A stretch of DNA of 41,941 bases from Candidatus Daviesbacteria bacterium. Its GTDB lineage: Bacteria > Patescibacteriota > Microgenomatia > Daviesbacterales > UBA10151. This document shows positions 1 to 41,941 of this stretch, in pieces; position 1 is the stretch's first letter, and every line of letters begins with the position of its first letter. The notes beneath the pieces are model-generated. The model worked only from the letters and a program-made list of their open reading frames with translations, was not told where the DNA came from and did no database searches. Position numbers and translations under genes: made by a program. Where the stretch lies: NCBI GenBank assembly GCA_016176415.1, contig JACOXH010000006.1, positions 1 to 41,941 of the forward strand. The letters run 5' to 3'.

Positions 1-28
1 AGCTGCTCTGCCACTGAGCCAAGTCGGC
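1..28 (-). tRNA. 5' part of a tRNA truncated by the window edge
   Basis: Reverse complement GCCGACTTGGCTCAGTGGCAGAGCAGCT has acceptor 5' strand plus D-arm (GGCTCAGTGGCAGAGC). Anticodon lies outside the window. Confidence 0.75.
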
Positions 29-81
29 GACAAGTCACATTTTAGCATAATTATTGCGTATTATCTTTTAGAAAAAATAAA

Positions 82-867
82 TTATTCCCAATTATCGATT
101 AAAGATTTGTACTGCTCAGTAATTTGTTCGTATTCTTTTTTGGAAAATATTTCAAGCTTGATATCGGGGTATCTTTTCCGGAATTCTTGGTCACGCATCA
201 AAGAATATTCCCCCATAAAATTTTTGACCTCTATATAAATGTTACTTTTAGGAAGATAAAAATCTGGTCTGTAGGTATGAAGACCAATATCAAAGAGGGT
301 AGGAGCGTATACCCAGTTGAGATCAATTAAGTTAAATACTCTTGCAATATTAGCTTCCCATGTACTATAGAAACAGATTTTAGAATCTATGTCTGGTCTT
401 ATTCCTGGTTTACTCTTTGCAGCTTTGGGAGATGTAGTCATCCTTCCTACTATTTGCATAACACATTTATTGCTGCAATATTTTCTGGATTTTGCTTGAT
501 ACGGATACACCTGAAAGTCTTTTTTGCAAGACAGATTTTTACAGATTAAAGTAATTTTAGGTTTACGTTTAGATTCATATACATGTTGGTAGAATCCTGG
601 AGGAAGCGCCTTGATGGCAGTTGATATTTTCATGCGCGTTTCAACAGATTGATGTCTTCCTAAATTATTTATTGAAGCGGCACAACTACGTCCGCAATAG
701 ATCTTTTGATCGGATGGCTTGTTGACCTGAAAGGGAAGTTTACATCGGAAATTACTACAAATTCTTGTTATTACAGACTTAACTTGAGGATGAAGTACAT
801 AGTATTGTTTTGTAATCTCAGACTGTCTTTTTCTATAAGCAGGATCATCGTAAAACGCAGGGCGCAT
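82..867 (-). CDS. putative NUMOD3 / zinc-finger PD-(D/E)XK homing-type endonuclease
   Basis: Two copies of C-x4-C-x15/16-C-x3-C (C37/C42/C58/C62 and C109/C114/C131/C135), NUMOD3-like NLGRHQSVETRMKISTAIKA between them, C-terminal YRPDFYLPKSNIYIEVK = PD...ExK nuclease motif. Located between two tRNA genes. Confidence 0.7.
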   Translation of the reverse strand: MRPAFYDDPAYRKRQSEITKQYYVLHPQVKSVITRICSNFRCKLPFQVNKPSDQKIYCGRSCAASINNLGRHQSVETRMKISTAIKALPPGFYQHVYESKRKPKITLICKNLSCKKDFQVYPYQAKSRKYCSNKCVMQIVGRMTTSPKAAKSKPGIRPDIDSKICFYSTWEANIARVFNLIDLNWVYAPTLFDIGLHTYRPDFYLPKSNIYIEVKNFMGEYSLMRDQEFRKRYPDIKLEIFSKKEYEQITEQYKSLIDNWE

Positions 868-916
868 GTTTTTATAATACCCAAATATTTACCGAAAAGT
901 CAAGAGGCAAAATAGG

Positions 917-988
917 AGCCGATGGGGAATTTTGCAATCCCGGCCTGACGCTTACAAAGCGCCTGCTCTACTTCTGAGCTACATCGGC
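917..988 (-). tRNA. tRNA-Thr (anticodon TGT)
   Basis: Reverse complement GCCGATGTAGCTCAGAAGTAGAGCAGGCGCTTTGTAAGCGTCAGGCCGGGATTGCAAAATTCCCCATCGGCT; acceptor GCCGATG/CATCGGC, anticodon loop TTTGTAA. Confidence 0.93.
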
Positions 989-1310
989 ACGATTTACATA
1001 TTTTAACAAGTTTTAAAGCTAAAGGGAAATAGAAAAATGAAATGAACTAAGAAGAAGCGGACTTATATGTCCACTTAAAACTAAAGAAAGAATTATCAGG
1101 TTTAACAGAACAAAACTCGAAAATAATTCCTCCCTACTATAGCCGCTAGCCAAATTTTTTCCTCAGCCAAGCTAAGGTGGGTATCCTGGGTTTTGGGCAG
1201 AAAGCTTTCAAACCACTCGGATTCCCGTAAAGTATCAAATCAGTGAAGAAAAATATTTTGGCTTTAAACGTGCTAAGCAGGGATTTTTGCCTGCGACATT
1301 GCTGTCTTGA

Positions 1311-1352
1311 GCAGTCCTTCGACTCAGTCGAAATCTCGACTTCGCTCAGGAT
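1311..1352. repeat. degenerate family-A palindromic repeat
   Basis: gagcagtccttcgactcagtcgaaatctcgacttcgctcaggatt resembles the CTGAG...GAAGAATCTC / CTTCG..CTCAGGAT elements elsewhere in the window. Confidence 0.5.
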
Positions 1353-1492
1353 TTTCAATCCTTTTAGGCCATCTACAAAATGTCCTTTAGGATAATTTAA
1401 TCAAACCACAAAAGCGCCTTTTTGTCAAGACCTCTGAACCTAAATTCCTATTATGTCTTTTAATATTTTAAGGGTTTTCCGCAATTAAGGGT

Positions 1493-2119
1493 TTATGTGC
1501 CAACAGTTAATAAAAAGGTTGTAATTAATCTGGCTATTTGGAACACAAACCCCAGCATGCCTGTCATAAGAAACGCTAATAAAATCAAAAATCCATAGGG
1601 GGTTATCCTGTCGTATTGCCTGGCTAAATTATAGGGAAGTTGGGACATCAATATTTTTGAACCGTCAAGGGGGGGAATTGGTAACAGGTTAAATATTCCC
1701 AATACCACATTGATTAGTACTGCAAAAGTTAAAACATTTCCAATGTAACTGGGGAACTGTTGAGGCAGGGTGTTTAAGATCTGGAATATAACAGCTGCTA
1801 CCAGCGCCAAACCAAAATTTGCTAAGATTCCTGCAGCAGAAACAAATAGTTCACCCCTTCTTAAATTAGAAAAATTTAAAGGATTTACAGGCACAGGTTT
1901 AGCCCAGCCAAAAAGAATTGGGGAGCCGGTAAAGATCAGGAGAGCCGGTATTAAAATCGTGCCGAATAAATCAATATGAGGAATAGGATTTAGAGTGAGT
2001 CTGCCTGCTTTTTCTGCTGTACGGTCGCCGAATTTTAAAGCTACAAATCCGTGCATTACTTCATGCACAATTACAGAAAAGAGCAGGATAATAATGGAGA
2101 GTGCAAAAACTTCCGGCAT
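1493..2119 (-). CDS. site-2 protease family (M50) membrane metalloprotease
   Basis: HEVMHG zinc motif, NPIPHIDLFGT, NLLPIPPLDGSKI; start placed at internal Met (MPEVFAL). Confidence 0.85.
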   Translation of the reverse strand: MPEVFALSIIILLFSVIVHEVMHGFVALKFGDRTAEKAGRLTLNPIPHIDLFGTILIPALLIFTGSPILFGWAKPVPVNPLNFSNLRRGELFVSAAGILANFGLALVAAVIFQILNTLPQQFPSYIGNVLTFAVLINVVLGIFNLLPIPPLDGSKILMSQLPYNLARQYDRITPYGFLILLAFLMTGMLGFVFQIARLITTFLLTVGT

Positions 2120-2136
2120 ATGATATAGTCTACCAC

Positions 2137-2394
2137 ATGTTAGCATGTACAAGGTGCGGAAAAGGTAAAAATACAATAAGTTTCTCCAGGCACAAAAAAG
2201 GTTCCTCCGGAGCTGGTGGAACATGGGCACTGCGCGCTCCTATTCACAAAAGGACTCAAAAGGCCAATCTGCATGTTTTTAAGAATGAAAAATATTGCAC
2301 TAAGTGCTTAAGAATTGTTAAGAAAGCTCAGGTTGTTCAAAAAAGAGTAGAAACTGTTAAATCTGAGGAAACTCCTCCACTTGCCTCAGCTTAA
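2137..2394 (+). CDS. rpmB: 50S ribosomal protein L28
   Basis: CTRCGKGKNTISFSRHKKGSSG...HKRTQKANLHVF...KYCTKCLRIVKK; start moved to internal ATG at 2137. Confidence 0.85.
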   Translation: MLACTRCGKGKNTISFSRHKKGSSGAGGTWALRAPIHKRTQKANLHVFKNEKYCTKCLRIVKKAQVVQKRVETVKSEETPPLASA

Positions 2395-3087
2395 TTTCAG
2401 AGGGAAATCAGGATAGCCATTTAGGAAATCTTTTATTGATAAAACCTTTTTTCCCTCCATTTGAATTTTTCCTTCAGGATAAAGTTTCACGATCTTCTCA
2501 TTCCACTTAGTCCAAACTCCGGGCCACGGATAATAAGCTCTTATCATTTTGTCCAGTGTTTCAGGTAAAGGTGGGGTATTAATGTCAAAGTAACCACTCT
2601 CTCTGGTTAGTATTGGGCAAAAAGTAGCTTGTTGGTGATTTTGTTCTTTGGCTTTAATCTTTCCTTCTGTAAAATCTTTGATAATTTGGGGTAAAATCTC
2701 TGCTGACTGCCGAAACATTTTTTTACTCAAAGTATCAAAATTATCACTATCGGAAAGCTCCAAAGGCTCTTGGTATAAAATGGGTCCATGATCGACCTCT
2801 TTATCCATCCTGATGATAGAGATGCCTGAAGTTTTATCACCATTTAAAATGGCTTGTTGGATAGGAGAGGGGCCTCTGTATTTTGGTAAAAGCGAGGGAT
2901 GGACATTAATAAATCCAAATTTTGGGGCAGATAACTCTTCTTTTTTTAAAATCTTTCCATAAGCAGCTACTACTCCCAAATCTGCTTTGGAGGGTAGATC
3001 AACCAGAGTAAAATGTCTTACCAGCTCATCCCTAATGGGCTGGATAAAGGATGGAGTACCTAGAAAAACTATTTTAATCATTGTCAT
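2386..3087 (-). CDS. fmt: methionyl-tRNA formyltransferase, compact
   Basis: IVFLGTPSF; GFINVHPSLLPKYRGPSPIQQAILNGDKTSGISI; YYPWPGVWT. Start may be 3081 (MIKIVF). Confidence 0.9.
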   Translation of the reverse strand: MTMIKIVFLGTPSFIQPIRDELVRHFTLVDLPSKADLGVVAAYGKILKKEELSAPKFGFINVHPSLLPKYRGPSPIQQAILNGDKTSGISIIRMDKEVDHGPILYQEPLELSDSDNFDTLSKKMFRQSAEILPQIIKDFTEGKIKAKEQNHQQATFCPILTRESGYFDINTPPLPETLDKMIRAYYPWPGVWTKWNEKIVKLYPEGKIQMEGKKVLSIKDFLNGYPDFPLKLS

Positions 3088-3174
3088 TTTGAGCGTAGCG
3101 AAGAATCTCTCACGAATGTGAGTACTCCTCGAATCATTAAGGAGATCCTTCGTCGCTCTGCTCCTCAGGATGAT
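3082..3174. repeat. family-A palindromic repeat (TGTCATTTTGAGCG...CTCAGGATGA)
   Basis: tgtcattttgagcgtagcgaagaatctctc...gagatccttcgtcgctctgctcctcaggatga between def and fmt. Confidence 0.8.
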
Positions 3175-3200
3175 AATTTGAACTTAAGTTCAAATTATCA
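3171..3200. repeat. 30-nt perfect palindrome
   Basis: TGATAATTTGAACTTAAGTTCAAATTATCA equals its own reverse complement; overlaps the 3' end of def. Confidence 0.9.
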
Positions 3201-3705
3201 CCTCTTCAAACGTATCAGTTCCTGTTTTATCTTTCCCTGTAAATTTATAAAACCTGCCTTTTTGTTGCAAAACTCTGTCTGAAAATAAAACACCGTTTAA
3301 ATGATCAATCTCATGTTGAAAAATCCAGGCAGGAATTCCTGTTAAAGTTTGGGTTACTGTTTTGCCGGCAGTATCCTGATAGGTTACTTTAATACTTAAA
3401 GCGCGTCTTACTTCTCCCCACATATTTGGTACTGACAAACAGCCTTCAAAGTATTTTTTAGTTCTTTTACCCACAGATAAGACTTTAGGGTTAACTACAG
3501 AAATAAACTGTTTACCATCTTTGGCTACAAAAAAGCTTTCCTCAAGCCCAACTTGAGTAGCTGCTAAGCCTACTCCTTCAGGGTCTTTGAAGGTTTTAGT
3601 TAAAGCTGCCATCTCTTTTAGGGTTTGAGATAAAGCCCCGTTAATTTTTTTAACAGGCTTGGTTTGTACTCTTAATTTTGGATCAGGAGCTTTTACTACC
3701 TTCAT
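3190..3705 (-). CDS. def: peptide deformylase
   Basis: GVGLAATQVG, EGCLSVP, QHEIDHLNG motifs. Confidence 0.96.
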   Translation of the reverse strand: MKVVKAPDPKLRVQTKPVKKINGALSQTLKEMAALTKTFKDPEGVGLAATQVGLEESFFVAKDGKQFISVVNPKVLSVGKRTKKYFEGCLSVPNMWGEVRRALSIKVTYQDTAGKTVTQTLTGIPAWIFQHEIDHLNGVLFSDRVLQQKGRFYKFTGKDKTGTDTFEEVII

Positions 3706-3745
3706 GAGGATATTGTATCAAATTCACTATGGTGTATATCGGTTA

Positions 3746-4051
3746 TTATTGCTTTTTTATATCCTTTTTAAAACGTTCTTTCTGCTGGTTTGTTAAAGGT
3801 GAGTCGGAAGAGGGTGGGATTATGTCTCCTGCATTCATTATTTGGTTTGGTTCACCATAGCCTAAAAGACGATTCTGGTTAATTGGATCAAGAGGAGAAT
3901 AGACACCTCCTCTTTTTCCTAGATCTGACATATTTTTCCGCAGAACCATTCGAGCAGTAATTTTGTGTTTTCTTTTAAAAGCAGGAATCTGTAGTTCGAT
4001 TTCTGCCAACTCCTCGGGAGTAAATTTTGGTTTTGGTTCCTGATCAGCCAT
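3746..4051 (-). CDS. hypothetical protein
   Basis: 101-aa ORF in a gap between same-strand genes; no family recognised. Confidence 0.5.
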   Translation of the reverse strand: MADQEPKPKFTPEELAEIELQIPAFKRKHKITARMVLRKNMSDLGKRGGVYSPLDPINQNRLLGYGEPNQIMNAGDIIPPSSDSPLTNQQKERFKKDIKKQ

Positions 4052-4109
4052 TAGTTAATTATACCTTATTAAGTGTTTTTTCTTCTTTTAGCTGTTTCAA
4101 TCTCCACAT

Positions 4110-4181
4110 AAGTCTACTTTGCTTCGCAAAGATCTTGCGATCCTTCGGATCTTAAGTCTACTTTGCTTCGCAAAGATCTTG
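4110..4181. repeat. direct repeat of 28 nt (period 44) made of two small hairpins
   Basis: aagtctactttgcttcgcaaagatcttg at 4110-4137 and 4154-4181; CTTTGC-TTC-GCAAAG and GATCC-TTC-GGATC hairpins. Confidence 0.9.
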
Positions 4182-4451
4182 AGTGGCGCTTGCCTTGCTT
4201 TTAAGCTCCTTCAAGCGCCACATGAACACTTTGGCTTTGGATTTGGCAGAAGTGTAGCCTTTGGTAAAAGTTAAAGCTTCATCTAAAATCTTCCGGTCCA
4301 GCTGCTTTGCCAGTTTCATATAAAGTGAATAATGACTGGTGTCTTGTAAGCTTTCTGCCAGATATACTCCATAGACCTGAAATTCTTTACTTAAATTCTT
4401 AGGCCTGCTTTTAAATTTGGTTTCAGCAATAGCTTTTGCAATTGATTTCAT
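4158..4451 (-). CDS. hypothetical protein, 4-nt overlap with upstream ligase gene
   Basis: 97-aa ORF, start overlaps stop of 4448..6484; its C-terminus is encoded by the 28-nt repeat. Confidence 0.65.
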   Translation of the reverse strand: MKSIAKAIAETKFKSRPKNLSKEFQVYGVYLAESLQDTSHYSLYMKLAKQLDRKILDEALTFTKGYTSAKSKAKVFMWRLKELKSKASATQDLCEAK

Positions 4452-6484
4452 GGTTTTGCTGAAGCAGTGGCTTGCTGAAGCTGGACTACAGCCTCAAGAT
4501 AATTTGGTTTAAGTTTTATTGTCTCACTCAAGACTTTAATTGCCTCATTTTTTTTGCCCATTACTTCCAAAACCAGTGCTTTATTGTAGTAAAGCTTTGG
4601 ATCTGTGAGGGCAAGTTTTATAGCTGTATCAAGTGTTTGTACAGTTTTTTCTAAATATTTTGGATCAAGGGCAGCCAGTTCAAAATAGGTTCTCACGGCA
4701 GTCCTTAGGTATGAAACATTTTTAGGACTTTGGGTAAGTACCTGATTTATTTGAGATGCTGCTTCATCTTTTAACGCAGCGGACAGAGTAGCATCAGATT
4801 CTGCTAAAGCTCCCGCAGCCTGAGCAGCAGCTAAGGAAAGCTCTGATTTATAAAACAGCTCACCTTTATTAATGTCTGAAGCAGTTACCAACAAGTTGTA
4901 AGCTCTGCCTGGATTACCTGCCTCCAAAGCTTTTTGTCCTTTGGCAAACAGGGTATCTGCAAACCAAATTTGGGTCACACAGTAAAGCAAATACAGCGTT
5001 ACCAGTACTACAAATCCTTTGGCAATATTAGTATAAATTTTGCGGCGGTAAATAAAAGGGAAAAGGGTCAAGCGTAAAGGGGAAAGTGAGTCAGTGGCAG
5101 CAAAAGCCAAAGCAGGAAAAAGGTAGAAAAAGACAGCAATGATTACTACAGAAAATAAGAAAAAGTTGTAGATAAGATAGGAGATGTAAGAAGCAAGGAG
5201 AATTGATACTAGGATATAGGGATATTGGGAGATCTTTGTTCCCTTTATATCATAATATCTTAATATCGACTTAATGCACCAAAGTGCAAATGTTCCAATT
5301 ACTATCATGTATGTTCCAAATCCTACTAAACCAGTAGTAGCTAAATAATTCAAATATTCATTATGAGCCTTGTTATACAAAAAATCCCATTCAGAAGTTA
5401 AGTTATGCTCTACTGGTCTGTATTGATAATAGGAGTAGGCAAAAGTTTCTAAGCCCGAACCAAACAGGGGATTATTTTTAAATATCTCCAAAGCTCCTTT
5501 CCAGACAATAAACCTGATCTGTCCTGATTCAGTTCCTCCATTTTCCAGCTGTGTTCCTACAGAAGCAGTTGGTAAAGCTATGGCAGGCCTTGCAGGAGCT
5601 GCAAATTTGGAAACTAACCTGAAACTGGTCAGGGCCGATCCAAAAAGAATATTAATAACAAGAAAAGATATTAAAATACCAGCTAATCCTGTCATTCTGA
5701 GTGAAACGAAGAATCTCAAGATCCTTCGGGCTTTGCCCTCAGGATGACAAAAAATATAGCCGATGATAAATATCACCATTCCTCCTATCAGTCCGAGTGT
5801 TGGGCCTCTTGAGTAAGTGAAAGTGAACGCAAGGTACATGGTAATAAGAGATATGTAATAAGTAATACGTTCGTTTTTACTGGTTGAATTAAGCAAAAAG
5901 TAAAAAGCAGGGAAGATCAGCATAGCAAGATACGCTGCCAGCCAGTTAGGTTGTCCTAAAGTGGCAAACACTCTGGCTTGAACATCCTGTATCCAGCAGG
6001 AAGCATTAAATTCACCTCTTAAAAGGATACAGGAAGGTGAAACTCCAAAGTGTTCTAAAATTGCCCATATAGAAATTACAAAGCCTGAAGCCAACCCATA
6101 CTTTAAAGTAGTTTTGACTTTTTTAAAGTCCATATTAGAGACAAAAGCCCAATAGAGCAAGAGATAAGAGATAAGAGATAAGAGCCCGCCATTTGATCTT
6201 GAGTAATAGCCCCAGATGGAGGTATGTCTATCCATGGAAAAGATGGTTGATAAAATATTGGCTCCTAAAAATAAAAGCAGAGGAATATCTAAGGGGGTTC
6301 GATTAAGACTCAATGATTTCTGATTAATGATTTTTAAAAGCCATGCTCCAACAATGATAATGGTAAACCCATAAACCAAAATCATTTTGTTATATTCAAA
6401 CAGTTCATAATTTTGTGAGGACCAAAAAAGCGGGGTTAAAAAGAAAAGCAGATAAAAAGAGTAGGAAATAACTTTGTCTAACAT
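4448..6484 (-). CDS. O-antigen ligase/polymerase (Wzy-like) membrane protein with C-terminal TPR region
   Basis: Multiple TM segments, QPNWLAAYLAM, FGSGLETFAYSYYQYRP...HNEYLNYLATTG, TPR-like LYYNKALVLEVMGKKNEAIKVLSETIKLKPNYLEA. Confidence 0.85.
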   Translation of the reverse strand: MLDKVISYSFYLLFFLTPLFWSSQNYELFEYNKMILVYGFTIIIVGAWLLKIINQKSLSLNRTPLDIPLLLFLGANILSTIFSMDRHTSIWGYYSRSNGGLLSLISYLLLYWAFVSNMDFKKVKTTLKYGLASGFVISIWAILEHFGVSPSCILLRGEFNASCWIQDVQARVFATLGQPNWLAAYLAMLIFPAFYFLLNSTSKNERITYYISLITMYLAFTFTYSRGPTLGLIGGMVIFIIGYIFCHPEGKARRILRFFVSLRMTGLAGILISFLVINILFGSALTSFRLVSKFAAPARPAIALPTASVGTQLENGGTESGQIRFIVWKGALEIFKNNPLFGSGLETFAYSYYQYRPVEHNLTSEWDFLYNKAHNEYLNYLATTGLVGFGTYMIVIGTFALWCIKSILRYYDIKGTKISQYPYILVSILLASYISYLIYNFFLFSVVIIAVFFYLFPALAFAATDSLSPLRLTLFPFIYRRKIYTNIAKGFVVLVTLYLLYCVTQIWFADTLFAKGQKALEAGNPGRAYNLLVTASDINKGELFYKSELSLAAAQAAGALAESDATLSAALKDEAASQINQVLTQSPKNVSYLRTAVRTYFELAALDPKYLEKTVQTLDTAIKLALTDPKLYYNKALVLEVMGKKNEAIKVLSETIKLKPNYLEAVVQLQQATASAKP
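5690..5749. repeat. family-A palindromic repeat inside a CDS (60 nt, in frame)
   Basis: tgtcattctgagtgaaacgaagaatctcaagatccttcgggctttgccctcaggatgaca; encodes CHPEGKARRILRFFVSLRMT within the ligase. Confidence 0.92.
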
Positions 6485-6510
6485 GAATTTATGCTAACAG
6501 AAGTACATAT

Positions 6511-6545
6511 TTGAGACAAGTATATCTGATGTATATACTGGAAGA
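6511..6545 (+). promoter_or_regulatory. sigma70-type promoter, predicted leaderless
   Basis: TTGAGA (6511-6516) - 17 nt - TATACT (6534-6539) - 6 nt - ATG 6546. Confidence 0.7.
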
Positions 6546-6785
6546 ATGGAAGAGAGGCGGAAGATTGAATTGTATGAGAGTTCCAGTGGAGACAAGCCTG
6601 TTGAAGGATTTTTTGCATCATTAGATGAGAAAGCTAATTCAAAAATTGTTCATGCTTTTAAATTACTCAAAGAATTTGGATTAGAAGGCGGTTATCCTCA
6701 TATTAAAAAGCTCACAGGAACTAATTTATGGGAATATAGTTGGATGTTGACAATATCGCAATATTGCGATATCATTAATTTATGA
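6546..6785 (+). pseudogene. HigB/RelE-type (Gp49-like) toxin, C-terminally truncated
   Basis: RRKIELYESSSGDKPVEGFFASLDEKANSKIVHAFKLLKEFGL...HIKKLTGTNLWEYS matches the N-terminal part of HigB-like toxins; the usual LWELR...YRIFYF C-terminal part is missing. Confidence 0.65.
6747..6781 (+). promoter_or_regulatory. promoter with palindromic operator for the antitoxin gene, predicted leaderless
   Basis: TTGACA (6747-6752) - 17 nt - TATCAT (6770-6775) - 6 nt - ATG 6782; perfect palindrome ATATCGCAATATTGCGATAT at 6753-6772. Confidence 0.75.
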
Positions 6786-7060
6786 CTAATTGGGATGTTT
6801 ACGAAAAGAAATTATTTAAAAATCCTGAATTTAGAAAAGCCTATAAGGAATTGCAACCTGAATTTGAAATAGCCCGTGCTTTGATACTTGCCAGGATTGA
6901 AAAGAAAATAACGCAAAAAGAGCTTGCAAAAAGGATGAAAACTACTCAATCTGTAATCTCCAGAGTTGAGCAGGCTAAAACCAGTCCTTCAGTTTCATTC
7001 TTAAAAAGGTTGGCTAAAGCTCTAAACGCTTCTTTACAAATTCAGTTCAAATATTCTTAA
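6782..7060 (+). CDS. HigA-like XRE-family antitoxin
   Basis: HTH: ITQKELAKRMKTTQSVISRVEQAKTSPSVSFLKRLAKALNASLQI. Confidence 0.9.
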   Translation: MTNWDVYEKKLFKNPEFRKAYKELQPEFEIARALILARIEKKITQKELAKRMKTTQSVISRVEQAKTSPSVSFLKRLAKALNASLQIQFKYS

Positions 7061-7555
7061 ATGAAAATTGATTTGGATGAAGATTATTTCAGAAGTGTGA
7101 TGTTTGGGTTACAGGATGGGCTTGTGTCCACCACCGGATTAGTGGTGGGTATTTCTGTAGGGACTACCAGTCAGGCTGTTATAATTTTAGCCTCTTTTGT
7201 GGCAGTGGCAGTTGAGGCTTCTTCTATGGCTGCAGGTCAGTATTCTTCTGAAAAAGCTGTGCACCAGATGGATAAATCAGGCAAACACAAAGATAATTTA
7301 TTTTTGGGAGCATTTTTGATGTTTTTCTCCTACCTTTTTGCAGGGATGATTCCTGTTGTGCCTTTCTTAATTTTTAATCCTGACACAGGAAGGATTATCA
7401 GTATACTGGCCGCTTTCTTAAGTCTTTTTATAATAGGCTACCTGAAAGGGAAAATTGTTGAATTTAAAGCTTTCAGAAGCGCTATTGAAATGTTGTTAAT
7501 TGGAGGTTTGGCTACAGTAGTTGGTTTGATAGTAGGGAATATATTAAAAGTATGA
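7061..7555 (+). CDS. VIT1/CCC1-type transporter family membrane protein
   Basis: FGLQDGLVSTTGLVVGISVGT...SSMAAGQYSSEKA; multiple TM segments. Confidence 0.85.
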   Translation: MKIDLDEDYFRSVMFGLQDGLVSTTGLVVGISVGTTSQAVIILASFVAVAVEASSMAAGQYSSEKAVHQMDKSGKHKDNLFLGAFLMFFSYLFAGMIPVVPFLIFNPDTGRIISILAAFLSLFIIGYLKGKIVEFKAFRSAIEMLLIGGLATVVGLIVGNILKV

Positions 7556-7598
7556 AATTGGTATTTTAGAAGTATCACTTTTATGGTAAAATTCGATT

Positions 7599-7868
7599 AT
7601 GTTGAACCAAACACAGAAAGTTTCTGAATACGAATTACCCATTAAAATTGAGCCTCAAAAAGAGGGGGGTTATATTGTTGTCTGTACTCAATGGTCAGAT
7701 TGTTATGCTCAGGGCGATACAGTGGATGAAGCTGTTTTAGAAATAACTGCTGTAGCGCAATCCTTGATTGAATTATACAAAGAAGAAGGTTTAAAAATCC
7801 CTCTTAAAAAACAAAAAATGAGAGGTGTAACAAATCCTCTTACAGTCCCTATTATAGTTGCTGCTTAA
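7599..7868 (+). CDS. HicB-family antitoxin
   Basis: YELPIKIEPQKEGGYIVVCTQWSDCYAQGDTVDEAVLEI; immediately followed by HicA. Confidence 0.85.
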   Translation: MLNQTQKVSEYELPIKIEPQKEGGYIVVCTQWSDCYAQGDTVDEAVLEITAVAQSLIELYKEEGLKIPLKKQKMRGVTNPLTVPIIVAA

Positions 7869-8083
7869 TGTATAAACCCTTAAGTTACAGAGATTTAATC
7901 AAAAAGGTACGCAAGGCAGGATTTATTTTTAGAAGAAATACGGGCGGCACTCATGAAATTTGGTGGAATGAGATCAGTAAGAAGACATGTGTGATTCCGC
8001 ATCATCATGAGATAAAATCCGGAACTTTAAGAAACATAATTAAACAAATGGGCGTCAATCAGACTGACTTTGAAAAACTTTGA
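7868..8083 (+). CDS. HicA-family toxin
   Basis: SYRDLIKKVRKAGFIFRRNTGGTHEIWW...VIPHHHEIKSGTLRNIIKQMG. Confidence 0.92.
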   Translation: MYKPLSYRDLIKKVRKAGFIFRRNTGGTHEIWWNEISKKTCVIPHHHEIKSGTLRNIIKQMGVNQTDFEKL

Positions 8084-8152
8084 ATTTTTAAGTCTTCCCG
8101 ACGACTTTAGCAGGTATTTAAGTCAATACTACTTCTGTGTTAAACTCCCATC

Positions 8153-9214
8153 ATGTTTTCTCGTCTTTGGCAGATGCTCTCTTTTGATATTGGAATAGAT
8201 TTGGGTACTGTTAATACTTTAGTTTTAGTTAAAGGCAAAGGAATCCTAATAAGAGAGCCCACTGTTGTTGCTATCCACAAAAAAACAAGGCAGGTTTTAG
8301 CCATAGGCAGTGAGGCTAAAAGAATGATAGGCAGAACTCCTGCAGCAATTGAAGCTGTCAGACCCTTAAGAGACGGAGTAATTTCTGACTTTGATACCAC
8401 TGAAGCCATGCTCCGATATTTTATCTACAAAGTTCATAATACCCCCGGTAAAGGTTTTTTTTCTTTGCCTAAAATTCCCAGACCAAGAGTAGTAGTTGGT
8501 ATTCCTTCAGGAGTAACAGAAGTGGAAAGAAGGGCAGTGCAGGATGCCTGTTTGTCTGCAGGAGCAAGAGAAGCATATTTGATAGAAGAACCTATGGCTG
8601 CAGCCATAGGTGCCAAGTTACCGGTAGAGGCTCCTGAAGGAGTAATGGTTGTGGATATCGGCGGGGGAACAACTGAAATTGCAGTGATTTCTTTGGGAGG
8701 TATGGTAGTAAATAAATCTTTAAGGGTAGCAGGAGATGAGCTGGATGAGGAAATAATCAATTATATGCGGGTCAGGTATGGGATGCTGATTGGAGAAAGA
8801 ACAGCAGAGGATGTAAAAATAGATGTAGGTTCAGCATATCCTACAGGAAAAGATGACATGGCTACAGTAGTTCGGGGCAGGGATTTGGCCACAGGATTAC
8901 CTAAATCTATAAAAATCTCTGCAGCAGAAATAAGGGAGGCTTTGTCCTCCACAGTCACACAAATTATTTCCGGCGTGCAGGAAATATTGGAGGAAACTCC
9001 CCCGGAGTTATTAACAGATATAGTGGAGAGGGGGATATTTCTGGCAGGAGGAGGGTCGCTGCTTCGTGGTCTGGATAAAAGATTAGCAGAGGAGACAAAG
9101 CTGCCTATTTATGTAGCAACTGATCCTTTAACTACAGTGGTTAGAGGTTGCGGAGAAGTGCTGAATAATTTAGATCTATTATCTAAAGTTAAAGTGACAG
9201 GTGGCTTAAGATAA
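8153..9214 (+). CDS. mreB: rod shape-determining protein MreB
   Basis: FDIGIDLGTVNTLVLVKGKGI, VRPLRDGVISDFDTTEAML, VVDIGGGTTEIAVIS. Confidence 0.97.
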   Translation: MFSRLWQMLSFDIGIDLGTVNTLVLVKGKGILIREPTVVAIHKKTRQVLAIGSEAKRMIGRTPAAIEAVRPLRDGVISDFDTTEAMLRYFIYKVHNTPGKGFFSLPKIPRPRVVVGIPSGVTEVERRAVQDACLSAGAREAYLIEEPMAAAIGAKLPVEAPEGVMVVDIGGGTTEIAVISLGGMVVNKSLRVAGDELDEEIINYMRVRYGMLIGERTAEDVKIDVGSAYPTGKDDMATVVRGRDLATGLPKSIKISAAEIREALSSTVTQIISGVQEILEETPPELLTDIVERGIFLAGGGSLLRGLDKRLAEETKLPIYVATDPLTTVVRGCGEVLNNLDLLSKVKVTGGLR

Positions 9215-9240
9215 TCATCCAAATGTGCTAAAATTTAAAT

Positions 9241-10299
9241 ATGCTGCAAACACCTTTTTACGATCCCAACAAAAGTTATGAAGATAATTATAAAGAGGGG
9301 CCTTTTGGGGCTTTTGCTGACGGGAAAGTGTATGAGCAAAGCGGGGAGCCTCAATATGATTTTTTTGGGCAAAAAGTATACCTGCCTTTCGGAATTCCAG
9401 CCGGGCCTTTGGTAAACTCTAACTTTTGTAAAGCTGCATTTGAAAAGGGGTTTGATATTTGTGTTTATAAAACTGTCCGTTCCTCTGTCTTTTCCTGTCA
9501 CCCTTTCCCGAATATTTTGTCTGTAAAAATCGAGGGTGATTTGACTTTAGAAAAGGCCCAAACAAAGCTTGTTGCAGACAATAATTACTCTGAACCTTTA
9601 TCTATTACTAACTCCTTTGGAGTCCCTTCCAAAGAGCCAGGCGTTTGGCAGGAAGATGTAAAAAAAGCAATTTCTTTTGCAGGAAAGGGACAGGTGTTAG
9701 TTTTGTCCTTTATGGGGACAGTCAGAGAAAATCAAACTGCTGAAGAATTTGTGGCAGATTATGCTTTAGCTGCAAAATTATCTTATGAAACAGGTGCAAA
9801 AGTGCTGGAAATGAATTTATCATGTCCAAATATTGGTAATGAAGGGTTAGTCTGCTACAACCTGGAGATGACCCAAAGAGTGTGTGAGACTGTGAGAGGA
9901 GAGATTGGGGATACCCCTTTAATTTTGAAAGTTGGCTACTACCAAAAAGATGAAGATTTAGAAAAACTGGTGGAAATTGCCGGAAAATATGCTCAAGGTA
10001 TAGCTGCTATTAATACTGTTTCAGCAGAGGTGGTGGACAAAGAAGGAAATCAGGCTTTACCGGGTAAAAACAGATTAAGATCAGGAGTTTGTGGAGCTGC
10101 TATCAAATGGGCAGGGCTGGAGATGGTAAAGAGATTAAAGAGATTTGCAGGTTCCAATATAAAGATAATTGGTGTCGGAGGAGTTACAAAGCCTGAAGAT
10201 TATTTTGAATTTATAAAAGCCGGGGCAGATGCTGTAATGAGTGCCACCGGCGCCATGTGGAACCCCTATTTAGCCCAGAAAATTAAAAGCAGAGATTAG
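9241..10299 (+). CDS. pyrD: dihydroorotate dehydrogenase
   Basis: PFGIPAGPLVNS, EMNLSCPN, IGVGGVTKPEDYFEFIKAGADAV; neighbours pyrE and pyrF. Confidence 0.88.
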   Translation: MLQTPFYDPNKSYEDNYKEGPFGAFADGKVYEQSGEPQYDFFGQKVYLPFGIPAGPLVNSNFCKAAFEKGFDICVYKTVRSSVFSCHPFPNILSVKIEGDLTLEKAQTKLVADNNYSEPLSITNSFGVPSKEPGVWQEDVKKAISFAGKGQVLVLSFMGTVRENQTAEEFVADYALAAKLSYETGAKVLEMNLSCPNIGNEGLVCYNLEMTQRVCETVRGEIGDTPLILKVGYYQKDEDLEKLVEIAGKYAQGIAAINTVSAEVVDKEGNQALPGKNRLRSGVCGAAIKWAGLEMVKRLKRFAGSNIKIIGVGGVTKPEDYFEFIKAGADAVMSATGAMWNPYLAQKIKSRD

Positions 10300-10324
10300 C
10301 TCTCTGTCTTCTTATCGATGGATT

Positions 10325-10353
10325 TTGACATTTCATAATCAACAAGGTATAAT
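10325..10353 (+). promoter_or_regulatory. consensus sigma70 promoter
   Basis: TTGACA (10325-10330) - 17 nt - TATAAT (10348-10353), all 12 consensus positions matched. Confidence 0.85.
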
Positions 10354-10375
10354 ATACTATGGGGTTTTGAAATTC

Positions 10376-11623
10376 ATGAATTCACCTGTAGAACAATTTA
10401 GAGAGCAGTATGCCAGAAAGTCTGATCGTAGCAGGCAGGATATTGCTATGCAGAATCTTATCAGCTACGGGCCTATTGAGTCTTCTGTCCGCGTTATTTG
10501 TACAATTCCAGTTCACTATGAGGAGAGATATCTGCTGCGTACACTTGGAGAATATTCCAAGCAAGATGATTTAAGCTCCTTTGAACTTTTTTTGTTAGTT
10601 AATGGGAAAAGGGGGGCTGATATTACAACTTCTCCTGCGTATAATTCAATTTTGGAGGGCAGACAAAAATACCCTAAACTAAATGTAGCTGTAACAGGTA
10701 CTGTTTATCCTGATAAAGGTTTAAGAATAGGATTGGTTCGTAAAGATGCAGCGATGTTGGCTCTTACCAGGGCTGCACAATCGGGAGTTGATGTAGAGAA
10801 TTTGATTCTGGTAACAAACGATGCTGATTCGATAAATATTCCGGAAGATTACTTTACCCAAATAATTAAACGCTTTGATGACAATCCTAAGCTTGGAGGG
10901 TTAGCAGGGTTTGTTGACTATCCACGGGAAGACTTCTACGGCAGTCATTTGTTTTTATCCGTTCAAAGATTTGTAGATATTGTAGAAGTGATACAGCGCT
11001 ATAAGAATAATCATTTAGTTATGAGAGCAGGAAATGCAGCTTTCCGCGTTAGAGATTATATGAGTGCAGGTGGTCATACAAGAAGCAGGATTTCTGAAAC
11101 AAGACCATTATATCGTTGGATAAGAAGTGCTGGCGGTGAAGTGCAATTTGATCCTCAGGTTAGAATAGTTACCAGCGCCAGACGTCAGATTACGGCTATT
11201 GCAAATGATATACCTCAATCACAGCGTTATCAATCTTTTGGCATGGAGGGTGATTTAGCAAACCATTATCAGATTGCAGAAAGTCGGTTGGAAATCCCGG
11301 AGGTTTGTCAAAAAGTTACTTCTTCCCAATTTCCGGCTTTACTGGAAAGAGAAATACAGTCAGTATATAACCGGTATATCACAGCTTTATACCGGCAGGT
11401 AAGCCGTAGCAGCGACAGAGAAAGAAATCTTTCAAAGAGCATTGAAGATGCTTACGCAAGAGCGGTAATGTTTCGTCCGCAAGCAGTTGCCAATATTCAA
11501 AATTTAATGAGAAGAGCGGGTTTTTTTACCGGAATAAAATTGGACTTTGAAGGCCATGTAGTTTCTATTAGAAATATTTACGTTTTAAAAAAATTGATTC
11601 TTCAGAAATTTAACAATTATTAA
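10376..11623 (+). CDS. glycosyltransferase-like (GT2-type fold) protein
   Basis: VRVICTIPVHYEERYLLRTLGEYSKQ...LILVTNDADSINIPEDYF; start moved to the ATG downstream of the promoter. Confidence 0.6.
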   Translation: MNSPVEQFREQYARKSDRSRQDIAMQNLISYGPIESSVRVICTIPVHYEERYLLRTLGEYSKQDDLSSFELFLLVNGKRGADITTSPAYNSILEGRQKYPKLNVAVTGTVYPDKGLRIGLVRKDAAMLALTRAAQSGVDVENLILVTNDADSINIPEDYFTQIIKRFDDNPKLGGLAGFVDYPREDFYGSHLFLSVQRFVDIVEVIQRYKNNHLVMRAGNAAFRVRDYMSAGGHTRSRISETRPLYRWIRSAGGEVQFDPQVRIVTSARRQITAIANDIPQSQRYQSFGMEGDLANHYQIAESRLEIPEVCQKVTSSQFPALLEREIQSVYNRYITALYRQVSRSSDRERNLSKSIEDAYARAVMFRPQAVANIQNLMRRAGFFTGIKLDFEGHVVSIRNIYVLKKLILQKFNNY

Positions 11624-11628
11624 TTTTA

Positions 11629-12276
11629 TTACTCAAAGCCCATTTTTTGACCCCAGTTGGAGGGGTCAGAGGTCCATTCCAGAATAACTTTAATATCCTC
11701 CTGTTTGATATGGTTCAAGCTTTGTGCGGCTTCAACAATATCTTTGAAGCTTGTAAGGGAAGTAAGCTCAACATTATTGATCTTAAAATTTTCTTCTGCA
11801 ATATTGAAACCATAAGTAATGATAGAAAAAACATGGGAAATCTCCCCGCCGGCTGAGCGTACAGCATTGATGCTGTTGATGGCGCTCTCCCCGGTTGAAA
11901 CAAGATCCTCAATTACAATTGCCTTTTGCCCTTTTTTAATAATACCTTCCATCAGATTTTCCTTGCCGTGATCTTTGGCTTTACCTCTTACATAAACCAT
12001 AGGCAGGTTTAATTTATCAGCAATCCAGGAAGCATGTGGAATTCCGGCTGTAGCAGTACCTGCTACCACATCAAATTCCACTCCTGAATTTTTAATGACT
12101 TCAATATAAAAATCTCTGATTTCTCTTCTTTTGTCAGGATATGCCATTAAGACTCTGCAGTCAGTATAGACAGGAGAGAGCATTCCGGAAACATAGCGGT
12201 AGGGCTTTTTGGGGCTTAGAGTTACAGCGTTAAGTTCTAAAAGTATTCTGGCAACATGATCAGCAATTTGGTTCAT
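11629..12276 (-). CDS. pyrE: orotate phosphoribosyltransferase
   Basis: VVAGTATAGIPHASWIADKLNLPMVYVRGKAKDHGKENLMEG, VIVEDLVSTGESAI; start placed after GGAG Shine-Dalgarno. Confidence 0.93.
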   Translation of the reverse strand: MNQIADHVARILLELNAVTLSPKKPYRYVSGMLSPVYTDCRVLMAYPDKRREIRDFYIEVIKNSGVEFDVVAGTATAGIPHASWIADKLNLPMVYVRGKAKDHGKENLMEGIIKKGQKAIVIEDLVSTGESAINSINAVRSAGGEISHVFSIITYGFNIAEENFKINNVELTSLTSFKDIVEAAQSLNHIKQEDIKVILEWTSDPSNWGQKMGFE

Positions 12277-12285
12277 AAATTCTCC

Positions 12286-12392
12286 TGTCATTCTGAACGA
12301 TTAGTCCCGATTTAATCGGGATTAGTGAAGAATCTCCCACGAATGTGGGTCTCAAATAAATTGAGAGATCCTTCGCTATGCTCAGGATGACA
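12286..12392. repeat. family-A palindromic repeat with nested TCCCGATT-t-AATCGGGA hairpin
   Basis: tgtcattctgaac[gattagtcccgatttaatcgggattag]tgaagaatctcccac...gagatccttcgctatgctcaggatgaca; contributes the last codons and stop of pyrF. Confidence 0.9.
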
Positions 12393-13152
12393 ATAACGAT
12401 TGTATCTCATTTGTCAATTTTAAAGCAGCCTCTCTTGGGTTATCGGCAAAAATGATGCTTCTTGAAGATGAGATGATCAGCCCTTGTTTTTTACTGTTTA
12501 AACCATTTTTGATAGTTGCCTGTAAGTCTCCGCCCTGGGCCCCAATACCGGGGACTAAAATTGGCATATCTCCCACAATTTCTCTTACTGTTTTTAGCTC
12601 TTCAGGATATGTAGCTCCCACAACCACTGCACAGTTATTATTAGCGTTCCAGTCTCTGATGTGTTCAGCGACAATTTGATAAAGCGACTTGCCGTCTACT
12701 GTTAAATCCTGGAATTCTCCTGCTCCGGGGTTAGAAGTCTTGACCAAAATAATTATTCCTTTATCAGTTCTTTTCAAAAATGGTTCCAATGACTCTTTAC
12801 CCAAATAGGGGTGAACTGTGAGAGCATCCACCCCTAAATCATCAAAAATAGCTTTTACATAAGCTTCATTGGTATTGCCTATATCGCCTCTTTTGGCATC
12901 TAAAATAATGGGTATTGAAGGATCTTTTTCTTTAATATAATCAACAGTTTTTTTAAGGTCAGCAAAATTTCCTGCTTCATAAAAAGCACTTTGAGGTTTA
13001 TAAGCACAAACTAGGTCAAAAGTTTGATCAATTATATTTTTATCAAACTCAAACTCACCCTTATCTAAACCCACACAGACAAACTTTCCTTCATTCCACT
13101 TTGCAGTCAGTTTATCTCCGAAGGAGAGAACTTGTTCATCTGTAAATGTCAT
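12382..13152 (-). CDS. pyrF: orotidine 5'-phosphate decarboxylase
   Basis: VCVGLDKG, YKPQSAFYE, LDAKRGDIGNT, DALTVHPYLG. Confidence 0.95.
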   Translation of the reverse strand: MTFTDEQVLSFGDKLTAKWNEGKFVCVGLDKGEFEFDKNIIDQTFDLVCAYKPQSAFYEAGNFADLKKTVDYIKEKDPSIPIILDAKRGDIGNTNEAYVKAIFDDLGVDALTVHPYLGKESLEPFLKRTDKGIIILVKTSNPGAGEFQDLTVDGKSLYQIVAEHIRDWNANNNCAVVVGATYPEELKTVREIVGDMPILVPGIGAQGGDLQATIKNGLNSKKQGLIISSSRSIIFADNPREAALKLTNEIQSLLSS

Positions 13153-13217
13153 AGTATTTAAGCCATTATATAAAGGTTTGTTTGGTTTAACAAGCTATGG
13201 TATATTGATCCCACTCA

Positions 13218-14006
13218 ATGGTCAAAGTTATTCCTAACCTCAAGCTTTTTTTATTCCTTATCTTTTTAAGTTTTATTACTTTTGGTTTAGACAGTGTCCG
13301 TCTTTTAAAGCTGCCGAGTCAGTTTCTTTTTTATATTACTAACCCTGTGTCTTTTGGAATATACCGTTCCAGTCAAAATATAGGTAAGCAGTTTTATTTT
13401 GTTTTTGCAGCCCGTAAAGCAGGACAGGAAAACAAGGCTTTAAAAGCTACTTTAGGACAATTATTTTCTGAAAATGCTGATTTAAGAAAAAAACTGGCAG
13501 AAGCAGAAGCTTTAGTTTCTCAACAAGAGCACCTTGATCCTCAAACTTACAACATGACAGCAGCAAGACCAATAGGTTTGGGAAGGTATTTAAAAATTGA
13601 TAAAGGTTTAAGTGCCGGAATAAAAGTAGGCGAGGCAGTGGCTTTTGAAGATAACTTTATAGGAAAAGTTGTCTCTGTTTCCGAACAATCTGCCAATGTG
13701 CAACTTTTAACTGACCCTGATTCAAAAGTGGCAGCTTTTTCTCAAAATAATGAAGGTAGGGCCAAAGGGATTTTAACCGGCCAATTTGGTACAGAGATTT
13801 TGCTGGATAAAATATTGCATGAGGAAAAAATAAATTTGGAAGATATTGTGTACTCTGAAGGCACGGAAGGGTTTTTACCAAGAGGGTTAATTTTGGGCAG
13901 AGTAAGTGAGGTTATTGCCAAAGAAAATGATGTGTTTAAACAAGCTAAAGTACAACCCATTTTTGATATCAGGGATTTAGAGTTGGTATTTGTGATAGAA
14001 GAGTAG
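13218..14006 (+). CDS. mreC: rod shape-determining protein MreC
   Basis: Coiled-coil region plus DPDSKVAAFSQNNEGRAKGILTG, position upstream of mreD and PBP2. Confidence 0.9.
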   Translation: MVKVIPNLKLFLFLIFLSFITFGLDSVRLLKLPSQFLFYITNPVSFGIYRSSQNIGKQFYFVFAARKAGQENKALKATLGQLFSENADLRKKLAEAEALVSQQEHLDPQTYNMTAARPIGLGRYLKIDKGLSAGIKVGEAVAFEDNFIGKVVSVSEQSANVQLLTDPDSKVAAFSQNNEGRAKGILTGQFGTEILLDKILHEEKINLEDIVYSEGTEGFLPRGLILGRVSEVIAKENDVFKQAKVQPIFDIRDLELVFVIEE

Positions 14007-14012
14007 AATAGA

Positions 14013-14073
14013 GACTAGAGTCGAGAGTCAAGGAAAAACAAAACTTGACTCTAGCCACTAGTGACTAGTCACT
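14013..14073. repeat. family-D palindromic repeat (GAGTC / AGTGACTAGTCACT)
   Basis: Stem AGAGTCAAG (14024-14032) / CTTGACTCT (14044-14052) followed by perfect palindrome AGTGACTAGTCACT (14060-14073). Confidence 0.9.
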
Positions 14074-14077
14074 GACT

Positions 14078-14521
14078 ATGAAGACCCTTATTATTATTTT
14101 AATAATTTCAGCTTTTCTGCAAACTACGATTTTTCCTATAGATCTGGTATTGTTAATCCTAATCTGCAGGGCATATATCAGGCCTGCAAAGTCTAATCTT
14201 TACTTAGCCTTTGGTTTTGGATTATTGGTGTCGCATTTGGGATTAACACAAATGGGTTTAACTAGTTCAATTTATTTAGTAGTAATAGAGCTGACTCAGA
14301 TGTTATCAAGATGGAGACTGGCAGGGAATCCTTTGATGATAATACCGATCAGCTTTGTATTTTTATCCGTCAGTACGCTGGCGAGTTCAGGGATTAATTT
14401 TGTAGGCGTTGATTTGTTAAAACTGGCAATTGCTGCAGCTATATCCTTACCTGTTTTTTATTTAATCAGGTTATGGGAAGAAAGATTTATTGTCCGAAAA
14501 GAAATAAAATTGAAAATATAG
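14078..14521 (+). CDS. mreD: MreD-like membrane protein
   Basis: 147-aa multi-TM ORF between mreC and PBP2. Confidence 0.75.
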   Translation: MKTLIIILIISAFLQTTIFPIDLVLLILICRAYIRPAKSNLYLAFGFGLLVSHLGLTQMGLTSSIYLVVIELTQMLSRWRLAGNPLMIIPISFVFLSVSTLASSGINFVGVDLLKLAIAAAISLPVFYLIRLWEERFIVRKEIKLKI

Positions 14522-14527
14522 ACCCTT

Positions 14528-16372
14528 ATGATCAGAAAGAAAAGAAACTTAGGCCCGGGTTTTTCTGATGAAGTTGCCAAAGTTACCAGTAAAATAGGGC
14601 ATTTTAAAAAGGGAGAAAGCGCAAACTGGACAGACATATTACTTCCAAATTATCAGCCGGGGCAAAGAGAAAATCATCAAAACTCGTGGAGGTCAATTTT
14701 TTTAACTGCACTTTTGCTGGTGTTGTTTTTTGCTCTCTTTTTGCGTCTCTTTCATCTTCAGATAGTTAAAGGTGCGGCCAATAAAGAACTGGCTGACGGT
14801 AACAGAATACAGGTAAAAATTATCCACGCTCCCCGCGGGGTGATATATGATCGAAACGGCAAAATTTTAGCAGCTAATTCTCCTGCCTTCCGTTTAACCA
14901 ATCCTGATTCTGCCTCGCGCAAAACCAGATTTGTAAGCCGCGAACAGGCAATGGAGTGGGAAGTGAAAAATGACCCCAGAGCTTTAAATTTGGAAGTTGA
15001 TAATGTCAGGAATTATCCAATGGGTGAAAAATTTGCCCATGTAATAGGGTATGTGGGAGAAATTTCAGATACAGAGCTAAAGTTAGAAAGGTTTAAAAAT
15101 TACCGTTCAGGCGATCAAACCGGGAAAATGGGCACGGAGGCTCAATATGAAACATTACTGCGTGGAACAGATGGAGGGGAAATTATCGAAGTAGATTCGA
15201 AAGGCAGGAAGCTCCGCACCTTAAGGCTTCAGCCCCCTAAACCCGGACAGAATATCTATTTATCTATCGATGCTTCTTTGCAGGAAAAAATTTATGATTT
15301 AATACAGGAAAGTTTAGTAAAATCAGGCACTTGTTGCGCGGCAGCTGTGGCTCAGGACCCAAGTAACGGCAAAATTTTGGCCCTTGTTTCGTTCCCCTCT
15401 TTTGATCCTAATTTGTTTACCAAAAATGAAAATGATGAAGCTGTCGGGCAAATATTATCCGGATTAAATTCACCGGTATTGAACAGGGTTATCGGAGGAA
15501 CTTATCCTCCGGGATCAACTTTTAAAATAATTACCTCAATGGCTGCTTTGGCTTCAGGAAAAGTGCAACCTGATACTACAGTTGAAGACAGAGGGGAAAT
15601 GTATTTGGGTCCTTACAGATTTACCAATTGGTATTTTAACCAGTACGGCAAAGTAGAAGGGCCGGTGAATATGGCAAAAGCCCTGCAGCGTTCTAACGAT
15701 ACTTATTTTTACCGCATCTCGCAAATTATCGGGGAGGGTTTAATACAGGACTGGTCGAAAAAGCTGTATTTAGGAAATTTAACCGGAATAGATTTGCCGG
15801 GAGAGTCAAAAGGATTGGTGCCTGATAACGATTGGAAGCAAAAAACTTACGGGACTCCATGGTATCCCGGCGATACTTTACATATGTCAATCGGTCAGGG
15901 GTTTGTACTGGCTACGCCTATACAAATTTTAGGTGCTACTTCTTTTATTGGCGTAGGGGGAAGTATTTACAGGCCCCAACTGCTTTTGGATAGCAAGCCG
16001 CAAATTATTGTTGCTGATTTGGCAGCAAAGGATCAGATAAAGATTGTCTATGAAGGCTTGAGATTGGTAACCAAAGAAGGTGGGACTGCCTGGCCTTTTT
16101 TTGCCTTCCCCATATCCACAGCTGGAAAAACAGGTACGGCTGAATTTGGTGACCCGAAAAACAGGACTCATGCCTGGTATACTTCATTCGCGCCGGCAGA
16201 AAACCCAACAATTGCCTTAACAGTGTTGATGGAAGGAGCGGGGGAAGGGTCGTCCGTCGCTGCCCCAATTGCCAAAGAAGTTTACCGCTGGTATTTTTCT
16301 GAAGATAAAAATAATCTAATTAAAGATATCTATACCTCCGCCACCCAATCAGGGAAGGTGGAGAGTGAATAA
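14528..16372 (+). CDS. mrdA: penicillin-binding protein 2
   Basis: APRGVIYDRNGKILAANSPAF, GGTYPPGSTFKIIT (SxxK), STAGKTGTAEF (KTG). Confidence 0.95.
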   Translation: MIRKKRNLGPGFSDEVAKVTSKIGHFKKGESANWTDILLPNYQPGQRENHQNSWRSIFLTALLLVLFFALFLRLFHLQIVKGAANKELADGNRIQVKIIHAPRGVIYDRNGKILAANSPAFRLTNPDSASRKTRFVSREQAMEWEVKNDPRALNLEVDNVRNYPMGEKFAHVIGYVGEISDTELKLERFKNYRSGDQTGKMGTEAQYETLLRGTDGGEIIEVDSKGRKLRTLRLQPPKPGQNIYLSIDASLQEKIYDLIQESLVKSGTCCAAAVAQDPSNGKILALVSFPSFDPNLFTKNENDEAVGQILSGLNSPVLNRVIGGTYPPGSTFKIITSMAALASGKVQPDTTVEDRGEMYLGPYRFTNWYFNQYGKVEGPVNMAKALQRSNDTYFYRISQIIGEGLIQDWSKKLYLGNLTGIDLPGESKGLVPDNDWKQKTYGTPWYPGDTLHMSIGQGFVLATPIQILGATSFIGVGGSIYRPQLLLDSKPQIIVADLAAKDQIKIVYEGLRLVTKEGGTAWPFFAFPISTAGKTGTAEFGDPKNRTHAWYTSFAPAENPTIALTVLMEGAGEGSSVAAPIAKEVYRWYFSEDKNNLIKDIYTSATQSGKVESE

Positions 16373-16389
16373 ATTGTTAATATAGTGGT

Positions 16390-17469
16390 ATGAATAATAT
16401 TGCGTATCTTTTGGCGCTGCATTCAATTGATGGGCTGGGGCCAATCAGGCTCCGGGCTGTTTTGGAGTATTTTAAAGATCCAAAACTGGTATGGGAAGCG
16501 CCTCAGGAACAGATTGTTAAGCTGGGGATACCAAGGCTGGTGGCACAGCTTTTATCAGAAACGCGTAAAAAGTTAGACCCTGAAACTTATGCCAAAAAAA
16601 TGGCAGCAGAAGGTATTAAGTGGGTGACTGTTTATGATGAAAATTACCCTAAACTGCTTGCTCAAATTTATGATCCTCCTACAGTTTTATACTACAAAGG
16701 AGATTTAGATTCTTTAAACCAAAAAACTGTGGCAGTGGTGGGAACCAGAAAAATCACAGGATACGGCAAAGTTGTTACTGAACAATTCACCAAAGGTTTA
16801 ACAGATGCAAATTTAACAGTAGTATCAGGTTTGGCGCGCGGAGTTGACAGTCAGGCGCATCTTACTGCAGTTTTACAAAGCGGTAAGACTGTGGCAGTTT
16901 TGGGAGGAGGTTTGAATAAAATCTTCCCTCCTGAAAACAGGACTTTGGCTGACAGGATTTCCAAAGGTTTTGGGGCAGTAATTTCTGAATTTCCTCCTGA
17001 TTATCCTGCTTTACCGGGTAATTTTCCCTCAAGAAATCGCATCATTTCCGGATTATCTTTAGGAGTTTTGGTTATTGAGGCGGCGGCTGATTCCGGTTCC
17101 TTAATTACTGCCAGATTAGCTTTGGAACAAGGCAGAGAAGTATTTGCTGTGCCCGGTCCGGTAACTTCTGATTTGTCCAAAGGCCCGATTGATTTGATAA
17201 ACATGGGGGCAAGGGCAGTTTTTGATCCGGGTGAAGTTCTTGAAGAGTTAGGGATAAGTGGAGTCAGAGAGTCAGAGAGTCAGAGAGTCAAAGATCTGTC
17301 GGAGGAAGAAAGGCTGGTGCTGGATGTTTTGGAAAATGAAAATAAACATATTGATGAGATTGGCAGACAATTACAATTTCCTGCCCCCAAAATCTCTGCC
17401 TTACTTTTAAAAATGGAAATTTCAGGACTTGTTCAAAGCATGGGAGCTGGGATATACTGCAGGAAGTAG
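16390..17469 (+). CDS. dprA: DNA-processing protein DprA
   Basis: VAVVGTRKITGYGK, VVSGLARGVDSQAH, AVLGGGLNKIFPPEN, ISGLSLGVLVIEAAADSGSLITARLALEQGREVFAVPG; C-terminal winged helix. Confidence 0.96.
   Translation: MNNIAYLLALHSIDGLGPIRLRAVLEYFKDPKLVWEAPQEQIVKLGIPRLVAQLLSETRKKLDPETYAKKMAAEGIKWVTVYDENYPKLLAQIYDPPTVLYYKGDLDSLNQKTVAVVGTRKITGYGKVVTEQFTKGLTDANLTVVSGLARGVDSQAHLTAVLQSGKTVAVLGGGLNKIFPPENRTLADRISKGFGAVISEFPPDYPALPGNFPSRNRIISGLSLGVLVIEAAADSGSLITARLALEQGREVFAVPGPVTSDLSKGPIDLINMGARAVFDPGEVLEELGISGVRESESQRVKDLSEEERLVLDVLENENKHIDEIGRQLQFPAPKISALLLKMEISGLVQSMGAGIYCRK
17261..17292 (+). repeat. 8-nt tandem repeat (gagtcaga) inside dprA
   Basis: gagtcaga gagtcaga gagtcaga gagtcaaa: three perfect units plus one with one mismatch. 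Confidence 0.95.
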
Positions 17470-17477
17470 CTTAACCC

Positions 17478-17828
17478 ATGCCCAAAATGTTACTTTTGAC
17501 TGTTGCTTTTACAGTTATAATATTAACTGCTTTTTTTACCCTGTATTTTAACCGTGATACAGAAGAAACGCTTTCCAAAAGTGAAATAGACACAGTTACC
17601 AACCAGGCAAAATTTTTATACCGGCAAAGAAAAGAAAGAGGTGAGGATTTTTCAAGCGGTCCCTGTTTGTCAAACTCTGTAATGCAAAACTGGGTAGCAG
17701 ACATAGTTCATAAACCCAGAATTCCTGCGGATGACCTGCCTCAAAACATGTGCCCTGCATTTTTAGAAGGCAGAGCTCAACATTTTGTAGAACTTGATAA
17801 AGAGGGTAATTTTGTCAGAGCAAAATGA
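17478..17828 (+). CDS. small single-TM protein with two cysteines in the extramembrane part
   Basis: N-terminal TM (MLLLTVAFTVIILTAFFTLYF), GPCLSN...NMCPAF; ATGA overlap with downstream Clp-type ATPase. Confidence 0.75.
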   Translation: MPKMLLLTVAFTVIILTAFFTLYFNRDTEETLSKSEIDTVTNQAKFLYRQRKERGEDFSSGPCLSNSVMQNWVADIVHKPRIPADDLPQNMCPAFLEGRAQHFVELDKEGNFVRAK

Positions 17829-20305
17829 AATACTTAAACCTGCCCATTAAAATATTTAAGTTTTGGTATGCGGACGGTATTGCCTTCTTTATCAGGGTCT
17901 GGAAGAATTTGATGCTTTTGCTGGAAGAGGACTTGGCTGTAGGGCTCATGCGGAAGTTGATTTTTACTCCTCTTTTTCATGACAGCAGCATAGTAGGCAG
18001 AGCTTTATCTTTTATTTTCCGTTCAACCAGAATTGTCACGGGTCTGTTTGCTTTTGCCGTTGCCACTGCTTTTTTATTTATACTGGCAGGTTACTGGTTA
18101 GCATTGCCTGTTTTGGCTGTATTTGATACTCCAAGTTGGATCAGCAGGATTTTATTCTTCAGCGGTCTGGGCTTTTATTTTTTAAATGTAGTTTTAAATC
18201 CTCATAAAAAAGTATGGTCACAAGGGGTTAACCCCTGGCAGTGTTCCACTGTAAAGAAAGAAAATTTAAGCTTTAAAAATCTGCTTAAAGATGCTGAAGT
18301 TATAAACCTGCTTTCTAATTTAGAGATACAAGCTAATGGCTTCCCCCCTTTTGAAATTACCAATAAGGAAGAGCTGGTAAAGCAAGCTTTTGAACTCGGT
18401 AAGAAATCCTCGAGTCCCTATATAGGGCCTACCCATTTTTTTGTAGCAGCACTTGAAGATTTTCCGAACATTGATGCATTTCTGACAAAGTTTGAACTTA
18501 CCCTGGAAGATTTTAGGGAAACTTTAAATTATTTGGAAAAAAAGAAACAAACATGGAGGAGGGTTTATATCTGGGATGATGATTTTACAATAAGACATTT
18601 AAAAGGAGTTAACCGTGGGTGGCTTGGGGTTCCTACTCCTGTTTTAGATACGGTAGGCGAGGATCTAACAAAAGAAGCAGCTGCCAAAGGCTTTCCTGAT
18701 TTAATCAGGGAAAATGAAAGTCTTAAAGAGATTATCAATATTTTATCAGAATCAAGCGGCAGGAATGTAGTTTTAGCAGGTCCTCCTGGTTCCGGCAAAA
18801 CAGCCACCTTAAAACACCTGGCTAAACAGATTGTAGTGGGAGATGCGCCTGAAGCTTTGGCTACCAAAAGAGTAGTACTTTTGGATTTGGTAAAACTGGT
18901 ATCAGGAATGAAGAGTCAGGGGGAGATTGCAGAAAGGATAAAGGCAATTTTTGAAGAAGTCTCTTATGCACAAAATGTTATTATCGCGATTGAAGAGATT
19001 CATGATTTGGGAAATTTATATTCACTGATGCAGCCGTATCTGGAATCAGATGCAATCCAGTTTATCGGTACAACTGAAGCAGAAAATTATTCAAAGATTT
19101 TGGAAAAAAACGGTTCATTTGCCAGGCTTTTTCGGAAAGTTGAACTTTTACCTGCAACAGAAAAAGATACCTTGGCAATTTTGGAATACAGGGCAATTGA
19201 AGCAGAAAGAAAGGATAAGGTTAAAGTCACCTTTATAGCTATCAAAACTGCTGTAGTCTTATCTAAAAAGTTAATCAATGATCGTGTACTGCCTGACAGC
19301 GCCATCAGCGTTTTGAAAGAGGCTTTGGTACAGCCTGTAAACCGCTGGATTACCAAAGAAGTAATAAGGCGTGTTGTTTCTCAAAGAGTAAAAGTGCCTT
19401 TGATGGAAGTAGGAAACGCTGATAAGAAAAAGTTATTAAATCTGGAAGATGAAATTCATAAAAGACTAATTGATCAACAAGAGGCTGTAAAATCGGTGGC
19501 AGATACATTAAGAAGGGCAGCTACAGGTATAAGAGAAGAAAACAGGCCGATTGGTTCTTTTCTGTTTGTAGGTCCCACAGGAGTTGGTAAAACAGAGTTG
19601 GCCAAAACTTTATCAGATGTGTACTTTCATGGAGCGGGAACATTTGTCAGGTTTGATATGTCAGAGTACCAGACCAGCGAGTCAATCAATCGTCTGATCG
19701 GCGGATCCGGCGAACAGGGACAGCTGACAGAGGCGATCAAACAAAGACCTTATTGTCTGCTGCTTTTGGATGAATTTGAAAAGGCAGACCCCAAAATATT
19801 AACAATATTCTTGCAGGTTTTGGAAGACGGGAGGTTAACAGATGCTTCAGGCAGAACTGTTGATTTTACCAATACTATTATTATAGCCACTTCAAACGCC
19901 GGCTCTTTAACTATTGCGCAAGGCTTGCAAAAAGGTAAGACTTTAGAGCAAATAGATAAAACAGTAAATTCTGAACTGCTTAAAATTTTCAAACCAGAAC
20001 TTGTTAACAGGTTTGATGAGGTCGTATTATTTAAGCCTTTATCCCCTGAAGACTTACAAAAGATCGTGACAATAAAGCTGGCTAATTTACAAAAACAAAT
20101 GAAGGAAAAAGGGTACCTGGTGGAATTTGACAGTAATCTTATTGCAGAGTTTGCCAAAAAGGGTTTTGATCCTGTTTTGGGAGCCCGTCCGATGAGAAGA
20201 CTGCTGCAGGATACTTTAGAGGCAAAACTTTCTAAACTGATTTTGCAAAATCAATTAGTAAAAGGCCAACCGTTTAAAGCAGATATAACTCTTTTATCTC
20301 GATAA
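17825..20305 (+). CDS. membrane-anchored ClpC-like double AAA+ ATPase
   Basis: N-terminal hydrophobic segments; D1 GPPGSGKT, D2 GPTGVGKT, LLLLDEFEKADP, Clp N-like YIGPTHFFVAALEDF. Confidence 0.92.
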   Translation: MKYLNLPIKIFKFWYADGIAFFIRVWKNLMLLLEEDLAVGLMRKLIFTPLFHDSSIVGRALSFIFRSTRIVTGLFAFAVATAFLFILAGYWLALPVLAVFDTPSWISRILFFSGLGFYFLNVVLNPHKKVWSQGVNPWQCSTVKKENLSFKNLLKDAEVINLLSNLEIQANGFPPFEITNKEELVKQAFELGKKSSSPYIGPTHFFVAALEDFPNIDAFLTKFELTLEDFRETLNYLEKKKQTWRRVYIWDDDFTIRHLKGVNRGWLGVPTPVLDTVGEDLTKEAAAKGFPDLIRENESLKEIINILSESSGRNVVLAGPPGSGKTATLKHLAKQIVVGDAPEALATKRVVLLDLVKLVSGMKSQGEIAERIKAIFEEVSYAQNVIIAIEEIHDLGNLYSLMQPYLESDAIQFIGTTEAENYSKILEKNGSFARLFRKVELLPATEKDTLAILEYRAIEAERKDKVKVTFIAIKTAVVLSKKLINDRVLPDSAISVLKEALVQPVNRWITKEVIRRVVSQRVKVPLMEVGNADKKKLLNLEDEIHKRLIDQQEAVKSVADTLRRAATGIREENRPIGSFLFVGPTGVGKTELAKTLSDVYFHGAGTFVRFDMSEYQTSESINRLIGGSGEQGQLTEAIKQRPYCLLLLDEFEKADPKILTIFLQVLEDGRLTDASGRTVDFTNTIIIATSNAGSLTIAQGLQKGKTLEQIDKTVNSELLKIFKPELVNRFDEVVLFKPLSPEDLQKIVTIKLANLQKQMKEKGYLVEFDSNLIAEFAKKGFDPVLGARPMRRLLQDTLEAKLSKLILQNQLVKGQPFKADITLLSR

Positions 20306-20393
20306 AACCCCGACTGTGAAGTCGTGGGTTTTCCAAAGTCGGACGAAGTCCGATCGAGAGAAGATACCCCGACCGTAAGGTCGCGGGTAGATT
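20306..20393. repeat. hairpin pair between convergent genes, possible bidirectional terminator/repeat
   Basis: AAAACCCCGACTGTGAAGTCGTGGGTTTT, AGTCGGACGAAGTCCGA and TACCCCGACCGTAAGGTCGCGGGTA are adjacent stem-loops. Confidence 0.75.
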
Positions 20394-20403
20394 CATCATA
20401 AAT

Positions 20404-20883
20404 TTAACAGCCGCCAGTATAGCCGGATAAAGGGATATAAAAAACTTTATTATCACCGCTGGTATTAGTGTTGCCATCAGGTCCGGCAGATCTGATGCTG
20501 TCTTGCCGGCAATCGGTAGGGCTGAATTCCCCTTCATTTTCATCCCAAAAATATGGTCTTCCCCATGGATCAAGGGGTAGAGGCGCTGTTGTGACTCTGC
20601 TATAAGATGTTGCCATTCTCTCTAAACAGTTTGTCCAGTCATTGGATCTGCAGGCGCCGCAGTCAGAACATCCGAGCCCGGTTAACTGAAATAAGGTTTT
20701 TTGTTGTGTGGATCTGGCTATTTCAATATTTTTATACATAGCATCAAAATCTCCCAAAACCTTGGCGTTTCTGGCAGAATTTTGAGCAGAGGAAAAAACA
20801 GTGATACCGATTACAGAAAGAATGGAAATAATAGAAATTGTAACTAACAGTTCAACCAGAGTGAAGCCTCTTTGGACAGACAT
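20404..20883 (-). CDS. type IV pilin / pseudopilin-like protein
   Basis: RGFTLVELLVTISIISILSVIGI prepilin N-terminus, GspG-like DPWGRPYFW; Cys-rich GCSDCGACRSNDWTNC. Confidence 0.9.
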   Translation of the reverse strand: MSVQRGFTLVELLVTISIISILSVIGITVFSSAQNSARNAKVLGDFDAMYKNIEIARSTQQKTLFQLTGLGCSDCGACRSNDWTNCLERMATSYSRVTTAPLPLDPWGRPYFWDENEGEFSPTDCRQDSIRSAGPDGNTNTSGDNKVFYIPLSGYTGGC

Positions 20884-20905
20884 AAGAAAATGATATCATG
20901 AATTA

Positions 20906-21274
20906 ATGAAGAAATCTTTTCTGATAGCAGTAATGCTTCTGTTTTTGATGCCTTTTACTGTTTCAGCAGCAAATTCTTTAGATAATGTTAATCAAAAAGT
21001 TTCTGACAGGTTTGAGGCTGATGTAGTGAAACTGGCAGCTATTATGGAAGAGTTAAGAAGAAGAAAAGGGATTACAGAAACCCGGGTGGCTTTTGGGGGA
21101 GTTGATACGCAAATAAAAAGCGCAGATTACTCAATTACCTCTGCAGCAGAAGCTGTAGCATATCAAAGAGCTCAAAAATTCTCCTCTCAAAATCAGTTAA
21201 AAAACAGCCTTTTAGGCTTAAGAAATAAAATTTTAAAAGCAAAAGGAGAAGTAATAAAGGCTTTAGATGAATAA
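20906..21274 (+). CDS. secreted hypothetical protein
   Basis: Signal peptide MKKSFLIAVMLLFLMPFTVSAA. Confidence 0.65.
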   Translation: MKKSFLIAVMLLFLMPFTVSAANSLDNVNQKVSDRFEADVVKLAAIMEELRRRKGITETRVAFGGVDTQIKSADYSITSAAEAVAYQRAQKFSSQNQLKNSLLGLRNKILKAKGEVIKALDE

Positions 21275-21518
21275 TAAAAAATTTTTGATAATTTCCCTGA
21301 TAATTTTAGCAGCTGTTATTTTATTTTTTGTAACAGGAAGAAAAAATACCCAACTGGTAAACCCTTCTTTACAGCAAGAGACAGTTAAGCAGTCTTCATC
21401 TGAACCATCTGTGCCTTTATATAATCCTCCGCAGGAGATAAAATATGACAGTTCCACTGATTTAAAAAAAGAACTGGACACTGTCAATCCGCAAATTTTA
21501 GATAGCGATTTTGAATGA
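21267..21518 (+). CDS. single-TM hypothetical protein
   Basis: N-terminal TM; overlaps the preceding gene by 8 nt. Confidence 0.6.
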   Translation: MNNKKFLIISLIILAAVILFFVTGRKNTQLVNPSLQQETVKQSSSEPSVPLYNPPQEIKYDSSTDLKKELDTVNPQILDSDFE

Positions 21519-21559
21519 TCTCTTGACAAGCCCCGTACAATTATCCGAGAGTTAAATAT

Positions 21560-23593
21560 ATGAAAAATTTAGTTGTGGTGGAAAGTCCTACAAAAGCGAG
21601 AACCTTGCAGAAATTTTTGGGTGATCAATATCAGATAGAGGCCTCAATGGGACATGTGAGGGATCTGCCAAAATCAGAATTTGGGGTGGATACAGAACAC
21701 AATTTTGAACCCCAGTACATAATCCCCAGAGATAAGAAAAAAAGGGTAAATGAACTTAAGAAGGTGGCCAAGGAAGCAGAGAATTTGTGGCTTGCCACAG
21801 ATCCTGACAGAGAAGGGGAAGCGATAGCGTGGCACTTGTCAGGACTACTGGGAGACTCAAAGCCTACCAAAAGAGTAGTCTTTCATGAAATCACAGAAGA
21901 AGCTATTAAGGAGGCATTCCAAAGCCCCAGACAAATTGACAGCCAGCTGGTAGATGCCCAGCAGGCCAGAAGAGTGCTGGACAGGTTAGTAGGTTATAAA
22001 TTATCTCCTTTGCTTTGGGAAAAAGTTAAAAGAGGGCTGTCTGCAGGAAGAGTGCAATCTGTGGCTTTGCGCCTCATTGTGGAAAGAGAAAAAGAAGTTA
22101 AGGCATTTGTGCCTGAAGAGTATTGGAATATAGAAGCTGAATTAGAGTCAAGAGTCAAGAGTAAGCAAAGCTTGCGACCTGACGGTCTTCAAGAGTCAAG
22201 GATTGTGGCAGCTTTGGTAGAAAAAGACAGCGCAAAACTGGAAATTAAAAATAAGGAAGAAGCAGACAGTCATGTAAAAAATCTAGAGAATGCAACCTAT
22301 GAAGTAGCCAAAATCACAAAAAAAGAGGTGCACCGCTATCCATACCCGCCATTTACCACCTCAACTTTGCAGCAGGCAGCAGCCAACAGGTTAAGCATGT
22401 CTGCCAAAAAAACCATGATGCTTGCTCAAGCTTTATACGAACACGGTCTTATTACCTATATGAGGACGGATTCTGTTAATTTATCTGCTCAGGCTATTTC
22501 GGCAGTCCGCGCTTATATTTCCTCCTCCATAGGAAAGCAATATCTTCCAGGTACGCCAAGAGTTTTTAAGGCAAAATCAAGAAATGCTCAGGAAGCTCAT
22601 GAGGCAATCAGGCCTACTAATGTAAGTTTACAGGCAACAGGAATCAGAGAGCAGGGAGGGTTAAATAAGGATCATGCCAGACTTTATGATTTAATCTGGA
22701 AAAGGTTTGTGGCCTGTCAGATGAATGAAGCTGTGATGGATCAGACAACTGTGGATATCAGCGCCGGCAGTTATATTTTAAGAGCTACAGGCAGTGTTGT
22801 AAAATTTGACGGCTGGCTGAAATTATATGGAAAAGATACTGAAGAGGATCTGCCTGCCGGCAGGCAGGAAGAAGAGAGGAAACAAATTCTCCCTGAACTT
22901 TCAGAGGAGGAATTGCTTAAGCTAGTTCAACTTCTGCCTACGCAACACTTTACTGAACCTCCTCCCAGATATAATGAGGCTTCTTTAATTAAGAAACTGG
23001 AAGAGCTGGGAATTGGCCGCCCTTCCACATATGCTCCAATCCTATCAACAATTCAGGAAAGGTTTTATGTAGAAAAACAGGAAAGAAAATTTATCCCTAC
23101 ACCTTTAGGGATTACTGTAACTGATTTTCTGGTTTCCAATTTTGCAGATATTGTAGACTATGAATTTACAGCCAAAATGGAAGACGAGCTGGATGAAATA
23201 GCCAGAGGTGAAAGGCAGTGGCAGCCGACTATACAGGAATTTTATACTCCTTTTTCCAAAAAACTGGAGGAAACAAAAGAAACTGCCAAAAAAGTAAAAA
23301 TGGAAGTGCAGTTGGCAGGCAAAAAATGTCCTGATTGCGGTAAAGAGTTAATTATAAGAATAGGCAGGTTTGGCAAGTTTTTGGCATGTTCAGGCTTTCC
23401 TGATTGCAAACACACAGAATCAATGGAAGAAAAAATTAATGCTGTATGCCCTGATGATGGTGGGGAAATTGTGGTCAGACGTACCAAAAAAGGTAAAACT
23501 TTTTACGGCTGTAAAAACTGGCCTGTTTGTAAGTATGCTTCCTGGACCAAGCCTAAGACAGAGGAAAACAAAACTCCTGGTGTGCAAACCTGA
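21560..23593 (+). CDS. topA: DNA topoisomerase I
   Basis: VVESPTKARTLQKFLG, ASMGHVRDLP, ATDPDREGEAIAWHL, ITYMRTDSVNLS, two C-terminal Cys4 zinc ribbons. Confidence 0.97.
   Translation: MKNLVVVESPTKARTLQKFLGDQYQIEASMGHVRDLPKSEFGVDTEHNFEPQYIIPRDKKKRVNELKKVAKEAENLWLATDPDREGEAIAWHLSGLLGDSKPTKRVVFHEITEEAIKEAFQSPRQIDSQLVDAQQARRVLDRLVGYKLSPLLWEKVKRGLSAGRVQSVALRLIVEREKEVKAFVPEEYWNIEAELESRVKSKQSLRPDGLQESRIVAALVEKDSAKLEIKNKEEADSHVKNLENATYEVAKITKKEVHRYPYPPFTTSTLQQAAANRLSMSAKKTMMLAQALYEHGLITYMRTDSVNLSAQAISAVRAYISSSIGKQYLPGTPRVFKAKSRNAQEAHEAIRPTNVSLQATGIREQGGLNKDHARLYDLIWKRFVACQMNEAVMDQTTVDISAGSYILRATGSVVKFDGWLKLYGKDTEEDLPAGRQEEERKQILPELSEEELLKLVQLLPTQHFTEPPPRYNEASLIKKLEELGIGRPSTYAPILSTIQERFYVEKQERKFIPTPLGITVTDFLVSNFADIVDYEFTAKMEDELDEIARGERQWQPTIQEFYTPFSKKLEETKETAKKVKMEVQLAGKKCPDCGKELIIRIGRFGKFLACSGFPDCKHTESMEEKINAVCPDDGGEIVVRRTKKGKTFYGCKNWPVCKYASWTKPKTEENKTPGVQT
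22145..22203. repeat. repeat insertion inside topA (GAGTCAAGAGTC plus family-E palindrome)
   Basis: gagtcaagagtcaagagtaagcaaagcttgcgacctgacggtcttcaagagtcaag; encodes ESRVKSKQSLRPDGLQESR. Confidence 0.88.
22850..22867. repeat. 18-nt perfect palindrome inside topA
   Basis: CTGCCTGCCGGCAGGCAG, encoding LPAGRQ. Confidence 0.95.
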
Positions 23594-23610
23594 GTCCACC
23601 CCTAGGGTGA
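23575..23610 (+). promoter_or_regulatory. family-F 36-nt hairpin element, copy 1 (upstream of pyrG)
   Basis: TCCTGGTGTGCAAACCTGAGTCCACCCCTAGGGTGA; CACCC-CTA-GGGTG hairpin; second copy at 37690-37725. Confidence 0.7.
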
Positions 23611-23624
23611 TAAAAAAATCGTAC

Positions 23625-23653
23625 TTGCAAAGCGAATACCCTTTTGGTATTAT
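23625..23653 (+). promoter_or_regulatory. candidate pyrG promoter with GGGCC start region
   Basis: TTGCAA (23625-23630) - 17 nt - TATTAT (23648-23653), followed by ATTAAGGGCC. Confidence 0.6.
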
Positions 23654-23702
23654 ATTAAGGGCCTTAAAATTCTCCAGTATTTGATGGTTTCCCCATAAAA
23701 AC

Positions 23703-25316
23703 ATGAAATATATATTTGTGAGCGGTGGCGTTATTAGTGGTTTAGGCAAGGGGATCGCCGTATCCTCAATTTCCTTACTCCTTAAATCTGCAGGCTACAA
23801 AGTTGCCCCCATGAAAATGGATCCCTATTTAAATGTTGATGCAGGTACCATGAATCCTATTGAGCATGGAGAGGTGTTTGTGCTTGATGATGGTACAGAA
23901 ACTGATCAGGATTTGGGTCATTATGAAAGGTTTTTGGGAGAATCTTTAAATAAAACCAATATTGCAACACAAGGTCAGATTTATTTAACAGTTATTCAGA
24001 AAGAAAGAAATCTGGAATATGACGGTGAATGTGTGGATGTGGTGACTTACATAACAGAGGAAATTATAAACAGGATTAAAGAAGCCGGCCGCGCTAACAA
24101 TGCTGATGTCGTAGTGATAGAAATTGGCGGCACAACGGGTGAATATCAAAACATACTGTTTTTGGAAGCCAACAGGTTAATGAAGCTTAAAAACCCAAAT
24201 GATGTTTTCCATGTTCATATTACCTATCTGCCAATTCCTGCTTCAATCGGAGAGATGAAAAGCAAGCCTGCTCAAATGTCGGTAAGAGACCTGCATGCTT
24301 TAGGGATTCAGCCTGACGTGCTTTTAGCCAGGGCTTCCAAGCCTTTAGATCAATCAAGGATTAAAAAGTTATCAATTACCACAGGTTTAGAGCCGGAAGA
24401 CATTATTTCAGCTCCTGACGTGGACAGTATTTATAAAGTGCCATTAGGGTTTGAAAATCAAAGCCTGAAAGAAAGACTGCTTTCAAAATTAGGCTTAAAG
24501 AAAAAACAGAAAGACCTGAAAGAATGGAAAGCTTTTGCTCTAAAAATTGACGCGGCAAAAGAACCGGTCAAAATTGCCATAGTCGGTAAATACTTCTCCA
24601 CAGGTGATTTTACTTTGGCTGATTCATATATTTCAGTAATTGAAGCTATTAAACATGCAGCCTGGACGCAGGGGTTAAAACCGGAAATCACATGGTTGGA
24701 TAGCGGAAAAGTGCTGGACAATGTGGAAATTTTGAAACAATTTAACGGGGTAATTGTGCCGGGTGGATTCGGATCAAGGGATATAGAGGGAAAGATTGCT
24801 ACTATCAAATATGCCAGAGAAAATAATGTTCCTTATTTTGGTTTGTGTTACGGCATGCAGCTTGCTGTAGTTGAATATGCCAGAAATGTTTTAAATCTTC
24901 CTACAGCCCATACCACAGAAGTCGACCCTGAAACCAAATATCCGGTAATTCACATTATGCCTGAGCAGGAAAAAAAGATGCTCAACAGGGAGTATGGGGC
25001 AACTATGAGGTTGGGAGCATGGGATTGTAAATTAAAAGAAGGTTCACTGGTAAAAAAGCTGTATGGAAAAGAACTAATTTCAGAGCGTCACAGACACAGA
25101 TTTGAGTTTAACAATGAGTTTTTGGATCAGTTCATGAAACAAGGTTTAAATATTGTGGGAACTTCACCTGACGGGAAATTAGTTGAGGTGATTGAGTTAA
25201 AAGATCATCCATTTTTTGTAGGTACTCAATTCCATCCGGAGCTCAAATCCAGACCTCTGTCTCCACACCCATTATTTGTGGGTTTCATCAAAGCTGCCTC
25301 AAAAGTTAAACAATGA
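23703..25316 (+). CDS. pyrG: CTP synthase
   Basis: KYIFVSGGVISGLGKGI, MKMDPYLNVDAGTMNPIEHGEVFVLDDG, GFGSRDIEGKI, FGLCYGMQ. Confidence 0.98.
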   Translation: MKYIFVSGGVISGLGKGIAVSSISLLLKSAGYKVAPMKMDPYLNVDAGTMNPIEHGEVFVLDDGTETDQDLGHYERFLGESLNKTNIATQGQIYLTVIQKERNLEYDGECVDVVTYITEEIINRIKEAGRANNADVVVIEIGGTTGEYQNILFLEANRLMKLKNPNDVFHVHITYLPIPASIGEMKSKPAQMSVRDLHALGIQPDVLLARASKPLDQSRIKKLSITTGLEPEDIISAPDVDSIYKVPLGFENQSLKERLLSKLGLKKKQKDLKEWKAFALKIDAAKEPVKIAIVGKYFSTGDFTLADSYISVIEAIKHAAWTQGLKPEITWLDSGKVLDNVEILKQFNGVIVPGGFGSRDIEGKIATIKYARENNVPYFGLCYGMQLAVVEYARNVLNLPTAHTTEVDPETKYPVIHIMPEQEKKMLNREYGATMRLGAWDCKLKEGSLVKKLYGKELISERHRHRFEFNNEFLDQFMKQGLNIVGTSPDGKLVEVIELKDHPFFVGTQFHPELKSRPLSPHPLFVGFIKAASKVKQ

Positions 25317-25948
25317 GACAAGGAAAGTTGATTGTTGTAGAAGGAATTGATGGATCAGGGAAAAGTACTCAGGTTGAACTTCTCAAGCAGGCGCTCAATT
25401 GCGAAATTATCAGCTTTCCAAGATATGAAGATAATGAGTATGGCAGATTAATTAAAAACTATTTAGAGGGGGAGTTTGGATCGATTAACGAAGTGGACCC
25501 GTACAAGATAGCCTGTCTTTTTGCCGGAGACCGGCTTTTGGCGAAACCAATCATAGAAAAATGGCTTTCAGAGGGTAAAATAGTGATTGCCAACAGATAT
25601 GTCTCTGCTTCTAAAGCCCACATGGGAGCAAATTTGCCTGAAGGTAAAAGAGAAGATTTTTTTAAATGGCTGGGTGAGTTGGAATATCAAACCAATGGTA
25701 TACCTAAAGAAGATTTAACTATTCTTTTAAAAGTTGATCCTGTAGTTGCCCAAAAAAATGTTAAAGGCGGAGGTCCTGATATTCATGAGGAAAATCTAAG
25801 GCACTTAGAGGAGGCAGGGAGGATCTATTTATATCTTGCTAAGAATAATCCTAAATGGTATGTTGTCGACTGCATGCAGGATAGTAATATGCGCAGCATA
25901 GAAGAAATAAGCAAGGAAGTAATTAATATATGTCTAAAGTTAATTTAA
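25313..25948 (+). CDS. tmk: thymidylate kinase
   Basis: LIVVEGIDGSGKSTQ, NRYVSASKAHMGA. Confidence 0.93.
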   Translation: MRQGKLIVVEGIDGSGKSTQVELLKQALNCEIISFPRYEDNEYGRLIKNYLEGEFGSINEVDPYKIACLFAGDRLLAKPIIEKWLSEGKIVIANRYVSASKAHMGANLPEGKREDFFKWLGELEYQTNGIPKEDLTILLKVDPVVAQKNVKGGGPDIHEENLRHLEEAGRIYLYLAKNNPKWYVVDCMQDSNMRSIEEISKEVINICLKLI

Positions 25949-26424
25949 AATTTAAAATTCAGATGGGATTGATTATAGCGCTTGCATTATTTGCTTTAAC
26001 GCTTATTGTCTCTCAAAATGCAAACCCTAACGCTCCTGCTCTATTTGCAGTAAAAAGGCTTCAGGAAAAAGCTTTTCTAAAGTTAACACCAAGCCCTTCC
26101 GGAAAAGTTGATTATATGAGCCGGTTGCTGGATAACCGTTTAAAGGAATTACAGAGTATTGTTAAAGATAAGCATTACGACTATCTTTTATATTCCTCCC
26201 TCCGTTATTCTACTCTGGCTGGACAAATTACTGATGTAATAGCAGATAATAATTTGACTGATAAGGTTAATGTAGTAAAACAACAATTTTCAGACCATCA
26301 AAAAGTTTTGAATGAGCTCTATATACTTTATCCTAAGAACACTTCAAATTTAGAATATAAATACATAGAAGATGATTATAATTATTTAAATCTTTATCTT
26401 GAAAAACTGCCAAAAACTAGCTAA
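25930..26424 (+). CDS. DUF5667-like membrane-anchored protein
   Basis: N-terminal TM, helical NAPALFAVKRLQEKAFLKLTPSPSGKVDYMSRLLDNRLKEL pattern. Confidence 0.55.
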   Translation: MSKVNLKFKIQMGLIIALALFALTLIVSQNANPNAPALFAVKRLQEKAFLKLTPSPSGKVDYMSRLLDNRLKELQSIVKDKHYDYLLYSSLRYSTLAGQITDVIADNNLTDKVNVVKQQFSDHQKVLNELYILYPKNTSNLEYKYIEDDYNYLNLYLEKLPKTS

Positions 26425-26922
26425 TTTTTTTCAAAACAGAAAAAGCTTTTTCTACATCTCTTGTATCAATAATCACAGTGATTTCAGTATAAGTAGAGAG
26501 TATTTCGATAACATTAATATTTTCAAAAGCGAGTCTTTTAAGGATTTGATAATAAACCCCCAGGATATAGACTACCTCTTTGGGCAAACGGATTGTAACA
26601 GAAGAAAGGTTTGAAATTTCACTTACTTTTGTCTCATTTTGAAAGATTTTTTTAATGTGATCTTTTACTTCAGCACTGACTATAAATGTAGTTTCTCTTG
26701 CTCCCTGTGACAGGGCACAGAAAACATCTTGTCTATTATCTAAAGCATTAAATAGATGTCTGGTTTTTTCAGGCAAAGAATCAGCATTTAAAAAGCTATA
26801 TTCTGATAAATTAGATCTTACTGTTAAATCAGTTAAGTTAAGATAAGTCCGCGGGACAGCCCCTCTTCAATAAAAGGGTAGGAGATAATTATTTCATTTA
26901 AAGCATCAGAAATGCTAATCAT
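26417..26922 (-). pseudogene. frameshifted ACT-domain-like protein gene
   Basis: Frame 1 (26922 to 26833) gives MISISDALNEIIISYPFIEEGLSRGLILT*; another frame continues LNLTDLTVRSNLSEYSFLNADSLPEKTRHLFNALDNRQDVF... into the ORF at 26417..26776. Confidence 0.6.
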
Positions 26923-27000
26923 GTTAAATTTTTAACATTTTGTATTAATTTTGTCAAAGATTCATATTTTTTTGACAATTAACTTATAAGCTATAAAATA

Positions 27001-27294
27001 ATGCATATGGGTGCAAGATGTGAACTTTGTATAGAAACTGAAATAGATCCTAATGTGGTCTGTAAAAGGCCTGATACTCCTTTGGTACAAGGTAGAAAAG
27101 AGTATCGAAAAGGAAGCGATAAATGGGTATTGAAAGAAAAAATGGAGTGGTGTCCGATTTATATGCTTTTTAAAGGAGCGAGAGAGATTATAGAGACTGA
27201 TGAGGTGATCAGGTTAAAGCCCCGGGTGCCAATTATTTTTGACGAGCCGTTGAAGGTAAGAACTGTTGGAGTAGAGTTGGTAGGGATTCGATGA
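27001..27294 (+). CDS. hypothetical protein
   Basis: 97-aa ORF with CELC; no family recognised. Confidence 0.5.
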   Translation: MHMGARCELCIETEIDPNVVCKRPDTPLVQGRKEYRKGSDKWVLKEKMEWCPIYMLFKGAREIIETDEVIRLKPRVPIIFDEPLKVRTVGVELVGIR

Positions 27295-27332
27295 ACGAGC
27301 ATTTAAGATATACTCCAATCCGGTTTTAGGGG

Positions 27333-27367
27333 TTGACATATTGTACTAAATTATGTACAATTTGAAT
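27333..27367 (+). promoter_or_regulatory. promoter/operator of TA module, predicted leaderless
   Basis: TTGACA (27333-27338) - 17 nt - TACAAT (27356-27361) - 6 nt - ATG 27368; inverted repeat TTGTAC (27341-27346) / GTACAA (27355-27360). Confidence 0.82.
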
Positions 27368-27622
27368 ATGACAAATATTCTTCCTATTTCAGATGTCAGA
27401 GAAAATCTTCCCAGCCTTGTTGATAAGGTGGATAAAAGAGATGACAGGGTGATTATTACTGTTAATGGTAAGCCAAAAGCTGTAATGGTTAATTTTGAAG
27501 AGCTTGAAGCTTTAGAAGAAACCGCAGAAATATTATCAATTCCCGGCGCTCTTGAGAGTATAAAAAGAGGGACAAAAGAAGCAAGAGCAGGAAAAGGCAT
27601 CACACTTTCAGAACTAAAATAA
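27368..27622 (+). CDS. Phd/YefM-family antitoxin
   Basis: ILPISDVRENLPSLVDKVDKRDDRVIITVNGKPKAVMVNFEELEAL. Confidence 0.92.
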   Translation: MTNILPISDVRENLPSLVDKVDKRDDRVIITVNGKPKAVMVNFEELEALEETAEILSIPGALESIKRGTKEARAGKGITLSELK

Positions 27623-27870
27623 TGCAAGTCATTGTTACTCCTGAAGCGCAAAAGCAGTTCAACAAACTTCCCCGGCAAACTCAAGCTAAGATTAGAAAGA
27701 AATTGCTCCTCTTAGAAAAAGATTTTTTAATGGGTAAGAAGCTGGAGGGTGAACTGAGTAATTATAGATCTGTAAGAGCCTGGCCATATAGAATCATCTA
27801 TTTTATTGAAAAATCACATAGTAAAGTTTATGTTGTTTCGGTTGCGCATAGGCAGGGAGCATACAAATAA
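27622..27870 (+). CDS. RelE/ParE-family toxin
   Basis: VIVTPEAQKQFNKLPRQTQAKIRKKL...NYRSVRAWPYRIIYFIE...VYVVSVAHRQGAYK. Confidence 0.92.
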   Translation: MQVIVTPEAQKQFNKLPRQTQAKIRKKLLLLEKDFLMGKKLEGELSNYRSVRAWPYRIIYFIEKSHSKVYVVSVAHRQGAYK

Positions 27871-27894
27871 ACTTTTTTTGTGTAGAATAATTGA

Positions 27895-29031
27895 ATGGAT
27901 TTAAGAAATGAGGCTTTAAAGTTTCATGCTCAACACAAAGGCAAACTCTCAACAGAAGTTTTAACTCCCATTAAAAACACTGATGATATGGTACTGGCTT
28001 ATACCCCGGGGGTGGCTGAAGTTTCCAAAGTAATTGCAGAGGATAAAGAAAAAATATTTGATTACACAATTAAAGGTCATACCATAGCTGTTGTTTCTGA
28101 TGGTTCAGCCGTTTTGGGTTTGGGGAATATCGGACCAGAAGCCGCTTTGCCTGTAATGGAAGGAAAGGCTGCGCTTTTTAAAACTTTTGGGGGGCTTGAT
28201 GCCTTTCCAATTTGTCTGGCTACTCAAGACACAAAAGAAATAATTAATATTGTTAAAAACCTGGCCCCTACTTTTGGGGGGATAAATTTAGAAGATATCT
28301 CTGCTCCGAGGTGTTTTGAAATAGAAGAAGCCTTGCAGGATTTAAGAATTCCTGTCATGCATGATGATCAGCATGGGGCTGCAATTGTAGTTTTGGCAGG
28401 ACTTATTAATGCTTCCAAAGTTGTAGAAAAGAACCTTTCAGATTTAAAGGTTGTTGTTTTAGGAGCAGGGGCAGCAGGTGTAGCTACTGCAATAATGCTT
28501 TCTTCAAAAGTTGGGGATGTAATCTCCGTAGACAGCAAAGGGATTATTAGTAAAGGTAACGAGGGGTTGGATAAATATAAAGCAAAATTGGCAGCCATTA
28601 CCAATAAAAATAACATTAAAGGTACTCTGCAAGATGCTTTAAAAGGCGCTGATGTCTTTATCGGTGTTTCCAAAGCCAATCTTTTGACAACAGAAGATAT
28701 CAAACTTATGAATGATAAACCCATTATTTTTGCCTTGGCTAACCCAGCTCCTGAAATTACGCCTGATGAGGCAAAAAAGGCAGGGGCTTTTATTGTGGCA
28801 ACCGGCAGGTCTGATTATCCAAATCAAATTAATAATTCCCTGGCTTTCCCGGGGGTTTTTAAAGGAGCATTAAGTGTTCGTGCCAGAAGGATTACAGATG
28901 AGATGAAAATAAAAGCAGCAGAAACTTTGGCCTCTTTGGTGGAAAATCCAACTGTTGATAAAATTATCCCTTCTGTGTTTGATGAAGGTGTTGCAGATGC
29001 TGTTGCCAAAGCAGTTGCTGAGGCAGTATAA
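27895..29031 (+). CDS. malic enzyme (NAD(P)-dependent malate dehydrogenase, decarboxylating)
   Basis: YTPGVAEV, GNIGPEAALPVMEGKAALFKTFGG, PVMHDDQHGAAIVVLAGL, GAGAAGVA. Confidence 0.95.
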   Translation: MDLRNEALKFHAQHKGKLSTEVLTPIKNTDDMVLAYTPGVAEVSKVIAEDKEKIFDYTIKGHTIAVVSDGSAVLGLGNIGPEAALPVMEGKAALFKTFGGLDAFPICLATQDTKEIINIVKNLAPTFGGINLEDISAPRCFEIEEALQDLRIPVMHDDQHGAAIVVLAGLINASKVVEKNLSDLKVVVLGAGAAGVATAIMLSSKVGDVISVDSKGIISKGNEGLDKYKAKLAAITNKNNIKGTLQDALKGADVFIGVSKANLLTTEDIKLMNDKPIIFALANPAPEITPDEAKKAGAFIVATGRSDYPNQINNSLAFPGVFKGALSVRARRITDEMKIKAAETLASLVENPTVDKIIPSVFDEGVADAVAKAVAEAV

Positions 29032-29078
29032 CTAAATCCTCTCTCTTGCAAAATGATTGATCTCATAATATATTTACT

Positions 29079-29558
29079 TTGATGATTGCAGGGATAGACA
29101 GAGAACAAAATCTACATAAAGATGCAGCTCGATTATTGGAAGGTATTGAAATTACTGTGTCAAAATGGGGAAGGGATCGGAGGATAAGGGAAAGTGTTTT
29201 TACTTTGGGTATAAGATCATTAGTATGGGATCCGGTTAACAAACTGTTTAATAAAAGCCACATGTCTTTATGGGAAGAAACTCAGGCACGAATTAAGAAT
29301 TCCGGAGGGAGGGAGGTAGTGGTAGCAATTGGAAGGCGACCAATAGAAGAATCACCAATAATGATTTTTAGAAATCCCCGAGAGTGTCTTAGATTAGATC
29401 CAGGAAAGAATGGGGTTAGAGCTTCTGTGCATACCCTTCATGGAATTCGCGGTATGTCTAATGATGATCGTCCCCCCACAGAAAGAGAGTTATATATATA
29501 CGAAAGAACACTGCTTGCAGTAAAAGTTGCCAGTTTACTTTATGGGCCAGAGGCATAA
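29079..29558 (+). CDS. hypothetical protein
   Basis: 159-aa ORF; no family recognised. Confidence 0.5.
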   Translation: MMIAGIDREQNLHKDAARLLEGIEITVSKWGRDRRIRESVFTLGIRSLVWDPVNKLFNKSHMSLWEETQARIKNSGGREVVVAIGRRPIEESPIMIFRNPRECLRLDPGKNGVRASVHTLHGIRGMSNDDRPPTERELYIYERTLLAVKVASLLYGPEA

Positions 29559-29573
29559 TTGTCTTGCTTCTAA

Positions 29574-29613
29574 TGATATTAACTTGTGATATAATAGGTG
29601 ATATCATTGATTT
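29574..29613 (+). promoter_or_regulatory. promoter/operator with three TGATAT iterations
   Basis: TGATAT at 29574, 29587, 29599; TTAACT (29579-29584) - 17 nt - TATCAT (29602-29607) - 6 nt - ATG 29614. Confidence 0.6.
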
Positions 29614-29889
29614 ATGTTAAACACCAACAGCATACCGGCCAGAAATTTGCAGAAATCTTATAAATCTATTATTGAGGAAGTTAAGAAAAAAAAGCGCGCA
29701 GTAGTTTTAACCACTAAAAACAAACCTCAGGCTGCAATTGTCAGCTTAGAGGATTTGGAAAAAATTCAACAAGCCAAAGCGAGTCAAGGCACTTTAGAAA
29801 TGATCAAATTGGCGGCAGAGAATAAAAAGGAATTAAAACTTTTGCCGGCTGATCTCCGTAAAAAGGCAGACCAAATCCTTTATGGCTAA
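29614..29889 (+). CDS. Phd/YefM-like antitoxin
   Basis: SIPARNLQKSYKSIIEEVKKKKRAVVLTTKNKPQAAIVSLEDLEKI; overlaps PIN toxin gene. Confidence 0.85.
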   Translation: MLNTNSIPARNLQKSYKSIIEEVKKKKRAVVLTTKNKPQAAIVSLEDLEKIQQAKASQGTLEMIKLAAENKKELKLLPADLRKKADQILYG

Positions 29890-30301
29890 AGTTGTAGTGG
29901 TTGATTCAGATGCAGTTTTTGCGCTCTATAATCCAAACGATCCGTTAAATGTTAAGGCAACTAGGACTTTTGAGCAATTGACTACAAAGGGTTTTAAACT
30001 GATTTATCCCAGTTCGGTTATTTTTGAGGTAATATCGTTATTTCAACGTGTGTTACCTACACCCAAAATAACCAAAAAGCTTATAGAGATAATCCAAACT
30101 GAGGCTTTAATCATTCATATTGTTGATGAGGAGATTTTAAAAGAATCTACTGTCATTTTTGATCCTGCCGGAAGCAAGAAAAATACTTTAATTGATTGTT
30201 CGGTAGCTGCTGTAGCCAGAAAAATAAAAGCTGACGGGGTATTTTCCTATGATAGTTTTTACGCTAAGTTAGGTTTGAAGCCTGCAGAAGAATTAATTTA
30301 A
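29882..30301 (+). CDS. PIN-domain toxin
   Basis: VVVDSDAVFALYNPNDP, SSVIFEVISLF, NTLIDCSVAAVARKIKADGVFSYDSFY. Confidence 0.9.
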   Translation: MAKVVVVDSDAVFALYNPNDPLNVKATRTFEQLTTKGFKLIYPSSVIFEVISLFQRVLPTPKITKKLIEIIQTEALIIHIVDEEILKESTVIFDPAGSKKNTLIDCSVAAVARKIKADGVFSYDSFYAKLGLKPAEELI

Positions 30302-30344
30302 TTTCCCACTTGAAAAAAGGGGCAGATTTAATTAGGATCATTCC

Positions 30345-30989
30345 ATGGATATTTCCAAAGATATTTTAGGAACTCTTCCTGACTGGGTCATAAAAAAGCA
30401 TATTAAAAAAGGCATTATCAAAATCGATCCGCTTCCTAAAGATTGGGAAAATTGCGTTGACGAGGTAACTGTTGATTTTCATTTGGGAAGCAAACTTAGG
30501 GTTTTTACTGACCAGGGGTTAAACACTATTGATACAAAATATGCCACCAAAGAAGACATGGAATCTATGATGAGGTTGGTGGAACTTAAACCAGGTCAGC
30601 CATTTATCCTGACAGAGCATGATTTCGTAATTGCCACCACCAAAGAAAGACTGACTCTGCCTGATAATATTGTGGGTCACCTGCATGGTAAAAGCTCTCT
30701 TGCAAGACTGGGAGTGGTTGTTCATTCCACTGCAGCCAGATTTGATCCTGGTTGGGATGGTCATCCGGTTTTGGAATTCGGCACTTTTTTAAAAGGGAAA
30801 AAGTTAGTAATTTATGAAGGGTCTCCAATTTGTGCTTTTTCTTTTGAAAAGTTAGCTGCGCCTGTGGAGCGGTCATATAAGAGTAGCCCTAACAATAGAT
30901 ATGGGGGAAGCGATTTACCTGAAGTGTCGAATATAACGGGGAAACGGGCTCATCATGGCAAAAAGCACCGCTCGACTAGTAGAATCTGA
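30345..30989 (+). CDS. dcd: dCTP deaminase
   Basis: GHLHGKSSLARLGVVVHSTAARFDPGWDGHPVLEF. Confidence 0.88.
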   Translation: MDISKDILGTLPDWVIKKHIKKGIIKIDPLPKDWENCVDEVTVDFHLGSKLRVFTDQGLNTIDTKYATKEDMESMMRLVELKPGQPFILTEHDFVIATTKERLTLPDNIVGHLHGKSSLARLGVVVHSTAARFDPGWDGHPVLEFGTFLKGKKLVIYEGSPICAFSFEKLAAPVERSYKSSPNNRYGGSDLPEVSNITGKRAHHGKKHRSTSRI

Positions 30990-31020
30990 AACATAAGTTT
31001 ATTCTCTAGTCTCGCTATGG

Positions 31021-31086
31021 GAAGATTTTGTGACGGGCAACTGCACACAAAATCTTCTAAAGACCGAAGGTCGCAAGCTTTGCTTA
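31021..31086. repeat. 12-bp stem-loop followed by family-E palindromic repeat
   Basis: GAAGATTTTGTG (31021-31032) / CACAAAATCTTC (31046-31057); AGACCGAAGGTCGCAAGCTTTGCTTA (31061-31086) matches the topA insert in reverse orientation. Confidence 0.85.
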
Positions 31087-31122
31087 TTGCTTTTATGCTC
31101 ATGATTTCGCCCTTTTAATATT

Positions 31123-31689
31123 ATGAGCGTTCTTGGTCTAAACGAAATCCATAAAAGAATTAAAAGAAGTAAACTGATAGAGAATTTAGGTTCGCGTGAC
31201 CTGAAGAATCCTGAAGGTGTGGGGATAGATTTAAGGTTAGGCTCCGTTTATAAGATTACCAAAGGAGGGGCTTTTATTGAAGCAGATGGGGAAGTTCAGT
31301 TGGGTAAGAGAAAGGGAGTAGAAACTAAAGTTATAGCAGAATATGCAGAAGGTAAGGTGCAAAAAGAAATTGTGATCAAACCCGGGGAATATTATCTTGT
31401 TCAAACTGTTGAGTCTTTGAATACGCCTTCTGATCTTATGCCAATAGTTCATGTCAGAACGTCTCTTTTTAGAGCAGGTTTACTTCTTTTAAATTCAAAA
31501 ACAGATCCAGGCTACTGTGGTAAGCTCACCATGGGCCTAACAAATTTGAGTCCTTTTCCTGTTAAGCTGCAAATAGGAGCCAGAGTGTGCAATATAATTT
31601 TTCATAAAATTGAAGGGAAAACAGTAGCATACAGGGGACAGCATCAGGGCGGCAGGGTGAGTCCCAAAAAAGAAGAACGACAAGTATGA
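31123..31689 (+). CDS. dUTPase/dCTP deaminase superfamily protein
   Basis: GVGIDLRLG, HVRTSLFRAGL, SKTDPGYCGKLTMGLTNL, GARVCNIIF resemble dUTPase motifs 1-4. Confidence 0.8.
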   Translation: MSVLGLNEIHKRIKRSKLIENLGSRDLKNPEGVGIDLRLGSVYKITKGGAFIEADGEVQLGKRKGVETKVIAEYAEGKVQKEIVIKPGEYYLVQTVESLNTPSDLMPIVHVRTSLFRAGLLLLNSKTDPGYCGKLTMGLTNLSPFPVKLQIGARVCNIIFHKIEGKTVAYRGQHQGGRVSPKKEERQV

Positions 31690-32648
31690 GTAAACTTAAA
31701 CACGGAGAGGATCAGTACTTAGATTTATTAAAAGACATACTTAAAAATGGTGTTAAAAAAATAGACCGGGGTACTGATGTGGCTCTTTACAGTGTTTTTG
31801 GCAGACAAATCAGATTTGATCTGTCAAAAGGTTTCCCGCTTTTAACTACTAAAAAAGTTTACTGGAAAGGGGTTTTGGATGAGTTGTATTGGTTTTTTTC
31901 AGGACAAACAAATATTAAATATTTAGTAGATAACAATGTGCATATCTGGGATGATTACCCGTATAAAATTTATAAGAAGAGTCAAGGAAAAAAGTCTAGA
32001 CTCTTAACTAAAGAAGAATTTATTCAAAAAATTGCCACGGATAAAAAGTTTGCCAAAGAATGGGGCAATCTCCCAAGAATCTATGGGGAGATGTGGAGAA
32101 AGTGGCCTACAAAATATGGAAAACCCATTGATCAGCTTAAATGGATAGTACAAGAGCTAAAAGATGATCCTGATGCTAAAAACTTAATAGTAAACTCATG
32201 GAATCCTGAATATCTTTATACTATGGCCAGAAAACAGGATACCTCATATTTTCCTATCTGTCACAACATGTTTCAGATTAACCAAAGAGCAGGCAAATTA
32301 TCTCTGCAGCTTTATCACAGAAGCGCTGATGTATTTTTAGGTGTACCATTTAACATTGCCAGTTATGCTCTTTTGACTTTAATTTTGGCAAGGATTACCG
32401 GTTACGAGCCAGGGGAATTTATTCACGTATTTGGTGATGTGCATATTTATGAAAATCACCTGGCAGCTGTAAAAGAGCAGTTGAAAAGAAAACCAAAGCC
32501 TTTTCCGACAATTAAAATTGACCCAAAACTTAAAAAAATTGAGGATTTTAAACCGGAGCTTATAACTTTAGAAAATTATGATCCGCACCCTACTATTAAA
32601 GCAGAATTAACAGTAGCAGGAGGTTTTTATGAAAAAGATAAAAATTAG
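31686..32648 (+). CDS. thyA: thymidylate synthase
   Basis: FPLLTTKKVYWKGVLDELYWFFSGQTN, FPICHNMFQ, LSLQLYHRSADVFLGVPFNIASYALL. Confidence 0.97.
   Translation: MSKLKHGEDQYLDLLKDILKNGVKKIDRGTDVALYSVFGRQIRFDLSKGFPLLTTKKVYWKGVLDELYWFFSGQTNIKYLVDNNVHIWDDYPYKIYKKSQGKKSRLLTKEEFIQKIATDKKFAKEWGNLPRIYGEMWRKWPTKYGKPIDQLKWIVQELKDDPDAKNLIVNSWNPEYLYTMARKQDTSYFPICHNMFQINQRAGKLSLQLYHRSADVFLGVPFNIASYALLTLILARITGYEPGEFIHVFGDVHIYENHLAAVKEQLKRKPKPFPTIKIDPKLKKIEDFKPELITLENYDPHPTIKAELTVAGGFYEKDKN
31977..32005. repeat. family-D-like inverted repeat inside thyA
   Basis: AAGAGTC (31977-31983) ... GACTCTT (31999-32005) with AGTCTAGACT palindrome; encodes KSQGKKSRLL. Confidence 0.7.
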
Positions 32649-33129
32649 TGCCATTGTAGCCATTGATGAAAAAAGAGGGATTGGTAAAAATAATCAGCTT
32701 CTTTTCCATATTAAAGAAGATTTTGAAAGGATGCACAAAATTATCGCAGGACATCCTTTGATTATGGGCAGAAAAACCCATGATTCAATCGGCAGAGTTA
32801 TTCCGGGCGCTCCAAATTTTGTTATCACCCGTGATCCTGAGTATAAAAAGCAACACACTGAAGGTTGTATTGTTGTTTCATCTGTGGAAGAGGCTTTAGA
32901 AAAGGCTAAAGCAAGCGAGCATCATGGAGAGATTTTCATTTTTGGAGGGGGAGAGATTTATAAACAAGCTATGCCCGTAACTGACAAAATTTATCTAACA
33001 CTGGTTAAAGGTGATTTTGGTGCTGATACATTTTTCCCTGACTATTCAGATTTTAAAAAAGTAGTTTATCAGTCAGAAGAAAAAGAATCTATTGGTCTAA
33101 AATACAAATTTATTGATCTGGAGAAATAG
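32629..33129 (+). CDS. folA: dihydrofolate reductase
   Basis: ISAIVAIDEKRGIGKNNQLLFHIKEDFERM, PLIMGRKTHDSIG, FIFGGGEIYKQAM. Confidence 0.95.
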   Translation: MKKIKISAIVAIDEKRGIGKNNQLLFHIKEDFERMHKIIAGHPLIMGRKTHDSIGRVIPGAPNFVITRDPEYKKQHTEGCIVVSSVEEALEKAKASEHHGEIFIFGGGEIYKQAMPVTDKIYLTLVKGDFGADTFFPDYSDFKKVVYQSEEKESIGLKYKFIDLEK

Positions 33130-33172
33130 GATTATATTGAAATTTTAATCATTTTAATATATAAACTTATTT

Positions 33173-33382
33173 ATGAATTTAGCAAGATTTATTGAAATGG
33201 GAGTGATAATCGGTACAGCCGCCGGTATGTCTCCAGCAGAATATAGTAGAGTTTTATTAGCTACGGATTATTCTGTCAGAAAGGGTAGCCCTTCCTATGG
33301 AAAGTACAGAAGTGCCATGGCATATTCCGGTAGACAGCATCCTACTTCAAGATTATTTAACCGACGAATAATGGACCGTTGA
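33173..33382 (+). CDS. small hypothetical protein
   Basis: 69-aa ORF preceded by TTGAAA-17-TATAAA-7-ATG. Confidence 0.5.
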   Translation: MNLARFIEMGVIIGTAAGMSPAEYSRVLLATDYSVRKGSPSYGKYRSAMAYSGRQHPTSRLFNRRIMDR

Positions 33383-33422
33383 TTAATTTAACTGAGTTTG
33401 TTAGAATACAAAGATTAAACAT

Positions 33423-33467
33423 CTATCAGTTTCATTTTCCTGAAACTATATGCTGGTAGAGGTGATC
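33423..33467 (+). promoter_or_regulatory. candidate structured leader of rpsB overlapping the Shine-Dalgarno region
   Basis: CTATCAG (33423-33429)/CTGGTAG (33453-33459) outer stem, GTTTCA/TGAAAC inner stem, followed by GAGGTGATC. Confidence 0.55.
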
Positions 33468-33477
33468 AAGGAAAACA

Positions 33478-34311
33478 ATGTATAAACTTCCTTCATTACA
33501 AGAATTACTGGAAGCTGGTGTTCATTTCGGACATCAGGTTCGTCGTGGTCATCCCAGAATGAAACCGTATATTTATGGTGCCAGAGAGGGTGTTCATGTT
33601 ATAGATTTAACCCAGTCAGAAAAATATCTTAAAGAGGCTGCACAGTTTGTTTATGACTTAGGTAAAGAAGGAAAAGTTTTGCTTTTTGTGGGAACAAAAA
33701 AACAAGCAAGGCCTATTATTGAAGAAGCAGCTAAAAAACTGGAAGCCCCGTATTTGATAGAAAGATGGATGGGTGGATTCTTGACCAATTTTTCAGAAAT
33801 TCAAAAAAATATCAAAAAGCTAAAAGAATATTTGGATCAAAAAGAAAAAGGACAACTTTCCAAATATACTAAAAAAGAACAGCTTTTACTTGAAAGAAAG
33901 ATGGGTAAATTACAAAGAGACTTTGCAGGAGTAATGACTATGGCTTCTTTGCCTGATGCCATTTTTGTAGTGGATGCAGTTTCAGATAATATTGCGATCA
34001 GGGAAGCAAACCGTTTGGGGATCAAAGTGGCTGCAATTGCTGATTCAAATTGTGATCCTACTGAAATTGATTATCCTGTTCCGGGTAATGATGATGCTAT
34101 AAAGTCGATTAAGATATTAGTTGAAGCAATAGCTTCTGCTTATGAGGAAGGAAAAAAAGAAGCAGGCGAAGCAGCTGAAAAAGCTGCTAAGAAAGCAGAA
34201 GAAGATAAAAAAACAGCAGATGAACTGTCTGAAAAGTTAAAAGTAGAAGTAGTAGCAGCAGAAGAGAGGTTAGAGAAAAAAGCAGTAAAAGATTCTGAAC
34301 GCGTAGTCTAA
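33478..34311 (+). CDS. rpsB: 30S ribosomal protein S2 with charged C-terminal extension
   Basis: LLEAGVHFGHQVRRGHPRMKPYIYG, ERWMGGFLTNF, SLPDAIFVVDAVSDNIAIREANRLGIKVAAIADSNCDP. Confidence 0.98.
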   Translation: MYKLPSLQELLEAGVHFGHQVRRGHPRMKPYIYGAREGVHVIDLTQSEKYLKEAAQFVYDLGKEGKVLLFVGTKKQARPIIEEAAKKLEAPYLIERWMGGFLTNFSEIQKNIKKLKEYLDQKEKGQLSKYTKKEQLLLERKMGKLQRDFAGVMTMASLPDAIFVVDAVSDNIAIREANRLGIKVAAIADSNCDPTEIDYPVPGNDDAIKSIKILVEAIASAYEEGKKEAGEAAEKAAKKAEEDKKTADELSEKLKVEVVAAEERLEKKAVKDSERVV

Positions 34312-34761
34312 ATGAACATAGAAGACCTAAAAAAGTTACGGGAAGAAACCGGAGCAGGGATTGCCGACTGTAAGGAGGCCCTGAGCTTGTCGAAGGGCGA
34401 CATCAATAAAGCAAAAGATTGGCTTAAGAAAAAAGGGCTGGATAAAGCTTTTTCCAAAGGAGGCAGGGAAGTAAAATCAGGTATCGTAGATGTTTATTCT
34501 CACGCAGGTAAAGTAGGAGTATTGGTAGAACTTCTTTGTGAGACAGATTTTGTGGCAAGGACAGATGATTTTAAAAATTTGGCTCACGAGTTATCTTTAC
34601 AAATTGCTTCCATGAATCCTTCTTCAGTAGAAGAGCTTTTATCGCAGGAGTACATTAGGGACAATTCTCAAACAGTAGATCAACTTATTAAGGGAACAGT
34701 AGGAAAGTTGGGAGAAAATATTTTAGTTGGAAGATTTGAAAGAATTGCATTAGGAGAATAA
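34312..34761 (+). CDS. tsf: elongation factor Ts, short
   Basis: LKKLREETGAGIADCKEAL, DWLKKKGLDKAFSK, ELLCETDFVARTDDFKNLAHE. Confidence 0.96.
   Translation: MNIEDLKKLREETGAGIADCKEALSLSKGDINKAKDWLKKKGLDKAFSKGGREVKSGIVDVYSHAGKVGVLVELLCETDFVARTDDFKNLAHELSLQIASMNPSSVEELLSQEYIRDNSQTVDQLIKGTVGKLGENILVGRFERIALGE
34378..34398. repeat. family-B repeat (CCTGAGCTTGTCGAAGG) inside tsf
   Basis: GCCCTGAGCTTGTCGAAGGGC encodes ALSLSKG. Confidence 0.85.
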
Positions 34762-35315
34762 TGGATCCTGTTTTAACTGACCCAAACGCCAAAATTGATG
34801 CAGCCTTGCACCATTTTAAGATGGAAATTGCCGGTATCCGTGCTGGCAGAGCAAACCCTGCTTTAATTGAAAATATCCCCGTTGAAGCATATGGAGGAAA
34901 AATGAAACTGAATGAAGTGGGAAATATTTCAGCTCCCCAACCCTCGCTTTTAACAGTTACTGTTTGGGATGCCTCTATTTTGCAAAATGTAATCAAAGGA
35001 ATTCAGGAAGCAAATATTGGGTTAAATCCTTCAAATGAAGGAACTTTGATCAGGTTGGCAATCCCGCCTTTAACTCAGGAAAGAAGGGAAGAATTTATTA
35101 AACTTTTACATCAAAAAATAGAAGAAGCAAGTGTTTCTATCAGGCAAATAAGGCAGGATTTTAGAAATGAATGGAAGAAAGAGCAGGAAGCAGGCCAACT
35201 TGGAGAAGATGAATTTTTCAGAAGAGAAAAGATTTTGCAAGAGTTAATAGATAAAAAGATTTTAGAAATTGAACAATTAGGTAAAGCTAAAGAGGAAGAA
35301 TTAACTCAAATTTAA
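34761..35315 (+). CDS. frr: ribosome recycling factor
   Basis: IRAGRANPALIENIPVEAYGGKMKLNEVGNIS. Confidence 0.96.
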   Translation: MDPVLTDPNAKIDAALHHFKMEIAGIRAGRANPALIENIPVEAYGGKMKLNEVGNISAPQPSLLTVTVWDASILQNVIKGIQEANIGLNPSNEGTLIRLAIPPLTQERREEFIKLLHQKIEEASVSIRQIRQDFRNEWKKEQEAGQLGEDEFFRREKILQELIDKKILEIEQLGKAKEEELTQI

Positions 35316-36409
35316 TGTTTTTATCCATAATTATTTTTATCATCACGCTATTAGTTTTAGTTCTAATCCATGAATTTGGGCATTTTTTGATGGCCAAAAG
35401 ATTTGGGATAAAAGTTTTGGAGTTTGGTTTTGGGATTCCTCCCAGAGCAATTGGCAAAAAAATAGGGGAAACAATTTATTCTCTAAACTGGTTGCTTCTA
35501 GGGGGATTTGTGAGGCTTTTGGGTGAAGATGAAGAAAGTCCGGTAGGTAAAAAAGGAACCAGTGAGCGGGATTTTAGGGCAAAAAGTGTGGGCCAAAGAA
35601 TTGCAGTAGTGGTAGCAGGGGTAGCAATGAATTTATTTTTGGCATGGGTTTTGTTTTACATAGTTATTGCAGGGCAGGGATTTAAAATTATTTATCCTGT
35701 AATGGAGCCTGCAGTTTATATAGCACAACTGGAGAAAGACTTCCCTGCTCAGCAGGCAGGTGTTGAAGTAGGAGAAAAATTAGCAGCTGTAGATGAAAAA
35801 GAGGTTAAAGATATTGAGTCAGCAAGAAACTTGATCAAGTCAAAAGATCAAACTCCTACCACTTTAACTTTAACTGACAGTGACGGGAATAATTTAAGAA
35901 AAGTAACCTTAACTCCAAAAAAGACAGAAAAAGGTGATGTGCTGATCGGAGTAGTATTTAGCCCCATTCCTTTTCGTGAGTACAAAAGCGTGCCTGAAAA
36001 ATTATTTTCAGGTATTACATATTCATGGGATCTGACCAGAATTACATTTATTGGTCTGGGGAAAGTTGTTAGTCAGCTTATTACAGGAGACTTCGGACAG
36101 GCTTCAAAAGCTGTCAGCGGGCCTGTGGGATTGGCAGCTGTGACGGGAAGCATTTTATCTGCAGGATGGGCGGCAATTTTCCCTTACCTTTGGTTTGTAG
36201 GAGTAATATCTTTAACTTTGGCTATATTTAATGTGCTGCCAATACCAGCTTTGGATGGAGGAAGGTTGCTATTTTTGCTGATAGAAGCTGTAACGCGTAA
36301 GAAAGTAAAGGAAGATATCGAAAGAACAGTGCACCAAGTTGGCTTTGCTATCTTAATAGCTTTAGCTCTTTTGGTAACTTATTCTGATATCCGCAAACTC
36401 CTGCCATAA
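35315..36409 (+). CDS. rseP: RseP-like site-2 protease with PDZ domain
   Basis: HEFGHFLMAKRFGIKVLEFGFG, FNVLPIPALDGGRLLFLLIE. Confidence 0.93.
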   Translation: MFLSIIIFIITLLVLVLIHEFGHFLMAKRFGIKVLEFGFGIPPRAIGKKIGETIYSLNWLLLGGFVRLLGEDEESPVGKKGTSERDFRAKSVGQRIAVVVAGVAMNLFLAWVLFYIVIAGQGFKIIYPVMEPAVYIAQLEKDFPAQQAGVEVGEKLAAVDEKEVKDIESARNLIKSKDQTPTTLTLTDSDGNNLRKVTLTPKKTEKGDVLIGVVFSPIPFREYKSVPEKLFSGITYSWDLTRITFIGLGKVVSQLITGDFGQASKAVSGPVGLAAVTGSILSAGWAAIFPYLWFVGVISLTLAIFNVLPIPALDGGRLLFLLIEAVTRKKVKEDIERTVHQVGFAILIALALLVTYSDIRKLLP

Positions 36410-36466
36410 CTGTTTTCTTTACACGCAACTTCGTAAAAAGTATGATTAATGAGGAGGTGTTTTTTA

Positions 36467-37681
36467 ATGCTATATTCAAAATTGTTTCCTAAAACTTTAA
36501 AACAAATACCGAGCGGGGCAGAATCTGTAAATCATGAGCTGCTTGCGCGCGCAGGCTTTATACATCAGGAAATGGCAGGTGTTTATACATATTTGCCTTT
36601 AGGTTGGAAAGTGTTGGACAAGATTTCAGACATTGTGAGGGATGAGATGAATGCGATAGGTGGTCAGGAGATGCTGATGCCGGCGCTGCACCCTGCTTCA
36701 AACTGGGCAAAAACAGGCAGACTCAAAACTTTTGATGCTTTATTTAAAGTTGAAGGTGCTGCTGAAACAGATAAAGGAAAAACTGTTTTAGGCCCAACCC
36801 ATGAAGAAATTATTTATCCGCTTCTTGCTGAATATATAAAATCTTATAAAGATTTGCCCTTATATCTTTATCAAATACAAGTAAAGTTTAGGAATGAACC
36901 AAGAGCAAAAGCAGGGCTACTGCGTGGCAGAGAATTTTTAATGAAAGACTTATACAGTTTTCATACCAGCGATGAAGATAGAAATGAATATTACGAAAAA
37001 GTGAGGGATGCTTATTTTAAAATCTTTAAAAGAATAGGCATTCCGGCTGTTAAAACCAAAGCCAGTGGCGGTACTTTTTCAGATCTGTCAGAAGAGTTTC
37101 AAACTCTTACCCCTTCAGGGGAAGATACAGTTTTTATCTGCAGCAAAGAAGGCACTGCTTTTAATAAAGAAATTATTGAAGGCGCAAAATGTCCTGATTG
37201 CGGGAGTGAGTTAAAAGAGGAAAAAGCAATAGAAGTGGGTAATATTTTCCCTCTTAAAAGGGCTTATGCAGAAGTTTTTAATTTAAGTTTTACAGATGAA
37301 AAAGGGGAAAAGAAAATTGTTTCTGCAGGCTGTTATGGTCTGGGGATTTCCAGAGTAATGGGAGCAGTTGTAGAGGTGTTTCATGATGAAAAAGGAATTG
37401 TATGGCCGGTGACTGTAGCTCCGTATCAAGTTCATATAGTTGGATTGGATGGTGAAGGAGAAAAGATATACAAATTACTTTTGGCTGAAAGGGTAGAGGT
37501 GCTTTTTGATGACAGGATTGGGGTTTCAGCCGGAGCAAAGTTTGCAGACGCAGACCTTTTGGGAATTCCTTATAGAGTTGTTGTTTCCAGAAAAACGCGT
37601 GATAAATTAGAGATCAAAAAACGCTCCGAAAAAGAAACAAAATTTGTTACTCTTGAACAGTTGCTGGAGGTCGTTAAATAA
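36467..37681 (+). CDS. proS: prolyl-tRNA synthetase, short form
   Basis: RAGFIHQEMAGVYTYLPLGWKVLDKI, LGPTHEEI, RGREFLMKDLYSFH; start after GAGGAGGTG. Confidence 0.95.
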   Translation: MLYSKLFPKTLKQIPSGAESVNHELLARAGFIHQEMAGVYTYLPLGWKVLDKISDIVRDEMNAIGGQEMLMPALHPASNWAKTGRLKTFDALFKVEGAAETDKGKTVLGPTHEEIIYPLLAEYIKSYKDLPLYLYQIQVKFRNEPRAKAGLLRGREFLMKDLYSFHTSDEDRNEYYEKVRDAYFKIFKRIGIPAVKTKASGGTFSDLSEEFQTLTPSGEDTVFICSKEGTAFNKEIIEGAKCPDCGSELKEEKAIEVGNIFPLKRAYAEVFNLSFTDEKGEKKIVSAGCYGLGISRVMGAVVEVFHDEKGIVWPVTVAPYQVHIVGLDGEGEKIYKLLLAERVEVLFDDRIGVSAGAKFADADLLGIPYRVVVSRKTRDKLEIKKRSEKETKFVTLEQLLEVVK

Positions 37682-37689
37682 AGGGAAAA

Positions 37690-37725
37690 TCCTGGGGTGC
37701 AAACCTAATTTCACCCCTAGGGTGA
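37690..37725 (+). promoter_or_regulatory. family-F 36-nt hairpin element, copy 2 (upstream of tig)
   Basis: TCCTGGGGTGCAAACCTAATTTCACCCCTAGGGTGA. Confidence 0.7.
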
Positions 37726-37774
37726 AAGAGTTGATTGATTTTAAGGTCAAATTCTGATAAAGTAGCATGATTAT

Positions 37775-38863
37775 ATGATCACGAAAAATATTGTCAAACA
37801 GCCAAAATCTATAGTAGAAGTTACAGTAACAGTGCCTTGGACAGACCTTCAGGCCACCTGGGATCAAACCTTACAAAAGCTGGCAGCTGATGTAGAAGTT
37901 GCAGGTTTTAGGAAAGGTGCAGCCCCACTGCCTATGGTGGAACAACAGCTGGGATCCAAGCTTCAGGATGAAGCCTTAAAAACTGCTATGCCTAACTTTT
38001 TGATTGAGGCATTAAAAGGCACAGACATAGTTCCTATTGACTACCCAAAATATGATTTAATTTCTTTTACTAAAGGTCAACAGGTTCAATTTAAAGCAAC
38101 TATTACCAACAGACCTGCAGTGACTGTGGGTAACTACAAAACTATAAAAGTGGCAAAACCTGCTCTAAAACCTGTAACTGATGAAGAGATTCAAAAAGTG
38201 ATTGATGATTTGTATAAAAGATGGTCTTCAAGAAATCCTGTGGCCCAACCGCAAGCCGGTAACGCTCCTGTTTCAGGTCAAGCTGGTTCAATTAGTTTTC
38301 AGGGTGGACAAGCTCCGGCTGTAAACAATCAACCTGCAGGACCAAATGATGAATTTGCCAGAGCAATGGGGGCCTTATCCATGACAGATCTTAAAGGAAA
38401 AGTTAAAAAAGATCTTGAAGCCAATGTTTCTTATAACAATGAGTTGGATTATGAAGAGGCAATACTGCAGGAAGTGGAAAAAATTACCACAGTAGAACTG
38501 CCTGAAATTTTAATTCAGGACGAACTGAACAGAATGCTGGTGTCTTTACAAAGAAGAGTGGCAGATATGGGGCTTTTACTGGAAGATTACTTAAAGAGTC
38601 AGGGGAAGACTTTGGAACAAATCAAAAATGAGTGGCGAGCTCAAGCTGAAAAAAATGTCAGAATGGAATTAGGCTTGGCAGAGGTAGCCAGACAGGAAAA
38701 TGTAACCATTTCAGATCAAGAGCTCCAGGCAGAAGTTGATAAAATTCAGGATGCTAAAATCAAAGCTCAATTTGAAGCTCAGGAACCCAGACTACACTTA
38801 AGACATGCCTTAAGACAAACGAGAACTTTAGATCTTTTGAAAAAGATGGTTGCTACCTCCTAA
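37775..38863 (+). CDS. tig: trigger factor-like chaperone lacking a recognisable PPIase domain
   Basis: GFRKGAAPLPMVEQQLG ribosome-binding signature and helical C-terminal domain; low-complexity NPVAQPQAGNAPVSGQAG...NNQPAGP linker. Confidence 0.87.
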   Translation: MITKNIVKQPKSIVEVTVTVPWTDLQATWDQTLQKLAADVEVAGFRKGAAPLPMVEQQLGSKLQDEALKTAMPNFLIEALKGTDIVPIDYPKYDLISFTKGQQVQFKATITNRPAVTVGNYKTIKVAKPALKPVTDEEIQKVIDDLYKRWSSRNPVAQPQAGNAPVSGQAGSISFQGGQAPAVNNQPAGPNDEFARAMGALSMTDLKGKVKKDLEANVSYNNELDYEEAILQEVEKITTVELPEILIQDELNRMLVSLQRRVADMGLLLEDYLKSQGKTLEQIKNEWRAQAEKNVRMELGLAEVARQENVTISDQELQAEVDKIQDAKIKAQFEAQEPRLHLRHALRQTRTLDLLKKMVATS

Positions 38864-38895
38864 TTAAAAGAGTATAATCTACACGTCGGTTTTCC

Positions 38896-39228
38896 ATGGA
38901 AAATTGCATTTTTTGCAAAATTATTAGGAAGGAAATGCCTGCAGACTTAAAATATGAGTCTGATACAGTAGTTGTTTTTCCTGATATTAATCCATCAGCT
39001 GATATACACCTTCTGATTGTGCCCAAAAAGCATATCGGAGGGATAAAAGACTTAAATGAGTCTCACGGTTTACTTCTGGCTGAAATTTTTCAGGTTGCTA
39101 GTAAACTGGCTGCTGAAAATAATTTGGAAAACGGTCTTTATAGAGTGGCGGTAAATGCAGGGAAAGCTCAGCATGTGCCGCATTTACATTTTCACCTTTT
39201 GGGTGGACAATGGAAAAAGATGATTTAA
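38896..39228 (+). CDS. HIT family protein
   Basis: CIFCKI, HVPHLHFHLLGG (HxHxH). Confidence 0.95.
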   Translation: MENCIFCKIIRKEMPADLKYESDTVVVFPDINPSADIHLLIVPKKHIGGIKDLNESHGLLLAEIFQVASKLAAENNLENGLYRVAVNAGKAQHVPHLHFHLLGGQWKKMI

Positions 39229-39259
39229 TTTTTTTAAAGGAGGTGTTTTTTAAAATTTT

Positions 39260-39457
39260 ATGTCTATTATTGTTAAAGCAGGCCCGGGTGACAGCACGGA
39301 TTCAGTAATCAGAAAATTTCAAAAAAGAGTAGTTTTAGAAGGTCTTGTACAGGAAATCAGAGACAGATCAGTATACAAAAAACCTTCACAAAAGCGTCAG
39401 GAATACTTGGCAGAGAAACGCCGCAAAATAATGCGTTCCAGAAGGTATGACCGTTAA
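39260..39457 (+). CDS. rpsU: 30S ribosomal protein S21
   Basis: SDSVIRKFQKRV...KKPSQKRQEYLAEKRRK; preceded by AAAGGAGGTG. Confidence 0.9.
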   Translation: MSIIVKAGPGDSTDSVIRKFQKRVVLEGLVQEIRDRSVYKKPSQKRQEYLAEKRRKIMRSRRYDR

Positions 39458-39462
39458 CCAAA

Positions 39463-39912
39463 ATGCTACTTGATCAGATCCAAAATGACTTAAAAGGCGC
39501 ACAGCTGGCCCGTGATGAGGTTAAAGTGTCAACTTTAAGATTGCTCATTTCAGAGATTAAAAATGCCGAAATTGCCAAAGGTCAGCTTTTGGCTGATGAT
39601 GATATCGTTTCCATAATTTCCAAAGAACTAAAAAAAAGAAAAGAAGCAGCTGCTGGTTTTAGGACAGGCGGCAGGGAAGAGTCAGCGCAAAAAGAGGAAT
39701 CTGAGGCAAAGGTATTGGAAGGATATTTACCGGAGCAAATGACAACAGAGGAGTTGACTAAAATAGTGTCAGAGGTTATAACTGAAACTGGCGCAACTTC
39801 GGTGGCAGATATGGGGAAAGTGATAGGAGCGGTGATGGGGAAAGTTAAAGGTCGGGCAGATGGTGGTACTGTAAGTAGTTTGGTTAAAGAAAAATTGACA
39901 ACGAAAGTATAA
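39463..39912 (+). CDS. yqeY: GatB/YqeY domain-containing protein
   Basis: STLRLLISEIKNAEIAKG, EAKVLEGYLPEQMTTEEL, MGKVIGAVMGKVKGRADGGTVSSLVKEKL. Confidence 0.95.
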   Translation: MLLDQIQNDLKGAQLARDEVKVSTLRLLISEIKNAEIAKGQLLADDDIVSIISKELKKRKEAAAGFRTGGREESAQKEESEAKVLEGYLPEQMTTEELTKIVSEVITETGATSVADMGKVIGAVMGKVKGRADGGTVSSLVKEKLTTKV

Positions 39913-39927
39913 TTTCTTAACTTTTGT

Positions 39928-39999
39928 TGTCATCCTGAGTGATTAGCGAAGGATCTCGGTTGGAATCTAGAGATTCTTCGGCTACGCCTCAGAATGACA
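39928..39999. repeat. family-A palindromic repeat between yqeY and ybeY
   Basis: tgtcatcctgagtgattagcgaaggatctcggttggaatctagagattcttcggctacgcctcagaatgaca. Confidence 0.92.
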
Positions 40000-40004
40000 A
40001 ATCT

Positions 40005-40421
40005 ATGTTTAACATCATCATCAATTCAGATCCCAGATATAATGTTAATAAGGCCTCTATTCAGGCTGTGGTTATCCAAATACTGCAAAAGCTGCGTATT
40101 TCAGGCCGTATTGAGTTAGGGGTTAATATCGTGGGAGACAGGAAAATGCATGAACTGAATAGAAAATACCGCGGTCTTGACTCTACTACTAATGTGTTGT
40201 CTTTTGCCCTGGAAGATTCCAGTCCTGCCAGCTTACAACATATTCCCAGAATTGGTTTTGTGGCAGCACCTGATAAGTGGTTGAGATTGGGTGATATTGT
40301 CATTTCTTATCCCCAGGTTTTGGAGGATGCTTCGCTGGAGGGGTTATCAGTTGATGAAGAAATCAGGTATATGGTAGAACATGGACTTAATCACCTTTTG
40401 GGAATTCACCATACCTCATGA
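40005..40421 (+). CDS. ybeY: endoribonuclease YbeY
   Basis: NRKYRGLDSTTNVLSFAL, GDIVISYP, EHGLNHLLGIHH; start moved downstream of the repeat. Confidence 0.9.
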   Translation: MFNIIINSDPRYNVNKASIQAVVIQILQKLRISGRIELGVNIVGDRKMHELNRKYRGLDSTTNVLSFALEDSSPASLQHIPRIGFVAAPDKWLRLGDIVISYPQVLEDASLEGLSVDEEIRYMVEHGLNHLLGIHHTS

Positions 40422-41941
40422 GTAACACAGCTTTTTATTTGAAGTACCGCCCGCAGGCATTGGACGCTCTGATCGGGCAGGAAGCTGTTAAGAAGATCTT
40501 ACTTTCTTCTTTTGAAAATAATAAACTTTCACACGCTTACCTTTTTTCAGGGCCGCGCGGTAGCGGTAAAACTTCAACAGCCAGAATCTTGGCAAAAATG
40601 GTTAATTGTGAGAGACAAGAGTCAAGAGACAAGAGTCAAGAAAAGACTGTTTTGCCTAGTCTCTCCACTCTAGCGACTAGTCGCTTACCCTGTAATAAAT
40701 GTACTACTTGTCTTTCCATTACCGATGGGTCCAATATGGATTTAATTGAAATTGATGCTGCTTCAAACAGAGGGATTGAAGATATAAGATCTTTAAGAGA
40801 CAAAATCAAACTTGCTCCAACTTCTGCTAAGAAAAAAGTCTACATTATTGATGAGGTGCATATGTTAACTACAGAAGCTTTTAATGCTTTGCTTAAAACT
40901 TTGGAAGAGCCTCCCAAGCATGCTTTATTTATTCTGGCCACAACAGATGCTTCCAAATTACCTCAAACAATTTTATCCAGAGTGCAAAAGTTGGATTTTA
41001 AACCTGCTACAACAGATGAACTTTTAAAAGCGTTTGAACATATTGTCAAAGAAGAAAAAATTGACATAGACAAAGAAGCTTTAAAAAGCCTGGCAAAAAA
41101 AGCAGATGGTTCTTTTAGGGACGGGGTTAAGCTTTTGGATCAGTTGGCATCAATGGGCGCAAAAATTACCACTGAAATTATCAAAGAGAGTTTAAAATCT
41201 TTTGAGTTTGAAAATATTTTGGAACTGACAAGAGATTTAAAAGATAAAAAAACTTCAGAAGGTTTGTTAAAAGTTTCTCAAGCAACTGAAAATGGAGCTG
41301 ATATAAAGGAAGTATTGCTTTATTTGATGGATGTTTTAAGAAATATAGTATTTATAAATAATGGTTTAGGTGAACAGCTGGTAAAAAAGAATTTTACAGA
41401 AGATAAATACGCAGAACTGATAAAGTTGGCGGATCAGTGGGAGAATCGCGGTTTAGTTAAAAGTCTTGATATTTTACAAAAAAGTTTGGAAAAGATGAAA
41501 TTTGCGTCAATTCCCTCATTACCGCTGGAGTTAGCAGTGGTAGAGATATGCGGAGCGGAATCTGCACAAAAGAAGTTAGATGTTAGAAGCGAGAAGTTAG
41601 ATAAGCAGAGCTTGCCTTACGACGAAGGTCAAATCTCCAACATCCAACCTCAAGATCCAATTTCCAATTTCCAACACCCAATTTCTAATGATGACATTGC
41701 TAAAATAAAAGAAAAGTGGACATTTGTGCTGGAAACCATAAAGCCTTTTAATTTTTCTCTGGAGGCGTTACTTCGATCCATTAGTGTAACAGAATGCAGC
41801 AAAGATACTGTGATTATGGAGGTACCATATTCTTTTCATCAAAGAATTTTGGAAGCTCCTAAAAACAGGGATCTTTTGGAGTCAATTTTATCTGATATTT
41901 TAGGCAGAAGCATCAGAATCTCAACAGTACTGGGGGCGCGC
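40418..41941 (+). CDS. dnaX: DNA polymerase III subunit gamma/tau, partial at window edge
   Basis: YLKYRPQALDALIGQEAV, GPRGSGKTSTARILAKMVNC...CNKCTTC, DLIEIDAASNRGIEDIR, IIDEVHML. Open to the last base. Confidence 0.96.
   Translation, partial: MSNTAFYLKYRPQALDALIGQEAVKKILLSSFENNKLSHAYLFSGPRGSGKTSTARILAKMVNCERQESRDKSQEKTVLPSLSTLATSRLPCNKCTTCLSITDGSNMDLIEIDAASNRGIEDIRSLRDKIKLAPTSAKKKVYIIDEVHMLTTEAFNALLKTLEEPPKHALFILATTDASKLPQTILSRVQKLDFKPATTDELLKAFEHIVKEEKIDIDKEALKSLAKKADGSFRDGVKLLDQLASMGAKITTEIIKESLKSFEFENILELTRDLKDKKTSEGLLKVSQATENGADIKEVLLYLMDVLRNIVFINNGLGEQLVKKNFTEDKYAELIKLADQWENRGLVKSLDILQKSLEKMKFASIPSLPLELAVVEICGAESAQKKLDVRSEKLDKQSLPYDEGQISNIQPQDPISNFQHPISNDDIAKIKEKWTFVLETIKPFNFSLEALLRSISVTECSKDTVIMEVPYSFHQRILEAPKNRDLLESILSDILGRSIRISTVLGAR
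40610..40685. repeat. family-D palindromic repeat inside dnaX
   Basis: gagagacaagagtcaagagacaagagtcaag...cctagtctctccactctAGCGACTAGTCGCT; perfect 14-nt palindrome at 40672-40685. Confidence 0.9.
41580..41700. repeat. repeat-derived linker inside dnaX
   Basis: gataagcagagcttgccttacgacgaaggtc followed by ccaatttccaatttccaacacccaatttc; low-complexity peptide LDKQSLPYDEGQISNIQPQDPISNFQHPIS. Confidence 0.7.

Follow-up and report, generated by a model that had tools for sequence, protein, structure and literature searches.

The window analysed here, the whole stretch of 41,941 nucleotides from a Candidatus Daviesbacteria contig, ends within dnaX, the gene for DNA polymerase III gamma/tau (40418..41941, forward strand, open at the window edge). 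The gene was identified by NCBIfam models NF004046/TIGR02397, which score over their cut-off, and in a PDB comparison DnaX matched 1xxi/1jr3 with an E value of about 1e-60. The translation, the gap in the PDB alignment and the loop lengths of relatives delimit an in-frame insert of 27 codons in the zinc module (40610..40690, forward strand), which separates Cys64 (40607-40609) from Cys92 (40691-40693) and lies ahead of CxxCxxC. The inserted peptide is ERQESRDKSQEKTVLPSLSTLATSRLP, and its DNA contains the perfect palindrome AGCGACTAGTCGCT at 40672-40685. E. coli gamma/tau has 8 residues at this site, leaving an alignment gap of 19 residues. An earlier note on this DNA had described the open reading frame, the 27-residue segment and the palindrome, and had given an E. 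coli loop of about 8 residues; all of these were confirmed. Programmed frameshifting in dnaX was considered and set aside, since the insert comprises codons 65-91, far from the E. coli frameshift site.

The same note had raised the prospect of an exposed loop. AlphaFold2, run on DnaX with 37 sequences, returned a model with a mean pLDDT of 89, in which residues 71-90 form low-confidence blocks (mean pLDDT 59 and 62) within a flanking fold that is mostly above 90. The prediction is consistent with the insert being a flexible loop within a confident fold, its function aside. In the C-terminal linker, where pLDDT falls below 50 at residues 394-419, we recognized from the sequence a second repeat-like segment with units TTAGAAG / AATTTCC (41572..41700, forward strand); tried as a second element, it yielded one further partial copy in the genome. 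Upstream of dnaX, a palindrome, GTCATCCTGAGTGATTAGCGAAGGATCTC...CAGAATGACA, at 39931-39998 overlaps the start of an ORF that is ybeY-like by eye, and it is similar to the palindromes that occupy the dnaX and CCA-adding enzyme loops in sister species.

The insert DNA represents one copy of a repeat dispersed through the genome, an element of ~75 bp composed of four 7-bp units, a loop, inverted 7-bp units and the end CTAGCGACTAGTCRCT. On the forward strand, the left arm (40611..40643) carries the heptads AGAGACA AGAGTCA AGAGACA AGAGTCA, recognized as a lag-7 array and from the genome copies, and is followed by the central loop (40644..40655), placed by alignment of 9 copies. The right arm (40656..40685) holds the inverted heptads, the conserved right end CTAGCGACTAGTCGCT and the palindrome, and was assigned because CTAGCGACTAGTCRCT is common to other copies. 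The lag-7 self-match of the insert DNA was 0.50 (p=0.001 against dinucleotide shuffles, taking the best of lags 4-12). The earlier note had listed a duplicated unit, a GAGAC/GTCTC pairing and the palindrome; repeat DNA is indeed present, but its unit is 7 bp (GAGACAA/GAGTCAA) rather than 14, and the pairing and the palindrome, both real, are parts of the left arm and the inverted right arm of one element. Folded as DNA, the insert gave a hairpin energy with p=0.027; RNA folding of the same copy was not exceptional (z -1.47), and Rfam returned no match at the dnaX element.

Alignment of the 9 full copies revealed a common right end, GACTCTAGCGACTAGTCACT, and a common hairpin geometry, with covariation in the hairpin that is weak within the genome (double changes at two pairs). 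Most copies span about 57-82 bp with heptad arms, and three ribosomal-gene copies reach up to 138 bp through extra spacer. Within the window, a second full element of this family directly follows the stop of mreC (14003..14073, forward strand; placed by copy alignment, with MreC identified by Pfam PF04085), and a related array with a spacer (LESRVKSKQSLRPDGLQESR) lies in frame within topA (22144..22216, forward strand; from the reading of genome copies, with topA identified by TIGR01051). A different repeat, four copies of the 8-bp unit GAGTCAGA, is found inside a coding region at 17261-17294.

To follow the repeat beyond the window, we searched the organism's own 676-kb genome with the 20-nt array pattern AGAGWCWAGAGWCWAGAGWC, allowing up to 3 mismatches, and obtained 100 matches compared with 1 for the reversed control. 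When the stretches around them were read, the 100 matches collapsed to about 33 places, in which weak 3-mismatch matches (e.g. L152, L167) may be chance. The 131-bp dnaX region used as a query recovered 20 places. The search suggested by the earlier note, for the same DNA elsewhere, thus found it scattered both within other genes and in intergenic DNA: about 15 copies lie in frame inside genes and about 7 at gene 3' ends, and the remainder are intergenic. With gene names assigned by family models, the in-frame copies occupy dnaX, the CCA-adding enzyme, mevalonate kinase, HMG-CoA reductase, polA (two), yebC, holB, trmD, recX, tsaD, topA, leuS and an unnamed ORF (two), and dinB holds a mixed copy. 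An ordinary variable loop of which the repeat appearance is compositional would agree with the variation in zinc-module loop length across the family. However, because copies exist genome-wide, this explanation is contradicted: the same DNA is present at about 33 loci, intergenic ones included, and the period is 7 nt in the DNA and not codon-based. We regard it as highly improbable.

The 3'-end copies belong to HMG-CoA reductase again, grpE, rplV, rpsQ, a PfkB kinase, Jag/KhpB and a ribosomal-cluster gene (L169) that has no family match and whose 3' end is formed by the repeat. In rplV, rpsQ and L169, the terminal element extends nearly to the next start codon. Hairpins kept by selection for a host function, through mRNA folding, pausing during translation or a binding site, might be expected at such ribosomal protein gene junctions, where several elements stop just short of the following start codon, and MacGregor proposed translational regulation for the TAACTGA heptads (PMC4679880). 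By contrast, the repeat sequence and its presence at each site differ between close species, and the dnaX copy is unexceptional in its RNA folding; a selected role of this kind appears unlikely.

Since 7 = 1 mod 3, an (AGAGTCA)n array encodes RVKSQES, one and the same heptapeptide, whichever forward frame is read, and it has a stop in every reverse frame; MacGregor made a similar point about frame for TAACTGA (PMC4679880). The AGAGTCA arm lies on the coding strand in all 22 clear coding copies, with two ambiguous exceptions, the dinB copy and a different, AGAGATA array at 6159; even 22 of 24 would give a two-sided p of about 4e-5 by our own arithmetic (3e-6 was computed for 23/24). The second exception to the strand rule, at 6159-6184, reads as three copies of AAGAGAT in a 678-aa ORF on the other strand. 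Junctions able to create TAG are rarer in coding than in intergenic copies, with CAAG:CTAG at 55:12 in the former versus 14:21 in the latter (Fisher p=4e-5); in this test the copy following mreC was placed among the coding ones, and junctions from a single array lack independence.

Comparison of DnaX among 30 genomes of the family demonstrated that the zinc-module loop is a hotspot, with 6-9 residues in most relatives and 12-43 residues with repeat DNA in others. AGAGTC-type DNA fills the long loops of the own genome, G008, G020 and G031, and other genomes carry the units CAGTCGT (G006), CATCAGT (G022), AATCGTT (G004), GCnnTTn (G003, G005) and GGAAAGG (G007, G017). The loop of G001 is a GTCATTCTGG...CCAGAATGAC palindrome unrelated to the heptads, and that of G014 is another hairpin with long inverted arms. 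In 10 dnaX loops lag 7 was the best period (p<=0.006), and some short loops contain one or two heptads (ESQ, ESQEP; L019, L038). The CAGTCGT unit has dispersed copies in G006 and none in the own genome; the AATCGTY unit of G004, scanned in 37 genomes, has 0 occurrences in the own genome and few elsewhere. On a dnaX tree built without the loop, with many weakly supported branches and repeat types assigned by eye, the minimum is 6 changes in presence/absence and 13 in repeat type. The dnaX gene of G010 (G010:C34:10795-12344) is split into three pieces, reflecting decay, frameshifting or an assembly error.

The same pattern was observed in two other proteins. At one site of the CCA-adding enzyme, several sisters have a loop of 7-8 residues as opposed to 28-52 aa of unrelated repeats, which are heptads in the own genome and G037, and GTCATTGCGAG/GTCATTCTGA palindromes in G002, G017, G001 and G005. 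At one site of YebC, the array is of AGAGTCA, AAAGTTC or GGGGAAA type or is absent, depending on the genome. An extra YebC insert, EPFDSAQGKD in G001 (L222) and EPFDFAQGKN in G017 (L234), is possibly repeat-encoded with a different peptide. At the dnaX site itself, the segment is absent from relatives or replaced by unrelated repeat DNA, and the protein-level conservation that the earlier note considered an argument for an ordinary loop was not found. Since the DnaX, CCA and YebC sites carry different repeats or none, these findings support the segment being repeat DNA tolerated in coding sequence and not a conserved protein loop.

AGAGTC arrays were present in 24 of the 56 genomes searched, the own genome included; nearly all belong to the same family, and the array is largely missing from other families of the class. 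Near dnaX and yebC in this family, we counted 23 period-7 arrays in 191 kb, a density biased upward because several are the dnaX and yebC sites themselves. Other short periods gave 0-2 arrays in the same neighbourhoods, the multiple 14 excepted, and distant bacteria had 4 period-7 arrays in 395 kb. This dominance of period 7 regardless of unit sequence would suit growth in place, whereby slippage expands a chance heptad in a variable loop, gene conversion then homogenizes the arrays and nothing moves. The dnaX loops with one or two heptads fit as well, as do arrays in YebC and TsaD that substitute for loop sequence with length hardly altered. However, slippage alone does not produce the inverted arm and the non-repetitive right end that the copies have in common, and unrelated long palindromes also occupy the same loops. 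Growth in place is accordingly doubtful as the explanation. In YebC, TsaD, TrmD and HMG-CoA reductase, arrays take the place of native loop sequence with length hardly altered, so simple insertion does not account for every copy; this suggests conversion or template switching more than clean insertion in these proteins.

We also considered whether the RAYT (Y1 HUH) transposases of the genome mobilize the heptad repeats as REP-type elements. Five Y1_Tnp genes are present here, matches occur in 35 of 37 genomes searched, and hairpin repeats suit that enzyme class in general. However, the RAYT genes have GGTGG..TGACACC-like palindromes of their own on their flanks and no heptads in the vicinity, and they are also carried by genomes with few or no heptad arrays; none of eight Y1_Tnp loci read for flanking heptad repeats had any. 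The heptad element resembles REP/REPIN-RAYT systems in its short dispersed palindromes and in the presence of RAYT genes, yet flanks no RAYT gene examined; REPs are also extragenic by definition, unlike this coding element. RAYT as the motor of the repeat was thus looked for and left unsupported, and we consider it very unlikely. The RAYT-like Y1 transposase genes (L209-L216) include several that sit between their own imperfect palindromes with TGACACC ends.

The repeat is dispersed through the genome, lies in frame inside genes with a biased orientation, and recurs at the same sites. We propose, with a probability of roughly 0.85, that the DnaX insert is a copy of a dispersed, hairpin-forming repeat that was placed at many sites and retained in tolerant positions. 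Copies of the heptad family would arise at many places in the genome by copying of a transposition-like or template-switch kind, with heptad slippage afterwards. Inside genes, survival would require a position in a tolerant surface loop or at a terminus, an intact frame and an AGAGTCA arm on the coding strand, the orientation in which any frame would give the same hydrophilic, stop-free RVKSQES. The DnaX zinc-module loop would be one such tolerant site, occupied time and again by distinct repeat families in different species. We infer that DnaX still works with the insert and that the effect of the element is neutral, not useful. More tentatively, the DnaX zinc module, CCA-adding enzyme and YebC loops may be standing landing sites for several unrelated repeat families in this bacterial family, where repeats of a 7-bp unit possibly prosper because they are frame-neutral, giving in one orientation a harmless peptide that is identical in every frame.

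Rickettsia and Wolbachia provide the best-known cases of coding palindromic repeats, and the earlier note had drawn an analogy with the Rickettsia palindromic elements (RPE). Like RPE, the present repeat has dispersed copies between genes and in frame in unrelated conserved genes, so the analogy applies to how it behaves; the family is probably a different one. RPE and the Wolbachia palindromic elements are dispersed hairpin DNA, intergenic and in frame in conserved genes, with several sequence families per genome (PMC2229807, PMC10969869). RPE measure 105-150 bp and have terminal inverted repeats. By contrast, the element here is ~75 bp with arms of 7-bp units in place of long terminal inverted repeats, sister species fill the same protein loops with different repeat families, and the host is a small-genome bacterium, CPR-like judging by that size, and not a member of the Rickettsiales; RPE are not described as heptad arrays. 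Dispersed short tandem arrays of a 7-bp unit are shared with TAACTGA and the cyanobacterial STRR. The TAACTGA repeats of Beggiatoaceae, cyanobacteria and Bacteroidetes lie for the most part between genes ahead of start codons, or at the ends of proteins, form almost exclusively direct arrays with no predicted secondary structure, and encode a single heptapeptide from one strand with stops in three frames of the other (PMC4679880). Unlike these, the AGAGTCA/AGAGACA unit has an inverted partner arm, forms hairpins and often lies in the core of essential proteins. Borg tandem repeats are DNA repeats that create disordered protein segments, with coding units divisible by three (PMC9879509), as opposed to the unit of 7 here. 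With regard to MITEs, which combine terminal inverted repeats with a target-site duplication, inverted arms were observed in the element, and neither an empty site at strain level nor a target duplication was found. In how it works the repeat is akin to Rickettsia palindromic elements and in its construction to heptamer repeats, fitting neither definition in full. No account of coding repeats like these in CPR bacteria was found in the literature searched, which was limited in extent.

In summary, repeat DNA occupies the interiors of some fifteen proteins, many of them essential, in a very small genome, and sister species swap the type of repeat at the same residue. The heptad repeats illustrate how repeat DNA can enter coding sequence in any frame, and comparison between species offers a direct measure both of loop tolerance and of how new protein segments originate. 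If the standing loops are indeed landing sites, they would offer repeat DNA a way to spread through the coding sequence of streamlined genomes.
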